DNA from: Massilia forsythiae
GTDB taxonomy: Bacteria; Pseudomonadota; Gammaproteobacteria; Burkholderiales; Burkholderiaceae_D
DNA length: 64,000 bases
Assembly (NCBI RefSeq): GCF_012849555.1
Contig: NZ_CP051685.1
Location: 248,001 to 312,000, forward strand
Direction of reading: 5' to 3'
The notes under the pieces are model-generated. The model made no database searches, had not been told where the DNA came from, and saw only the letters and a list, made by a program, of their open reading frames with translations. Positions 1-64,000 of this stretch are shown piece after piece. Within the stretch, counting starts at the first letter, position 1; every line of letters begins with the position of its first letter. Both the position numbers and the translations under genes were made by a program.

Positions 1-365
1 TCGTCGCCGACCGCGCGCGCGCTCGACCCCGGCAATACTTCGCGCGGCGCACCGGCGCCGGCGTCCGCGCCGTCCTGCTTGCCGCCGTGCCCGCGCGAGA
101 TCACGCCCGGCCGCAAGCCGGCCGCCATCAATTGCTCGGCCAGCCAGATGGTCAACGGGGTCTTGCCGGTGCCACCGATAAAGATATTTCCGACCACGAT
201 CACCGGTACCGGCAAGCGTTCGGAGCGCAGCGCGCCGGCGCGGAACAGCGCGGCGCGCAGTGCCGCGAGCAGGCGAAACAGCAGCGACAGCGGCCACAAG
301 GCCATGGCCAGCGGACCGCGCCGCAGCCAGGCGCGCGTGAGAGTCGATTCGAGGGAAGATGCCAT
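1..365 (-). CDS. lpxK: Tetraacyldisaccharide 4'-kinase LpxK, N-terminal part (cut by window edge)
   Basis: LpxK phosphorylates the 4' position of the lipid A disaccharide precursor at the inner membrane, using ATP. The first 121 or so residues are present and the gene runs off the left edge. The N-terminus starts [17 protein letters not shown], is followed by a hydrophobic membrane-associated stretch (about residues 19-40), and then shows [16 protein letters not shown], the P-loop typical of LpxK. Start codon ATG at 365. It lies 29 bases after exbD in the same direction, and the exbB-exbD-lpxK order is common in betaproteobacteria, so co-transcription is likely. Confidence 0.95.
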
Positions 366-394
366 GCGGTGCGGGCGGCGCGCGCCCGCTCCCC

Positions 395-850
395 TTATTT
401 CTGGGTGCTGCTCTGGGCGGCGAAGGTCAGCCTGTCGTAGCCGGCCAGGCGCGCTGCTTCCAGCACGTTGATCACCATCTGGTGCATGGCGAACTGGTCG
501 GCGTTGACGATCACCACCGGGTCGCGCGCCGGCTGCGCCAGGGGCTGGCCATCGGCGCCGGTAGTGGCGGCGCGCTTGAGGTCCTCGGCCAGGCCGGCCA
601 CGCCGTGGAACGAGACGGGCACGTTGTTGACCGTGTAGTTACCCTTGGCGTCGACCGTGACGTTGATCTCGAACGGCTTGTCGACCGCCTTGGCGGCGTC
701 GGCGGTCGGCAGCGTGATCTGCAGTTCGGTGAACTTGCTGTAGGTGGTCGTGACCATCAGGAAGATCAGCACCACCAGCAGCACGTCGATGAACGGGATC
801 AGGTTGATTTCCGGATCCTCGCGCTTGCGGCCGCGGCGAAAGTCGATCAT
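395..850 (-). CDS. exbD: ExbD/TolR-family biopolymer transport protein
   Basis: Predicted 151-residue partner of an ExbB/TolQ-type proton channel that powers TonB or Tol-Pal at the inner membrane. It has a short cytoplasmic tail, one membrane segment (about residues 16-36, [19 protein letters not shown]) with the conserved membrane aspartate at Asp22, then a periplasmic domain. The start overlaps the exbB stop by four bases (ATGA), indicating translational coupling. Length is normal. The sequence does not separate ExbD from TolR with certainty; the neighbouring lpxK favours the ExbBD pair often found there. Confidence 0.93.
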
Positions 851-1452
851 TTGCGCGCACCGTGGACGACGTCGACGAACTTCACCGACTGCAGTTCCAT
901 GTCGATGATGAAGCTGTCGACCAGCGCGCGGAAGTGGCGGTAGGCGACCAGGGTCGGCATCGCGATCGCCAGGCCGAAGCCGGTGTTGTACAGCGCCACC
1001 GAGATGCCGTGCGCCAGCTGGGCCGGGTTGGCGCCGCTGGCGTTCTGGGCGCCGAAGATCTCGATCATGCCGACCACGGTGCCGAACAGACCCATCAGCG
1101 GCGCCAGCGAGGCGATGGTGCCGAGCGTGGTGAGGAAACGCTCGAGCACGTGCGCCACGCCCCTGCCCGCTTCCTCGATCGATTCCTTCATCACGTCGCG
1201 CGGCGCGTCGACGTTGCGCAGCGCCGCCGCCAGCACGGTGCCGAGCGGCGAATTCTGCTGCAGCTTGTCGATGATGTCGGGCGTGACCTTACCGCCGCGA
1301 TACACCTGGATGACTTCGTCGAGCAGCTGGCGCGGCAGGATCTTTTCGCGACGCAGGTAGATCAGGCGTTCGACGATCAGGGCGAGGGCGATGACGGAAG
1401 CGAGCAGCAGGAACCAGATGGGCCAGCCGGCCGCTTGGAGAATGGCGAGCAA
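847..1452 (-). CDS. exbB: ExbB/TolQ/MotA-family proton channel protein
   Basis: Inner-membrane proton-channel subunit working with the ExbD encoded just downstream. From the TTG at 1452 the product is 201 residues, MLAILQAAGWPIWFLLLAS..., with one membrane segment at residues 9-30 and two near the C-terminus (TLGTIASLAPLMGLFGTVV and the ISVALYNTGFGLAIAMP region), the usual ExbB topology. I chose this TTG because GGGAG lies six bases upstream and the protein then begins as relatives do. A longer reading to 1569 would add 39 residues that do not look like ExbB and would run into the repeat array. Confidence 0.9.
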   Translation of the reverse strand: MLAILQAAGWPIWFLLLASVIALALIVERLIYLRREKILPRQLLDEVIQVYRGGKVTPDIIDKLQQNSPLGTVLAAALRNVDAPRDVMKESIEEAGRGVAHVLERFLTTLGTIASLAPLMGLFGTVVGMIEIFGAQNASGANPAQLAHGISVALYNTGFGLAIAMPTLVAYRHFRALVDSFIIDMELQSVKFVDVVHGARK

Positions 1453-2665
1453 AACGAACTCCCGAATAAATGGAAAAACAACGCGACAGGGAATTGCGCA
1501 ATGTAACGTGTCGGCCGCTTTGCGGCAAGTAGGGTTCTGCACACATTCTGTGGATAAAAGTGTGTGCAATGGACCTCTCCACCGACGATGCCGTTGATTC
1601 TTATAGGATATTCTTCAGTGCGCAAAAAGACGGCATCCAAAATATCGCATTGCCAGAAGTAACTTTTTGATGCTCAAGAGATGTAGTTGCCCACAATTTC
1701 TGTGGATAGATGTGTGCGGAAGTTCATTTCCAAATAGCAAGTCATTGATTTTATTAAGAAATGTAATTCCGCGCAATAAATGGGCAGCTTGAATCGGACT
1801 ACATCTGTGCTCATGACAAAGGCTTTTTCACAATTTATGTGGATAAAATTGTGTGCAAGGGTATGTTGTGAACTCTAAGTAATTGATTTTAAAAACTTAT
1901 CAATCTCCGCCTAATTTTTGCGCATACTGCATGTTCGCAGCATGGCTGGCAGCGGCCGGAGCCAGTCGGCAGCGCGCGCGCCCTACCCAACATCCGCCAG
2001 AATATGCGCCGGGCATAGCGCATGACTGTTCACAAAAACTGTGGAAAAAGATGTGAGCAAACATTTCCTTCTCGATGCAAGCCTTTGATTCGAAGAGATT
2101 TTTCTGCATTCGCCTGCTTTTGAGGCATTCGGCGCTTGTCCACATGCCGATAGTGGCTGCTCACCGTACGAGGCCCCATGGGGAAAGCTGCCGATCGTAA
2201 CTGGTATAGTGCTGCCTGCCACGGCGTCTCGAGCAGGCCCGCACAAGCCATTGCGGCTTTGCTGCGAGTCAATGAGCACCGACGACTTCGCGGGATCGGT
2301 TCAGCAGGGACACGATCAGCGATACGCACCGGTATTCACATAAATTGTGGAAAACGATGTGAGCAAGCGGCCTCATCGGCACCTAAGTGTTTGATTACAT
2401 TAAGAAACATTTATCCGCCTCTATTTTAGGCAGATGGAATAATTCACTTCCTCACAATTTCTGTGGATAAGATTGTGGCCAACTGATCCGCGCTGGAGGG
2501 AAGTGTTTGATACATAAAGGAATTTTGTTTCTGCATCGAAATCAAGCAGGATGATTTATCCATATAAATCAATAGCTTAGGATAAGTCTAGAAACAAGCT
2601 AAAAAATGATGAATCTTGCATCACCCATGATCTTTTTTGTGGACAGTTTTCATTAGCATATTGAT
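1453..2665. other. AT-rich intergenic region carrying the composite repeat array
   Basis: About 1.2 kb with no credible gene, clearly richer in A+T than the genes on both sides. The short open frames inside show no RBS and no recognisable protein. It must contain the promoters of exbB (minus) and xseA (plus). Its main content is six copies of an approximately 85-base composite repeat, described as a separate feature. Stretches at about 1925-2025 and 2110-2330 are GC-richer fillers between copies. Confidence 0.85.
1538..2535 (+). repeat. Six directly oriented composite repeats, each with a DnaA-box-like core inside a dyad
   Basis: Cores lie near 1549 (TGTGGATAA), 1701 (TGTGGATAG), 1839 (TGTGGATAA), 2040 (TGTGGAAAA), 2346 (TGTGGAAAA) and 2463 (TGTGGATAA), all in one orientation; the complement, TTATCCACA, is the classical DnaA box. 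Every core sits between inverted arms (for example TGCACACA/TGTGTGCA at 1538-1568 and CACAATTT/AAATTGTG at 1830-1852). About 25-30 bases after each dyad comes a second AT-rich element, AAGTnnTTGATT followed by TTAAGAAA-like sequence (near 1593, 1740, 1876, 2088, 2386, 2501). Spacing is irregular, 117-306 bases. A weak seventh core, TTTTGTGGACAG, lies at 2636. Function unknown: DnaA binding or titration is possible. Confidence 0.8.
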
Positions 2666-4027
2666 ATGTTCAGCATCGACCAAACCGATCCGGCCTATAC
2701 CGCGCCCCCTGTCCTGACCGTCACCTCGCTCAATCAACAGGTGGCGCGCCTGCTCGAACGTTCGTTTCCCCTGGTCTGGATCGGCGGCGAAATCTCGAAC
2801 TTCAAGCGCGCCGCCTCCGGCCACTGGTACTTCACGCTGAAGGACGATGCCGCCCAGGTGCGCGCCGTGATGTTCCGCGGCCGCGCCCAGTTCGCCGGCT
2901 TCGTGCCGCGCGAAGGCGACAAGGTCGAAGTGCGCGCGCTGGTTACGCTGTACGGCGCACGTGGGGACTACCAGATCAACGTCGAGGCGATCCGCCGCGC
3001 CGGGGTCGGCGCGCTATACGAAGCCTTTTTGCGCCTGAAGGAAAAACTGGCGGCGCAGGGCCTGTTCGACGAAGGGAAGAAGCGTCCCCTGCCCCTGTTT
3101 ACCCGCAGCATCGGCATCGTCACCAGCCCGCAGGCGGCGGCCCTGCGCGACGTGCTCACGGCCTTGCGGCGGCGCGCCCCGCACGTGCGCGTGGTGCTGT
3201 ATCCGGCGCCGGTGCAGGGCCAGCTGGCGGCGGAAAAGATCGCCGGCGCGATCGCCACCGCCTCGCGCCGCGCCGAGGTCGACGTGCTGATCGTGTGCCG
3301 CGGCGGCGGTTCGATCGAAGACTTGTGGAGCTTCAACGAGGAAGCGGTGGCGCGCGCCATCGCCGCCTGCGCCATGCCGGTGATTTCCGGCGTCGGCCAC
3401 GAGACCGACTTCACCATCGCCGACTTCGCCGCCGACCTGCGCGCCGCCACCCCGACCGCCGCCGCCGAGCTGGCCTCCACCGCACGCGCCGACTGGCTGG
3501 CCTCGCTCGAAGCCGATGCCGGCGACCTGCGGCGCGCCATGGAACGCATCCTCGGCAATGCCGGCCAGGCTCTCGACAGTCTCAGCCGCCGCCTGCTGAG
3601 CCCGGCGGCCCAGATCGCCCACCAGCGCCTGAAACTGCTGGGCATGGCTAGCAGCCTGACCCACGCGGTGCGCGCGCCGCTGAACCGCCACGGCGTGCTG
3701 CTGGCGCAACTGCAGCAGCGCTGGGCGCGCCACCGCCCCGATTCGCGCGCCATGCGCACCCAGCTGGCATCCGAGCGACGCCATCTGGTGGCCGGCATGG
3801 GGGGCCAGTTGCGCCAGCGGCGCGAGGCGCTGGCGGCCCTGTCCGCCCAGCTCGAACTGCTGAATCCGCAGCGCACGCTGGAGCGCGGCTATGCCATCGT
3901 CAGCGACGCCAAGGGCAAGGTACTGCGCTCGCCGTCCAGGATCAGGCCGCGCGACGTGCTGACGGTGCGCCTGGCCGACGGCAGCGCCGCGGTCGGCGTC
4001 GCCAGCGTGCAGGACGTGCTCGAATAA
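2666..4027 (+). CDS. xseA: Exodeoxyribonuclease VII large subunit
   Basis: Catalytic subunit of exonuclease VII, which degrades single-stranded DNA in both directions into oligonucleotides; it needs the small subunit XseB, not seen in this window. The 453-residue product has the N-terminal OB-fold region (about 15-110, with [22 protein letters not shown]), the catalytic domain with [16 protein letters not shown] and [19 protein letters not shown], then a helical region and the C-terminal ERGYAIV segment. Length is normal. It begins directly after the repeat array and is followed by sodB, an order also seen in related bacteria. Confidence 0.96.
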
Positions 4028-4149
4028 AACCAGGCAGCGCACGCCAGGGCGCGCCCGGCGCGGCCGGCGCCGGTATTGCAGGCAGCCTGCGCGCCGCGCG
4101 TCGCGTCATGCCGACAAAATCGTTTGCCGGCGGCGCGCGCCAATGCGGC

Positions 4150-4177
4150 GCATGTTTGAAATGAAAGCCAAACATGC
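4150..4177. promoter_or_regulatory. Perfect 9-bp inverted repeat upstream of sodB (candidate operator)
   Basis: GCATGTTTG at 4150-4158 and CAAACATGC at 4169-4177 form a perfect dyad with a 10-base spacer. A possible -10 box, TAGAAT, lies at 4197-4202, so the right arm would cover the -35 region of the sodB promoter. That placement suggests a repressor site. The protein is unknown; the dyad does not match a Fur or OxyR consensus that I can recognise. Confidence 0.5.
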
Positions 4178-4247
4178 AACGCGCGCGCATCCGGTTTAGA
4201 ATAAGCCCCCGTTTCGGATGAATCACCAACCCTATCAAGGACAAGAC

Positions 4248-4826
4248 ATGGAACATACTCTGCCCCCGCTGCCGTATGCCAAGGACGCTCTGCAACCGCA
4301 CATTTCCGCCGAGACCCTGGAATACCACTACGGTAAACACCACCAGGCTTACGTCACCAACCTGAACAACCTGATCAAGGGCACCGAATACGAAGACATG
4401 CCCCTGGAAGAGATCATCAAGAAGTCCCAGGGCGGCGTGTTCAACAATTCGGCCCAGGTGTGGAACCACACCTTCTTCTGGAACTGCATGACCCCGAACG
4501 GCGGCGGCAACCCGACCGGCCCGGTGGCCGATGCGATCAACGCCAAATGGGGTTCGTTCGACAAGTTCAAGGAAGAATTCCAGAAGTCGGCCGTCGGCAA
4601 CTTCGGTTCCGGCTGGACCTGGCTGGTGAAAAAGGCCGACGGCACCGTCGACATCGCCAACACCTCGAACGCCGGCACCCCGCTGACCACCGAGAACAAG
4701 GCCCTGCTGACCTGCGACGTCTGGGAACACGCCTACTACATCGACTACCGCAATGCCCGCCCGAAGTTCGTCGAGGCATGGTGGAACACCGTCAACTGGG
4801 ATTTCGTGAACCAGAACTTCGCGTAA
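4248..4826 (+). CDS. sodB: Superoxide dismutase, iron type
   Basis: Converts superoxide to oxygen and hydrogen peroxide in the cytoplasm. The 192-residue product has the Fe/Mn-SOD metal ligands: His27, His in NHTFFW, and Asp and His in [28 protein letters not shown] is typical of FeSOD, although iron against manganese cannot be fixed by sequence alone. I start at 4248 ([12 protein letters not shown]), where FeSOD proteins begin, with AAGGAC eight bases upstream; an earlier in-frame ATG at 4218 would add ten unlikely residues. A strong terminator follows, so the gene is probably transcribed alone. Confidence 0.96.
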
Positions 4827-4879
4827 TCTGCCTCCGTATGCCGTAACTCCGCGAAGGCGCTGCGGCCGGTCGATACCGC

Positions 4880-4908
4880 AAAAAAATCCGCTTCGGCGGA
4901 TTTTTTGT
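4880..4908 (+). terminator. Rho-independent terminator after sodB
   Basis: AAAATCCGC-TTCG-GCGGATTTT stem-loop with a TTCG tetraloop, a T run on the right and an A run on the left. It starts 53 bases after the sodB stop and could act in both directions. Confidence 0.9.
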
Positions 4909-4910
4909 TG

Positions 4911-5465
4911 CCTTTTTACCCGATCCCGAACGGCTTGTGGTCGACGCTATCCGGCGCCATCCCGGCCAGCGGTAACTACGACTATCTGCAAAGCGCCAAC
5001 GGCGGCTACATCGGCCAGGGGCGCACTTATGCGCACACGACTGCGGACAGCATCCTGGCGGCCAAGGGCGTGGGCCTGTCGGTGGATGTAAAGGGCAACC
5101 AGAAATGGAGCGGCGGTTTCCTGTTGCCGAGCGCGGCAGGTAAATGACAAGCCGGCTATTTCAGCAAGGTGACGCGTACGCCGTTCACCGGCGGCTGGAC
5201 CGGCGATTTCGTCGGCATGCGTTCGCTGTCTCAATTGCAGCCGGGTTACTACGGCGATCTGCAGCGCTATCCATTCAATAACGCGGTGAAGGGCGGCCTC
5301 GACTGGTCCGGCAACGGCCGCGGCTGCAATATCCTGAACGGCTGGTTCGTGGTGGACAAGGTCAGCTATGCGCTGGGCCAGTTGAACGCGATCGACCTGC
5401 GTTTCGAGCAGCACTGCGAAGGCATGGCGGCCGCCCAGCACGGTGCGATCCACTGGCAGAAATGA
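4911..5465 (+). pseudogene. Remnant of a secreted-protein gene, truncated and interrupted by an in-frame stop
   Basis: One reading frame from about 4911 to 5465 is broken only by TGA at 5145-5147. The conceptual product has coherent motifs on both sides: YDYLQSANGGYIGQGRTY and KGNQKWSGGFLLPS before the stop, and LQPGYYGDLQRYPFNN, GLDWSGNGRGCN, GWFVVDKVSY and DLRFEQHCEG after it. This C-terminal pattern resembles a domain I know only from uncharacterised secreted bacterial proteins. A W-G-F followed by a GYF/GYY-PF pattern occurs twice, hinting at internal duplication. No start codon, RBS or signal peptide precedes it, because the sodB terminator abuts its 5' end. Most likely a decaying fragment. 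Confidence 0.6.
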
Positions 5466-5505
5466 GGGTAATGTCGCCTCGACGCCATTTGTCATGAAAC
5501 TGTAT

Positions 5506-5561
5506 CGGTTTGTCGGCATGCGCCGGCAAACCGGCCGTTCCGATACTTGCTCTTATACAAT
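5506..5561 (+). promoter_or_regulatory. Promoter of the response regulator gene with an upstream dyad
   Basis: CTTGCTCTTATACAAT (5546-5561) carries a good -10 (TATACA, 5554-5559). Its upstream neighbour is a dyad with 12-base arms and one mismatch (5506-5517 and 5522-5533, outer part CGGTTTG/CAAACCG). The same 16-base core, with one difference, recurs before the sensor kinase gene at 8209-8224, so both genes are probably under common control. Confidence 0.6.
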
Positions 5562-5583
5562 GACAGGTGGGGGGGGACACATC

Positions 5584-6267
5584 ATGTATCGCGTACTGTT
5601 GGTGGAAGACGATCCGCGCCTGGCGGAACTGGTCACGGAATACCTGTCCGGCTATGAGTTCGCGGTCGACCTGGTGACCCGCGGCGACCTCGCGCTGGCG
5701 CAGTTCAAGGCGGCGCCGCCCGATATCGTGGTGCTCGACCTGATGCTGCCCGGCCTGGACGGCATGGTGGTGTGCCGCCAGATCCGTGAGGTGTCGCCGG
5801 TACCGATCTTGATCCTCACCGCGCGCGAGGATACCTACGACGAAGTCTCGGGCCTGGAACAAGGCGCGGACGACTTCGTCAACAAGCCGGTGCAGCCGCG
5901 CGTGCTGCTGGCGCGCCTGCGCGCCCTGCTGCGCCGCACCCAGTCGAATGCCGCCGAGCTGCGCTCGCTCGAGTTCGGCGCGCTGCGCATCATGCTGGAC
6001 GACCGCAGCGTCACCTGGCGCGGCCAGCAATGCGTGCTCAGCAATACCGAATACAAGCTGCTGCTGGTGCTGGCCGAGGCGGCCGGCCGGGTGCTGTCGC
6101 GCGACGAGCTGTTGAAGAAGATGCGCGGCATCGAGTTCGACGGGCTCGACCGCAGCATCGACAACAGCATCTCCAAGCTGCGCCGCAAGTTCGACGACAC
6201 GCTGTCGGAAAAGATCAAGACGGTGTGGGGCGAAGGCTACCTGTTCTCGCCGTCGGCCTGGAACTGA
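5584..6267 (+). CDS. OmpR/RstA-type two-component response regulator
   Basis: DNA-binding regulator activated by phosphorylation. The 227-residue product has a receiver domain (residues 1-115) with the acidic pair Asp9/Asp10, phospho-acceptor Asp52 in VVLDLMLPGLDG and Lys in VNKPVQP, then a winged-helix domain (about 130-225) ending in VWGEGYLFSPSAW. I start at ATG 5584 (MYRVLLVEDDPRL), where such proteins begin and after the promoter at 5546-5561. Its probable partner kinase is not adjacent but at 8275, beyond two divergent genes, and shares the promoter core. Likely targets are its own promoter and the mipA operon between them, by inference only. Confidence 0.92.
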   Translation: MYRVLLVEDDPRLAELVTEYLSGYEFAVDLVTRGDLALAQFKAAPPDIVVLDLMLPGLDGMVVCRQIREVSPVPILILTAREDTYDEVSGLEQGADDFVNKPVQPRVLLARLRALLRRTQSNAAELRSLEFGALRIMLDDRSVTWRGQQCVLSNTEYKLLLVLAEAAGRVLSRDELLKKMRGIEFDGLDRSIDNSISKLRRKFDDTLSEKIKTVWGEGYLFSPSAWN

Positions 6268-6324
6268 CCTTCGTTCGCATCGCCCCCGGCCGGCGTCCGC
6301 GCCGCGCCCGCCATTCCCTGTTCC

Positions 6325-7101
6325 CTAATCGAACACCGGCACGATCGCCAGCGGCGCCGTGGTGGTGACCAGCTGCGCGCGTTCGGCAACGGCGCCGAAG
6401 CGCCAGGTCACGGTGGGAAAACCGGCGTCAGGCTCGCCCGCGAAGGCGGCGCCCGGCAGCGCCGGCAGGGCTTGCTCGGCCGCGCCCTCGCGGCGCAGGC
6501 GCACGCCGCCGCTGCCATTCCTGGCGAACACGAAGCGCACCGCGCCGCACTGGCGGCCGCGCTGCGAGGCGTCGACGTAGCGTGCGAAATCCAGCGCCTG
6601 GGCGCAGGCGCTGCGCAGGTCGGCGCTGTCGTAGATGCCGTCGGCCCGCAATGCGATCGTCACGCGCGGACGCAGCGTGAACGCGCCGTTGCGGTTCAAT
6701 GCCAGTGCCGCGTTTTCGTCGTAGGCCGCCTTTTGCAACGGGAACACGGTGCGGCCCAGCGGATCGAGCGGCAGGTGCAGGCGCGTGGTCTTGCCGGCCA
6801 GCGTCAGTTGCAGCCCTTCGCCCGCATTGCCGGGCGCGCCGGCCGCGGCGCCCGGCTCCGCCGGCAGCACCTGCAACTGCTGTTGCAGCAGGTGCTTGGG
6901 GCCGCCGTATTTGTCGAACACCACCATGGCGCGATAGGCATCCCGGTAGCTCAGCGCGCTGCCCTCGCCCGCCGCCGCATCCGGGATGCCCGCCGCCACA
7001 CCCGCCGGCGCACCCGCGGGCACGGCCGCGGTCGCGGCGCACGCCGTGCAGGCGGCCAGCAGCGCGGCGAGGGAGGCGGTGATGGTCCGGGCGAGAGGCA
7101 T
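6325..7101 (-). CDS. Secreted protein of unknown function, second gene of the mipA operon
   Basis: 258 residues beginning MPLARTITASLAALLAACTACAATAAV, an evident signal peptide, followed by an alanine/glycine-rich stretch and a domain with SYRDAYRAMVVFDKY, LHLPLDPLGRTVFPLQKAAYDENAALALNRNG and ALRADGIYDSADLRSACAQALDF. The layout reminds me of DUF2987 periplasmic proteins, but this is not certain. Its ATG lies two bases after the mipA-family stop, so the two are co-translated. Being next to a MipA/OmpV protein and a two-component system suggests an envelope-stress role. No catalytic motif is visible. Confidence 0.75.
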   Translation of the reverse strand: MPLARTITASLAALLAACTACAATAAVPAGAPAGVAAGIPDAAAGEGSALSYRDAYRAMVVFDKYGGPKHLLQQQLQVLPAEPGAAAGAPGNAGEGLQLTLAGKTTRLHLPLDPLGRTVFPLQKAAYDENAALALNRNGAFTLRPRVTIALRADGIYDSADLRSACAQALDFARYVDASQRGRQCGAVRFVFARNGSGGVRLRREGAAEQALPALPGAAFAGEPDAGFPTVTWRFGAVAERAQLVTTTAPLAIVPVFD

Positions 7102-7103
7102 CG

Positions 7104-7961
7104 TCAGAAGCGGTAGGCGATGGCGGTCGAAACCGTCAGGTTGGTGGACCGCTCGGCGAGCGGGCTGCGGTTGGCGCTGCCCAGCAGGCGCTGCACCTGC
7201 AGGTTGGACGTCAGCATCCACGAAGGATGCAAGGTCCAGTTCCAGCGCGCGCCCAGGTGCGCGTCGCGCAGGCCGCCGCCGGCGTCGTAGGCGGCGAAGC
7301 GGCTGCGCGCGGCTTCTTCGCGCGAGACGCCGAAATAGCTCTGGTTGTCGTGGCGGTTGACCACGGTGATGCCGGCCGCCAGCGACACGCGGTGGCGCTC
7401 GCCGAACGGCGCCGCCAGGCGCTGCACGCCCAGTTCCAGGCGCGCGCCGTCGCGCTCGCGCCCGGAGCCGCCCAGCAGGCTGGCGCCCAGGCGCCAGCGC
7501 GGCGTCAGGTAGAGGTTGGCGAAGCCGCCGGCCTGCACGCGCAAGCCGATATGGTCGAGCCCATCCAGGCGCGCACGGGAAGCCAGCAGGTTCTTTTCGA
7601 CCGGCTCCGAGGCCGCGTTGAAGGCCTCGGTGATGCCGACGCCGTCCATGCCGCGTCCGCTGCCGGCTTCGTCGCGGCCGGGCAGCACGGTCAGCAGCGG
7701 GCCGAATTCGACGGTCGGCGCGGACGACAGGTGGATGCCGGCGCTCATGCCGGAGACGAACACGCCGTTGCTCCACTCGACCTGCAGCACCGGCAAGGCC
7801 GCCAGCCGGCGCCCGCTCGCACCCGCGTAGCGCGGTGCCGATTGCACGCCGAGGCCGGCATACATGTCGCGGCTGCCGTCGGGCATCGGGTTGGCGGCCG
7901 GGGTCTGGGCCCAGGCGGCGCCGCAGCCGGCGCTCAGCGCGATCAGGAGGAGCTTCTTCAT
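7104..7961 (-). CDS. MipA/OmpV-family outer membrane protein
   Basis: 285 residues with signal peptide MKKLLLIALSAGCGAAWA and a beta-rich remainder ending in an aromatic residue (ISTAIAYRF-like end, TVSTAIAYRF), as expected of an outer membrane barrel. Family marks are AGLGVQSAPRYAGASGRRLAALP near the N-terminus and alternating hydrophobic strands throughout. MipA/OmpV proteins have been tied to murein synthesis complexes and to stress or antimicrobial-peptide responses, and are often found beside two-component systems. Here regulator and kinase genes flank this operon on the opposite strand. Possible -10 for this operon: TAGAAT around 7995. The precise role is inferred. Confidence 0.85.
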   Translation of the reverse strand: MKKLLLIALSAGCGAAWAQTPAANPMPDGSRDMYAGLGVQSAPRYAGASGRRLAALPVLQVEWSNGVFVSGMSAGIHLSSAPTVEFGPLLTVLPGRDEAGSGRGMDGVGITEAFNAASEPVEKNLLASRARLDGLDHIGLRVQAGGFANLYLTPRWRLGASLLGGSGRERDGARLELGVQRLAAPFGERHRVSLAAGITVVNRHDNQSYFGVSREEAARSRFAAYDAGGGLRDAHLGARWNWTLHPSWMLTSNLQVQRLLGSANRSPLAERSTNLTVSTAIAYRF

Positions 7962-8055
7962 GTTCGAGGTGGAAGAATTCGGGAAGACAACATTCTACGT
8001 GCTTCCACCCTCCTCCCCTAGCCGGCCGCGCGTTACGCAACAGCGGCGTTCGCAT

Positions 8056-8091
8056 AAAAAAAGCCCACCGTCAGTCGCGCTTCAGGTGGGC
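8056..8091 (-). terminator. Orphan rho-independent terminator upstream of mipA
   Basis: Read on the minus strand: GCCCACC, a 15-base loop, GGTGGGC, then seven T. No coding gene ends here; the mipA start codon lies 95 bases further on. It may end a small RNA or act as an attenuator in a long mipA leader. Confidence 0.7.
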
Positions 8092-8181
8092 AAACGGAAA
8101 CCTGATCGTTCAGCATCGTACCGGGGCCGCGCTCGGGATTCATCCGAGGTCTGTCGGCCAATTGTCGTCAATGTGTAAATG

Positions 8182-8224
8182 GCGCCGGGCCGCCGTCCGG
8201 CGCGGATGCTTGCTCCTATACAAT
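8182..8224 (+). promoter_or_regulatory. Promoter of the sensor kinase gene
   Basis: CTTGCTCCTATACAAT at 8209-8224 matches the response regulator promoter core (5546-5561) at 15 of 16 positions and includes the -10 TATACAAT. A dyad GCGCCGG/CCGGCGC (8182-8188 and 8197-8203) lies just upstream, in the position of the dyad at the regulator promoter though with different sequence. Confidence 0.6.
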
Positions 8225-8274
8225 CCGGGAATGCGCACCACGATTTCCCATCCATCGCGCGGCCGGGCGGCAAC

Positions 8275-9645
8275 GTGAACCGCCTGTTCTTCCGCTTTTT
8301 CGTGCTGGTGATGCTGTCGATCACGGCGGCGACCTTCGCCATCTACTTCGTGTTCGCGCGCCTGTTCGGCGATCCACTCGACGACATCGCGCGGCGCCAG
8401 GCCTCGGCCCAGATCTTCCTGCTGGAACAATACGTCGACCACGCGCCCGCCGACGAGTGGCTGGCGCGCCTGAACAAGGTGCGCGAGGTGTCGGAGGCGC
8501 ATTTCGACCTGGTGCCGCTGGCGCAGGCGCGCGCCGCCCTGCCGCGCGCGGCGCAGGCGGCGCTGCTGCGCGGCGAGGTGGTGCTGGACCCGGCGCACAA
8601 GGCCTTTTTCCGGCGCGTCGACCTGGGCGGCGAGCGCTACGTCGGCAGCGAGGACGATGCCATCCACGCCTGGAACCTGCCGATCGACCTGGGCCGTGCG
8701 CTGGCGATGGAAGTGCTGCGCTACGTGATCGTGGCGCTGGCGCTGCTGGTGCCGATCGCGCTGTGGTCGCGCTCGCACTGGCAGGCGCTGCAGTCGCTGT
8801 CGCGCGTGGCCGACGAGTTCGGCGCCGGCAAGCTGGCGGCGCGGGCGCGCATGGCGCCGTCGGACGCGGTGTATCCGCTGGCCGAGCGCATGAACGCGAT
8901 GGCCGGGCGCATCCAGGATTTATTGGATACGCAGCGCAACCTGCTGCATTCGGTGTCGCACGAGTTGCGCACGCCGATCGCGCGCCTGGAATTCGCGCTG
9001 GAATTGTTGAGCGAACGCGCCGCCGACCTGGCCCGGGACGCGGCGCCGGCCGGCGATGTTGCAGCCAGCGCCAGGGCCGCGGGCGCGGCGGCGCTGCTGA
9101 AACGCGTGGCGGCGATGGAAGGCGACCTGGCCGAACTGAATGCGCTGGTGAATGAATTGCTGTCGATGAGCAAGCTGGACAGCAACGAAGCGCTGCAGCG
9201 CGCGCCGTTCGCGCTGGCGCCGCTGCTGCGCGAATGTGCCGACGGCCTGCATCCGCAGCCGGCGCGCCTGCGCTGCGTGCTGGATCCGGCGCTGGACATG
9301 GTCGAGGCCGACCGCCGCCTGCTGGCGCGCGCGCTCGGCAACCTGCTGCGCAATGCCCAGAAGTACGCGGCGGGCGAAGTGCTGCTGGCGGCGCGGCGCA
9401 TTGGTCCCGACATCGAGATCGCGGTCGAGGACGACGGTCCCGGCATCCCGGAGGAAGAACGCGAGCGCGTGTTCGACCCGTTCTACCGCCTGGACCGCAG
9501 CCGCGACCGCGCCACCGGCGGCTTCGGCCTGGGCCTGTCGATCGCGCGCAAGGCGGTGGCGCTGCACGGCGGCAGCCTGCGGGTGGAACGCAGCGCGCTG
9601 GGCGGGGCGCGTTTCGTGGTCAACCTGCCCGGCCAGGCGGCCTGA
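8275..9645 (+). CDS. Two-component sensor histidine kinase, RstB-like
   Basis: Inner-membrane sensor of about 456 residues: membrane segment at residues 2-30, periplasmic loop to about 140, second membrane segment (VLRYVIVALALLVPIALW), HAMP linker, HisKA domain with SVSHELRTPIARLEF (His229), and an ATPase domain with NLLRNAQKYA, EDDGPGIPEEER and GGFGLGLSIARK. I chose GTG 8275 because the -10 box ends at 8224, which puts the earlier in-frame ATGs upstream of the transcript; the RBS is weak. The likely partner is the regulator at 5584, which has no other kinase nearby. The signal sensed is unknown. Confidence 0.9.
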   Translation: MNRLFFRFFVLVMLSITAATFAIYFVFARLFGDPLDDIARRQASAQIFLLEQYVDHAPADEWLARLNKVREVSEAHFDLVPLAQARAALPRAAQAALLRGEVVLDPAHKAFFRRVDLGGERYVGSEDDAIHAWNLPIDLGRALAMEVLRYVIVALALLVPIALWSRSHWQALQSLSRVADEFGAGKLAARARMAPSDAVYPLAERMNAMAGRIQDLLDTQRNLLHSVSHELRTPIARLEFALELLSERAADLARDAAPAGDVAASARAAGAAALLKRVAAMEGDLAELNALVNELLSMSKLDSNEALQRAPFALAPLLRECADGLHPQPARLRCVLDPALDMVEADRRLLARALGNLLRNAQKYAAGEVLLAARRIGPDIEIAVEDDGPGIPEEERERVFDPFYRLDRSRDRATGGFGLGLSIARKAVALHGGSLRVERSALGGARFVVNLPGQAA

Positions 9646-9687
9646 AGGCACGGTGGCGCCGTCCGGCGCGCCGGCCCGTGCGGCGCA

Positions 9688-10107
9688 TCATTTCGGCGGC
9701 TCGGGCGACTGCGGGAAATGCGGGATCGCCTGGTCGAGGCACACCCATTGCTGTGCGCTGGCGGCGTAGATGTCGAGCATCGGCTTGAATGCCGACGTGT
9801 CGTCCAGCGAAGGAAAGCGGATCGAGGTGATGTCCGGATGCGCCTCGCTGCTGGTGAACAGGGGCGTGCCGCATTCGGCGCAAAAACTGCGGGTGGCGAG
9901 GCCGCCGCTGCTGGCGCGCACGGCATAGGCCTTGGGCGTGCCGCTGACCCGGAGGTCCTCGGTCTTGGCGACGATGCCCGATGCGAACGGTGCGCCGCTC
10001 GAGCGCTGGCAATCGATGCAATGGCAGTTGAGCATGGCGATCGGCTCGCGTTCGCCCGTGTAGCGGATCGCGCCGCATGCGCATCCGCCCGAATAAGGCA
10101 GCTTCAT
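9688..10107 (-). CDS. GFA-family (CENP-V fold) zinc-binding protein
   Basis: 139 residues with the zinc-ligand cysteines of the glutathione-dependent formaldehyde-activating enzyme fold: Cys9 and Cys11 (GGCACG), Cys28, Cys30 and Cys33 (LNCHCIDCQRSSG), and the FCAECGTPLF pair. Most members of this broad family have no proven activity, so the name should not be read as formaldehyde metabolism. It lies 36 bases after the distal DsbA gene in the same direction and may be the last gene of that operon. Convergent with the sensor kinase gene. Confidence 0.9.
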   Translation of the reverse strand: MKLPYSGGCACGAIRYTGEREPIAMLNCHCIDCQRSSGAPFASGIVAKTEDLRVSGTPKAYAVRASSGGLATRSFCAECGTPLFTSSEAHPDITSIRFPSLDDTSAFKPMLDIYAASAQQWVCLDQAIPHFPQSPEPPK

Positions 10108-10143
10108 CTTTCGTTCTCCGGTGTCGTGTCGGCTGCCGACAGC

Positions 10144-10806
10144 TTATTTCGCCTGGGCGACCTTGGCAACCAGCCCATCCGCCACTTGCAGCGTCGCCCT
10201 GAACAGCTCGTCGCGATTGTTGGTTTTCAGCCCCACATTGACCGTCGAGGGCGAGGTCAGGTAGCGGCCGTCCACCACCAGCGCCGGCGCGCTGTCGACG
10301 CCGTAGCTGGCGGTCACCTTGCCCAGCTGGCGCAGGCGCGTGGTCACGCCGAAGGAGTTCCAGGCGTTCACGAAGGTGGCGCGGTCGATGCCGTTCTTCG
10401 CCACCCAGTCGATGATGGCGTCGTCCTTGTTGAGACGGATGCGCTCGACGTGCACCGCCTTGAACACCTTGGCGTGCATCTCGTCGACCTTGCCCAGCGC
10501 TTCCAGCGTCAGGTACAGGTGCGCTTCCGGATCGGCCGGGCCGGTGGAGGGAAAGTGCACGCGCCGCACGGCGATGCGGTCGCCCTGCTTGCGGATCCAG
10601 TCTTCCAGCATCGGCTCGATGGCATTGCACACCGGGCAGTGGTACATGAAGAATTCGATGACTTCGACTTTCTTGCCCGTCGTTTGCACCGGTTGCGCTT
10701 GCGACAGGGTGACGTAGTCGACGCCGTTCTGCGGGTTGGCGGGCGATGCGAAGGCGGTGGATGCCAGCAGGAACATGCCGGCGGCGGCGAGATCGAAGAA
10801 ACGCAT
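10144..10806 (-). CDS. DsbA-like thiol:disulfide oxidoreductase with CPVC active site
   Basis: Periplasmic thioredoxin-fold protein of 220 residues with a signal peptide (about 1-20). The active site is Cys57-Pro-Val-Cys60 in FFMYHCPVCNAIEP rather than the usual DsbA CPHC, and the cis-proline loop reads SAPALV rather than a V-P-T type loop. These two elements set redox potential and substrate release in DsbA proteins, so this copy probably has a different specificity. It is highly similar along its length to the CPHC paralogue at 11283 and lies in the same transcriptional direction, so a tandem duplication with divergence is the simplest explanation. Confidence 0.93.
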   Translation of the reverse strand: MRFFDLAAAGMFLLASTAFASPANPQNGVDYVTLSQAQPVQTTGKKVEVIEFFMYHCPVCNAIEPMLEDWIRKQGDRIAVRRVHFPSTGPADPEAHLYLTLEALGKVDEMHAKVFKAVHVERIRLNKDDAIIDWVAKNGIDRATFVNAWNSFGVTTRLRQLGKVTASYGVDSAPALVVDGRYLTSPSTVNVGLKTNNRDELFRATLQVADGLVAKVAQAK

Positions 10807-10888
10807 GGACCATCCTTGGGTTCGAGAAAGAACCCAAAGATTAGCATTGCCAAAAAGAATATTGGTGTTGAATAAACTTAAGGAAAAC

Positions 10889-11236
10889 TTAAGATGGCTT
10901 GCGCGCGTAGCGGCTCTTGTGGTTCGGGTCTTCCGGCTGCACGTGGGTGATGCCGTACCACAGGTTTTCCCACCAGTGGTCGCGCGAGTGCACGGTGAGC
11001 AGGCACTGGCGGTCGACGCCGGTCTTGAAGACCACGTCGGCGCACTTGTTGCTGATCAGGGCATAGCGCTGGTTTTCGGCGTTCACCAGCGCGATGCAGA
11101 GCCAGACGACAAGACCCGCCAGCAAGGCCACCAGGCTCCAGGCCAGGTGGTTGACGTTGCTGGTATCGTACAAGTCCTCGTCTTCCGGCTTGGACTTGTC
11201 GTAGATTCTCAGGATCTTGCCTTCGGCGTCGCTCAT
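10889..11236 (-). CDS. Small single-pass membrane protein between two DsbA genes
   Basis: 115 residues, not recognised. A charged N-terminus (MSDAEGKILRIYDKSKPEDEDLYD) is followed by one membrane segment (about 31-52, LAWSLVALLAGLVVWLCIALV) and a 60-residue tail with two cysteines (NKCADVVFKTGVDRQCLLT) and a tryptophan-rich DHWWENLWYG stretch. By the positive-inside rule orientation is unclear; if the tail is periplasmic, its two cysteines could form a disulfide and be a DsbA substrate. It lies 46 bases after the upstream dsbA and 82 before the downstream one, so one transcript is likely. Confidence 0.8.
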   Translation of the reverse strand: MSDAEGKILRIYDKSKPEDEDLYDTSNVNHLAWSLVALLAGLVVWLCIALVNAENQRYALISNKCADVVFKTGVDRQCLLTVHSRDHWWENLWYGITHVQPEDPNHKSRYARKPS

Positions 11237-11282
11237 CCAATGCTCACTTGATTCGGCTCATTTCACTACGGCTCACGTCGAC

Positions 11283-11945
11283 TTATTTCGACTGCGCCGC
11301 CTTGGCGACCAGCGCGTCCATCACCTGCAGGGTGGCCTGGAACAGCTGGCCTTCATCCTGGGTCTTGACCGAATTGTAGACGATCGCCGGCGAGGTCTGG
11401 TACTTGCCGTCGACGACCACGGTCGGCACGCCATCGACCTTGTAGTCGTTGACGATCTGCGGCAGGCGGCGCAGCTTGGTCATCACGCCGAAGGAGTTCC
11501 AGGTTTCCAGGAACTTGGCGCGGTCGACGCCGTTCTTCGACACCCAGTCGATGATCGCCTGGTCCTGGTTCAGGCGCACGCGGTCGACGTGCACGGCCTT
11601 GAACACCTTGGCATGCATGTCGCCCAGGCGGCCCATCGCTTCCAGCGTCAGGTACAGGTGGGCTTCCGGGTCGCTGGCGCCGGTGAACGGCAGGTGCACG
11701 CGGCGCAGGGTGATCTTGTCGCCCTGCTTTTTGACCCACTGCTCGAAGGCCGGTTCCAGCGCGTTGCAGTGCGGGCAGTGATACATGAAGAACTCGACCA
11801 CCTCGACCTTCTTGCCCACGGTCTGGACCGGCTGCGGCTGGGCGAGCGTCACATATTCGACGCCGCTCTTCGGGTCGGTCGGCGAAGCGAACGCGGTGCT
11901 GACGACAAGGCTGGCGGCGAGCAGGGCAAAACGCAGGGAGCGCAT
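11283..11945 (-). CDS. dsbA: Thiol:disulfide interchange protein DsbA
   Basis: Periplasmic oxidase that introduces disulfide bonds into exported proteins; it is normally reoxidised by DsbB, not seen here. 220 residues with signal peptide MRSLRFALLAASLVVSTAFA, canonical active site Cys57-Pro-His-Cys60 (FFMYHCPHCNALEP) and cis-proline loop GVPTVVV. Length and motifs fit DsbA of betaproteobacteria. First gene of a probable operon with the small membrane protein, the CPVC paralogue and the GFA-type protein. Confidence 0.95.
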   Translation of the reverse strand: MRSLRFALLAASLVVSTAFASPTDPKSGVEYVTLAQPQPVQTVGKKVEVVEFFMYHCPHCNALEPAFEQWVKKQGDKITLRRVHLPFTGASDPEAHLYLTLEAMGRLGDMHAKVFKAVHVDRVRLNQDQAIIDWVSKNGVDRAKFLETWNSFGVMTKLRRLPQIVNDYKVDGVPTVVVDGKYQTSPAIVYNSVKTQDEGQLFQATLQVMDALVAKAAQSK

Positions 11946-12067
11946 AGATATCCTTCCAGGGTTGGTTTAGCGAACGACCGCGAGATTACCACTTTTTGGC
12001 GCCCCAGCCTTAGCCCTGGCTTATTTTTTGCATTTGCTTACCGCTCGTAACAAGCTTGCGAAAGCAC

Positions 12068-12127
12068 AAACCGGGGTCAGAGCCCGATTTTGGGCAATTT
12101 CCAAAAATCGGGCTCTGACCCCGGTTT
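12068..12127. repeat. Long inverted repeat (26-27 base arms)
   Basis: AAACCGGGGTCAGAGCCCGA... (12068-12093) and its complement ending ...CTGACCCCGGTTT (12101-12127) pair almost perfectly, with one extra base in the T run and a 7-base loop. It lies ten bases after the stop of the TonB-dependent receptor, but no U run follows the hairpin, so it looks like a dispersed palindromic element rather than a standard terminator. It may still stabilise the mRNA end. Confidence 0.75.
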
Positions 12128-12135
12128 AAGACAAG

Positions 12136-14118
12136 TCAAAAGTCGTAGCGGGCGGAGAGTTTCAGCTGGCGGCCGTCGCTGGGGTAGATGCCGTAGCGGC
12201 AGCCGAAGGCGTTGCTGAAATAGCGGCGGTCGGCCAGGTTGAGACCGCTGAGCGCGATTTCCCACGGGCCGGCTTTCACGGCGTAGCGTCCGTCGAAGGT
12301 GACGTAGGACGGCATGCGGGCGTCGCAGGTGTTGCTGAAGTCGCTGCCGTAGCGCTGGCGGTCGACCCACTGGGCGCCGACGTCGGCGGACTGGCCGTTG
12401 CCAGGCTGCCATGCCAGGCGCGCGGTGACCACGTTCTTCGGCACCAGCACCAGTTCGCGCCCGGCGTCGGGACCGTCGGTGAACGAAGCGTTGACGTGCT
12501 GGACGTGGGCGCTGGCGTGCCAGGCACCGGTGACGACGCTGTCGGCGTCGATCTCGACGCCCTGACGCCGGGTCGGGTCGAGGTTGGTGTTGAAGCCGAA
12601 CGGCGCCAGCGTCGGATCGAAGAAGATCTCGTCGCGCAGCTTGTGGCGGAAAACGCGCGCCGTGACCTTGCGGACGGCGTCGCCGAAGCTGGCGCCCAGT
12701 TCCAGGTCGTGCGAGGTCTGCGGCTTGAGGATGTCGGCGCTGGCGCGGTAGCCGTTCTCGTCGACGTTGGCCACGCGGTAGCTCTGCCCCGCCTTGCCGT
12801 ACACGGTCAGCAGCGGCATGGGCTTGACGCTGAGCTGCGCGTCCCAGGCGTTCTGCGCCTGCGCGCGGCTTTCCGGCAGGCTGCCGGCGAGCGCGTCGCT
12901 GGTGTCCTTGTCGAACAGTTCGCGCCGTGCGCCCAGCGCCAGGCGGGCGTCGTGGGCGCTATCGAAGCGCAGTTCGTCGCGCAGGTACAGCGCCTTCGAC
13001 TTCTGGCGCGCATCGGCGCGCGAATAGTCGGAAGTGGTCTTGCGCACCCAGCGCGTGAGGTCGACGCCGGCCACGGCTTCGTTCAGCATGCCGCCGGCCT
13101 CGCCCAGCCAGCGCGCGCGCGGCGAGAATTGGTCCTGGCGGCCGTCGTAGGCGCCGACGGAGGAAAAATCGCCCGACAGGTAATTCGAACGCACGTTGCG
13201 CTCGCGGTGCGACAGTTCGGCCGCCAGGTCGACCGCCCCCAGGCGGTACTCGGCGAAGGCGCTGGTGCGCGTGGTGTTGAGCGACCCGAAGTCCTTCTGC
13301 GTCAGGCTCTGGCGCGGATTCGCCTCGAACTGTTCCAGGCTCAAGGAACCCGGAAAGCGCGACTGCTGCTGCGCGCTTTCGACGCGGATGCCGGCGCGGC
13401 CACCGATGTAGCGCGTCTGCAGCCCGAGGCTGAAGTTGCGCTGGTCGAAGTCGGCATTCTCGCGGTAGTTGTCGCTGCCCTGGCGCGCCACCGCCAGGTC
13501 GGCGCTGATGTCGCCGGTCACCTGGCTCAAGGCCACGCGCACGTCGTGCTGGCGGAAGCACCCGGCCTCGGCGAACACCGAGCCGTGCATGCCCTCGTCC
13601 CGTGCGCGCCGCGTGAAGACCTGGATCACGCCGCCGGTGGCGCCTTCGCCGTACAGCACACTGCTGCCGCCGCGCGTGATCTCGATGCGCTCGACGGTGT
13701 CGATCGGGATGGTCGACAGCACCGAATTGGCCAGCTCGTTCTCGTTCAGGCGCACGCCGTCGACCATGATCACCAGGTTCTGGGCGCTGTTGGTGCCGAA
13801 GCCGCGCAGGTCGAGCGCGAAGTCGGGCGAGGAATCCAGGCTCTGGCGGCCGAACACGCCGCCGATCTTGCGGATCGCGCTGTTGACGTCGTTGACGCCG
13901 GCGCGGCGGATGTCGTCCTGGCTGATGACGGTGGCGCCGATCGGCTGCAGGCCGTCCGCGCTGGGGAAGCGTGCGCCGGTGACCACGATGGTCGAGGGCG
14001 CTTCCTGGGCGGCGGCGGGCGCGCACGCGGCGCTGATCAACGTGGAAACGGCAATGGCGCAGGCCAGCGCGAGCGGCTTGACGGCCGGCGCGCCGCTGTC
14101 GAAGACGGCAGGATTCAT
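12136..14118 (-). CDS. TonB-dependent outer membrane receptor
   Basis: 660 residues: signal peptide (about 1-37, ending in PAAAQ), TonB-box-like STIVVTGARF, plug domain with NLVIMVDGVRLNENELANSVLSTIPIDTVERIEITRGGSSVLYGEGATGGVIQVFTR-type features (DGVRLNE, ERIEITRGGSSVLYG), and a 22-strand barrel ending in the aromatic signature LKLSARYDF. It brings a large nutrient (siderophore, cobalamin, haem or sugar) across the outer membrane using TonB-ExbBD energy. The substrate is not shown by the sequence; no biosynthesis or ABC importer genes are adjacent, and I see no cobalamin riboswitch upstream. Start at 14118; a -10 TATAAT lies at 14149-14154 (minus). Confidence 0.92.
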   Translation of the reverse strand: MNPAVFDSGAPAVKPLALACAIAVSTLISAACAPAAAQEAPSTIVVTGARFPSADGLQPIGATVISQDDIRRAGVNDVNSAIRKIGGVFGRQSLDSSPDFALDLRGFGTNSAQNLVIMVDGVRLNENELANSVLSTIPIDTVERIEITRGGSSVLYGEGATGGVIQVFTRRARDEGMHGSVFAEAGCFRQHDVRVALSQVTGDISADLAVARQGSDNYRENADFDQRNFSLGLQTRYIGGRAGIRVESAQQQSRFPGSLSLEQFEANPRQSLTQKDFGSLNTTRTSAFAEYRLGAVDLAAELSHRERNVRSNYLSGDFSSVGAYDGRQDQFSPRARWLGEAGGMLNEAVAGVDLTRWVRKTTSDYSRADARQKSKALYLRDELRFDSAHDARLALGARRELFDKDTSDALAGSLPESRAQAQNAWDAQLSVKPMPLLTVYGKAGQSYRVANVDENGYRASADILKPQTSHDLELGASFGDAVRKVTARVFRHKLRDEIFFDPTLAPFGFNTNLDPTRRQGVEIDADSVVTGAWHASAHVQHVNASFTDGPDAGRELVLVPKNVVTARLAWQPGNGQSADVGAQWVDRQRYGSDFSNTCDARMPSYVTFDGRYAVKAGPWEIALSGLNLADRRYFSNAFGCRYGIYPSDGRQLKLSARYDF

Positions 14119-14287
14119 GGAGATGGTTTTGTTGCGGGGAAAACGCGCATTATAGCTTTGCCAAGCCGGTTTCCCGACAATCCATCCCGCTTTCCCTGCC
14201 GTCCATCGCAAAAGCCCCATGCCGGCGTGGCATTCTCGCATATAGTGTGAACACAAAGACAAGCCATCCAACCCTGGGAGCCCTGGC

Positions 14288-16639
14288 ATGCGACTCAGTT
14301 CCACCCTAGTGAAAAGCGGCGCGGCGCTCGCCGTGCTGGCAGCGGGGACGGCGGCCGGCGCCGCCCTCCTGGCCCAACCGAAGGGCGCGCCGGTCACGCA
14401 GCCGGCGGCGGTACACGCCGACAGTCCCAAGCCGGCCGCGTCGGTGCCCGAGCGCGCCGCGGCCGGGGTCGCATCCGCCCTCCGCGGCGCACCGGCCGGC
14501 GCCGCGGCATCCGCGCCGACGCCCGCGTCCACGCCGACGCCGGGCGCCGCCTCCGCCGACGGCATCGCCCTGGCCGGCCCGCACGCCGCCGCGGTGAGCG
14601 TGCCGAGCAGTCCGGACGCATGGGGCGGCCCGCGCACCGGCCGCGAAGCCACGCTGTCCGACCGCGTGGTCCACTACGACATCGACGCCACGCTCGACCC
14701 GGACAAGCACACGATCGACGGACGCGAACGGCTCACCTGGCGCAACCGCAGCACGGTGCCGGTGAAAAGCGTCTACCTGCACCTGTACATGAACGCCTTC
14801 GAGGGCGCGGGCAGCACCTTCTTCACCGAGAAGCGCCAGCGCGACAAGGGTTTCCGCTCCGGCGTCGACATCAAGGAAGGCGAATGGGGCCACATCGCGC
14901 TGCGCGGCGTGACCCAGGGCGGCGCCAAAGTGCCCTGGACCTTCGTCCATCCGGACGGCGGCCCGGTCACCGACCACACCGTGGTGCGCTTCGATTTGCC
15001 GGCCGCGGTGGCGCCGGGCGCGGCCACCACGGTCGACATCGACTTCCTCGCCAAGCTGCCGCGGGTGATGGCGCGCACCGGCTATTTCGGCACGTTCCAC
15101 CTGGCCGGACAGTGGTTCCCCAAGATCGGCGTGCTGGAACTGCCGGGCGAGCGCGGGGCCACGGCGCCGCGTTGGAACGCGCACGAGTTCCACCTGGAGT
15201 CCGAGTTCTACGCCGACTTCGGCAGCTACGACGTGAAGATTACCGCGCCGAAGGACTACACGGTCGGCGCCACCGGCGAGCGCCAGGGCGCCCCGCTGGC
15301 CAAGGGCAAGCTGCTGACGCACCGCTTCGTGCAGGGCGACGTGCACGACTTCGCCTGGACCGCCGACAAGCGCACGGCGAAACCGCTGACCGGCGCCTGG
15401 ACCGGCCCCGGCAGCCCGCAAGTGACGGTGACCGTGCTGTACCCGCCGGAATACGCGGCCAGCGCGGCGCCGGCGCTGAAGGCGGCCAGGGATGCGCTCA
15501 CCTATTTCTCGAACACGCTCGGCCCGTACCCGTATAAGACGCTGACGGTGGTGATCCCGCCCCATAACGCCGAAGAAGCCGGCGGCATGGAATACCCGAC
15601 CTTCTTCACCGCCGAAGGCTATGCCAGGGTCGAACCGGGCACGCTCAACGAGTACCTGCTCGACTTCGTCACCATCCACGAATTCGGCCACGGCTACTTC
15701 TATGGCCTGCTGGCCTCGAACGAGTTCGAGGAACCGATGCTGGACGAAGGCTTGAACCAGTACTGGGACGACCGCATGCTGCGCGCGCGCAGCCAGAAGG
15801 TCTTCATGGGCACGCCGCTGACGAAACGGCTCGGCTTCGCACCCGGCTTCGATCCCTTCCAGGCCGACCGCATCGCGGCGCCGCGCACCGAGCCGGCCGA
15901 CGCGCCCGGCCAGAATGCCTGGGACCGGCTGCAGGGCATCGGACCGGTGTACGTGCGCACCAGCACCCTGATGCACGACCTGGAAGCGCACATCGGCAAG
16001 GTGGCGCTGGAGCGCGCGTTCAAGGAATACTACCGGCGCTGGCATTTCCGCCACCCGAGCATCGCCGACCTGCGCGAAACGCTGGCCGAGGCCAGCGGCC
16101 AGCGCGCCGCCGTGGAAGCGGTGTTCGCGCAGCAGGTCTATGCGGTGGCGCGCGTGGACGACCGCATCGGCTCGTTCACCAGCCGCGAGCAAGTGCCGCA
16201 GCCGGGCACGCGCCTGCAGGGCAGTGCCTGGGTCGAGGACAAGCAGGCCGATCTCGACAAGCGCATCGACACCGCGCGCGAACAATGGAAGAAGGCGCAT
16301 CCGAACGCCAAGCCGGGCCTGGGACCCTACCCGTGGCGCACCGAGGTGACGCTGCGCCGCCAGGGCGCGCCGGTGCCGCAGACCCTGATCGTCAGGTTCG
16401 CCGACGGCAGCAGCGACACCGTGCAGTGGGACGGCAACGAACGCTGGCGCACCTTCGGCTGGACCCGGCCGGCCAAGGCGGTGTCGGCCGAACTCGACCC
16501 GCAGCAGCGCCATTACCTCGACGTCAGCAAGCTGGACGACAGCCGCACCATCGAACCCGACGGCAGCGCCACGCGCCGCTGGAGCCTGGAATTCGCCGCC
16601 GTCGTGCAATACCTGCTGTCCCTGATCGCGAACGTGTGA
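14288..16639 (+). CDS. Secreted M1-family zinc metallopeptidase
   Basis: 783-residue aminopeptidase-type enzyme. N-terminal signal or anchor (MRLSSTLVKSGAALAVLAAGTAAGAALLA), a low-complexity Ala/Pro linker (about 35-110), beta-rich N domain, then the catalytic domain: GGMEYPTFF in the place of the GAMEN exopeptidase motif, zinc site HEFGH at 464-468 and third ligand Glu487 in LDEGLNQYW, exact HEXXH-x18-E spacing. A C-terminal hydrophobic end (VVQYLLSLIANV) is present. It probably degrades peptides in the periplasm. Four bases separate it from the downstream membrane protein, so they form an operon. Divergent from the TonB receptor gene. Confidence 0.92.
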   Translation: MRLSSTLVKSGAALAVLAAGTAAGAALLAQPKGAPVTQPAAVHADSPKPAASVPERAAAGVASALRGAPAGAAASAPTPASTPTPGAASADGIALAGPHAAAVSVPSSPDAWGGPRTGREATLSDRVVHYDIDATLDPDKHTIDGRERLTWRNRSTVPVKSVYLHLYMNAFEGAGSTFFTEKRQRDKGFRSGVDIKEGEWGHIALRGVTQGGAKVPWTFVHPDGGPVTDHTVVRFDLPAAVAPGAATTVDIDFLAKLPRVMARTGYFGTFHLAGQWFPKIGVLELPGERGATAPRWNAHEFHLESEFYADFGSYDVKITAPKDYTVGATGERQGAPLAKGKLLTHRFVQGDVHDFAWTADKRTAKPLTGAWTGPGSPQVTVTVLYPPEYAASAAPALKAARDALTYFSNTLGPYPYKTLTVVIPPHNAEEAGGMEYPTFFTAEGYARVEPGTLNEYLLDFVTIHEFGHGYFYGLLASNEFEEPMLDEGLNQYWDDRMLRARSQKVFMGTPLTKRLGFAPGFDPFQADRIAAPRTEPADAPGQNAWDRLQGIGPVYVRTSTLMHDLEAHIGKVALERAFKEYYRRWHFRHPSIADLRETLAEASGQRAAVEAVFAQQVYAVARVDDRIGSFTSREQVPQPGTRLQGSAWVEDKQADLDKRIDTAREQWKKAHPNAKPGLGPYPWRTEVTLRRQGAPVPQTLIVRFADGSSDTVQWDGNERWRTFGWTRPAKAVSAELDPQQRHYLDVSKLDDSRTIEPDGSATRRWSLEFAAVVQYLLSLIANV

Positions 16640-16643
16640 GCCC

Positions 16644-17573
16644 ATGATGACGACCCCATCGACCCTGGAAACCCCTTCCCTGGCGCCGCAGCACAGCGCC
16701 CCGCGCCGTCCTTTCGGCTTCAGGACGGCCCTGCACGCGGCCGGCGGCGCGCTGCAATGGCGCCTGCTGCTGTGGTGGACGCTGTTGCTGCTGCTGCCGG
16801 CCGTCGTGGCGACGCTGCCGGTGTGGCAGATCCTGTCGGCCAACCTCGACTACTCGGTGCACGCGGCGCGCCTGGCCGAGCGCCTGGACATGCTCGCCAT
16901 CGCCGACCTGGCCGGCGTCGCCCGGGAGCGCCAGATCCTCGGTGCCGGCGCCATCGTGGCCCTGGCGCTGACCCTGCTGCTGTCGCCCCTGCTGTCGGGC
17001 ATGAGCGTGGCCGCCGCGCGCGCGCCGCAGCGCTTGCGCTTCATCCCGCTGCTGGCGGCCGGCGCCGCCGAATACGGACGCATGTTCCGTATGCTGGTGT
17101 GGGCGGCGATCCCGCTGGCGCTGGCGGGCGCCGCGTCCGGCGCCGCCTTCGGCCACGCCGCCAAAGTGGCCGGCAACGCGATCCTGGAAACCGACGCGCA
17201 GCAGGCGTCGCGCCTGGCGCTGGCGCTGACGGCCCTGCTCCTGGTGCTGGTGCACGCCAGCATCGACGCCGGCCGCGCACTGCTGGGCGCGGAGCCGCGG
17301 CGGCGTTCTGCATTCCTGGCATGGTGGGGCGGCGTCAAGCTGCTGGTGCGGCGCCCGCTGGCGGTGCTCGGCTCCTACCTGGTGATCACCGTGGCCGGCC
17401 TGGCGCTGGCGGCGCTGGTGGCGCTGTGGCGGATACAAGTGCCGGCGCTGGGCGCGGGTGGCACCGTCGCCGCCTTTTTGCTGGCGCAGCTGGCGGTGCT
17501 GGCCCTGGGCTGGATGCGCGGCGCGCGCCTGTTCGCGCTGATGGCGCTGGCGCGCGATCACGCGGGGCGCTGA
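16644..17573 (+). CDS. Multi-pass membrane protein of unknown function
   Basis: 309 residues starting MMTTPSTLETPSLAPQH, with about six hydrophobic segments (near residues 36-60, 93-120, 140-165, 190-210, 240-262 and 275-295). Recognisable points are FRTALHAAGGALQWRLLLWW at the N-terminal side and Arg/Ala-rich loops; there is no enzyme motif. The ATG follows the M1 peptidase stop by four bases, so translation is probably coupled and the two products may act together at the membrane. I do not recognise the family. Confidence 0.75.
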   Translation: MMTTPSTLETPSLAPQHSAPRRPFGFRTALHAAGGALQWRLLLWWTLLLLLPAVVATLPVWQILSANLDYSVHAARLAERLDMLAIADLAGVARERQILGAGAIVALALTLLLSPLLSGMSVAAARAPQRLRFIPLLAAGAAEYGRMFRMLVWAAIPLALAGAASGAAFGHAAKVAGNAILETDAQQASRLALALTALLLVLVHASIDAGRALLGAEPRRRSAFLAWWGGVKLLVRRPLAVLGSYLVITVAGLALAALVALWRIQVPALGAGGTVAAFLLAQLAVLALGWMRGARLFALMALARDHAGR

Positions 17574-17725
17574 GACGGCGGCTGGGCGCGCCGGTACCTG
17601 CGCCGGCTGGACGCGTGGACGGCAGCGCCGCCGCGGCGATGCAGATCGATGGTATGGCCCCCACCCTACGCACCGGCACGGATCAGCTAATATGACCGCT
17701 TGTCCAGCCATCGCAAGGAGCCGCC

Positions 17726-18547
17726 ATGACCGATCGCCTGCCCACCTATTTCGTCTCCCACGGCGGCGGGCCGTGGCCGTGGATGAAGAACCAGTACGGT
17801 CCCGCCTACGACCGCCTGGAAGCATCTCTGGTCGACATGCGGCGCCAGGTCGGCGTGCGCCCGCGGGCGGTGCTGGTGGTGAGCAGCCACTGGGAAACCG
17901 AGCGCTTCACGCTGTCGTCCGGCGCCGCGCCCGGCATGATCTACGACTACGGCGGCTTTCCGCCGCACACCTACCAGATCCGCTATCCGGCGCCGGGCGC
18001 GCCGCAGCTGGCGGCGCGCGTGGCCGGGCTGCTCGAGGCGGCCGGCCATCCGGCCGGACTGGACCCCGAACGCGGCTTCGACCACGGCACCTTTTCGATG
18101 CTCGCCCCGGTCTACCCGCAAGCCGACATGCCGGTGGTGCAGCTGTCGATCCGCCACGGCTACGATCCGGCCCTGCACCTGGATGCCGGCCGCGCGCTGG
18201 CGCCGCTGCGCGACGAGGGCGTGCTGATCATCGGCAGCGGCCTGTCCTTCCACAACCTGCGCCTGTTCGGCCCTGGCGGCGCGCAAGCCTCGCACGACTT
18301 CGACGGCTGGCTGCGCCACACGCTGCTGGCGCTGCCGCCGGACCAGCGCCGCGACGCCATGCTGCACTGGCGCGCGGCGCCGGGTGCGCGCCAGGCGCAT
18401 CCGCGCGAGGATCACCTGGTGCCGCTGTGGGTGGCATTGGGCGCGGCGGCCGATGAGACCGCTGCCTGCGTGTACCACGAGGAGGAGTTCTTCGGCAGCC
18501 TAGCGGTGTCGAGCTTCCGTTTCGGCGCGGCGCCGGGCGAGGCGTAA
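17726..18547 (+). CDS. LigB-type extradiol dioxygenase (DODA/YgiD family)
   Basis: 273 residues of the class III extradiol dioxygenase family, whose members open catechol-type rings such as DOPA, using a metal held by His. Seen: YFVSHGGGPWPWM with His12, VVSSHWETERFTLSSG, FDHGTFSMLAPVYP and GSGLSFHNL with the other conserved histidines. Length fits bacterial DODA-like proteins. The physiological substrate is unknown and no catabolic cluster surrounds it, so it may be a stand-alone oxygenase. A -10-like TAATAT lies near 17688 and the gene appears monocistronic. Confidence 0.9.
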   Translation: MTDRLPTYFVSHGGGPWPWMKNQYGPAYDRLEASLVDMRRQVGVRPRAVLVVSSHWETERFTLSSGAAPGMIYDYGGFPPHTYQIRYPAPGAPQLAARVAGLLEAAGHPAGLDPERGFDHGTFSMLAPVYPQADMPVVQLSIRHGYDPALHLDAGRALAPLRDEGVLIIGSGLSFHNLRLFGPGGAQASHDFDGWLRHTLLALPPDQRRDAMLHWRAAPGARQAHPREDHLVPLWVALGAAADETAACVYHEEEFFGSLAVSSFRFGAAPGEA

Positions 18548-18617
18548 GGTCGTTTGGATTGCGGCAAGGCGGTTGGATCGTCTGTGCAGACGCTGGCTGG
18601 ACGCGTGGCATGATATA

Positions 18618-18700
18618 TGGCGCCCGGAGCCGGCGTCGAACCGGCACGCCGCTGCAGACACGGGATTTTACGTCCCGGGTGCCTTGCGTGTATCAGCTCC
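18618..18700 (-). pseudogene. tRNA-Leu(UAA)-like relic overlapping the ylqF stop codon
   Basis: On the minus strand the segment has a D-arm remnant (GATACACGCAAGG), an anticodon stem CGGGA/TCCCG with loop CGTAAAA (anticodon UAA), a variable arm, an intact T-arm (GCCGGTTCGACGCCGGC) and a 3' acceptor strand TCCGGGC-G-CCA with encoded CCA. Two defects argue against a working tRNA: the 5' acceptor strand that should pair (GCCCGGA) is absent, and position 33 is G instead of U. Its 5' end lies inside the last codons of ylqF. Best read as a tRNA pseudogene or an integration scar that kept the 3' two-thirds of a tRNA-Leu. Confidence 0.55.
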
Positions 18701-19640
18701 CGCGCTTGCCGCGCGCCGCCTCTTCCGCCTTCAGTGCCGCCTTTTCGGCCGCGATGCGCGCCTTTTCTTCCATGTCGATGCGGTGCGCTTCCAGCGCCGC
18801 GGCGCGGGTCTGCGGCGATTCCAGGCTGATGCGGCCGAGCGCGCCCTGGCGGTAATCCTGCAGCAGCACGTGGGCCGCCTTTTCGTAGTCGAACTCGCCG
18901 CCGCGCACGCGGAAACCGCGCCGCGCCGCCACGCCTTCGATCACGCCGACGCCGTCCATGCCTTCGGGTTTGAGGCCATAGCGCGCGGCCAGCAGCTGCG
19001 GGTAGCGCTGCAGCAGCAGCGTGCCCAGGTATTCCGCCACTTCTTCCTCGATCACGGCGTTGGTGCCGACCGCGTGGCTGGCGGCCAGCATCAGGCCGTC
19101 GCTTTCCATGGCGATCTTCGGCCACAGCATGCCGGGGGTGTCGACCAGCACGGTGAATTTATCGAGGTACAGCTTTTGCTGGGCCTTGGTGACGGCCGGC
19201 TCGTCGCCGACCTTGGCCACGCGCTTCTTCAGCAGCGCGTTCATCAAGGTCGACTTGCCGACGTTCGGGATGCCCATGATCATGATGCGCAGCGGCTTGG
19301 TCGGCACGCCGCGGTGCGGCGCCAGCTGCTTGCACAGGTCGGGCAGGCGCGCCACGTCGGACGGCTTCTTGGTCGTCATCGGGTAGGCGGTGACGCCGTC
19401 CTGGGCGTCGTACCAGGCGGCCCAGGCCGCGGTGACGGCGGGATCGGCCAGGTCGGTCTTGTTCAGCACCTTCAGGCAGGGGCGCTGGCGGAACTTGCGC
19501 AGTTCCTCGACCATCGGGTTGCTGCTCGCCTGCGGCAGGCGCGCGTCCAGGACCTCGATCACCACATCGGTGTTTTCCATCTGCTCCGCGGCCTGCTTGC
19601 GGGCCGCGGCCATGTGGCCCGGGAACCATTGTATCGACAT
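18693..19640 (-). CDS. ylqF: Ribosome biogenesis GTPase YlqF (RbgA)
   Basis: Circularly permuted GTPase that assists late assembly of the large ribosomal subunit. 315 residues starting MSIQWFPGHMAAARK, typical of the family. Motif order shows the permutation: G4 LNKTDL first, then G1 MGIPNVGKSTLMNALL and G3 VDTPGMLWPK, followed by the C-terminal helical domain. The last codons and TGA overlap the tRNA-Leu-like relic, so the extreme C-terminus (EEAARGKRGS) may have been shaped by that event. No operon partner is evident. Confidence 0.94.
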   Translation of the reverse strand: MSIQWFPGHMAAARKQAAEQMENTDVVIEVLDARLPQASSNPMVEELRKFRQRPCLKVLNKTDLADPAVTAAWAAWYDAQDGVTAYPMTTKKPSDVARLPDLCKQLAPHRGVPTKPLRIMIMGIPNVGKSTLMNALLKKRVAKVGDEPAVTKAQQKLYLDKFTVLVDTPGMLWPKIAMESDGLMLAASHAVGTNAVIEEEVAEYLGTLLLQRYPQLLAARYGLKPEGMDGVGVIEGVAARRGFRVRGGEFDYEKAAHVLLQDYRQGALGRISLESPQTRAAALEAHRIDMEEKARIAAEKAALKAEEAARGKRGS

Positions 19641-19786
19641 GCTTTTCTCAAATTTCTGCGTTCAAACCGCTATTTTACGCTGTGCGCTGCCTGCTGACCG
19701 TGGCGGCAGGGAAACATCATGAAATCCGGTTCGGCTTGCCATCCGGGCGCAGTGCTGCACCCGGATACGGTCAGTGGCAGAAAAAC

Positions 19787-19811
19787 CTCGTTCCCGCAAA
19801 GGCGGGACGAC
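19787..19811. repeat. Single REP-like palindrome
   Basis: CGTTCCCGC-AAAG-GCGGGACG-type hairpin. It belongs to the same family as the paired elements at 42766, 55613 and 62343 and lies beside the stop codon of the next gene (19818). Confidence 0.6.
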
Positions 19812-19817
19812 GCTGAT

Positions 19818-21122
19818 TCAAGGCCTGTTCGATCCTCGATGCACCGCCCCGCATTCGCTCGCCGGCAAGGGCTGCAGCGGATCGGCCTCGCGCAGCGCCG
19901 CGCCGGCCAGCGCCGCGTCCTTGGCGAACTCGGTCAGATAGCGGGTGCGCTCCTCGCTCTGCCATTCGGCGTCCGAGAAGCCGTCGAGCGCGTAGTCCTT
20001 GCTGGTGTGGACCTTGCCTTCCAGGCGCGGCATCAGGACGCGGTCGGGGTCGGTGTTTTCCTTGAGCAGATAGCCGTCGACGTCGCGCAGGGTCAACGGG
20101 AGCACAGGGGGTCGATCGGACTGCGCCTGGTCGCGCAGCAGCTTGCCGAACAGGGCCAGCCTGACCTCGGCCGGGCCGGGACCGAGCAGGTCGTTGAAGG
20201 TCAGCAGCGCGAACGGGCGCCCGTGGGCGTCGTCGACGCGGCCGCTGACGATGTAGCGGCCCGGCAGACGCACTTCGGTGCGCAGGGTGAAGACCAGCGC
20301 GCCGTCCTCGATCGCCTCGCGCACCTGGCCGGTCCAGACCGCCGGCAATTCCGGCGTGTGGATCACGTCGAAGGCGACCACGCCGCTCCTGCCGCCGGCG
20401 CTGTAGCGCACCTCGGTGCGGATGGTGCCGTTGAAGCCGGCCAGGCTGCCCTGCGCCGGCGCCAGCACGCCGGTCAAAACGCCGTCCCCCGTGGCCTGGT
20501 CGGTACCCAGGCCATCGTCGGCGAACGCCAACGCCACTTGCGGGCCGCTGCGCGCGCCGTCGTAGGTGATGCCCTGCGCCAGCGCGCGCGTCACCACCAG
20601 CGGCACGCCGTTGCCCGCGGCGTCGACGGCGCGCAGCGAAAAGTGCACCGCTTCGCCGGCCACCAGGTAGACGCGCGACTGCGAGGTCTGCAATTGCACG
20701 CCGGTCTCGACGCCGCCGTCCTGCAGCCGCATCGGGTTGGTGTCGAGGATCGGGGCGTTGGGACGGTTCTGGTCGGCGTTCTCGCTCATCGGGCGCGACC
20801 CGGACGGGTACCGGCTGCCGGCACGGTAGCTGCAATAGGTATGGTCGGCCAGCCGGTAGTTGTCGGCCAGTTCGCGGCGCCAGCGCGCGCGCTCGTCCGG
20901 CAACGGCAGGCCGGCGCCGTCGATCCTGCCGGCTACGAGGCCGGCTGCGGCGGCAGGCGCCGCAGCAGCGGCCGGCGCGGGCGGCTCGCCGCCGCCGCGC
21001 ATGCTCCACAACGCCAGGCCGGCCGCCGCCAGCGCCACCGCCAGGGCCGTGCGCCGCAGCCACGGCCGGGGAACGCGGCCCCCGCGCCCGCGCCGGCCCG
21101 GCGGCGGCGCCTCAGAGCGCAC
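19818..21122 (-). CDS. Membrane-anchored beta-rich periplasmic protein of unknown function
   Basis: 434 residues. A basic N-terminus and one membrane anchor (about 24-42, TALAVALAAAGLALWSM) are followed by an Ala/Pro linker and a large soluble region that should lie in the periplasm. That region contains Ig-like pattern (VYLVAGEAVHFSLRAVDAAGNGVPL, LPGRYIVSGRVDDAHGRPFALLTF) and a conserved-looking C-terminal segment (RDVDGYLLKENTDPDRVLMP, TSKDYALDGFSDAEWQSEERTRYLTEF). The start lies 11 bases inside the end of the upstream secreted-protein gene, so expression is coupled. Anchor plus periplasmic domain beside a secreted hydrolase-like protein recalls lipase-foldase pairs in layout only; the fold differs. 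Confidence 0.75.
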   Translation of the reverse strand: MRSEAPPPGRRGRGGRVPRPWLRRTALAVALAAAGLALWSMRGGGEPPAPAAAAAPAAAAGLVAGRIDGAGLPLPDERARWRRELADNYRLADHTYCSYRAGSRYPSGSRPMSENADQNRPNAPILDTNPMRLQDGGVETGVQLQTSQSRVYLVAGEAVHFSLRAVDAAGNGVPLVVTRALAQGITYDGARSGPQVALAFADDGLGTDQATGDGVLTGVLAPAQGSLAGFNGTIRTEVRYSAGGRSGVVAFDVIHTPELPAVWTGQVREAIEDGALVFTLRTEVRLPGRYIVSGRVDDAHGRPFALLTFNDLLGPGPAEVRLALFGKLLRDQAQSDRPPVLPLTLRDVDGYLLKENTDPDRVLMPRLEGKVHTSKDYALDGFSDAEWQSEERTRYLTEFAKDAALAGAALREADPLQPLPASECGAVHRGSNRP

Positions 21123-22026
21123 TGGCCGCCACCGCGGCGCGCATCACCGAGACGATGCCGCCCCAGTTGCCGTTGACGTAATGGTTGTAGTCCTCGCCGT
21201 CGTCGCGGAACGCCACCGAGTGGGTGTTCCATTTCGGACGCCCGCCCTGGTTGGCCGCGCTGCCCAGGGTCAGGTCGTTGCAGAACCAGTCGCGCGGGTT
21301 GCAGAACGCGGCGCCCGAGCTGCCCGACACGCCGCCGGCGCTGTGGTAGGCCTCGACCTCGTCGTCCTGCCCCGGCAGCAGCGCCGAATACAGCGCGCCC
21401 CTGGCGCCGGCGTACATGTAGAACCAGATGCCGCGCGTGGCGTTGTGGTTGTACATGGCGCGCGCGGTGACCGTGCGCAGGTCCTGCACCAGCGGTTCCG
21501 AGATCGCCCACGCGCCGGCGTCGGCCAGTTCCGAGCCGCCGCCGGAACCGGCGGCCACGCGCACCCACTTGATGTTCCAGCCGGCTTGCGTGCCTCCCGC
21601 GCTCCCGCCGAGGTCGGCGCACACGCCGGCGGCGTTGGCCACCGCGTTCTTTTTCACGCGGGTGGAGCCGCCGTAGTTGGCCAGCGTGTAGCCGATCATC
21701 AGGTCGCCGGCACTGTGGGCGGCGATGTAGCACCAGTTGGCGCCGGTGCAGAAGCAGTCGAGCGCGTCGCGCAGGTGGCCGCTCTGCGAGGCGATGCTGC
21801 TCCTGCCGTCCCAGTTGGCCGCCTTCTTGTTGATGCCGGCGGGCGTGGAGGCCGGGCCCCAGTAGGCGAAGCTGTCGTAGTCGCCGACGGTGCCGCCGCC
21901 GTTGCGGCCGTTGATCCACAGCGTATAGTTGGTGGCCGCGGCCAGGCCGGATGCGGCCAGCAGGCATGGCGCCAGCAAGCATCGCGCCAGCAAGCATTGC
22001 GCCAGCCTCGTGCGTATCGGGTTCAT
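21112..22026 (-). CDS. Secreted protein with an AHSAG nucleophile-elbow-like motif
   Basis: 304 residues: signal peptide MNPIRTRLAQ followed by three CLLAx units, then TNYTLWINGRNGGGTVGDYDSF. CYIAAHSAGDLMIGYTL has the G/A-H-S-x-G form seen at the catalytic serine of alpha/beta hydrolases, preceded by a beta-strand-like stretch. Possible acid and His partners lie in DDEVEAYHSAGG and WNTHSVAFRDDGEDYNHYVNG. Six cysteines in the mature part suggest disulfides. A lipase- or esterase-like enzyme is plausible but unproven. GGAGGAGCG directly precedes ATG 22026, a strong RBS. The 3' end overlaps the next gene by 11 bases. Confidence 0.75.
   Translation of the reverse strand: MNPIRTRLAQCLLARCLLAPCLLAASGLAAATNYTLWINGRNGGGTVGDYDSFAYWGPASTPAGINKKAANWDGRSSIASQSGHLRDALDCFCTGANWCYIAAHSAGDLMIGYTLANYGGSTRVKKNAVANAAGVCADLGGSAGGTQAGWNIKWVRVAAGSGGGSELADAGAWAISEPLVQDLRTVTARAMYNHNATRGIWFYMYAGARGALYSALLPGQDDEVEAYHSAGGVSGSSGAAFCNPRDWFCNDLTLGSAANQGGRPKWNTHSVAFRDDGEDYNHYVNGNWGGIVSVMRAAVAASAL
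21956..22000. repeat. 15-bp tandem repeat, three copies, inside a signal peptide
   Basis: The unit GCCAGCARGCATNGC is repeated at 21956-21970, 21971-21985 and 21986-22000, with a partial fourth. On the minus strand it encodes CLLAR, CLLAP and CLLAA in the hydrophobic core of the signal peptide of the 21112-22026 gene. The unit is a multiple of three, so gain or loss of copies would keep the frame. Confidence 0.85.
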
Positions 22027-22109
22027 CGCTCCTCCGCCATCGTCGCTTGTTCACGTTAGACGACGGCGGAAGGTCATCGGTTCACATACGTGCGCGGACC
22101 GCAGGGCGG

Positions 22110-23042
22110 CTAATCGAGCTCGGCCAGCGCCTTGACGTGCGCCGCCACGCTGCGGCCCAGCGCCGACAGGTTGTAGCCGCCCTCCAGGCAGCTGACGATG
22201 CGTCCCTGCGCGTGCTCGCGCGCCACCTCCACCAGCCGGTGCGTCATCCAGGCGTAGTCGGCCTCGACCAGCGCCATCCCGCCCAGGTCGTCCTCGCGGT
22301 GGGCGTCGAAGCCGGCCGAGACGAAGACCATCTGCGGGCGGAACGCGTGCAGCGCCGGCAGCCAGTAGTCCTCGACCAGGCGGCGCACGGCGTCGCCGCC
22401 CGTGTAGGCCGGCACCGGGATGTTGACGCTGGTGGCGGTGATGGGGCCGGGCTCGGTGTACGGATAGAACGGATGCTGGAAGAAGCTGGCCATCAGCACG
22501 CGCGGGTCGTCCCGGAACGAGGCGTCGGTGCCGTTGCCGTGGTGGACGTCGAAGTCGACGATCGCCACCCGCGCCAGGCCGTGCGCCTCGAGCGCGTGGC
22601 GCGCCGCGATCGCCACGTTGTTGAACAGGCAGAAGCCCATCGGCGCGTCCGGCAGCGCGTGGTGGCCAGGCGGGCGCACCGCGCAAAAGGCATTGTCGAC
22701 GCTGCCCCCGATGACCGCGTCGGTGGCGGCCACGGCGGCGCCGGCGGCGCGCAGCGCGGCGCGGTAGCTGTCCCGGCACAGCAGGGTGTCGCCGTCGAGC
22801 GGATAGTGCCGGCCGGCGGCCTCCGGCAGGTTGTCGCGCACCAGGTCGAGCGCGGCGCGGCTGTGGTTGCGCAGGATCGCGGCCTCGTCGGCCAGCGGCG
22901 CGCTGTGCTGCTCGACCAGGCCGTCCAGGCGCGCCAGGATTAGTTGGTCCTCGATGGCGCGCAGGCGCGCCGGCGACTCGGGGTGCCAGTCGCCCATCTC
23001 GTGCAGGAGGCAGTCGGGGTGGCTGTAGATTGCTGTGCTCAT
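22110..23042 (-). CDS. Histone deacetylase family protein (acetylpolyamine or acetoin-type amidohydrolase)
   Basis: 310-residue zinc deacetylase of the arginase/deacetylase fold. Motifs: HPESPARLRAIEDQL near the N-terminus, RPPGHHALPDAPMGFCLFNN with the catalytic histidine pair, DFDVHHGNGTDASF with zinc ligands, and SAGFDAHREDDLGGMAL with the third ligand. Bacterial members remove acetyl groups from polyamines or proteins; the substrate here cannot be told. It is divergent from the moxR operon, with which it shares a short promoter region. Confidence 0.92.
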   Translation of the reverse strand: MSTAIYSHPDCLLHEMGDWHPESPARLRAIEDQLILARLDGLVEQHSAPLADEAAILRNHSRAALDLVRDNLPEAAGRHYPLDGDTLLCRDSYRAALRAAGAAVAATDAVIGGSVDNAFCAVRPPGHHALPDAPMGFCLFNNVAIAARHALEAHGLARVAIVDFDVHHGNGTDASFRDDPRVLMASFFQHPFYPYTEPGPITATSVNIPVPAYTGGDAVRRLVEDYWLPALHAFRPQMVFVSAGFDAHREDDLGGMALVEADYAWMTHRLVEVAREHAQGRIVSCLEGGYNLSALGRSVAAHVKALAELD

Positions 23043-23164
23043 GGGTCAAGTGCCGTAGAATCGACGGGATCGCATGCGGCATAGGGAAAGATTGCCAATA
23101 ACGCTAATCTACCATGCGCACCACGCTTGTGCAGAGCGCCTTTTGGAACCTCACGGGAAGCACC

Positions 23165-24084
<920 letters not shown>

Positions 24085-24085
<1 letters not shown>

Positions 24086-25164
24086 TGGCGCGGATGGCGC
24101 GCACGGCCGGCCCGGCCCGCAGCGAAGCCGCGCCAGCCAGGCCGGCGCCGGCCTGGCTGGCCGCCGCGCGCAGCCGCTGGCGTGCACGCGCCACGGCGCA
24201 GGACGCCGGCGAGGTGGTGCTGGGCCAGCGCCGCGTGTATATCCTGCCCACCGGCGCCGGGCTCGGCTTCGCGGCGCTGCTGCTGGTGCTGCTGGTCGGC
24301 TCGATCAACTACAACCTCGGCCTGGGCTACGCGCTGACCTTCGTCGCCGCCGCCTGCGCCGTGGTCGACATGGTGGGCACCTGGCGCAACCTGGCGCACC
24401 TGCGCCTGCGCGCCGGGCGCGCGCCCGACGTATTCGCCGGCGCCGACGTGCCGTTCGCGCTGCACGTGGCCAACCGCACGCGCCTGGACCGCTATGCCGT
24501 CTGGATCGATGCCGACGACGTGCCGGCGCCGCGCCACCCGTTCGACGTGGCCGCCGGCGGCAGCGCGGCGCCGGTGCTGGCCGCCGCCGCCGCGCAGCGC
24601 GGCTGGCGCGCGGCCCCGCGCATGCGCCTGTCCACGCGTTTCCCGCTCGGCCTGTTCCGCGCCTGGAGCTACTGGCAGCCGGACAGCCGCGCGCTGGTCT
24701 ATCCGCGGCCGGAGCAGGACGCGCCGCCGCTGCCGTACGACCGCTGGCCCGATCCGGACGGTGCCGGCAACGGCGGCAGCGACGATTTCGGCGGCGTGCG
24801 CAGCTACCAGCCGGGCGATCCGCTGCGCCACCTGGCCTGGCGCCAGATCGCGCGCCTCGATCCGGCCCTCGGCGGCCAGCTGCTGACCAAGCATTTCGAA
24901 GGCGGCGCCTCCGAGATGCTGGTGCTCGACTTCGGCGCGCTGCCGGCCCAGCTCGACCTCGAAAGCAGGCTGTCGCGCATGACGCGCTGGGTGCTGGACG
25001 CCGAGGCGCGCGCCCTGCCCTACGCCTTCCGCCTCGGCGCCGTCGAGTACGACAGCGCGCTCGGCGCCGCGCACCAGGCCGCCTGCCTGCGCGCGCTGGC
25101 GCTGTACGGCCTCGGCGGCGAACACGCCGGCCCCGGCGGCGCGGACCAAGGCGCTGCGCCGTGA
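24085..25164 (+). CDS. DUF58 domain protein
   Basis: 359 residues. After a basic N-terminus come two membrane segments (about 56-95, GAGLGFAALLLVLLVGSIN and the YALTFVAAACAVVDMV stretch), then a soluble part with the DUF58 signature GGVRSYQPGDPLRHLAWRQIAR. Function of the family is unknown; it accompanies MoxR ATPases and TgpA-type transglutaminases as here. Start ATG 24085 overlaps the moxR stop by one base; the end overlaps the GTG of the next gene (GTGA). Confidence 0.92.
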
Positions 25165-27197
25165 ACCTGTCCGCCCTGTTCCCGGAGCGCATCGGCGAGC
25201 GCATCGCATCGCTCTCGCGCGACAAGCGCGACACCCTGCTGCTGATGGCCAGCGCGCTGATGGTGCTGGCCCCGCACGCGGCCCACCTGCCGCTTTGGGT
25301 GACGCTGCTGTGCGGCGCCACCCTGGCCTGGCGCGCCGCGCTGACCGTGCTCGGGCGGCGCCTGCCGCCGGGACGCTACCTGATCCCGCTGGCGGCGGCC
25401 TCGATGGCGGGCATCCTGGCGAGCTACGACACGGTGCTCGGCAAGGATGCCGGCGTGGCCATGCTGGTGCTGCTGGTCGCTTTCAAGATGCTGGAGATGC
25501 ACGCGCGGCGCGACCTGTTCGTGGTGATCTTCCTGTGCTTCTTCCTGGTGCTGACGAACTTCTTCTATTCGCAGGGTTTTTTCACCGCCCTGCTGATGCT
25601 GGCGTCGATCGCGCTGCTGCTCACCGCCCAGCTGTCGTTCCAGCTGACCGGGGCGGTACCGCCGCTGCGCCGGCGCCTGGCGATGGCGGCGCGCATGCTG
25701 GCGCTGGCGGCGCCGCTGGCGGCGGCCGCCTTCGTGCTGTTTCCGCGCGTCGGCGCGCCGCTGTGGGGCATCCCGGATGCCGCCTCGAGCGGCAAGACCG
25801 GCCTGTCCGACACCATGGCGCCCGGCCAGTTCGCCAGCCTGGCGCAATCCGAGGACGTCGCCTTCCGCGTGAAATTCGAGGGCGCGCCGCCGCCGCAGCC
25901 GCAGTTGTACTGGCGCGGGCCGGTGCTGGGCGACTACGACGGCCGTATCTGGACCCGGGTGCGCCCGCCGCCGCGTCCGCCGCGCCCGCAGCCGCTGTCG
26001 ATCGCGGTGGACGGCGCCCCGGTGCGCTACCAGGTGACGCAGGAAGCCTCGAACACACGCTGGCTGTTCGCGCTGGAACTGCCGCAGGCGCTGCCGGCAT
26101 TGGCCGACCGCCCGGTGATCCTGACGCCCGAACTCGAGATCCAGGCCGGCGCGCCGCTCGCCGAGCGCGTGCGCTACGACCTGGTGTCGTACGTGCGCTT
26201 CGACCTGCAGGCCGGCAGCGCCCTGGCCAATCCGGCCCAGTGGCTGCTCCTTCCCTACGGCCGCAACCCGCGCGCCCTGGCCGACGGCGAACGGCTGCGC
26301 CGCGAACCCGATCCGGCCGGGCGCGTGGCGGCGGTGCTGGGCCGCTTCGCCGCCGACGGCTTTTCGTACACGCTGCAACCGCCGCTGCTGTCCGGACCGG
26401 ATGCGGTCGACGACTTCCTGTACGGCAGCCGTGCCGGCTTTTGCGAACACTATGCGGGCGCCTTCGTGTTCCTGATGCGCGCCGCCGGCGTGCCGGCGCG
26501 CGTGGTGACCGGCTACCAGGGCGGCGAACTGAATCCGGTCGACGGCTACCTGACCGTGCGCCAGTCCGACGCCCATGCCTGGGCCGAGGTCTGGTTGCAG
26601 GGCCGCGGCTGGGTGCGGGTCGACCCGACCGCCGCGGTATCGCCGGCGCGCGTGCAGCGCAGCGTCGCCAGGACGACGTCCGGCCCGGCGCCGTTCGGCA
26701 TCGAAGGCTTGCAGGGCCTGCTGCAGCCGGACCCCGATTCGCTGCTGGGGCGGCTGCGCTACGCGCTCGCCGCGGCCGGCAACGGCTGGAACCAGTGGGT
26801 GCTGAACTACACGCCGCAGCGCCAGCAGGAGCTGGTGGAGCGCCTGCGCCGCTTCTCGTTCGACTGGCGCAACGCGACGCTGCTGGCGGCCGGCACCCTG
26901 GTGTTGCTGGCCTGGGCCAAATTGCTGCGCCGGCGCCGGGACGACCCGGTCGATGCGCTATACTCGGCCTTGTGCCGGCGCCTCGGCCAGCTCGGCCTGG
27001 CGCGCGCACCCGACGAAGGGCCGAGCGCCTACGCGGCGCGCATCGGCGCCGCCGGCCTGGCGCCCGAGTCGGGCACCGCCGCCGCCGAGTTCCTGCGCCG
27101 CTACAGCGCCTACCGCTACGGCGTCCGGCCCGATGGCGGCGCCGCCGCTTCCCGACTGCTTCCGATCCTGAAACAATTGCTGTCCCGAGTTCGATGA
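25161..27197 (+). CDS. TgpA-like transmembrane transglutaminase (DUF3488/DUF4129)
   Basis: 678 residues: five or six N-terminal membrane segments (about 20-200), a periplasmic transglutaminase-like domain with Cys in AGFCEHYAGAFVFLMRAAG (about 427), His in QSDAHAWAEVW and Asp in GWVRVDPTAA forming the catalytic triad, a C-terminal membrane segment (ATLLAAGTLVLLAWAKLL) and a cytoplasmic tail ending in ARIGAAGL...FLRRYSAYRYG. The Pseudomonas homologue TgpA has transglutaminase activity and is reported essential. GTG start inside the end of the DUF58 gene; stop overlaps mltB by four bases. Confidence 0.93.
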   Translation: MNLSALFPERIGERIASLSRDKRDTLLLMASALMVLAPHAAHLPLWVTLLCGATLAWRAALTVLGRRLPPGRYLIPLAAASMAGILASYDTVLGKDAGVAMLVLLVAFKMLEMHARRDLFVVIFLCFFLVLTNFFYSQGFFTALLMLASIALLLTAQLSFQLTGAVPPLRRRLAMAARMLALAAPLAAAAFVLFPRVGAPLWGIPDAASSGKTGLSDTMAPGQFASLAQSEDVAFRVKFEGAPPPQPQLYWRGPVLGDYDGRIWTRVRPPPRPPRPQPLSIAVDGAPVRYQVTQEASNTRWLFALELPQALPALADRPVILTPELEIQAGAPLAERVRYDLVSYVRFDLQAGSALANPAQWLLLPYGRNPRALADGERLRREPDPAGRVAAVLGRFAADGFSYTLQPPLLSGPDAVDDFLYGSRAGFCEHYAGAFVFLMRAAGVPARVVTGYQGGELNPVDGYLTVRQSDAHAWAEVWLQGRGWVRVDPTAAVSPARVQRSVARTTSGPAPFGIEGLQGLLQPDPDSLLGRLRYALAAAGNGWNQWVLNYTPQRQQELVERLRRFSFDWRNATLLAAGTLVLLAWAKLLRRRRDDPVDALYSALCRRLGQLGLARAPDEGPSAYAARIGAAGLAPESGTAAAEFLRRYSAYRYGVRPDGGAAASRLLPILKQLLSRVR

Positions 27198-28417
27198 AAT
27201 CCCTGGTTCCCCTGCTGCTTGTCCTGGCCTTCGGCGCCGGCCCGGCATCCGATGCGCTTGCCGCTGTTTCCACTAACCATGCCGCCGACGCCAGGAAGAC
27301 GGCAGCCGGCAAGTCGGCCAAGGCGGCTTCCGGCAAGGCGGCCAAGCCCGGCAAGGCTGGCGCCAAGTCCGTCAAAGCCGGCAAGACCGCCAAGGCGGCT
27401 GCCGTCGCCGCCGGCGCCGCAGGCGCCGCCGCCGCGCGGCCGCGCATCGACTACGACGGCGAAGCGGTCGACTTCGGCGAATGGCAGGCAGTGCGCGACT
27501 TCCAGGACGACATGGTGGCGCAGCATGGCTTCGACCGCGCCGCGCTGCGCGAGCTGGTCAAGCAGACCCGCTTCGTCGATTCCGCGGTACAGCTGGTCAA
27601 GCCGGCGCCGCCGGGCAAGCCGAAGAACTGGCGCACCTACAGCGAGCGCTTCATCGAGCCGATCCGCATCAACGCCGGCGTGCGCTTCTGGAACGAGAAC
27701 GCCCAGGCGCTGGCACGCGCCGAAGCCACCTACGGCGTGCCGGCCGAGATCATCGCCGGCATCATCGGCGTGGAAACCATCTACGGCCGCGACACCGGGC
27801 GCTTCCGCGTGGTCGACGTGCTGACCACCCTCGCCTTCGCCTATCCGGAGGCGCCCAACCGCGTCGACCGCATGGCATTCTTCCGCGGCGAACTGGCGAA
27901 TACCCTGCTGCTGGCGCGCAAGGAGGGCATCGATCCGTTTTCGCTGCTCGGTTCCTTCGCCGGTGCGGTCGGCATGCCGCAATTCATGCCGGGCAATATC
28001 CTGAAGTATGGCGTCGACTTCGACGGCGACGGCATCGTCGACCTGCGCGGCTCGCCATCGGATGCGATCGGCAGCGTGGCCAACTTCCTGGTCGAACACG
28101 GCTGGGACCGCAGCAATACCGGCCCGGCAGTGTTCGAAGCCGACGTGGCGCCGAGCATGGCCTGGCAAGCGCTGGTGGGCGGCCTGGCGGCGCGCTACCG
28201 GCCGGATGAACTGCAGGCGGCGGGCGTGGCGCCCCGCGTCGCCCTTCCCGAGGAACGCCTGTACGGCCTGGTCGACTTGCAGAACGGCGCCGACGCGACC
28301 GAATATTGGGTGGCGAATGCTAACTTCTTTGCTATCACAAAATACAATCGCAGTTATTTCTATGCCATGTCGGTAATCGAACTCGGACGCGCCATCAAGT
28401 TGTCACGCGGTTCATAA
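27194..28417 (+). CDS. mltB: Lytic murein transglycosylase B-type enzyme
   Basis: 407 residues. Signal peptide (about 1-22), then a Lys/Ala/Gly-rich linker at about 30-75 of histone-tail character, then the SLT-B/MltB domain: RFIEPIRINAGVRFW, PAEIIAGIIGVETIYGRDTG with catalytic Glu194, FAGAVGMPQFMPGN and the calcium-type loop DFDGDGIVDL. It cleaves the MurNAc-GlcNAc bond of peptidoglycan to a 1,6-anhydro end. No lipobox cysteine is seen, so it would be soluble periplasmic rather than a lipoprotein. ATG overlaps the upstream stop (ATGA); last gene of the moxR operon. Confidence 0.93.
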   Translation: MKSLVPLLLVLAFGAGPASDALAAVSTNHAADARKTAAGKSAKAASGKAAKPGKAGAKSVKAGKTAKAAAVAAGAAGAAAARPRIDYDGEAVDFGEWQAVRDFQDDMVAQHGFDRAALRELVKQTRFVDSAVQLVKPAPPGKPKNWRTYSERFIEPIRINAGVRFWNENAQALARAEATYGVPAEIIAGIIGVETIYGRDTGRFRVVDVLTTLAFAYPEAPNRVDRMAFFRGELANTLLLARKEGIDPFSLLGSFAGAVGMPQFMPGNILKYGVDFDGDGIVDLRGSPSDAIGSVANFLVEHGWDRSNTGPAVFEADVAPSMAWQALVGGLAARYRPDELQAAGVAPRVALPEERLYGLVDLQNGADATEYWVANANFFAITKYNRSYFYAMSVIELGRAIKLSRGS

Positions 28418-28860
28418 GCTTGGTCGAACGATAAACTTTGTATCAGTTTGTAACGACAATCTGACGGATTTGACGTTCGATGCCGTCCTGATAAGACTAT
28501 ACCCCCCGGGTGTATAGTAGTTCTTACTGGACAGTTCTCCCAAGAAACGAACTATTCGTCGCGCATACTCCCTCGAACTTTGTCATTCCACTATTCAACC
28601 TTAAGTGTGCGGACGCGCATCGATAATTGCTTTACAATTAAGTTTAAGCTTAAAACAATTATTTTTTCAGTGAGTTTGTGAGAGAATTGCATTGAGGCCA
28701 TTGTTGCGATGAGACAACAAAGGCGTCGTAAAGTACCGATATTTATTGCTCTTAAGTACTAAATTAGAAATTAGTTATATAATTTAGTAGAAATTTTCGA
28801 AACCTTCTGGCATCGAAAACCTCCAGCGAGCTCCGTAACCCAAATAGGAATAGTGACATC
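28418..28860. promoter_or_regulatory. Long AT-rich leader upstream of the helix-turn-helix gene
   Basis: About 440 bases without a gene and much richer in A+T than its surroundings. Seen in it: an imperfect 11-bp dyad ACTATAC.../...GTATAGT at 28496-28518; the palindrome TTTAAGCTTAAA at 28643-28654; TTGTTG/CAACAA at 28701-28706 and 28715-28720; and AAATTAG-type direct repeats with TATATAAT just before the gene (28760-28790). Several promoters and regulator sites are possible. No terminator with a clear U run is seen after mltB. Confidence 0.6.
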
Positions 28861-29208
28861 ATGACCAACCAAGTCGGCATCGACATCAACAGCGATTCGG
28901 AATCCGATGAGCTGCTGCAATACAACCCGAACCGCCTGCTCGATACCCTGATCGAGAACCTGCGCCTGAAGAACGACGCTGCCCTGTCGCGCGCGCTGGA
29001 AGTGGCGCCGCCGGTGATCTCGAAGATCCGCCACCACCGCCTGCCGGTCGGCGCTTCGCTGCTGATCCGCATGCACGAGGTCAGCGACCTGTCGATCCGC
29101 GACCTGCGTTACCTGATGGGCGACCGCCGCGCCAAGTTCCGCATCAGCGACAAGCAGTTCAAGCCGAAGGACAAGGACAACAACCTGGGTTCCGGCGCCG
29201 AGGAGTAA
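28861..29208 (+). CDS. Small helix-turn-helix protein, probable transcriptional regulator
   Basis: 115 residues, not matched to a named family. The centre (about 24-88) reads like an XRE-type fold: LLDTLIENLRLKNDAALSRALEVAPPVISKIRHHRLPVGASLLIRMHEVSDLSIRDLRYLMGD, with AALSRALEVAPPVISKIRH as the likely turn and recognition helix. The N-terminus is acidic and the C-terminus mixed charged. It stands alone behind a long AT-rich leader with several dyads, so tight control or autoregulation is likely. Role unknown. Confidence 0.75.
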   Translation: MTNQVGIDINSDSESDELLQYNPNRLLDTLIENLRLKNDAALSRALEVAPPVISKIRHHRLPVGASLLIRMHEVSDLSIRDLRYLMGDRRAKFRISDKQFKPKDKDNNLGSGAEE

Positions 29209-29558
29209 TCGTGCACGCCGGAGCGGACGGCGGCTGAAGTCGACGCCGCCGCATCCCGTTCCCGGCCGCACCGCGTTTCTTCTCCAGCACGGCGCCGTCT
29301 TCCAGCCCGGCAGCCGCCGCACCGCCGTTCCCGTACAGGCGACCGCGCTCCCAGGCGTCGCGCCCGGCACGTACTGTCTCACTGCTCTTCCTTGTCGACC
29401 TCTCGCTCATCGCGCCGATGCGACCGATTCCGTACGCCAAAATACCTGGCTCGATCCGCCGGCCCGAAGCGTCGTCCCCGCGACGGCGGAGACCCATACA
29501 TAGCCACGAGCATTGTCCTGGTGAAAACCAGCCAAGCGCGCCAGGGACGGCGAGGCGC
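29209..29558. other. Intergenic gap with one REP-like palindrome
   Basis: About 350 bases between convergent genes, without a supportable gene. A REP-like copy (CGTCGTCCCCGCGACGGCGG, then GACCCATAC) sits at 29470-29499. The remainder is GC-rich and has no RBS-led frame. I see no clear terminator for either flanking gene. Confidence 0.6.
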
Positions 29559-30473
29559 TCAGGCCGGAAACACGCCGGTCGACAAGTAGCGGTCGCCGCG
29601 GTCGCAGACGATGAACACGATGGTGGCGTTTTCCACCGTCTGCGCGACGCGCAGCGCGATCTCGCAGGCGCCGGCCGCCGAGATGCCGCAGAAGATGCCC
29701 TCTTCCGCCGCCAGCCGGCGCGCCATCTGCTCGGCCGCGGCCTGGGTCACGCTTTCCACCCGGTCGACGCGCGCCTTGTCGAAGATGCGCGGCATGTAGG
29801 CTTCCGGCCACTTGCGGATGCCCGGGATCGACGAGCCTTCCTCGGGCTGGGCGCCGACGATGGTGATGGCCTCGTTCTGTTCCTTCAGGTAGTGCGACAC
29901 GCCCATGATGGTGCCGGTGGTGCCCATCGCGCTGACGAAGTGGGTGACGCGTCCGCCGGTATCGCGCCAGATTTCCGGGCCGGTGGTCTCGTAGTGGGCG
30001 CGCGGATTGTCCTGGTTGGCAAACTGGTCGAGGATGATGCCCTGGCCGTCCTTCTGCATCTGCTCGGCCAGGTCGCGCGCGTACTCCATGCCGCCGGTCT
30101 TGGGCGTCAGGATGATCTGGGCGCCGTAGGCGGCCATGCTCTGGCGCCGCTCGACCGACAGGTTGTCCGGCATGATCAGCAGCATCTTGTAGCCGCGGAT
30201 GGCGGCCGCCATCGCCAGCGCGATGCCGGTGTTGCCGCTGGTCGCCTCGATCAGGGTATCGCCCTGCTTGATCTGGCCGCGTGCCTCCGCCCCGCGCAGC
30301 ATCGACATGGCCGCGCGGTCCTTCACCGAGCCGGCCGGGTTGTTGCCTTCGAGCTTGCCGAGGATGATGTTGTTGCGCGCCGCCGCTTCCGCGCCGGGAA
30401 TGCGCATCAGGCGCACCAGCGGGGTATTGCCGATCGTGTCTTCGATGGTCATGTAGGCCGTCTTGTCTGCCAT
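29559..30473 (-). CDS. cysM: Cysteine synthase B (O-acetylserine sulfhydrylase)
   Basis: PLP enzyme making cysteine from O-acetylserine and sulfide or thiosulfate. 304 residues from ATG 30473 (MADKTAYMTIEDTIGNTPLV). The PLP lysine is Lys51 in EGNNPAGSVKDRAA, a context typical of CysM rather than CysK; phosphate-binding EATSGNTGIALAMAAA and GTTGTIMG loops are present, and the C-terminus has the CDRGDRYLSTGVF segment. GAGAG lies before the start. Upstream in-frame codons to 30680 would cross the comEA-like terminator and are not used. Confidence 0.95.
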   Translation of the reverse strand: MADKTAYMTIEDTIGNTPLVRLMRIPGAEAAARNNIILGKLEGNNPAGSVKDRAAMSMLRGAEARGQIKQGDTLIEATSGNTGIALAMAAAIRGYKMLLIMPDNLSVERRQSMAAYGAQIILTPKTGGMEYARDLAEQMQKDGQGIILDQFANQDNPRAHYETTGPEIWRDTGGRVTHFVSAMGTTGTIMGVSHYLKEQNEAITIVGAQPEEGSSIPGIRKWPEAYMPRIFDKARVDRVESVTQAAAEQMARRLAAEEGIFCGISAAGACEIALRVAQTVENATIVFIVCDRGDRYLSTGVFPA

Positions 30474-30566
30474 TGCTTGCTCTCTGCGAACTCGAAACCA
30501 CCATTCTAATCCCAGATGCGAACGGGCGTACGGTAGAGCCGCCGCGTCCTGGCCTGCGATGCCAAT

Positions 30567-30590
30567 GAAAAACCCCGCCGAGGCGGGGTC
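30567..30590 (-). terminator. Rho-independent terminator after the ComEA-like gene
   Basis: Minus strand: ACCCCGCC-TCG-GCGGGGTTTTTC, a short GC stem with five T. It lies about 55 bases after the stop of the 30646-31026 gene and separates it from cysM. Confidence 0.85.
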
Positions 30591-30645
30591 GGGATGCGCT
30601 GCGCGCTGCGGACAAGGCAGCGCGGACGGCACGGCGCGGCGCGGT

Positions 30646-31026
30646 TCAGCCAGCGGTCTTGGCCGGTTCGGCCTTTGCATCGGCCGGCTTGGCGCCCTTG
30701 GCGGCCTTGGCCGGCTTGGCGGCGGCCTTGTCGTCCGGCGCCGCCATCGGCGCGCCTTCCTTGGCTTGCCCGTTCACCTGCAGGCCGGCCTGCGACAGCT
30801 TGGCGGCGCGTTTCTCGCCCACGCCTTTCACGCGCTTCTGGAAATCGGCCCAGTCCTTGAACGCGCCCTTGCCGCGTTCGTCGATGATTGCTTTCGACAT
30901 GCTCGGGCCGACGCCCTTGACGCCGTCGAGCGCCGCGGCATCGGCCTTGTTGACGTCGACCTGGGCAAACGCAAATCCGGTCGACGCTGCGAGCGCGGCC
31001 ATGGCAAGCATCAGTTTCTTGATCAT
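30646..31026 (-). CDS. ComEA-like helix-hairpin-helix protein with Lys/Ala-rich tail
   Basis: 126 residues: signal peptide MIKKLMLAMAALAASTGFAFA, then VDVNKADAAALDGVKGVGPSMSKAIIDER and WADFQKRVKGVGEKRAAKLSQAGL, two HhH motifs of the ComEA type that bind double-stranded DNA in the periplasm during uptake. After residue 90 there is a Lys/Ala/Pro-rich tail (AAAKPAKAAKGAKPADAK) not seen in minimal ComEA proteins. It follows rfaE1 after 161 bases and has its own terminator. A role in DNA uptake is inferred from the fold. Confidence 0.87.
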   Translation of the reverse strand: MIKKLMLAMAALAASTGFAFAQVDVNKADAAALDGVKGVGPSMSKAIIDERGKGAFKDWADFQKRVKGVGEKRAAKLSQAGLQVNGQAKEGAPMAAPDDKAAAKPAKAAKGAKPADAKAEPAKTAG

Positions 31027-31131
31027 CTGATTCTCCGTTATCGTTGGAATGGGATGGCGGTATCGCCAGTGCGGATAACGGCGGCCGGCGCCGAACGGTT
31101 GACGCCGGTTGTTTGTGCGAAATCAGGTAGG

Positions 31132-31153
31132 GTGGACGGGGCGCCCCGTCCAC
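31132..31153. repeat. Perfect 22-bp palindrome
   Basis: GTGGACGGGGC followed by its exact complement GCCCCGTCCAC. It lies inside a GTAGG(22-mer)GCGTT context that resembles a dispersed palindromic element I associate with intergenic regions of betaproteobacteria. It is 34 bases downstream of the rfaE1 stop and might end that transcript, although no U run is present. Confidence 0.7.
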
Positions 31154-31187
31154 GCGTTCAACCGACGCCGCCCAGAACCTCAGCCCG

Positions 31188-32192
31188 TCAGACGCTGCCG
31201 TCGTCGCTGCGGCGGCGCTGCGGAAACAGCTCGTCGCGGGTGACGGTCGCGGTGCCCAGCTTGCCGACCACGATGCCGCCGGCGCGGTTGGCGGTGGCCA
31301 GCGCTTCCGGCAGGGAGGCGCCCGCGCCCAGCATCGCCGCCAGCGTGGCGATCACGGTGTCGCCGGCGCCCGAGACGTCGAACACCTCGCGCGCGTCGGC
31401 ATGCACGTGCAGCACGTCGTCCTCGGTGTACAGGCTCATGCCCTCTTCAGAACGGGTCAGCAGCAACGCCTGCAGGCCGAGTTCGCGGCGCAGGTCCTGG
31501 GCCTTGGCGGTCAGCTGCGCCTCGGTCTTCCAGTTGCCGACGATGCGCTTGAGCTCGGCCTTGTTCGGGGTCAGCATGGTGGCGCCGGCATAGGGCGTGA
31601 AATCGTCGCCCTTGGGATCGACCATCACGGTCTTGCCGGCGGTGCGCGCGGCCGCGATCATCTCGGCCACGTTGACCAGGCTGCCCTTGTTGTAGTCGGA
31701 CAGGACGATCACGTCGTAGTCCGGCAGCAGCGCCTTGAAGCGGGTCAGCTTGTCGCGCAGCGCGGTCTCGGTCGGCGCATCCTCGAAGTCGATGCGCACC
31801 ATCTGCTGCTGGCGTCCGATCACGCGCAGCTTGATGATGGTGGAGATCGCCTCGTCGCGCTTGAGGTAGCTGTGGATGCTGGAGTCGCGCAGGATGCGCT
31901 CGACCTGGTCGCCGGCCTCGTCGGCCCCGACCACGCCCAGCAGCCCGCAGTGGGCGCCCAATGCGGCGGCGTTGCGCGCCACGTTGGCGGCGCCGCCCAG
32001 GCGCTCCTCGCGCCGCTCGATGCGCACCACCGGCACCGGCGCTTCCGGCGAGATGCGCGAGACGTCGCCGAACCAGTAACGGTCGAGCATGACGTCGCCC
32101 ACCACCAGCAGGCGCACCCGGTCCAGTTGCGGCGCCTCGGCCTGGCGGTAGCTGTCCGCCTGCAGCAGGCGGCCCGGCAGTGCGTCTGTCAT
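31188..32192 (-). CDS. rfaE1: D-glycero-beta-D-manno-heptose-7-phosphate kinase
   Basis: PfkB-fold kinase making heptose 1,7-bisphosphate for the LPS inner core. 334 residues from ATG 32192: [41 protein letters not shown], and the catalytic [18 protein letters not shown] near the C-terminus. The protein ends after the kinase domain, so this is the separate RfaE1/HldA-type enzyme without the adenylyltransferase half of HldE. The start overlaps the ugd stop by four bases. The epimerase gene hldD, which I would expect next, is not here. Confidence 0.94.
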
Positions 32193-33598
32193 GCCTGCGC
32201 TTCCTGTTGCCCGTCCTGGCCGGGACGGCCGGTCAGCACCGAGCGGCCGATGCCGTGGTATTCGACGCCGAGGGCGGTCATCTGGGCCGGATCGAACAGG
32301 TTGCGGCCGTCGATGATCACCGGGTTCTTCAGGCGCGCCTTGATCTGGTCGAAGTCCGGGCTGCGGAAGGCTTTCCATTCGGTGACGATGACGAGCGCCT
32401 CGGCGTCATGCAGGGCGTCCATCGGGGCCGCCTTGAAGTCGATTTTTTCCAGCTGTTCCGGCGCCAGGTCGAGCGCCAGCACGCGGCGCGCTTCTTCCAT
32501 CGCCACCGGGTCGTAGACGGCGACGCTGGCGCCGCGCTCGATCAGCTCGCGCAGCAGCACGCGCGACGGCGCTTCGCGCATGTCGTCGGTGTTCGGCTTG
32601 AACGCCAGGCCCCACACGGCGAAGCGCTTGCCGGCCAGGTCGGCGCCGAAGCGCTGCACCACCTTGCGGCCCAGCACCTGCTTCTGGCGGTCGTTGACGG
32701 CTTCCACGGCGCGCAGGATCAGGAGTTCCTGGTCGTACTGGCGCGCGGTGCGCTCCAGCGCCTGCACGTCCTTCGGGAAGCACGAACCGCCGTAGCCGGC
32801 GCCGGCGTACAGGAAGCTGTGGCCGATGCGCGGATCGGAACCGATGCCGTGGCGTACCGCCTCGATGTCGGCGCCGACGCGGTCGGCCAGGTTGGCCAGC
32901 TCGTTCATGAACGAGATGCGCGTCGCCAGCATGGCGTTGGCGGCGTACTTGGTGAACTCGGCCGAACGCACGTCCATCCAGTAGGTGCGCTCGTGGTTGC
33001 GGTTGAACGGCGCGTACAGCACTTTCATGAGGTCGCGCGCGCGCAGGCCGGCCGGGCTGTCGCCGTGGCCGATGACGATGCGGTCCGGACGCATGAAGTC
33101 TTCGACCGCCGCGCCTTCCTTCAGGAATTCCGGGTTCGAGACCACGGCGAATTCGCTGCCGGCGGCGGCGTCGCCGCGCTTGCCCAGTTCGTCCTGCAGA
33201 GCGGCGGCCACGCGGTCGGCCGTGCCCACCGGCACGGTCGACTTGTCGACGATGACCTTGAAGCCGTCCATGTGGCGGCCGATGTTGCGCGCGGCGGCCA
33301 GCACGTACTGCAGGTCGGCCGAGCCGTCCTCGTCCGGCGGCGTGCCGACGGCGATGAACTGCAGCTGTCCGTGGGCCACGCTGGCGGCGACGTCGGTCGA
33401 GAACTGGATGCGGCCGGCGGCGCGGTTGCGCGCGACCACTTCTTCCAGGCCCGGCTCGTGGATCGGGATGCCGCCGTTGTTGAGCAGGTCGATCTTGCGC
33501 TGGTCGACGTCCAGGCAGAACACGTCGTTGCCGAGTTCTGCCAGGCAGGCGCCGGTGACCAGGCCGACGTAGCCGGTGCCGATAATCGTAATCTTCAT
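32189..33598 (-). CDS. ugd: UDP-glucose 6-dehydrogenase
   Basis: Oxidises UDP-glucose to UDP-glucuronate for surface polysaccharides or lipid A decoration. 469 residues: N-terminal Rossmann motif [20 protein letters not shown], central [20 protein letters not shown], catalytic cysteine in [15 protein letters not shown]-terminal UDP-binding half with [16 protein letters not shown]. Normal length. It sits between lapB and rfaE1 in an LPS-related stretch and overlaps rfaE1, so the two are translated together. Confidence 0.95.
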
Positions 33599-33659
33599 TG
33601 TCTAGTTCGCGAGGTTATTGATAATCAGTATTCATGGATCGAGCGCTCGTTCGAGGCGC

Positions 33660-34835
33660 TCAATTCATCACATTCAGTTCTTCGGTGCGGCGCGGCGGGT
33701 AGGTTTCCCACCGGCTGCAACCAGGACATTGCCAGTAATATTGCCTGGCCTTGAAACCGCAATGGCTGCACTGGTAGCGCGCCAGTTTCTGGGTATAGCC
33801 GTGCACCAGGTTCTTCACCATCGACAATTCTTCCCACACGTTGGCGGGCGCATCCATCAGGCGCGCTTCGAGCAGCTTGTCCAGGCCGAGCAGGGTCGGG
33901 TTGCGGCGCAACTCCTCGACCACCAGCTGTTTGGCAGCATCCACGCCGTTCAGTTCGATCACGGCCTTGAACACTACCTCGATCAGATCAATGGATGACG
34001 CTTCCGCCAGGTAGGAACGCAACAGGTTGACGCCCTCCTGCGGCCGCCCTACCTTGCGGTAGCCATCCATCAACCGTCCGGCGACCAGCGCCACGTGCGG
34101 TACGCTTTGCTGCTCCACGCGGCGCCAGGTCTTCAATGCGCCCTCGACATCGTCCTGCGCCAGCAGCGCGTCGCCATACAGGATAGTGGCGCGCACGCTC
34201 TTACGGTCGGCCAGCAATGCCTTGTCGAGCAGCGCCTTGGCTTCGTCCGGCTGCATGTGGACCATGGCATCTTGCGCCAGTTCGCAATAGAACTGGGCGA
34301 TTTCCTTGTGGTGGGCGCCGGCGCCGGATTCCTGCAGGCCCTCGGCCGCGGGAATGGCGCGCCGCCATTCCTTTTCGCGCTGGAAGATTTCCAGCAGCGC
34401 ACGCCGCGCCTGCACGCCATATTGCGTGTCCACCAGCAGATTGAACGTTTCCTCGGCGCGGTCGAGCAGGCCGGCCTTCAGGTAATCCATGCCCAGCTCG
34501 TACTGGGCATGCACCTGCTGGTCGATCGGCAGGTCCGGGCGCGACAGCAGGTTCTGGTGCACGCGGATGGCGCGCTCGGTCTCGCCGCGGCGGCGGAACA
34601 GATTACCGAGGGCAAAGTGCATCTCGGCGGTTTCGGGGTCCAGCTTGACGATCTCGATGAAGGCGTCGATCGCCTTGTCCGGCTGCTCGTTGAGCAGGAA
34701 ATTCAAGCCCTTGAAATAGCCGCGCGGCAGGCTGCGCGATTCGGACACCAGCTGCTTGATGTCGACGCGCGCCGCGATCCAGCCGAGGGCGAAAAAGACG
34801 GGGATGCCGAGCAGCCACCAGATTTCAAATTCCAT
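33660..34835 (-). CDS. lapB: Lipopolysaccharide assembly protein B
   Basis: Inner-membrane protein that controls LPS synthesis; in E. coli LapB brings LpxC to FtsH for degradation. 391 residues: an N-terminal membrane anchor (about 4-20, IWWLLGIPVFFALGWIA), TPR repeats (about 40-330) and a C-terminal rubredoxin-like zinc ribbon with Cys356, Cys359, Cys370 and Cys373 (QCSHCGF... QCPGCSRW). All four metal cysteines are intact. Paired with lapA 30 bases upstream, the usual arrangement. Confidence 0.95.
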   Translation of the reverse strand: MEFEIWWLLGIPVFFALGWIAARVDIKQLVSESRSLPRGYFKGLNFLLNEQPDKAIDAFIEIVKLDPETAEMHFALGNLFRRRGETERAIRVHQNLLSRPDLPIDQQVHAQYELGMDYLKAGLLDRAEETFNLLVDTQYGVQARRALLEIFQREKEWRRAIPAAEGLQESGAGAHHKEIAQFYCELAQDAMVHMQPDEAKALLDKALLADRKSVRATILYGDALLAQDDVEGALKTWRRVEQQSVPHVALVAGRLMDGYRKVGRPQEGVNLLRSYLAEASSIDLIEVVFKAVIELNGVDAAKQLVVEELRRNPTLLGLDKLLEARLMDAPANVWEELSMVKNLVHGYTQKLARYQCSHCGFKARQYYWQCPGCSRWETYPPRRTEELNVMN

Positions 34836-34865
34836 GCGATTCTTGTTGGTTTCGTTACGTGATCT

Positions 34866-35174
34866 TCAACGCGGCGCCACGCTGTCCGGTGCCGGCGCGG
34901 CGACGGCGGTACCGGCCGCGCTCTGCAGCGCCTGGATCGTGTCCTTGTGGCGCGAGCTTTCGCGGCGGTGGCGGAACACGGTCGGCGTCACCGCCAGGAT
35001 GCCGAAGGCGGCGCCGGCCACGAAAAAGGCCAGCAGCATCAGTACCAGCGGTCCGCGCAATTCATAGTTCAGGAAGAAGTGCAGGTCGACCTGGTGCGTG
35101 TTCTTCAGGGCGAAACTGAAGAACAGCACGAACAGGATGCATCCAATGATGGTGGAAACAAATTTCATCGGCAA
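34866..35174 (-). CDS. lapA: LapA domain (YciS-like) inner membrane protein
   Basis: 102 residues with two membrane segments (about 4-24 and 43-66) around the family motif FALKNTHQVDLHFFLNYELRGPLVLMLLAFF, then a charged C-terminal helix (FRHRRESSRHKDTIQAL). LapA works with LapB in LPS assembly control. First gene of lapA-lapB; separated from ihfB by about 245 bases that contain the ihfB terminator. Confidence 0.92.
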   Translation of the reverse strand: MPMKFVSTIIGCILFVLFFSFALKNTHQVDLHFFLNYELRGPLVLMLLAFFVAGAAFGILAVTPTVFRHRRESSRHKDTIQALQSAAGTAVAAPAPDSVAPR

Positions 35175-35361
35175 GTTCCGTCAGGAAAGACCATAAAGAG
35201 CGAGTGTCGCATAATCGGCGCGATTATTCAAAGCCGGCGCGGCTGGCGTGCGGCGCGGGCAGCGTGATTATACTTGGGTAACAAGGCCGTCATGGGGCGC
35301 ATGGCGCTTCTTGCACGTGCTTGAAGTGCCGGGCGAAACGCGGCCCGTTACCTGTCGCCGG

Positions 35362-35394
35362 CAAAAAAAAACGGCACCCCCTGGAGGATGCCGT
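35362..35394 (-). terminator. Rho-independent terminator after ihfB
   Basis: Minus strand: ACGGCATCC, short loop, GGGTGCCGT, then nine T. It lies 24 bases after the ihfB stop and separates the rpsA-ihfB transcript from lapA. Confidence 0.92.
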
Positions 35395-35418
35395 TCCTGT
35401 CTGCCACGGCAGACGACG

Positions 35419-35724
35419 TCAGTCTTCGATGATCGGCTGCCCGACCATCGCGTCGACCCGCTCGCGCAACTGCTTGCCCGGCTTGAAGTGGGGCACCCGT
35501 TTTTCGGGCACCATCACCTTGTCGCCGGACTTCGGGTTGCGGCCGATGCGGGGCGGCCGGCTGTTCAGCGCGAAGCTGCCGAAACCACGGATCTCGATGC
35601 GCTGCCCGGTCGCCAGGGCGTTGGTCATCGCATCGAGGATGGTCTTGACGGCGTACTCCGCATCCTTGGCCACGAGCTGGGAATAACGCTCGGCCAGGCG
35701 GTTGATCAGCTCGGACTTGGTCAT
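35419..35724 (-). CDS. ihfB: Integration host factor subunit beta
   Basis: DNA-bending protein that pairs with IhfA in replication, recombination and promoter architecture. 101 residues of the HU/IHF fold: [45 protein letters not shown] with the beta-arm and the proline region that intercalates into DNA, and [19 protein letters not shown]. Lies 27 bases after rpsA, the normal order. Confidence 0.96.
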
Positions 35725-35751
35725 CTGCGCGCTTTCAGCTCCGATTGAACC

Positions 35752-37458
<1,707 letters not shown>

Positions 37459-37611
37459 GAGTGTTTGAAAGGTTAGCCAGCAGAACGGCGATATGCGCTC
37501 TGAACTGGGTCAGGTTGAACCACGCCCGGGGACATCCCGGACACCATGCGGTGCGCCGCACACGCGGCGCACATTCCCGCCGATGCGGGTCGACTTCTCT
37601 ATCGTCGAATC

Positions 37612-38274
37612 CTACCGATGCGCATACCAGGCAAGCACCTGTTCCACCGCTTCCTCGGCCGTCATGCCCGAGGTATCGAGGAGGTGCGCATCTTCCGCCG
37701 GCGCCAGCGGCGCCACGGCGCGCCCGGTGTCGCGCGCGTCGCGAGACTGCAAATCCGCCAGCAGATCGTCCATACTAGCAGAAAATCCTTTGTCAATCAA
37801 TTGCTTATATCGGCGTTGCGCGCGCGCCTCAACGCTTGCTGTCAGGAACACTTTAAGACGGGCGCCAGGGAAGATCACGGTGCCCATGTCGCGCCCGTCG
37901 GCCACCAGGCCGGGCGTCTCGCGGAACGACAACTGCAGGCCGAACAGCGCATGGCGCACCGCCGGCAAGGCCGCGATGCGCGACGCCGTGTTTCCGACCT
38001 CCTCGGCGCGGATGGCGTTGCTCACCTCTTCCGTGCCCAGGTAGATGTGGCCGCCGTTGAAGCGCACCGGCAGGTGTTCGGCCACCTTGGCCAGCGCGTG
38101 CTCGTCGCCCAGGTCGATGCCGCGGCGCAGCGCCGACAGTGCGCTCAGGCGGTACAGGGCGCCCGAGTCGAGCAAATGGAAACCGAGGCGGTCGGCGACC
38201 TTGTGGGCCACCGTGCCCTTGCCGGAGGCGGTCGGTCCGTCGATGGTAATGACGGGAATGGTCGAATTTGGCAT
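37612..38274 (-). CDS. cmk: Cytidylate kinase
   Basis: Phosphorylates CMP and dCMP with ATP. 220 residues: P-loop [60 protein letters not shown] and a C-terminal lid region [13 protein letters not shown]. Placed between aroA and rpsA as in many proteobacteria; only 12 bases separate it from the aroA stop. Confidence 0.96.
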
Positions 38275-38286
38275 GTGTCTTTCAGG

Positions 38287-39615
38287 TCAAAACAACTCGT
38301 CCTTGGCGATCGATGCGAAGGTCTCGAAATAATCCGGGAAGGTCTTGGCCACGCACTTCGGATCGTTGATGCGCATCGCATTGCCGCGCCGCGCCGCGCC
38401 GTCCAGCGACGCCAGCGAGAAGCACATCGCCATGCGGTGGTCGTCGTAGGTGTCGATGGTGGCCGGGGTCAGCTCGGCCGGCGGCGTCACGCGCAGGTAA
38501 TCCGCGCCCTCTTCCACGATGGCGCCGACCTTGCGCAGCTCGGCCGCCATCGCCGCCAGGCGGTCGGTCTCCTTTACGCGCCAGCTGGCGATGTTGCGCA
38601 GCGTGCTGGTGCCGTCGGCATACAGCGCCGCCACCGCGATCGTCATGGCGGCGTCCGGGATGTGGTTGAAGTCGGCGTCGATGGCTTTCAGGGGCGCGTC
38701 GGCGCTGGCCTCGATCCAGGTGTCGCCGCGCGTCACGCGCGCGCCCATCAGTTCCAGCGCGTCGGCGAAGCGCACGTCGCCCTGGATGCTGTCGCGCCCT
38801 ACGCCTTCCACCCGCACCGGGCCGCCCGCGATCGCGCCCGCGGCCAGGAAGTACGAGGCGGACGAGGCGTCGCCCTCGACGCGGATGCTGCCCGGACTGG
38901 TATAGCGCTGGCCCGGACGCACGGTGAACGCACGCCAGCCGTCCTGCTCGACGGCGACGCCGAAGCGCCCCATCAGGTTCAGCGTGATCTCGATATACGG
39001 CTTCGAGATCAGCTCGCCGACCACCTCGATGGTCACCGGATGTTCCTTCGCCATCAGCGGCGCCGCCATCAGCAGCGCGGTCAGGAACTGGCTCGACACG
39101 TTGCCGCGCACCGCCATGCGCTCGGGCGCCACCTGGCCCGGACGGATGTGCAGCGGCGGATAGCCCGGGTTGCCGGTGTATTCGATGCGCGCGCCGACCG
39201 CGTTGAGGGCGTCGACCAGGTCGCCGATCGGGCGCTCGTGCATGCGGCTGACGCCGTGCAGCGTGAAGTCGCCGCCGATCACGGCCAGCGCCGCCGTCAG
39301 CGGGCGGATCGCGGTGCCGGCGTTGCCCATGAACAGGTCGGCCTTGGCATTCGGCAGCGTCCCGCCGCTGCCGTGCACCACGTGGGTGTGGTCGTTCTTC
39401 TGTTCCCAGCCGATGCCGAGTTCGCGCAGCGCGCCCAGCATGACCAGGGTATCGTCGGACGCCAGCAGGTCGTGGATGACGGTGGTGCCCTCGGCCAGCG
39501 CCGCCAGCAGCAGCGTGCGGTTGGAAATGCTCTTCGAGCCCGGCAGGCGCACCGCGCCGCGCGCGTGCATTACCGGTTCCAGGTCGATGTGTTGGGGGTA
39601 GTGTTTGGACTGCAT
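38287..39615 (-). CDS. aroA: 3-phosphoshikimate 1-carboxyvinyltransferase (EPSP synthase)
   Basis: Sixth step of the shikimate pathway, joining PEP to shikimate 3-phosphate. 442 residues from ATG 39615 ([20 protein letters not shown]): substrate loops [20 protein letters not shown] and [19 protein letters not shown], plus [19 protein letters not shown]. The NAGTAIRP loop is the class I, glyphosate-sensitive form. It begins four bases after the tyrA stop; an upstream in-frame extension would lie inside tyrA and is not used. Confidence 0.95.
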
Positions 39616-39619
39616 GATG

Positions 39620-40522
39620 TCATTTTCCTGAGATGGGCGGAAGCGGCTGCTCGGCCGCTTCGATCGCTTCGATCCACGCACGGCGGGCATGCTGGGCATT
39701 GGCATAGACGCTTTCCAGCGCCGTCCCGTCCGCAGCCGCCAGGCGCGCGCGCAGGCCGTGTAATTGTGCCAGATAGGCATCCAGTTCGCCCAGCAGCGCG
39801 GCGCGGTTGGCCAGGCTGATGTCGCGCCACATCTCCGGCGACGAGCCGGCGATGCGCGTGAAATCGCGGAAGCCGCTGGCGGCGTACTGGAACAGCAGAT
39901 CCGCGTGCGGCTTCCTGGCGATGTCGTCCACCAGCGCGTAGGCCAGCAGGTGCGGCAGGTGGCTGACCGCGGCGAACACGCGGTCGTGCTCGGCCGGGTC
40001 GAGGCGGTGGATGATGGCGCCGCAGGCGCGCCAGGCGGCGGCCACGCGCTCGACTGATTGCGCCGGGTTTTCCGGCAGCGGCGTCAGCACCGCTTTCTTG
40101 CCGCGGTACAGGTCGGGCAGCGCCGCGTCCGGACCGTTGGTTTCGCGCCCGGCGATCGGGTGGCCGGGCACGAACTGCCCCACGCGTTCCCCCAGCGCCG
40201 CGCGCGCCGCCCGCACCACGTCCGCCTTGGTGCTGCCGGCGTCGGTGACGATCGTGTGCGGTTCCAGCCACGGCGTCAGGTTCGCGAGGATGGCGCCGGT
40301 CTGGGCCACCGGCGCCGCCACCAGCACCAGGTCGGCGCCGCGCAGCGCTGCTTGCGCGGAAGTGGATACGGCGTCGACGATACCGAGTTCGCGCGCGCGC
40401 GCCAGCGCGGCGGACGAGCGCTCCAGCCCGACGATATGCCCGGCCGCGCGCGCCGCCTTCAGGCCGAGCGCGAACGAGCCGCCGATCAGGCCGACGCCGA
40501 CGATGACGACTTTATCGAACAT
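39620..40522 (-). CDS. tyrA: Prephenate dehydrogenase
   Basis: Oxidative decarboxylation of prephenate (or arogenate) toward tyrosine. 300 residues: NAD-binding [52 protein letters not shown], and the His-containing [19 protein letters not shown]. No chorismate mutase domain is fused; that activity is in pheA. Its ATG abuts the hisC stop directly, with no gap, so translation is coupled. Confidence 0.95.
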
Positions 40523-41626
40523 TCAGCCCAGCGCTTTCTTCAGCGCGTCGACGAAACGCGCGTTCTCGTCCGGCAGGCCGATCGAGATGCGCAGCCATTG
40601 CGGCAAGCCGTAGGCGCCGACCGGGCGCACGATCACGCCCTGCTTGAGCAGCGCGATGTTGACGCGCGCGCCGGCGCCCTCGTCCTCGCCCACCTTCACC
40701 AGCACGAAGTTGCCGTACGACGGCACGTATTCCAGGCCGAGTTCATCGAAGGCGGCGGTCAGCTGGCGGTAGCCGGCGCGGTTGTTCTCGGCGCCCTTTT
40801 CCAAAAATGCCTTGTCGTTGAGCGCGGCGATGGCGGCGGCCTGGGCCAGCGAATTCACGTTGAACGGCTGGCGCACGCGGTTCATGAGGTCGGTCAGCGC
40901 CGGCTGGGCGATGGCGAAACCGACGCGCAGGCCGGCCAGGCCGTAGGCCTTGGAAAAGGTGCGCGAGACGATCAGGTTCGGGTGGTTGCGCACCCAGGCG
41001 GTCGACTCGAACTGGTCCTTCTCTTCCAGGAACTCGTTGTAGGCTTCGTCCAGCACGACGACGACATGGGCCGGCACCTTGGCCAGGAAGGCCTCGATCT
41101 CGGCGGCCGGTATGAAGGTGCCGGTCGGGTTGTTCGGGTTGGCGATGTACAGCAGGCGCGTGTCAGCGTCGATGGCCGCGGCCATCGCGTCCAGGTCGTG
41201 GCCGTGGCCGCGCGCCGGCACGCTCACGCCGCGCGCGCCCACGCCCTGTGCCGCCAGCGCGTACACCGCGAACGAATACTGCGAATAGATCACGCCCTGT
41301 CCCTTTTGCACGAAGGCGTGGGCGGCGATTTCCAGGATGTCGTTGGAGCCGTTGCCGAGCGTGATCCAGTCGGCCGGCACGTCGTAGCGCGCGGCCAGCG
41401 CCGCCTTCAGGTCGAAGCCGTTGGCGTCCGGGTAGCGTCCGAGTTCGGCGGCGGCAGCGGCCATCGCGGCTTGCGCCGATGCCGGCACGCCGAACGGATT
41501 TTCGTTGGACGCCAGCTTGACGATGTTCGCTTCGTCGAGGCCGAACTCGCGGGCGACTTCGGAAATGGGTTTGCCGGCCTGGTAAGGGGCGATGGCGCGG
41601 ATGTACTCTGGACCGAATTGCGACAT
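40523..41626 (-). CDS. hisC: Histidinol-phosphate/aromatic aminotransferase
   Basis: PLP aminotransferase of 367 residues: KLASNENPFGVP, GNGSNDILEIAAHAFVQKG, IANPNNPTGTFIP, and SRTFSKAYGLAGLRVGFAI with the PLP lysine. Because it lies between pheA and tyrA, it probably transaminates aromatic precursors, perhaps as well as histidinol phosphate; a second hisC in the his operon is common in this order, which I cannot check here. Confidence 0.94.
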   Translation of the reverse strand: MSQFGPEYIRAIAPYQAGKPISEVAREFGLDEANIVKLASNENPFGVPASAQAAMAAAAAELGRYPDANGFDLKAALAARYDVPADWITLGNGSNDILEIAAHAFVQKGQGVIYSQYSFAVYALAAQGVGARGVSVPARGHGHDLDAMAAAIDADTRLLYIANPNNPTGTFIPAAEIEAFLAKVPAHVVVVLDEAYNEFLEEKDQFESTAWVRNHPNLIVSRTFSKAYGLAGLRVGFAIAQPALTDLMNRVRQPFNVNSLAQAAAIAALNDKAFLEKGAENNRAGYRQLTAAFDELGLEYVPSYGNFVLVKVGEDEGAGARVNIALLKQGVIVRPVGAYGLPQWLRISIGLPDENARFVDALKKALG

Positions 41627-41656
41627 GGGATTCTCTTGTGCGTTGCTGGAATGAGT

Positions 41657-42727
41657 TTACAGTGCGAGCGGATAGGAACCGAGCACCTTGAAGAAGGCGG
41701 CGTTGTCCTTCAGTTCGTCGAGCGCGCGGCTCACCGCGGCGTCCTGGACATGGCCTTCGACGTCGACGTAGAAATAGTATTCCCAGGTGCCGATGCGCGC
41801 CGGACGCGACTCGAAGCGCGTCATCGACACGCCGTGCTTCGACAATGGCGCCAGCAGGTTGTACACGGCGCCGGCCTTGTTCGGCACCGCCAGCACCAGC
41901 GAGGTGCGGTCCTGGCCCGACGGGCCGGCGGCCTGCCGGCCGATCACCGCGAAGCGGGTGCGGTTGTGCGGGTCGTCCTGGATGTGGGCCTGCACCACGC
42001 CCAGCTTGTACTGCTCGCCCGCCATCTCGCTGGCGATCGCCGCCACGCCCGCGTCCTGGCTGGCCAGCACCGCGGCTTCGGCGTTGGAGGCGACCGCGCG
42101 CCGCTCGATGCCCGGATGGTGCAGGTTGAGCCAGACCTGGCACTGGGCCAGCGCCTGCGAATGCGCGCAGATGACGGTCACGCCGTCCATGCTGCCGGTC
42201 TTCGTCATGAGACTGTGGTGCACAGGGATCGAGACTTCGCCGCTGATCAGCGTGGTGGTGGCCAGCATCAGGTCGAGCGTGCGGTTGATCGCGCCCTCCG
42301 ACGAATTCTCGACCGGCACCACGCCGTAGTCGGCGGTGCCGGCCTCGGTGGCGCGGAACACCTCGTCGATCGAGATGCACGGCAGCGCCTCGACCGCGCT
42401 GCCGAAGTGCTGGAACACGGCTTGCTCGCTGAAGGTGCCGGTGGGGCCGAGATAGGCCACCGTGACGCGCTTTTCCAGCGCGCGGCAGGACGACATGATC
42501 TCGCGGAAGATGGTCTGCACGTCGCGGCTGTTCAGCGGGCCCGGATTGCGCTCGGCCACGCCGCGCAGCACCTGGGCCTCGCGCTCGGGACGGAACACCG
42601 GGGCCATGGTCTCGGCCTTGACGTGGCCGACTTCCTGGGCGACCTTGCCGCGCCGGCTCAGCAGTTCCAGGATTTGCGCGTCGATCGCATCGATCTGTTC
42701 GCGCAGGGGTTTGAGTTTGTCTGTCAT
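41657..42727 (-). CDS. pheA: Bifunctional chorismate mutase/prephenate dehydratase
   Basis: P-protein making phenylpyruvate. 356 residues from ATG 42727: chorismate mutase domain (1-85, KPLREQIDAIDAQILELLSRRGKVAQEVGHVK), prephenate dehydratase (about 90-270, YLGPTGTFSEQAVFQHFG, VPVENSSEGAINRTLDLM and TRFAVIG), and an ACT domain with MTRFESRPARIGTWEYYFYVDVEGH for phenylalanine feedback. The ESRP motif is intact. Thirty bases before hisC in the aromatic operon. Confidence 0.96.
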   Translation of the reverse strand: MTDKLKPLREQIDAIDAQILELLSRRGKVAQEVGHVKAETMAPVFRPEREAQVLRGVAERNPGPLNSRDVQTIFREIMSSCRALEKRVTVAYLGPTGTFSEQAVFQHFGSAVEALPCISIDEVFRATEAGTADYGVVPVENSSEGAINRTLDLMLATTTLISGEVSIPVHHSLMTKTGSMDGVTVICAHSQALAQCQVWLNLHHPGIERRAVASNAEAAVLASQDAGVAAIASEMAGEQYKLGVVQAHIQDDPHNRTRFAVIGRQAAGPSGQDRTSLVLAVPNKAGAVYNLLAPLSKHGVSMTRFESRPARIGTWEYYFYVDVEGHVQDAAVSRALDELKDNAAFFKVLGSYPLAL

Positions 42728-42765
42728 CGTATGCTCGTAAGATGCGGTTCGCCGGTGGCGGTAAC

Positions 42766-42873
42766 CCGTCGTCCCCGCGCAGGCGGGGACCCATACCGAG
42801 CGGACGGAAGTGAAGACGCAAAGCGTGCGGCTCCAGTCATTCAGCATGGGTCCCCGCCTTCGCGGGGACGACG
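42766..42873. repeat. Paired REP-like (BIME) element between serC and pheA
   Basis: Left copy GTCGTCCCCGCGCAGGCGGG and GACCCATACC at 42766-42797; right copy in inverse orientation, CATGGGTCCCCGCC... GGGGACGAC, at 42845-42873. Each half makes its own hairpin and the two halves are inverted relative to each other. Same architecture at 55613-55739 and 62343-62463. Confidence 0.85.
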
Positions 42874-42881
42874 ATGGTGCG

Positions 42882-43970
42882 TTACCGGCCCGCGAACTCG
42901 TTCAAATAATCGACCAGGGCTTGCACGCCCTCGATCGGCATCGCGTTGTAGATCGATGCCCGCATGCCGCCGACGGACTTGTGGCCCTTCAGTTGCAGCA
43001 GCCCGCGCGCCTTGGCGCCGGCCAGGAATAGGTCGTTCAGGGATTCGTCGCGCAGATAAAAGGGTACGTTCATGCGCGAACGGGCTTCGGGCGCCACACG
43101 GTTCCGGTAGAAATCGTCGGCGTCCAGCGCCGTGTACAGCAGGCGCGCTTTTTCGATATTCGTTCGTTCGATCGCCGCCACCCCGCCCAGCCGCTTCAGG
43201 TGGGCGAACACCAGCCCGGCGATATAGATCGCGTAGGTCGGCGGCGTGTTCAGCATCGAGTCGGCATCGGCCACGGCGCGCCAGTTGAACACGCCCGGGC
43301 AGATCGGCAGCGCACTGTCGAGCAGGTCGTCGCGCACGATCGCCAGCGTCAGGCCGGCCGGGCCGATGTTCTTCTGGGCGCCGGCGAAGATCACGCCATA
43401 CTTCGCCACGTCGACGCTGCGTGACAGGATGTGCGAGGACATGTCGGCCACGAGAGGCACGTCACCCTGCACCGTCGGCGCGAAGTCGAACTCGACCCCG
43501 TCGATGGTCTCGTTGGTGCACACGTGCAGGTAGGCGGCGCCGGGCGTCAGGCGCCACGTTTCCTGCGGCGGCACGGCGGTGAAACCGTTCGCCTCGGCGG
43601 ACGCGGCGACATTGACGTTGGCGTAGCGTTTGGCTTCCTTGACCGACTTGCCCGACCAGGAACCGGTGTGCACGAAATCGATGGTGGCCGGCTGCGCCGC
43701 GCGCCCCAGCAGATTGAGCGGCACGATCGCGTTCTGGCCCAGCCCCCCGCCCTGCATGAACAGGATCCTGTAGTTGACCGGGACCGCGAGGAGTTCGCGC
43801 AGGTCGGTTTCGGCCTGCTCGTAGATCGCGATGAATTCCGGGCCGCGGTGGCTCATCTCCATCACCGACATGCCGCTGCCGTGCCAGTCGAGCATCTCGG
43901 CCGCGGCCTGCTGCAGCACTGCCTTCGGGAGGACGGCGGGGCCGGCGGAAAAATTGAATACCTGGGTCAC
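42882..43970 (-). CDS. serC: Phosphoserine aminotransferase
   Basis: PLP enzyme of serine (and pyridoxine) synthesis. 362 residues: [47 protein letters not shown], the Lys-containing [23 protein letters not shown] and [25 protein letters not shown]. Normal length. Order gyrA, DUF2059 gene, serC, pheA is kept as in relatives, with the REP pair inserted between serC and pheA. Confidence 0.96.
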
Positions 43971-43983
43971 TCGTGTGTTCCGA

Positions 43984-44535
43984 TCATTGCTTGCCGACGA
44001 AATTCCGGGTCGTCTGGGCCATCAGCTTCTGGATACGCGGCATCATGACGCGGCTGCTCATTTCCATCGACTGCGCCATCAGCTTCGGCATGTTGGCCAT
44101 CATCTTTTGCCCGAGCGGCGACGTATAAAAGGCGGTCAATTGGTGGATTTCGTCGACCGTGTAGGTCTGCGCATACAACGGTACCATTTCCTTGAGCATG
44201 TCGTCGACCAGGCCCGGATCGTTGAAGATCGCCTGCAAGCGCACCGTCATCGCCGGCAATTCCTTGTCGAGGCGCTCGGTCGCTTCCTTCTTCTGGGCCG
44301 CGCTCATGTTCGCGTCGGCCTGGATCGCGCCGGCGATCCCGCCGCGCATCTGGGCCGGCATGGCGGCGACGGCCTGCTTCATCGCCAGGATCATCGTATC
44401 GCGGATCTTCATCGCATCGAACATCTGGCGCGTGGCCTGCTCGACGGCAGGATTGGCGACAGGCGCGCTCTGCGCAAACGACGGCGTGGACGACATGGCG
44501 AAGATGACGGCAACGGCGGCGAGTTGTTTTTTCAC
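43984..44535 (-). CDS. DUF2059 domain secreted protein
   Basis: 183 residues from GTG 44535 with AAGGA upstream: signal peptide [21 protein letters not shown], then a helical periplasmic domain with the DUF2059 pattern [49 protein letters not shown]. Function unknown; the domain is widespread in proteobacteria beside gyrA or other essential genes. Only 13 bases precede the serC start, so they share a transcript. Confidence 0.88.
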
Positions 44536-44720
44536 AGCGATTTCCTTGAAATGACATGGACGCAAAGAGGGCGTGAACCCCGACCCGGTTGCGGGCCGCC
44601 CTGATTTTCGCATGAAACTTGCAAGAAATCCTATACCGGCGTGTTTTCCCGCCTGCGATGCCGATGGCGCGGCGCCACCACAGCGCCGCGGCCGGTCCGC
44701 TGAAAACCGCTGCGGTAATG

Positions 44721-44754
44721 AAAAAGCCGCCGGCGGCGGATGCGCGCGGCGGCT
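44721..44754 (-). terminator. Rho-independent terminator after gyrA
   Basis: Minus strand: AGCCGCCG, a loop, CGGCGGCT followed by T run (AGCCGCCG at 44725-44732 and CGGCGGCT at 44747-44754 as read on the plus strand). About 45 bases after the gyrA stop. Confidence 0.8.
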
Positions 44755-44799
44755 CGGCGGTACGACCGGGGCAGGCGGCCAGCGCCTGCCCGCCTACCC

Positions 44800-47415
<2,616 letters not shown>

Positions 47416-47815
47416 TGGCGTTTCGGTCGATTTCAACCGATAAATTTGAGTTCACGAAAAGAACGATTTTACCACGCGCGCTATATCAGCAGCACACTTT
47501 GAAGGCAAGTCTCTCCCGAATGAAAATCGGGCTTCGTTACGCGATTGACACATGCCTGTCATAAACTTTCGTCAAGCTTGCGACCTGTTCACAACACGTT
47601 GTTGCGCAGAAACAACGAGACAAATCCCATGCACCGTAATTGAGCAGTCGCCCGTCGTGCTGGCGTAGCGCATGTGGCAAAATGGCCGAGAAGTTAATTG
47701 CTTGTTTCACAATGCGAAACGAACGCGACAAATGCAGATGTTAATATTCTGCCTACACCCAAGCGAGGGCGCGCTGTTTCGCAACGCGAAGATTTTACCG
47801 AAAGGAAGAAAGAAT
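47416..47815. other. Divergent intergenic region between gyrA and the OmpA-like gene
   Basis: 400 bases, AT-richer than the genes, with no supportable reading frame. It must hold both promoters. A possible -10 for the ompA-type gene is TAATAT at 47742-47747. TTGACA occurs at 47544 without a well-placed -10. Short dyads such as TTTC...GAAA around 47706-47720 and TTTCGCAACGCGAAG around 47777 are present. No RNA gene recognised. Confidence 0.5.
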
Positions 47816-48538
47816 ATGAATAAATTGGCAACCCTGATGCTCGCCGCCACGGCAGCGATGGCAGGCAGCGCGTTCGCACAGAGCGCACCGCCGTACGCGC
47901 CGCTGACCACCGACATCCAGGCTCCGAAGCCAAACAGCGCCTACCTGCAGGATTCGCGCGGCGTGATCGTGCGCAATCCGAACGGCCTGTGCTGGCGCAC
48001 CGGCTACTGGACCCCGGCCGACGCGGTCCCGGGTTGCGATGCGCCGCTGTGCGTCGAGCCGGAGCGCCTGGAAAACGGCAAGTGCGTCGCCCCGCCGCCG
48101 CCGGCCCCGCCGGCTGAAACCGCACCGGCCCCGACCCCGGCGCCGACGCCTGTTCCGGCACCGGTGCCGACCTCGGAAAAGGTCAGCTACTCGGCCGACG
48201 CCTTCTTCGACTTCGACAAGGCCGTGCTGAAGCCGGCCGGCAAGGCTTCGCTGGACGACCTGGTCTCGAAGCTGAAGGACATCAACCTGGAAGTCATCAT
48301 CGCCGTCGGCCATACCGACTCGGTCGGCACAGATGCCTACAACCAGAAGCTGTCGGTGCGCCGCGCCGAAGCCGTCAAGTCCTACCTGCAGGGAAAGGGC
48401 GTCGAATCGACCCGCATCTACACCGAAGGCAAGGGCGAGAAGCAGCCGGTTGCCGACAACGGCACCGATGCCGGCCGCGCCAAGAACCGCCGCGTCGAGA
48501 TCGAAGTGGTCGGCACGCGCAACACCCAGCAGCAGTAA
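47816..48538 (+). CDS. OmpA-family outer membrane/peptidoglycan-binding protein
   Basis: 240 residues: signal peptide MNKLATLMLAATAAMAGSAFA, a small N-terminal domain with CWRTGYWTPADAVPGCDAPLC (cysteine pair), a Pro/Ala-rich hinge (about 95-120), and a C-terminal OmpA domain (YSADAFFDFDKAVLKPAGK, GHTDSVGTDAYNQKLSVRRAEAVKSYL, GKNRRVEIEV-like NRRVEIEVVG) that binds peptidoglycan. There is no eight-stranded barrel, so it is the short OmpA-like type found next to gyrA in Burkholderiales. Strong RBS AAGGAAGAAAG. Probably highly expressed and monocistronic, with its own terminator. Confidence 0.93.
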   Translation: MNKLATLMLAATAAMAGSAFAQSAPPYAPLTTDIQAPKPNSAYLQDSRGVIVRNPNGLCWRTGYWTPADAVPGCDAPLCVEPERLENGKCVAPPPPAPPAETAPAPTPAPTPVPAPVPTSEKVSYSADAFFDFDKAVLKPAGKASLDDLVSKLKDINLEVIIAVGHTDSVGTDAYNQKLSVRRAEAVKSYLQGKGVESTRIYTEGKGEKQPVADNGTDAGRAKNRRVEIEVVGTRNTQQQ

Positions 48539-48558
48539 TCTCCCGCTGCCGGACGAAG

Positions 48559-48583
48559 AACCCCGCTGCGGCGGGGTTTTTTT
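48559..48583 (+). terminator. Rho-independent terminator after the OmpA-like gene
   Basis: AACCCCGC-TGC-GGCGGGGTTTTTTT: GC stem, short loop and seven T, about 20 bases after the stop. Confidence 0.93.
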
Positions 48584-48646
48584 ATGCCCCCGATTTTTTT
48601 CGCAGCCTCATCCGTCGCGCCGCACCAATTCCGCTATCATTCCGCC

Positions 48647-49351
48647 ATGACTACGAACGCCGACCCCTTAGAAATCCAGAAATTCAGCGAACTGGCCCAC
48701 CGCTGGTGGGACCCGACTTCCGAATTCCGTCCGCTGCACGACATCAACCCGCTGCGCCTGGAGTGGATCAACGCGCGCGCGCCGCTGGCCGGCAAGAACG
48801 TGATCGACATCGGCTGCGGCGGCGGCATCCTGGCCGAATCGATGGCGCGCAAGGGCGCCAAGGTCACCGGCATCGATTTGTCGCAGAAGGCGCTGAAGGT
48901 GGCCGACCTGCACAGCCTGGAATCGGGCGTGGAGGTGCGTTATAAACTGATCGCTGCCGAAGACATGGCCGCCGAGGAAGCCGGCCAGTACGACGTGGTG
49001 ACCTGCATGGAAATGCTGGAACACGTGCCGGACCCGGCCGCCATCGTGCGCGCCGCCGCCACCCTGGTGAAGCCGGGCGGGCACGTGTTCTTCTCGACCA
49101 TCAATCGCAACGCCAAGGCGTATTTGTTCGCGGTGGTCGGCGCCGAATACGTGCTGCGCATGTTGCCGCGCGGCACCCACGACTACGCCAAGTTCATCAC
49201 GCCGGCGGAACTGTCCGGCTTCGTACGCCAGGCCGAGCTGCAGGTGGATGGCCTCAAGGGCCTGACCTACAACCCGCTGACCAAGATCTACTCGTTGAAC
49301 CAGGATACCGGCGTCAACTACATGGTCGCCTGCAGCAAGCCGGTGGCTTGA
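48647..49351 (+). CDS. ubiG: Ubiquinone biosynthesis O-methyltransferase
   Basis: SAM-dependent enzyme doing both O-methylations of ubiquinone synthesis. 234 residues from ATG 48647: [32 protein letters not shown]-binding [48 protein letters not shown]. These are typical UbiG signatures. Follows the OmpA-like gene and precedes gph, the usual order. Confidence 0.95.
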
Positions 49352-49399
49352 CGTCGCGCCCCCGTTTGCCGCCGCCATCCGCCTCGTGAAATCCGCACC

Positions 49400-50107
49400 A
49401 TGACCTTTCATTCCCGCCTGAGCGCGCCGCGCGCCGTCCTGTTCGACCTCGACGGCACGCTGGCCGACACCGCCCCCGACCTGGCTGCCGCCGTCAACTG
49501 GCTGCGCAGCGAACGCGGCCTGGAACCGACCCCGTACGCGCTGCTGCGCCCGACCGCCTCGGCCGGCGCGCGCGGCATGATCGGCGCCGCCTTCGGCCTG
49601 GCCCCGGGCGACGACGGCTACGAGGAACTGCGCCTGCAGTGGTTCGACCGCTACCAGTCCGCCATGTTCGTGCACAGCACGTTGTTCGAAGGCGTGGTCG
49701 AGCTGCTGGACGGCATCCGCGCGGCCGGCATGGAATGGGGCGTGGTGACCAACAAGCCGGCCCGCTTCACCGACCCGCTGCTGCCGCAGATCGGCCTGGC
49801 GCACGCCGGCTGCATCGTCTCCGGCGACACCACCCCGCACGCGAAACCCCACCCCGCCCCGCTGCTGGAAGGCGCGCGCCGCCTGGGCATCGCGCCGGAA
49901 CACTGCTGGTACGTGGGCGACGACCTGCGCGACATCGAGGCCGGCCAGGCCGCGGGCATGGTGACGGTGGCCTGCAACTGGGGCTATTGCGGTTCGATCG
50001 ATCCGGCCACCTGGGGGGCAGACCTCCTGCTGGACACGCCGGCGCATTTGCTGGCGGCATTGCGCGAGACGGTTGCCGCGCAGCATCCGGCCGCAGCCCT
50101 GGCGTGA
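49400..50107 (+). CDS. gph: Phosphoglycolate phosphatase (HAD family)
   Basis: Removes phosphate from 2-phosphoglycolate. 235 residues: HAD motif I VLFDLDGTLADTAPDLAAAVN with nucleophile and acid aspartates, motif II GVVTNKP, Lys in HAKPHPAPLLEGARRLG and motif IV WYVGDDLRDIEAG. Close to ubiG (48-base gap) as in related genomes, so likely co-transcribed. Substrate assigned by family and context. Confidence 0.92.
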   Translation: MTFHSRLSAPRAVLFDLDGTLADTAPDLAAAVNWLRSERGLEPTPYALLRPTASAGARGMIGAAFGLAPGDDGYEELRLQWFDRYQSAMFVHSTLFEGVVELLDGIRAAGMEWGVVTNKPARFTDPLLPQIGLAHAGCIVSGDTTPHAKPHPAPLLEGARRLGIAPEHCWYVGDDLRDIEAGQAAGMVTVACNWGYCGSIDPATWGADLLLDTPAHLLAALRETVAAQHPAAALA

Positions 50108-50255
50108 TCCGATCCGCGCCGGCCTGCGCCGGCGCCTGTCTTTCCCGGTTGCGCTTACAACTCTTTACGATTGATACAGCGCGCCGTCTATCTCCGAGAC
50201 AGCCGCTCCAGTAATCTGCATCCATCGAACAACAGAACGATTCAGGAGCAGAGAC

Positions 50256-50867
50256 ATGGAAGCGACCAAGACCACTCGTATCCATCCGCTGATGGCAGCC
50301 GCCGCCGTATCGGTAATCGTCGTCAGCGCCGCCGGCACCGCCGCGATCACCGGCTTGCTGCCGAGTTCGCACAGCGAGCCGCAGGCAGCAGCGGCACCGC
50401 TGGTTGCCACCCAGGCGGCGCCGGCCTACGCAGCGGCAGCGCCGGCGGCGGCCCTGGTGGCGGGCGGTGTCGCACAGAACGCCCAGCAGCCTGGCTATGC
50501 CCAGCCGGTACCGACCGCTTACGTACAACCGCTGGTCGCCGCCCAGGCCGTGCCGGCAGCGGTGCAACCCGCCCCGGCCCCGGTGGTGATCAAGGAAACC
50601 ATCATCAAGGAAGTGCCGGTCAAGCACGCGGCGCCGAAGCCGCGCCCGGTACAGCACCATGCCAGCTATGCGCGTGACGACGGTTACTACGCTCCGGCCC
50701 CGCGTCCGGCGCCGCAGCCGAACTACATGGCGATCGGCACCGGCGCAGTGGTCGGCGGCCTGCTCGGCAACCAGGTCGGCCACGGCAACGGCAAGAAACT
50801 GGCGACCATCGCCGGCGTGATCGGCGGCGGCATGCTGGGCAACCAGATCGCCAACCAGAACCGCTGA
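50256..50867 (+). CDS. Glycine-zipper 2TM domain protein
   Basis: 203 residues. N-terminal membrane segment (about 11-34, PLMAAAAVSVIVVSAAGTAAITGLL) acting as anchor or signal, a long Ala/Pro/Gln-rich low-complexity middle (about 40-140), and a C-terminal glycine zipper GTGAVVGGLLGNQVGHGNGKKLATIAGVIGGGMLGNQIAN like the Rickettsia 17-kDa antigen/SlyB type. No lipobox. An envelope protein of unknown role; the Gly-x3-Gly spacing suggests membrane insertion or oligomers. RBS AGGAG precedes the ATG. Confidence 0.87.
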   Translation: MEATKTTRIHPLMAAAAVSVIVVSAAGTAAITGLLPSSHSEPQAAAAPLVATQAAPAYAAAAPAAALVAGGVAQNAQQPGYAQPVPTAYVQPLVAAQAVPAAVQPAPAPVVIKETIIKEVPVKHAAPKPRPVQHHASYARDDGYYAPAPRPAPQPNYMAIGTGAVVGGLLGNQVGHGNGKKLATIAGVIGGGMLGNQIANQNR

Positions 50868-50939
50868 TCGGCGCCACCGGCGCGCGTGCGAATCCTGCAG
50901 CGCGCCGTGAATTGCAGTACAATGATTATTCTTTCGTTG

Positions 50940-51298
50940 GGGGGCGACCTGGTTTCGACGTGGGTTGCAAAGCAGCGCAGGGCATACCGAGGACTGGTTA
51001 CCTCGTAAATACATCCAGAAATCAATAACTGCAAACGATAACTCGTACGCACTCGCAGCTTAATTGCTGCTAGCTCTACACTACCTCGCCTCTGGGGTGG
51101 GCCGCAAGGCAAGTAGAGTCATTTACAGAGGCTAGGACTCGACCGGGTTACTTGGTCGCTTCCGAAATTTAAGGTAACTCGCTGGTATGCAGGGTGCACG
51201 TCCCCGTCGTATCGGTTAAATCAAAAGACAGTGCTAAGTATGTAGAACTGTCTGTAGAGTGCTTGCGGACGAGGGTTCGATTCCCTCCGCCTCCACCA
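50940..51298 (+). ncRNA. ssrA: Transfer-messenger RNA (tmRNA)
   Basis: One-piece tmRNA for ribosome rescue with SmpB. The 5' GGGGGCGACCTGGTTTCGAC and 3' GGTTCGATTCCCTCCGCCTC-CACCA pair to form the acceptor stem (GGGGGCG with CGCCTCC), with a T-arm and encoded CCA. The tag frame runs from GCA 51031 to TAA 51061-51063 and encodes ANDNSYALAA, ending in the LAA recognised by ClpXP. Pseudoknot regions follow. A -10-like TACAAT at 50918-50923 lies 17 bases before the 5' end. It is followed by a very long terminator hairpin. Confidence 0.97.
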
Positions 51299-51354
51299 GT
51301 ATTCAAAAACAAAGCCCCGCCGGCGCAAGCCGGCGGGGCTTTGTTTTTGAATAC
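51299..51354 (+). terminator. Long perfect hairpin after tmRNA (26-bp arms)
   Basis: GTATTCAAAAACAAAGCCCC (arm 51299-51324) is exactly complementary to 51329-51354, with a GCAA loop; the stem's lower part gives an A run on one side and a T run on the other, so it can stop transcription in both directions. Such length and perfection is unusual for a plain terminator. Confidence 0.92.
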
Positions 51355-51375
51355 TTACGAGCGAAAGCATCGAAT

Positions 51376-51531
51376 CCTCGTCCGGTACGGACGAGGGGCG
51401 TAGCCGGGGTTTCTTGCCGCAAAGCGGCAAGCCGGCGAAGCGACGTTGCGCTTGCAAGCGCAACGGCTCTCCGATTCGCCACTTCACGACATCGCAGCGC
51501 GATGTCGCCTCCGCAGGCTACGCCTGCGGAG
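51376..51531. repeat. Array of five consecutive palindromes behind tmRNA
   Basis: Five short-loop hairpins follow within 156 bases: CCTCGTCCG-GTA-CGGACGAGG (51376-51396); CTTGCCGC-AAA-GCGGCAAG (51413-51431); a 22-bp palindrome with half-site CGTTGCGCTTG (51444-51465); CGACATCGC-AGC-GCGATGTCG (51487-51507); CTCCGCAGGC-TAC-GCCTGCGGAG (51509-51531). In addition GGCGTAGCC at 51397-51405 is complementary to GGCTACGCC at 51517-51525, which could close the whole set into one structure. The hairpins differ in sequence. No ORF is credible here. It reaches to 12 bases before the stop of the converging acetyltransferase gene. Confidence 0.8.
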
Positions 51532-51542
51532 CCTCCCGAAGC

Positions 51543-52064
51543 CTATGCGCTTCCCAGTTCCCGATAAAAATACGTGGTGGCGCAAGACCCGCCCTGCGGC
51601 CACAGCGCATACCCCGGAATCGTCCCCACCCGCTGCCACCCCGCGCGCTCGTACAAACGCTCCGCATCCGCATTCGCCGTATCCAGTACCAGCAAGGTCT
51701 TGCGCAAGTCGCGCCCCACCCGCTCCGCCGCGTCCAGCAAGGCCGCCCCCACCCCCTGCCTGCGCGCGCCTGACGCCACCAGCATCTTGCACAGGTCGGC
51801 CCGGTGCCCCTGGTTGTCCGGCTGCGCCAGCGCCAGCTGCACGGTGCCGACGATCCGCTCCCCGTCCTGCGCCACCAGCAGGGCGCGCCTGCCCTCCTTG
51901 ACGTCCTGCGCCACCGCGCGCCAGAACGCCGTCGCCTGCTGTGCTTCCAGCGGCTGCATGAACCCGACCGACGCCCCGCCCTCGACGCAATCGGCCAGCA
52001 ATGCCGCCAGGCCGGCCAGTTCGCGCTCGGACACCGCCAGCACGTGGCGAATCGTGATGCTCAT
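51543..52064 (-). CDS. GNAT-family N-acetyltransferase
   Basis: 173 residues from ATG 52064 (MSITIRHVLAVSERELAGLAALL). Acetyl-CoA-binding motif A is CKMLVASGARRQGVGAALLDAAER (R-R-x-G-x-G/A form), with IVGTVQLAL before it and TANADAERLYERAGW after it. Substrate unknown. Its ATG lies one base after the stop of the upstream XRE-cupin regulator (TGAGATG), so it is co-translated with and probably controlled by that regulator. Confidence 0.9.
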   Translation of the reverse strand: MSITIRHVLAVSERELAGLAALLADCVEGGASVGFMQPLEAQQATAFWRAVAQDVKEGRRALLVAQDGERIVGTVQLALAQPDNQGHRADLCKMLVASGARRQGVGAALLDAAERVGRDLRKTLLVLDTANADAERLYERAGWQRVGTIPGYALWPQGGSCATTYFYRELGSA

Positions 52065-52065
52065 C

Positions 52066-52641
52066 TCAACTCCCGATGGTGGTGAGGACGACGGCGTAAC
52101 GCGCCGCCAGGTCGCCCGGATTGTGGAAGGAATTCGGCTGGTCGAGCGGAATCGCCAGGCAATCGCCGGCGCCCAACCGGTACATCCGGGCGCCGTAGGT
52201 GACGTCCATCTGCCCTTCCAGCATCCAGATCTGCTGCAGCACCTGCGGCGAACGCGCGCCGGCTTCGTAGGTGACGCGCGCCTGTGGCGGAAACACGACC
52301 TCGACGATGCGCGTCGGCGTGTCCACGCCGCTGGGGGTGACATTGCGGCGCTGGTAGCCGGAATGCGGGTCTTGCCAGATGGCCTGGTCGGCGCGGCGCG
52401 CCACCGGTTCGACGGCATCCGGCGGCGCATCGAACAGCGAGGCCAGCGGCACGCCGAGGCCGGCCGCCAGCTTGTCCAGCACCACCGCGGTCGGGCTGGT
52501 TTCGGCGCGCTCGATCAGCGACAGCATCGAACGGCTGACGCCGCACTGGGTCGACAGCGCATCGAGCGAGATGCCCTTGGCGGCGCGCAGTTCGCGCACA
52601 TGACGGGCAATCCGCTCGTTCAGGGATGAATTATCTTTCAT
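52066..52641 (-). CDS. XRE-family regulator with C-terminal cupin domain
   Basis: 191 residues from ATG 52641: HTH (about 8-62, RIARHVRELRAAKGISLDALSTQCGVSRSMLSLIERAETSPTAVVLDKLAAGLG) and a cupin sensor domain (about 110-185, with RSPQVLQQIWMLEGQMDVTYG and GDCLAIPLDQPNSFHNPGD). Such proteins sense a small molecule through the cupin and repress neighbours. Here it heads a two-gene operon with an acetyltransferase, and a perfect dyad overlaps its start codon, so autorepression is likely. A TTG start at 52680 would lie beyond that dyad and is less likely. Confidence 0.9.
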   Translation of the reverse strand: MKDNSSLNERIARHVRELRAAKGISLDALSTQCGVSRSMLSLIERAETSPTAVVLDKLAAGLGVPLASLFDAPPDAVEPVARRADQAIWQDPHSGYQRRNVTPSGVDTPTRIVEVVFPPQARVTYEAGARSPQVLQQIWMLEGQMDVTYGARMYRLGAGDCLAIPLDQPNSFHNPGDLAARYAVVLTTIGS

Positions 52642-52664
52642 ATTGGATGCTATTGTCCAATATG
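52639..52664. promoter_or_regulatory. Perfect 9-bp dyad covering the XRE-cupin start codon
   Basis: CATATTGGA (52639-52647) and TCCAATATG (52656-52664) with an 8-base spacer. The first CAT is the complement of the ATG start. Probable autoregulatory operator. Confidence 0.65.
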
Positions 52665-52728
52665 ATGGACGACGATGCAAGCGAAAACTGCATTCGTTGC
52701 ATAGCAGCGTGGAAAAGGCCCACGCAAT

Positions 52729-53316
52729 TCAGGACGTCGGCCCCGGATCGGTGCCTTCCGCCACTTGCAGCTCCTTGAGCATCGCATCATTGAACGCCGG
52801 CAGGTCGCCCGGATTGCGGCTGGTGACCAGGCGCGCATCGATCACGACTTCATCGTCGGTCCATTCGGCGCCGGCATTCAACAGGTCGCGCCTCAGGCTG
52901 GGCCAGCTGGTCAGGTGCTTGGCGGTGGCGATGCCGGCATCGATCAGGGTCCAGGGGCCATGGCAGATTGCCGCCACCATCTTTTCCTCGACGCTGAAGC
53001 CGCGGATGAAGTCGATCGCCGGCCGGCTCAAGCGCAGCCGGTCGGGATTGGCGACGCCGCCGGGCAGCACCAGCGCATCGAAGTCGGTGGGGTTGGCGTC
53101 ACCCACATGCAGCTCGACGGTAAAGCGGTCGGCCGGCTGCAATTGATTAAATCCCTGCACTTGCTCGCCGGCCTGCTTGGGCGAAAGCAACACGACGGTC
53201 GCCCCGTTCCGTTCCAGGAAAGAACGCGGGCTGGTATATTCGATCTGCTCGACGCCGTCGGTCATCAGCATGGCGACGCGTTTGCCCTGCAAGGGTTTGG
53301 CGGTAACTTGCTCCAT
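52729..53316 (-). CDS. PfpI/DJ-1 family protein (copy 1)
   Basis: 195 residues of the type 1 glutamine amidotransferase-like fold: KRVAMLMTDGVEQIEYTSPRSFLE with the conserved Glu of the nucleophile site, DALVLPGGVANPDRLR, and nucleophile elbow AICHGPWTLIDA with Cys118. Members act as stress chaperones, deglycases or peptidases; activity here unknown. Closely similar to the next gene (53425), so tandem duplicates. Stands alone, with about 110 bases on both sides. Confidence 0.9.
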   Translation of the reverse strand: MEQVTAKPLQGKRVAMLMTDGVEQIEYTSPRSFLERNGATVVLLSPKQAGEQVQGFNQLQPADRFTVELHVGDANPTDFDALVLPGGVANPDRLRLSRPAIDFIRGFSVEEKMVAAICHGPWTLIDAGIATAKHLTSWPSLRRDLLNAGAEWTDDEVVIDARLVTSRNPGDLPAFNDAMLKELQVAEGTDPGPTS

Positions 53317-53424
53317 GATCGCCTCCGCATCATGCGATTATCAGACGACCATTCTAGGCGGCGTGGGCGGCGCATGGCGCACGGCCCATAGAGCACGATA
53401 CGCAGATCAATTATCTGCTTGCGC

Positions 53425-54000
53425 TTACGCCTTCGCCGCTTGCAGTTGCGCCAGGATCGCCTGGTTGAACGCAGGAATGTCGTCCGGCTTGCGGCTGGTG
53501 ACCAGCTTGCCGTCGACCACTACCTGCTCGTCGCTCCACTCGGCGCCGGCGTTCTGCAAATCCAGCTGCAGCGTCGGCCAGCTGGTCATGCGCTTGCCCT
53601 TGACGAGTTCGGCATCGATCAGCGTCCACGGACCGTGGCAGATCGAGGCGACCGGCTTGTCCTGGTCGCCGAATGCGCGGATGAAGGCGATCGACTCCTT
53701 CGACAGGCGCAATTGGTCCGGATTGGCGACGCCGCCCGGCAGCACCAGCGCATCGAAGTCGTCCGGACGGGCGTCGCGCACGTCGAGCTCGACCTTGAAG
53801 GTCTTGTCCGGCGTCAGCTGGTCGAAGCCTTGGATGTCCTCGCCGGCACCCTTAGGCGACACTAGCGTCACCTCGGCGCCCTGTTGCTCCAGAAAGGCGC
53901 GCGGGCCGGTGTACTCGACTTGCTCGACGCCGTCCGTCAACAGCATGGCGACGCGCTTGCCTTGCAGGGCTTGGCCCGAAATTTGCTGATTTTGTTGCAT
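53425..54000 (-). CDS. PfpI/DJ-1 family protein (copy 2)
   Basis: 191 residues: KRVAMLLTDGVEQVEYTGPRAFLE, DALVLPGGVANPDQLRLSKES, ASICHGPWTLIDAELVKGK with Cys121, and AGAEWSDEQVVVDGKLVTSRKPDDIPAFNQAIL. Same architecture as the paralogue at 52729, with conserved catalytic residues, so both copies should be functional. Likely a general stress protein; substrate unknown. Confidence 0.9.
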   Translation of the reverse strand: MQQNQQISGQALQGKRVAMLLTDGVEQVEYTGPRAFLEQQGAEVTLVSPKGAGEDIQGFDQLTPDKTFKVELDVRDARPDDFDALVLPGGVANPDQLRLSKESIAFIRAFGDQDKPVASICHGPWTLIDAELVKGKRMTSWPTLQLDLQNAGAEWSDEQVVVDGKLVTSRKPDDIPAFNQAILAQLQAAKA

Positions 54001-54084
54001 ATGATCTCCTTGTTAGCGTGGATAGTAAGCTAGGTGGAGATTTAATTGTAAATTTGATGACATGTCGACGGCGCGCGCCTGAGG

Positions 54085-55416
54085 TCAATCGAAGATGGCC
54101 TGCCACACCATCCACATGTTGGCCAGCGAGATCACCACGAACAGGAACCAGGACAGCGCCGCCGTCCACCAGGCGTTGACGAAGCGCCCCATCAGGTCGC
54201 TGCGGCCGGTCAGGCGGATCAGCGGGTACATGGCAAACGGCAATTGCATGCTGAGCACGACCTGGCTGCCGACCAGCATCTTGCCGACCGCATGGTCGCC
54301 CAGCGTCAGCACGCCGACCATGGCCGGACCCAGTGCCAGGCCGCGCGTGATCAGGCGCCGCTGCCAGCAGGGAATCTTGAGCTTCAAGAAACCTTCCATG
54401 ATCACTTGCCCGGCGATGGTGCCGGTGAAGGTCGAGCTCTGGCCCGAAGCCAGCAGCGCCAGCCCGAACAGGATGGCGGCCAGCGCCGTGCCGGCGATCG
54501 GCGCCAGCAAGGCGTAGGCCTGGTCGATGTCCATCACGTTGCCGCCACCCGGCTTGTAGAAAGCGGCGGCGGACAGCACCAGGATGGCGCCGTTGATGAA
54601 CAGCGCCAGCACCAGCGAGACGATGGTGTCGATGCGCGACAGGCCGATCGCTTCGGCCAGGTGCGCATCGTTCTGCGCCGTCTTGCGCCGGATGATGCGC
54701 GTCTGCACCACCGACGAGTGCAGGTACAGGTTGTGCGGCATCACGGTGGCGCCCAGGATGCCGATGGCGAGGTACAGCGCGTCGCGGTCGGCCAGCTTCT
54801 GCACCGAGGGCACCAGGCCGGCCAGCACCGCCTGCCAGTCGGGTTTCACCAATGCCAGTTCCGAGAACAGGCAGATGGCGATCGTCGCGATCAGGCCCAG
54901 CACGATCGCTTCCAGCTGGCGGAAACCCTTTCCCTTCAGCGCCAGCACGATCACGGTGTCGAGCGCGGTCAGCGCCACGCCCACCGGCAGCGACACGCCC
55001 AGCAGCAACTTGAACGCCAGTGCGCAGCCGAGCACCTCGGCCAGGTCGCAGGCGATGATCGACAATTCCGCGAACACCCACAGCCCTTTCGCCGCGCGCG
55101 GGTGGTATTGCTCGCGGCAGTGGACGGCCAGGTCCTTGCCGGTGACGATGCCGAGCCGCATGCTCAGGCATTGCAACACGATCGCCGCCAGGCTCGACAG
55201 CACGACCACGAACAGCAGCCCGTAGCCGAATTGCGACCCGCCCTGGATGGCGGTGGCCCAGTTGCCCGGATCCATGTAGCCCACCGACACCAGCAGGCCT
55301 GGGCCGGCGAAGCGCAGGATTTTTTTCCACAACGGATCGGTTTCAGGGACGGTGACGGTGCCCGAGACTTCGGACGGACAGAAGGGCGCGGTGGCGGTGG
55401 TGGGGAGCTTGAACAT
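54085..55416 (-). CDS. mntH: Nramp-family divalent metal (Mn) transporter
   Basis: 443-residue proton-coupled importer with 11 membrane segments. Family signatures: VGYMDPGNWATAIQGGSQFGYGLL (DPGN of helix 1) and AILGATVMPHNLYLHSSVVQTR (MPH of helix 6), which bind the metal. Manganese is the usual substrate in bacteria. No MntR gene or clear Mn-box is seen next to it; upstream there is a possible -10 TAGAAT near 55442 and an ACAATATTGT palindrome near 55590. Confidence 0.94.
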   Translation of the reverse strand: MFKLPTTATAPFCPSEVSGTVTVPETDPLWKKILRFAGPGLLVSVGYMDPGNWATAIQGGSQFGYGLLFVVVLSSLAAIVLQCLSMRLGIVTGKDLAVHCREQYHPRAAKGLWVFAELSIIACDLAEVLGCALAFKLLLGVSLPVGVALTALDTVIVLALKGKGFRQLEAIVLGLIATIAICLFSELALVKPDWQAVLAGLVPSVQKLADRDALYLAIGILGATVMPHNLYLHSSVVQTRIIRRKTAQNDAHLAEAIGLSRIDTIVSLVLALFINGAILVLSAAAFYKPGGGNVMDIDQAYALLAPIAGTALAAILFGLALLASGQSSTFTGTIAGQVIMEGFLKLKIPCWQRRLITRGLALGPAMVGVLTLGDHAVGKMLVGSQVVLSMQLPFAMYPLIRLTGRSDLMGRFVNAWWTAALSWFLFVVISLANMWMVWQAIFD

Positions 55417-55612
55417 GGGCGGGCAGGAGAGTAGCCGACGATTCTAGCGCAATCGCCGCGCATGCATGTGCCCGCCCGAAATCGAACAATCGGAAACGTT
55501 GCTCTAGTGAAACAAACCTGATGCGCCGTTGAAAGGCGTTGGTTCCGGCATTGCCGGAAACCTTCCCCGGGAAAGCGCAATCTGTCCAAGACAATATTGT
55601 TGACCTAAAAGA

Positions 55613-55739
55613 CGTCGTTCCCGCGAAAGCGGGGATCCATGCAGAGCATCAGAAACCAGCCCTTGGAAAGTGACGCGGTATTCTCTGGTATCGGCATTCG
55701 GATGCGCTGTATGGGTCCCCGCCTGCGCGGGGACGACGG
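55613..55739. repeat. Paired REP-like (BIME) element downstream of cbpM
   Basis: Left copy CGTCGTTCCCGCGAAAGCGG and GGATCCATGC at 55613-55642, right copy inverted, ATGGGTCCCCGCCTGCGCGG and GGACGACGG at 55710-55739. Same head-to-head plan as the 42766 and 62343 pairs, with divergent spacer. Ends three bases before the cbpM stop. Confidence 0.82.
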
Positions 55740-55741
55740 GG

Positions 55742-56068
55742 TCATTCCTTGTCGGTCCCGAGCACATGCAACCTGGTGCGCAGGCGCCGGATTTCGTCGC
55801 CCAGGTCGACCACCAGTGCCGCCAGGTCCTCATTGGCATCGAAGTGGCGCTCGATGCTCAGCAGACGGCGCGCGCGCTGCAGGTCGCCGCCGCGGAAGCG
55901 CCAACTGGTCACCTGTACCTCGACGCCGCCGGCCGGCTCGCCGAGTACGCCCGCATGCACGTGGCGCACCACCCAGTCCGGTTCCACGGCGCAGGCGCGC
56001 GCCAGTTCCTCGAGCGTGAGCGCGGCGTCGTCCACCAGCACCCCGGTGATGATGTGTGCTTCCTGCAT
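55742..56068 (-). CDS. cbpM: Chaperone modulator CbpM
   Basis: 108 residues: LTLEELARACAVEPDWVVRHVHAGVL (MerR-like helical start) and a C-terminal coiled-coil-like LAALVVDLGDEIRRLRTRLHVLG. CbpM binds the J-domain of CbpA and inhibits its co-chaperone and DNA-binding activity. Two bases after the cbpA stop, so co-translated. Confidence 0.93.
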   Translation of the reverse strand: MQEAHIITGVLVDDAALTLEELARACAVEPDWVVRHVHAGVLGEPAGGVEVQVTSWRFRGGDLQRARRLLSIERHFDANEDLAALVVDLGDEIRRLRTRLHVLGTDKE

Positions 56069-56070
56069 GA

Positions 56071-57027
<957 letters not shown>

Positions 57028-57257
57028 GCGCCTGCTCCTGGATCGGTTTCTCGAATGGTAATGCATGCCCTCGCCGTATCGGCACACGGTTCGGATGCGC
57101 TGCCGTCATATTTGCGGGCGAGGATTGGCATTTCAACCACGCTTTTGTTCGAGGCGAACGCGGCTGCCAGGCATCGGCCGCCCCGTTGGGGTCACGGCCG
57201 TCACGCAATCCGAACAATTACTCAGTAAAATCACGGGTTTCGCCCGCCGACCCCGCC

Positions 57258-58667
57258 ATGACGTCCACCACAGCCACCCGCCCCGCCGCTTCCCCCGTCC
57301 GCACCGAGATCGCCACCCTGTGGCGCCTGTCCTGGCCGATGCTGGTCGGCCAGCTGGCGACGGTCGGCATGGGCGTGGCCGACGTCGCCATGACCGGCCA
57401 CGTCAGCGCTGCCGAGCTGGCCGCGGTTTCGCTCGGCACCTCGGTGTGGTCGATCATCCTGGTGACCGTGATGGGCGTCATGATGGCGGTGAATTCGGTG
57501 GTGGCGCACGAGATGGGCGGCGGGCGCTTCGACCGCATCGCCCATTCGGTGCGCGAATCGCTGTGGATGGGCGTCGGTGTCGGCCTGGCCGGCTGCCTGG
57601 CGGCCAATCTGTGCACGCTGCTGTTCGACCACATCGGCCTGGAGCAGGCGGTGGCCGACCGCGCTTCTCTGTTTCTCCACATCGTCAGCCTGGGCATGCC
57701 GCCGTTCGCCTGCTACCGCGCGCTGTACGGCTATACCACCAGCATCAACCAGACCAAGCCGATCATGGTCATCGCCCTGCTCGGGCTGCTGTACAACGTG
57801 CTGATGAACTGGCTGCTGGTGTTCGGCAATGCCGGTTTTCCGCAGCTGGGCGCAATCGGCTGCGCGGTGTCGACCGCCAGCGGCGTGTGGCTGATGCTGG
57901 GCGGGATGATATGGTGGATCAAGGTGTCGAGCGCCTACCGCGCCACCTACCCGTTCACGCGCTGGGAAGGCCCGAACTGGGGCGAGATCGGCGCCATGCT
58001 GAAGCTCGGCCTGCCGATCGGCGTGACCCACTTCGCCGAGGTGAGCGCCTTCGGCGTGGTCAGCCTGCTGGTGGCGCGCTTCGGCGTGGTGCAGGTGTCG
58101 GCGCACCAGATCGCGCTGAATTTCACGTCGCTGGTGTTCATGGTCCCGCTCAGCTTCGGCATCGGCGCGCTGACCCGCGTGGGCCAGGCGATGGGCGAAG
58201 GCGACGCCGTGCGCGCGCGCTTCGTGGCCTGGGTCGGCACCGGCATGTGCATCGCCTTCGGCATGCTGTCGGCGGTCGGCATCTTGCTGTTCCGTTGGCA
58301 GATCGCGGCCATGTACACGTCGGACGCGGCGGTGCAGGCCACCTGCGCCATGCTGCTGCTGTTCGCGGCGCTGTTCCAGCTGTCCGACTCGACCCAGGTG
58401 GCGGCCGCCTCCGCCATGCGCGGCTACCAGGTCACGCGCTCGCCGATGATCATCCAGATGATCGCCTTCTGGGGCGTGGCGCTGCCGGTCGGCTGGGTCC
58501 TCGGCCTGGCCCCCGGCTGGTTCCCGTGGTCGCCCATCGAGCCGATGGCGGCCACCGGCTTCTGGATCGGCCTGGTGCTGGGGCTGACGGTGGCGGCGGT
58601 GCTGCTGGCGTGGTCGCTGGACCGCTTGTCGAAGCTGCGGGTGCGCCAGGCTAAGGCAGTTGCCTGA
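57258..58667 (+). CDS. MATE-family multidrug/toxin exporter
   Basis: 469 residues with 12 membrane segments in two similar halves: RLSWPMLVGQLATVGMGVADVAMTGH in the first half and GVTHFAEVSAFGVVSLLVARFG in the second. Substrates are usually cationic drugs exported against sodium or protons. NorM-like length. ATG 57258 chosen; the earlier ATG at 57186 lacks family-like residues. The last 17 bases overlap the converging gene at 58651. Confidence 0.93.
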   Translation: MTSTTATRPAASPVRTEIATLWRLSWPMLVGQLATVGMGVADVAMTGHVSAAELAAVSLGTSVWSIILVTVMGVMMAVNSVVAHEMGGGRFDRIAHSVRESLWMGVGVGLAGCLAANLCTLLFDHIGLEQAVADRASLFLHIVSLGMPPFACYRALYGYTTSINQTKPIMVIALLGLLYNVLMNWLLVFGNAGFPQLGAIGCAVSTASGVWLMLGGMIWWIKVSSAYRATYPFTRWEGPNWGEIGAMLKLGLPIGVTHFAEVSAFGVVSLLVARFGVVQVSAHQIALNFTSLVFMVPLSFGIGALTRVGQAMGEGDAVRARFVAWVGTGMCIAFGMLSAVGILLFRWQIAAMYTSDAAVQATCAMLLLFAALFQLSDSTQVAAASAMRGYQVTRSPMIIQMIAFWGVALPVGWVLGLAPGWFPWSPIEPMAATGFWIGLVLGLTVAAVLLAWSLDRLSKLRVRQAKAVA

Positions 58668-59439
58668 CCTCGAGTCCTTGCCGGTTGCCGCCCTTGCCCA
58701 CCCCGGCGATTTCCGGCTCGTCGACCGGCATGCCGTCGGGGCCGAGGCGCAGCGGCGGCGATTCCGGTTCGCTGGCACGCGCCGGCACCGACTTCGGCAA
58801 GGATGACGCCAGCGCAAACAATTCCGCCTTGGAATTCGCGAGCACCACATTGGCATCCAGCCATAGCTGGTAATTGCGCCGCCCTTCCTTCCAGTCCAGC
58901 ACCGACACGGCCTTGCCGGATGCGGCCTGCAGCACGATCAGGCGCGCCGGCAGGCCGTTGACGCGTTCAGGCTCATCCTGCGGGTTGCGGTAGCTGCGCG
59001 AGCCGTCGGCCGACATGTCGTGCTCGAACAGCGTCAGCGTGCGGCCGCCGGGCATGCGGAAATTGCGGTACAGGCGCGAACGTGCGTCCCCCATCGTTTC
59101 GCCCTGCGCGCCGAGCAGCTCCAGCCCGGCGAACGGCGTGCCGTCCAGGCGCACCGGCTGGAACGCCAGTCCCGCCATGGTCCACGCCACCGGCTTGATG
59201 CTGGATGGCGGCGCGAAGCGGGCCAGGTTCTCCTCGCACACGTGCTCGTAACCCCTGCGTGCCATCTCGGCGCGCCGGCGTTCCTGGAACGCGGCGAAGT
59301 CGGGCGCGTCCGGTGGCGGACCCAGGCCGCACTGCTCGTCGGCGGCAGGCAGGCGCTCGGCGCGCAGGCCGGGTACGAAGGCCACGGCGCCGGCCGCCGC
59401 GGCAAGGAACACGAACGACATCCAGTATGTGTGTCGCAT
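58651..59439 (-). CDS. Secreted protein of unknown function
   Basis: 262 residues: signal or anchor [27 protein letters not shown], then FAAFQERRRAEMARRGYEHVCEENLARF, a beta-rich core (LAFQPVRLDGTPFAGLELLG, GGRTLTLFEHDMSADGSRSYRNPQ, SVLDWKEGRRNYQLWLDANVVLA) and a Pro/Glu-rich tail. Two cysteines in the mature part. I do not recognise it. It converges on the MATE gene with a 17-base overlap of their 3' ends. Confidence 0.75.
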   Translation of the reverse strand: MRHTYWMSFVFLAAAAGAVAFVPGLRAERLPAADEQCGLGPPPDAPDFAAFQERRRAEMARRGYEHVCEENLARFAPPSSIKPVAWTMAGLAFQPVRLDGTPFAGLELLGAQGETMGDARSRLYRNFRMPGGRTLTLFEHDMSADGSRSYRNPQDEPERVNGLPARLIVLQAASGKAVSVLDWKEGRRNYQLWLDANVVLANSKAELFALASSLPKSVPARASEPESPPLRLGPDGMPVDEPEIAGVGKGGNRQGLEVRQLP

Positions 59440-59974
59440 GGAAAGCCTTTGCAGTCGATGACGCTCATCATAGCAAATCGCGGCTTGCATGAACGTCAAG
59501 AAAGGTTTTTGATCGCTCGCGCAGGACCGGGCCCAGCGCGATGTTAGCGTCTAACAAGGTGATTAGGAACACCCAGGCCGGCTGCATGCAGTGGACACAA
59601 TGGCGGGCCAACCCGATTTCCGTCGCGCCAGTCCGGTATCACTCTGGCGTGGTCCCGCGAATTCCATTCATTTCCTGTTCAGTGACAGGTTTATTTGTTA
59701 TGTAATCATTTACTGTTTGCATATGTGACCGCTAACACGCACAATAGCCGCTCACAACAACAACGCGAACGTCGCCGTCACGGACGCGATACGCAGGAGA
59801 CCACACGGCAATCGCTCGGCCGGCGCCGCATGCGGCGATTTCCTCGCCGCGCCGTCGGCCTGGCCGGCTATGAGGCCATGCCCCAGCCGTGCCGGCCGGC
59901 GCATGCCGTCACCCATCCCTGCCATCGCCTCATCCGTACGCGTCTTCGCCGCTCGATTCTTTACAGAGGACTGG
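59440..59974. promoter_or_regulatory. Control region upstream of the GH31 gene
   Basis: About 535 bases without a gene. Seen: TGTTAGCG-T-CTAACA dyad at 59542-59556, a further half-site CGCTAACA at 59730-59737, and CCTGT/ACAGG at 59674-59689. The TTAGCG-type dyad resembles LacI-family operators that control glycosidase genes. AT-rich TTATTTGTTATGTAATCATT around 59690-59710 may include the promoter. Short frames near 59800-59974 have no supporting RBS. Confidence 0.55.
59542..59556. promoter_or_regulatory. LacI-type operator-like dyad
   Basis: TGTTAG-CGT-CTAACA, six-base arms; related in form to the TTAGCGCTAA core bound by several LacI-family sugar regulators. 433 bases before the GH31 start, so activity on that gene is uncertain. 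Confidence 0.45.
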
Positions 59975-62317
59975 ATGAGGCTGACTCCCCATAAGACACT
60001 GGCCGCGCTCGCATCGGCGCTGGCATTCGTTCCGGCGGCATTCGCCGCGCCGATGAGCACCCTGGACCGCAACGGCGCCTGGGTCACGGTCGAGGCCTAC
60101 GGCCCGAACATCGTGCACGTGACCATCGCCGCCGACAAGGCCGAGGTGCTGAAGGGGCCGGGCTTCGGCATCCTGCCGAAGAATGCCGACAACGGCGCCT
60201 TCCGCCACGCCACAGGCGCCGGCGGCGACAGCTTCACCTCGTCCGGCATGACGCTGCAGGTGAACCCGGCGCCGCCGGCGCGCACCCCGAGCCAGGGCGA
60301 AAAATATTTCGCGCCATCGCTGGCATCGGTCGGCCTGAGCGTCAAGAACGCCCGGGGCGAGCAGATCCTCAACATGACAGGCTGGGAAATGTCGCCGCAA
60401 ACCGTGAGCGGCGAAAAAACCTACCAGGTCGGCGCCTCGTTCAGCGCCCCGCGCGACGAGCACTACTACGGCATGGGCCAGAACCAGGAATCGCTGTCCG
60501 GCCTCGACCTGCGCGGCCGCGTGCTCGACTGCAAGCACTGGTACGACGCCCCCGCCGGCGAAAGCGTGTGCGTGCCGTTCATGGTGTCGTCCAAGGGCTA
60601 CGGCATCGTCTGGGACAACCCGTCGGCCACGCGCTTCATCGCGGGCGTAAACGGGCGCACGGCGTTCCAGTCGAACGTGGGCGAGCGCGTCAGCTTCTTC
60701 GTCATCACCGGCAACAACTCGGACGAGTTGTACGCCGGCTATGCGCGCCTGACCGGCAAGACCCCGATCCCGCCCAAGGCGGCGTTCGGCTTGATCCAAT
60801 CGAAAGCGCGCTACGACAGCCAGCAGGAAGTGCTGCGCGTGGCCAACACCTATCGCCAAAAGAAATATCCGCTGGACGTGATGGTGGTCGACTGGTTCTA
60901 CTGGACGCGCATGGGCCAGATGGACATCAATCCGGCCGAATTCCCCGATCCGGACGGCATGAACAAGCAGCTGCACGACATGGGCATGCAGTCGATCATC
61001 TCGATCTGGCCGCGTTATGAAACCTCGGGCCGCTATTTCAACGAGCTGGACAAGAAAGGCTACCTGCTCAAGGACAAGGACGGCAAGAGCGTCGACGGCC
61101 TGCCGTTCCGCTCGGACCGCACCGGCGGCCTGATCGACGCCACCAACCCGGCCGCCCGCCAGTGGTTCTGGGAAAAGGCGCGCGACAACATCCTGTCGCA
61201 CGGCTTCGACTACCCGTGGCTGGACGAGACCGAGCCGGACCTGGTGCCGGACGGCTTCTTCTACTCGATCGGTTCGGGCGACCGCTACCACAACCTGTTC
61301 CCGCTGCTGCACGTCGAAGGCGTGGCCGACAACATGCGTGCGTGGAAACCGAACAAGCGCGTGCTGATCCTGTCGCGCGCCGCCTACCTCGGCTCGCAGC
61401 GCACCGGCGCCCTGTTCTGGTCGTCGGACATCAACCCGACCTGGGAAGCGCTGGCGCGCCAGATCCCGGCCGGCCTGAACATGACCGCATCCGGCATCGC
61501 GCTGTGGGGCAACGACATCGGCGGCTGGCAATTCCTGCCGCAGACCACCACCGCCACCAAGGCGCCGCTGCTGGATCCGTCCGACGCGCGCGACGTGGTC
61601 GGCCAGAACCACGACTATCCGGAACTGATGACGCGCTGGTTCCAGTACGGCACCTTCCTGCCGACGCTGCGCTTGCACGGCGACCGCAAGCAGGCCGACA
61701 TCTGGTCCTTCGGCAAGGCGGCGGAAACGATCATGGCGCGCTACGACACGCTGCGTTATCAATTGATCCCGTACATCTACAGCCAGGCCAAGTTCACCCA
61801 CGACACCGGCGCGCCGTTCATGCGTCCGCTGTGGATGGACTTCCCGCAAGATCCGAACGTGGCCGACATCGGCACCGAATACATGTTCGGCCCGGCCTTC
61901 CTGGTGGCGCCGATCACCGAGCAGGGCCAGACCGAGAAAAACGTCTACCTGCCGGCCGGCAGCGACTGGTACAACTTCTGGACCAAGGAAAAGCTGGCGG
62001 GCGGCCGCTGGGTGAAAGTGGCGGCGCCGATCGACCAGATTCCGGTGTTCGTCAAGGCCGGCTCGATCGTGCCGATCGGCGCCGACATCCAGTCCACCGC
62101 CACGAAGCAGGGCATTGCCCGCGTCGAGGTGTATCCGGGCAAGGATGGCGAGTTCAGCCTGTATGACGACGACGGCGTGTCGTACGACTACGAAAAGGGC
62201 AAGTCGACCGTCACCAGGCTGCGCTGGAACGAGGGCAGCGGCAAGCTGAGCGCGTCCGGCAATGACAGCGGCCTGGCGCGTTCGCTGCCGGGGCTGGTGA
62301 AGGTGGTGGGCAAATAA
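59975..62317 (+). CDS. Glycoside hydrolase family 31 (alpha-glucosidase/alpha-xylosidase type), secreted
   Basis: 780 residues. Signal peptide MRLTPHKTLAALASALAFVPAAFA, N-terminal beta domain, TIM barrel with nucleophile Asp417 in FDYPWLDETEPD and acid/base candidate Asp485 in LFWSSDINPTWEAL, and C-terminal beta domains with AGSDWYNFWTKEKLAGG and YDDDGVSYDYEKG. ATG 59975 has AGAGGA upstream and gives a proper signal peptide; the longer frame does not. The WLDxTEP context is nearer alpha-xylosidase/alpha-glucosidase of periplasmic type than animal GH31, but the substrate is not fixed. No polysaccharide-utilisation partners are adjacent. Confidence 0.92.
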   Translation: MRLTPHKTLAALASALAFVPAAFAAPMSTLDRNGAWVTVEAYGPNIVHVTIAADKAEVLKGPGFGILPKNADNGAFRHATGAGGDSFTSSGMTLQVNPAPPARTPSQGEKYFAPSLASVGLSVKNARGEQILNMTGWEMSPQTVSGEKTYQVGASFSAPRDEHYYGMGQNQESLSGLDLRGRVLDCKHWYDAPAGESVCVPFMVSSKGYGIVWDNPSATRFIAGVNGRTAFQSNVGERVSFFVITGNNSDELYAGYARLTGKTPIPPKAAFGLIQSKARYDSQQEVLRVANTYRQKKYPLDVMVVDWFYWTRMGQMDINPAEFPDPDGMNKQLHDMGMQSIISIWPRYETSGRYFNELDKKGYLLKDKDGKSVDGLPFRSDRTGGLIDATNPAARQWFWEKARDNILSHGFDYPWLDETEPDLVPDGFFYSIGSGDRYHNLFPLLHVEGVADNMRAWKPNKRVLILSRAAYLGSQRTGALFWSSDINPTWEALARQIPAGLNMTASGIALWGNDIGGWQFLPQTTTATKAPLLDPSDARDVVGQNHDYPELMTRWFQYGTFLPTLRLHGDRKQADIWSFGKAAETIMARYDTLRYQLIPYIYSQAKFTHDTGAPFMRPLWMDFPQDPNVADIGTEYMFGPAFLVAPITEQGQTEKNVYLPAGSDWYNFWTKEKLAGGRWVKVAAPIDQIPVFVKAGSIVPIGADIQSTATKQGIARVEVYPGKDGEFSLYDDDGVSYDYEKGKSTVTRLRWNEGSGKLSASGNDSGLARSLPGLVKVVGK

Positions 62318-62342
62318 GCCTGCCATTTCCAAACGGCCTGCA

Positions 62343-62463
62343 CCGTCGTCCCCGCGCAGGCGGGGACCCATACCCAGCATCAAAAATTGGATGCAGTGCC
62401 GAATACGGCGCTCCATCCAACTTCGTTGCTTCGGCATGGGTCCCCGCCTTCGCGGGGACGACG
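62343..62463. repeat. Paired REP-like (BIME) element downstream of GH31
   Basis: Left copy CCGTCGTCCCCGCGCAGGCG plus GGGACCCATACC at 62343-62374; inverted right copy CATGGGTCCCCGCCTTCGCG plus GGGACGACG at 62435-62463. Almost identical halves to the 42766 pair. It starts 25 bases after the GH31 stop and may help end that transcript. Confidence 0.87.
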
Positions 62464-62576
62464 TTTTCTTCGCTCAGGTTTTCCATCCGCAGCCCCCATA
62501 TTTACAGCGTTTCACCCCCGACTCTGGTATCGTCTCGCCCGTTGCACATAACTCATCTTTATCCAGAGACCACCCA

Positions 62577-64000
62577 ATGCGCCCTCTTCTGCTGCTCCTC
62601 GCCGCCCTGTCGGCCGTTCCCGCATCCGCGGAACGCCTGACGCTGGACCGAATCCACGCCGACCCGGCGTTGTCCGGTCCTGGCGTGCGCGCCCTGCGCG
62701 TGTCGCCCGACGGCGAACGCGTGACCTTCCTGCGCGGCCGCGCCGACAACCAGTTCCAGCTGGACCTGTGGGAATACAACATGAAGGACAAGACCACGCA
62801 CCGCCTGGTCGACTCCAAGCAGCTGGTGCCCAACGAAACCCTGTCGCTGGAAGAAAAGGCGCGCCGCGAACGCGCGCGCACGGCCAGCCTGTCGGGCATC
62901 CTGAGCTACAGCTGGTCGCCGAACGGCAAGCAATTGCTGGTGCCGATCGCGGGCGACCTGTACCTGGTCGATGCCGACAAGCCGGACGGCGCGCGCAAGG
63001 TCGCCTCGGGCAACGTCGGCGATCCGAAGATCTCGCCCAAGGGCCGCTACGTCTCCTTCGTGCGCGACCAGAACCTGTTCGTGATCGACCTCACCACCGG
63101 CCAGGAACGCCAGCTGACCACGGATGGCAAGGGCACCATCCACAACGGCGAAGCCGAGTTCGTGGCCCAGGAAGAGATGGACCAGCGTACCGGCTACTAT
63201 TGGGCGCCGGACGACTCCGCCATCGCCTACCGCCATTTCGACGAAGCGCAGGTGCCGGTGGCGCGCCGCTTCGAGATCTTTGCCGACCGCACCGAGGTCA
63301 TCGACCAGCGCTATCCGGCCGCGGGCGACCCGAACGTGGCGATCGACCTGATGATCGTGAACCCGTCGACCGGCGCGCAAAGGAAGGTCGACCTGGGCAG
63401 CGAGAAGGATATCTACCTGGTGCGCGCCGACTGGAGCGCCGATGCCAAGACCCTGGTCTACCAGCGCCAGTCGCGCGACCAGAAGCGCCTGGACCTGGTG
63501 GCGGTGGATGCGGCCACGCTGGCCCAGCGCCCGCTGCTCACCGAAACGTCGAAGACCTGGGTCGCGATCAACGACGACTTGCGGTTCCTGCAGAAGCGCA
63601 ACGCCTTCATCTGGGCATCCGAGCGCAGCGGCCGCAACCACCTGTACCTGTACGACCTGAACGGCAAGCTGCTGCACCCGATCTCCAGCGGCGAATGGGG
63701 CGTCGACAATGTGCTGGCGGTCGACGAAGCCGCCGGCAAGGTCTACATAGCGTCCAACAAGGATGCGGTGATCGACAAGCAGGCCTACGTGCTGAACCTG
63801 GACGGCAGCAACGCGTCGAAACCGCTGCGCATCACCAGGAACGATGGCTGGCACGAGGATGTGTTCGCGCGCAACGGCAAGATCTTCGTCGACACCTATT
63901 CCGATCCGAAGACGCCGCCGCAAGTGTCGATCCACCGTGCCGACGGCACGATGGTCGAATGGCTCGAGCATAACGAGTTGAACGCCAGCCACCCGTACGC
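62577..64000 (+). CDS. S9 family peptidase, dipeptidyl-peptidase IV type, N-terminal part (cut by window edge)
   Basis: Periplasmic serine exopeptidase cutting dipeptides, usually after proline. Present are the signal peptide MRPLLLLLAALSAVPASA and about 455 residues of the beta-propeller domain (VSPDGERVTFLRG, YSWSPNGKQLLVP, ISPKGRYVSFVRDQNLFVIDL). The double-Glu motif that anchors the substrate N-terminus is seen in GEAEFVAQEEMDQRTGYYWAPDD, a mark of DPP-IV. The catalytic alpha/beta domain with Ser-Asp-His lies beyond the right edge. No stop codon in this frame to base 64000. Confidence 0.93.
   Translation, partial: MRPLLLLLAALSAVPASAERLTLDRIHADPALSGPGVRALRVSPDGERVTFLRGRADNQFQLDLWEYNMKDKTTHRLVDSKQLVPNETLSLEEKARRERARTASLSGILSYSWSPNGKQLLVPIAGDLYLVDADKPDGARKVASGNVGDPKISPKGRYVSFVRDQNLFVIDLTTGQERQLTTDGKGTIHNGEAEFVAQEEMDQRTGYYWAPDDSAIAYRHFDEAQVPVARRFEIFADRTEVIDQRYPAAGDPNVAIDLMIVNPSTGAQRKVDLGSEKDIYLVRADWSADAKTLVYQRQSRDQKRLDLVAVDAATLAQRPLLTETSKTWVAINDDLRFLQKRNAFIWASERSGRNHLYLYDLNGKLLHPISSGEWGVDNVLAVDEAAGKVYIASNKDAVIDKQAYVLNLDGSNASKPLRITRNDGWHEDVFARNGKIFVDTYSDPKTPPQVSIHRADGTMVEWLEHNELNASHPY

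Follow-up and report, generated by a model that had tools for sequence, protein, structure and literature searches.

A tandem array of three-box units between exbB and xseA

The window, the whole stretch of 64,000 nucleotides of the Massilia forsythiae chromosome that was analysed, contains an AT-rich gap of about 1 kb (positions 1453-2665) between an exbB/tolQ-family gene and xseA. A first-pass annotation of this DNA had described in the gap six TGTGGAWAA/G cores in one orientation, each within the same flanking structure and each resembling a DnaA box. Closer analysis confirmed the flanking genes and the repeats: the cores start at 1549, 1701, 1838, 2040, 2346 and 2462, the array as such extends from about 1535 to 2512, and the structure shared around each core comprises two more DnaA boxes and a site of the IHF consensus type. 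Since boxes I and III flank each core, the cores described earlier represent the middle box (box II) of a triplet. The features of the locus are listed below with the scores of a unit model of 68 positions, which was trained exclusively on 56 units, taken from the window and from related beta-proteobacteria; these units were picked for TTGAT, so the IHF columns of the model carry no independent evidence.

847..1452, - strand: exbB/tolQ-family gene, left neighbour, divergent from xseA (TIGR02796, under the equivalog cut-off)
1535..1569, + strand: unit 1 DARS-type core, unit model 46.8 bits; box I 1535-1543 TTCTGCACA, box II 1549-1557 TGTGGATAA, box III 1561-1569 TGTGTGCAA
1587-1599, + strand: unit 1 IHF-like site, weak
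1687..1721, + strand: unit 2 DARS-type core, 42.1 bits; boxes 1687-1695, 1701-1709, 1713-1721
1738..1750, + strand: unit 2 IHF consensus site, CAAGTCATTGATT, matching YAANNNNTTGATW
1824..1858, + strand: unit 3 DARS-type core, the best unit, 54.1 bits; boxes 1824-1832, 1838-1846, 1850-1858
1876..1888, + strand: unit 3 IHF consensus site, TAAGTAATTGATT
2026..2060, + strand: unit 4 DARS-type core, 40.9 bits; boxes 2026-2034, 2040-2048, 2052-2060
2078..2090, + strand: unit 4 IHF consensus site, CAAGCCTTTGATT
2332..2366, + strand: unit 5 DARS-type core, 43 bits; boxes 2332-2340, 2346-2354, 2358-2366
2384..2396, + strand: unit 5 IHF consensus site, TAAGTGTTTGATT
2448..2482, + strand: unit 6 DARS-type core, closest to xseA, 43.1 bits; boxes 2448-2456, 2462-2470, 2474-2482
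2500..2512, + strand: unit 6 IHF-like site with one mismatch, GAAGTGTTTGATA
2666..4027, + strand: xseA, exonuclease VII large subunit, the conserved right neighbour (TIGR00237, 478 bits)

On the + strand, all six units consist of a forward box I (TTNNNCACA or a close variant), 5 bp, a reverse box II (TGTGGAWAA), 3 bp and a reverse box III (TGTGNGCAA or a close variant). Every unit thus has the geometry 9-5-9-3-9, followed 16-17 bp past box III by an IHF-type site. The 42-nt repeats share 62-81% identity with the reference copy. With up to three mismatches, the pattern CACA-N5-TGTGGANAA-N3-TGTG matched ten times in the window, against 0.16 matches expected in shuffles. The genome-wide search with the three-box pattern gave ten matches, seven of them in the exbB-xseA gap and three at 2.05 and 4.20 Mb, versus none for a reversed-pattern control.

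Counted from the first base of box II, TTGAT follows at 44 or 45 nt in all six units, and the full YAANNNNTTGATW is exact in four of them. When units from the window and its relatives were counted without selection for TTGAT, 75 of 87 carried it at this offset, and the gaps contained 47 matches to the IHF consensus against 0.8 expected. The consensus used, TAAnnnnTTGATW, is that printed in PMC8682772, and it is given in reverse in PMC4585315.

A search of positions 1400-2700 for structured RNA revealed no Rfam match at E<=1. CRP-type sites were considered and rejected, because the half-site order of CRP is TGTGA-N6-TCACA and the order found here is CACA-N5-TGTG.

Comparison with the DnaA-binding loci of E. 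coli

The DARS elements of E. coli, DARS1 and DARS2, convert ADP-DnaA to ATP-DnaA. In their cores box I is opposed to boxes II and III, the spacing is equal in both DARSs, and the head-to-head pair of boxes I and II is essential (PMC5742627, PMC10380432). As read from the MG1655 sequence, the DARS1 core is TTATCCACT-ATTCC-TGTGGATAA-CCA-TGTGTATTA and the DARS2 core, assigned here to L098:636-670, is TTATTCACC-TTTTC-TGTGGATAG-AGT-TGTGAAGAA. The array of M. forsythiae likewise has an opposed box I in six of six units, 5- and 3-bp spacing, an IHF site beside the core (as in DARS2) and an intergenic seat at a conserved position between oriC and the terminus. In a search of 110 kb, the unit model picked up the E. 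coli DARS2 core with 20 bits (E 6e-5 for this length); DARS1, which has a poorer box I, and datA were not listed in this search.

DARS2 shares with the array the orientation and spacing of the three-box core and an intergenic, mid-arm location 5' of a DNA-repair gene (mutH). It differs in having one core rather than six, and its activity also depends on essential Fis sites, whose consensus is too weak for scoring. DARS1 has the same core orientation and spacing and is located mid-arm, 5' of uvrB, but it contains a single core and has no IHF site at the matching offset. DARS-type cores recur 5' of DNA-repair genes in the orientation of the gene, namely uvrB and mutH in E. coli (L097, L098) and xseA in beta-proteobacteria, and in M. 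forsythiae a pair flanks a uvrD-like gene. Repair may thus be tied to the state of DnaA.

Beyond the DARS2 core, two near-consensus IHF sites lie 3 bp apart (L098 729 and 745), in agreement with the 3-bp distance between IBS1 and IBS2 of DARS2 (PMC4245941). IBS1 and the IHF sites of the array are both on the box III side and have the same orientation, but the distance to box III is about 58 bp in DARS2 and 16-17 bp in the array units. Because this difference corresponds to about four helical turns, the bend may point the same way as in DARS2, as suggested by a single comparison that does not amount to proof.

The datA locus of E. coli is also a DnaA-box cluster with an IHF site, and the first-pass annotation had listed a DnaA titration site among its suggestions. 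As a titration site or datA-like sink, the 18 boxes of the array would bind DnaA and, together with IHF, lower the level of free or ATP-bound DnaA and delay initiation. The concentration of many boxes within 1 kb is consistent with such a role, as are the IHF sites between successive box groups, which recall the site between boxes 2 and 3 of datA (PMC5742627); E. coli manages with one core per locus, so the array could serve titration. However, a sink has no need for the head-to-head spacing that is invariant in about 90 units or for a fixed IHF spacing. datA stimulates the hydrolysis of ATP, not the release of ADP, no 9-5-9-3-9 triplet was found in it, and the unit model did not list it. It is also close to the origin, at 0.20 of the arm, whereas the array is mid-arm (0.58), so the datA combination of a box arrangement with an IHF site near oriC is not that of the array. 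The three-box geometry, which does not vary, and the constant distance to the IHF site go beyond what pure titration would require, and we consider this explanation unlikely.

Conservation of the core upstream of xseA

Relatives were sampled as 80 named loci fetched by XseA. The same gap in related genomes, which the first-pass annotation had singled out for comparison, was found to carry a core or an array 5' of xseA across genera. A triplet with at most three mismatches is present within 600 nt 5' of xseA in 44 of the 80 loci, in xseA orientation in all 44, and the reversed-sequence control gave none below six mismatches. Arrays of 4-7 triplets were found in Janthinobacterium, Duganella, Massilia, Pseudoduganella, Undibacterium and the locus L017, labelled Herbaspirillum sp. 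SJZ107. The 17 loci of this array group, among which are the window and two loci with a single unit, have 93 triplets, 63 of them with an IHF site at the fixed offset. Outside the array group, each of 27 further beta-proteobacterial loci contains one triplet, and one of the 27 has an IHF site at this offset.

The nearest named relative is L017, whose XseA is 87% identical to that of the window. Between the two loci, identity is 90% for the cores and 73% for the IHF sites, compared with 31% for the core-IHF linker and 46% for the remaining gap DNA, and the core of unit 6 is identical to an L017 core at 35 of 35 positions. In this comparison, the predicted binding sites and their spacing are kept, while the other gap DNA drifts. 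In the family of the window, all 116 sampled genomes have at least one match and up to 12; one to three matches per genome are usual in the rest of the order, and 51 of 143 genomes of the class have matches at a stricter cut-off. The simplest history is a single ancestral core 5' of xseA whose copies multiplied later, while an IHF site was gained or became stronger. Two genomes outside the family, G339 and G193, have seven and five matches, some of which are clustered (G339:C171, G193:C27) and are possible independent arrays.

The location of the triplets raises the question of a regulatory region of xseA, perhaps also of exbB, in which DnaA bound upstream would couple exonuclease VII expression to DnaA state. 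This would account for the shared orientation in the 44 loci with a good triplet, and the E. coli DARS cores also precede uvrB and mutH in gene orientation. Nevertheless, the array reaches about 1.1 kb back from xseA, a single core would suffice for such control, and the comparable cores found at 2.05 and 4.20 Mb adjoin other genes, which makes this role rather improbable.

Chromosomal position of the array

In agreement with the first-pass annotation, dnaA is not near the array; it is located at C1:2.202 Mb, 1.95 Mb away. The GC skew proposed earlier as a check for an origin was too weak to place one when sampled in 20-kb stretches, and KOPS polarity was used for this reason. It switches at about 1.95-2.05 Mb and about 5.12-5.2 Mb, with no switch at 0.25 Mb. 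Of the 360 kb scanned (1.86-2.22 Mb), only one kilobase is densely populated with DnaA boxes. It is the gap between hemE and priA at 2.051 Mb on C1 (L011:4884-5390), which has about eight DnaA boxes, an AT-rich tract and IHF-like sites, as well as one DARS-spaced triplet. This gap, about 0.15 Mb from dnaA, is likely to be oriC. Like oriC, the array is AT-rich and combines DnaA boxes with sites of the IHF type, but it differs in its head-to-head box pairs, which are typical of DARS, and in the lack of a polarity switch. The unlinked origin suggested earlier was not borne out, because the polarity switch and the densest DnaA-box cluster are about 1.8 Mb away and dnaA 1.95 Mb away. Although directly repeated DnaA boxes in an AT-rich gap could also mark a second origin or an iteron array left by a plasmid, either is very improbable given the polarity switch and dense boxes elsewhere, the absence of a replication-initiator gene beside the array, and the occupation of the same gap across genera, which argues against a recent plasmid insertion.

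The array is 1.80 Mb from the 2.051-Mb cluster, which corresponds to 0.58 of the arm. In ten complete genomes, its distance from dnaA is 0.29-0.72 of the arm, with a median of 0.62 (genome sizes rounded); because these genomes share ancestry, the ten values are not independent. The corresponding positions in E. coli, calculated from the coordinate of oriC, are 0.66 for DARS1, 0.41 for DARS2 and 0.20 for datA. The units and xseA oppose the replication fork in all ten complete genomes (G000, G001, G026, G028, G048, G054, G056, G070, G096 and G106), an orientation that may reflect mere shared descent.

Two more DARS-type triplets are located on the other chromosome arm (0.69) at G000 C1:4,202,553 and 4,205,070 (L010:7540-7580 and 10059-10095, - strand). 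They flank a UvrD/Rep-type helicase gene (under the equivalog cut-offs) and have in common a longer flanking repeat, TTGACA..CGGAAG..ATGCGG.TTTCAACAA.

A proposed role in DnaA recharging

The genome of M. forsythiae encodes proteins passing the NCBIfam cut-offs of the DnaA, Hda, IhfA and IhfB models. The translated DnaA has the domain IV signature GGRDHTTVLHAVRKI, the conserved box-recognition motif. The gene ihfB, for a subunit of the proposed gate protein IHF, is located in the window at 35455-35724 (- strand), 33 kb from the array. The window also contains a tmRNA gene at 50940-51298 (+ strand) with the tag DNSYALAA.

Geometry, conservation and position support two proposals of the first-pass annotation, that the cores are DnaA boxes and that the gap is a distal replication control locus. 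Together with the IHF-site spacing and the genes for DnaA, Hda, IhfA and IhfB, they suggest that the array represents a DARS-type locus, amplified and linked to IHF, that would recharge ADP-DnaA and raise the level of ATP-DnaA, with a probability of about two in three. From these features we infer that DnaA and IHF bind the units, that nucleotide is exchanged there and that initiation is affected. In the proposed mechanism, ADP-DnaA would bind boxes I and II of each unit, and because these boxes face each other, two AAA+ domains would come into head-to-head contact. The complex would be stabilised by a third DnaA, bound to box III, and IHF, bound 16-17 bp beyond this box, would bend the DNA and gate the complex. 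ADP would then be released, and apo-DnaA would leave and reload with ATP, until rising ATP-DnaA triggers initiation at the distant oriC. Six tandem units would provide more exchange capacity per locus, and passage of the fork would duplicate the mid-arm locus, doubling this capacity and timing the next initiation.

E. coli, in which the DARS elements have been studied in detail, has a single core at each DARS locus. The present findings suggest that a known switch for timing in the cell cycle has been amplified in the Massilia/Janthinobacterium/Duganella/Undibacterium group. More tentatively, an ancestral lone DARS core 5' of xseA might have been converted, in one beta-proteobacterial clade, to a tandem array whose cores each have their own IHF switch, with the copy number of the array setting the rate of DnaA recharging as the main initiation timer. 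Reviews mention DARS-like sequences in many proteobacteria and credit them to the 2009 paper that first described DARS. Our literature search, of incomplete coverage, revealed no paper on DARS in Burkholderiales or on DnaA boxes at xseA, and no account of a tandem core array, an IHF site for each core or a conserved seat 5' of xseA.

A conserved core array with built-in IHF sites would show that ATP-DnaA recharging is an old and evolvable timing device outside the enterics. The loci with one to seven cores at the same position would form a natural copy-number series for testing how recharging capacity sets initiation. With this array, the beta-proteobacteria gain a concrete candidate for an element of the DnaA cycle.
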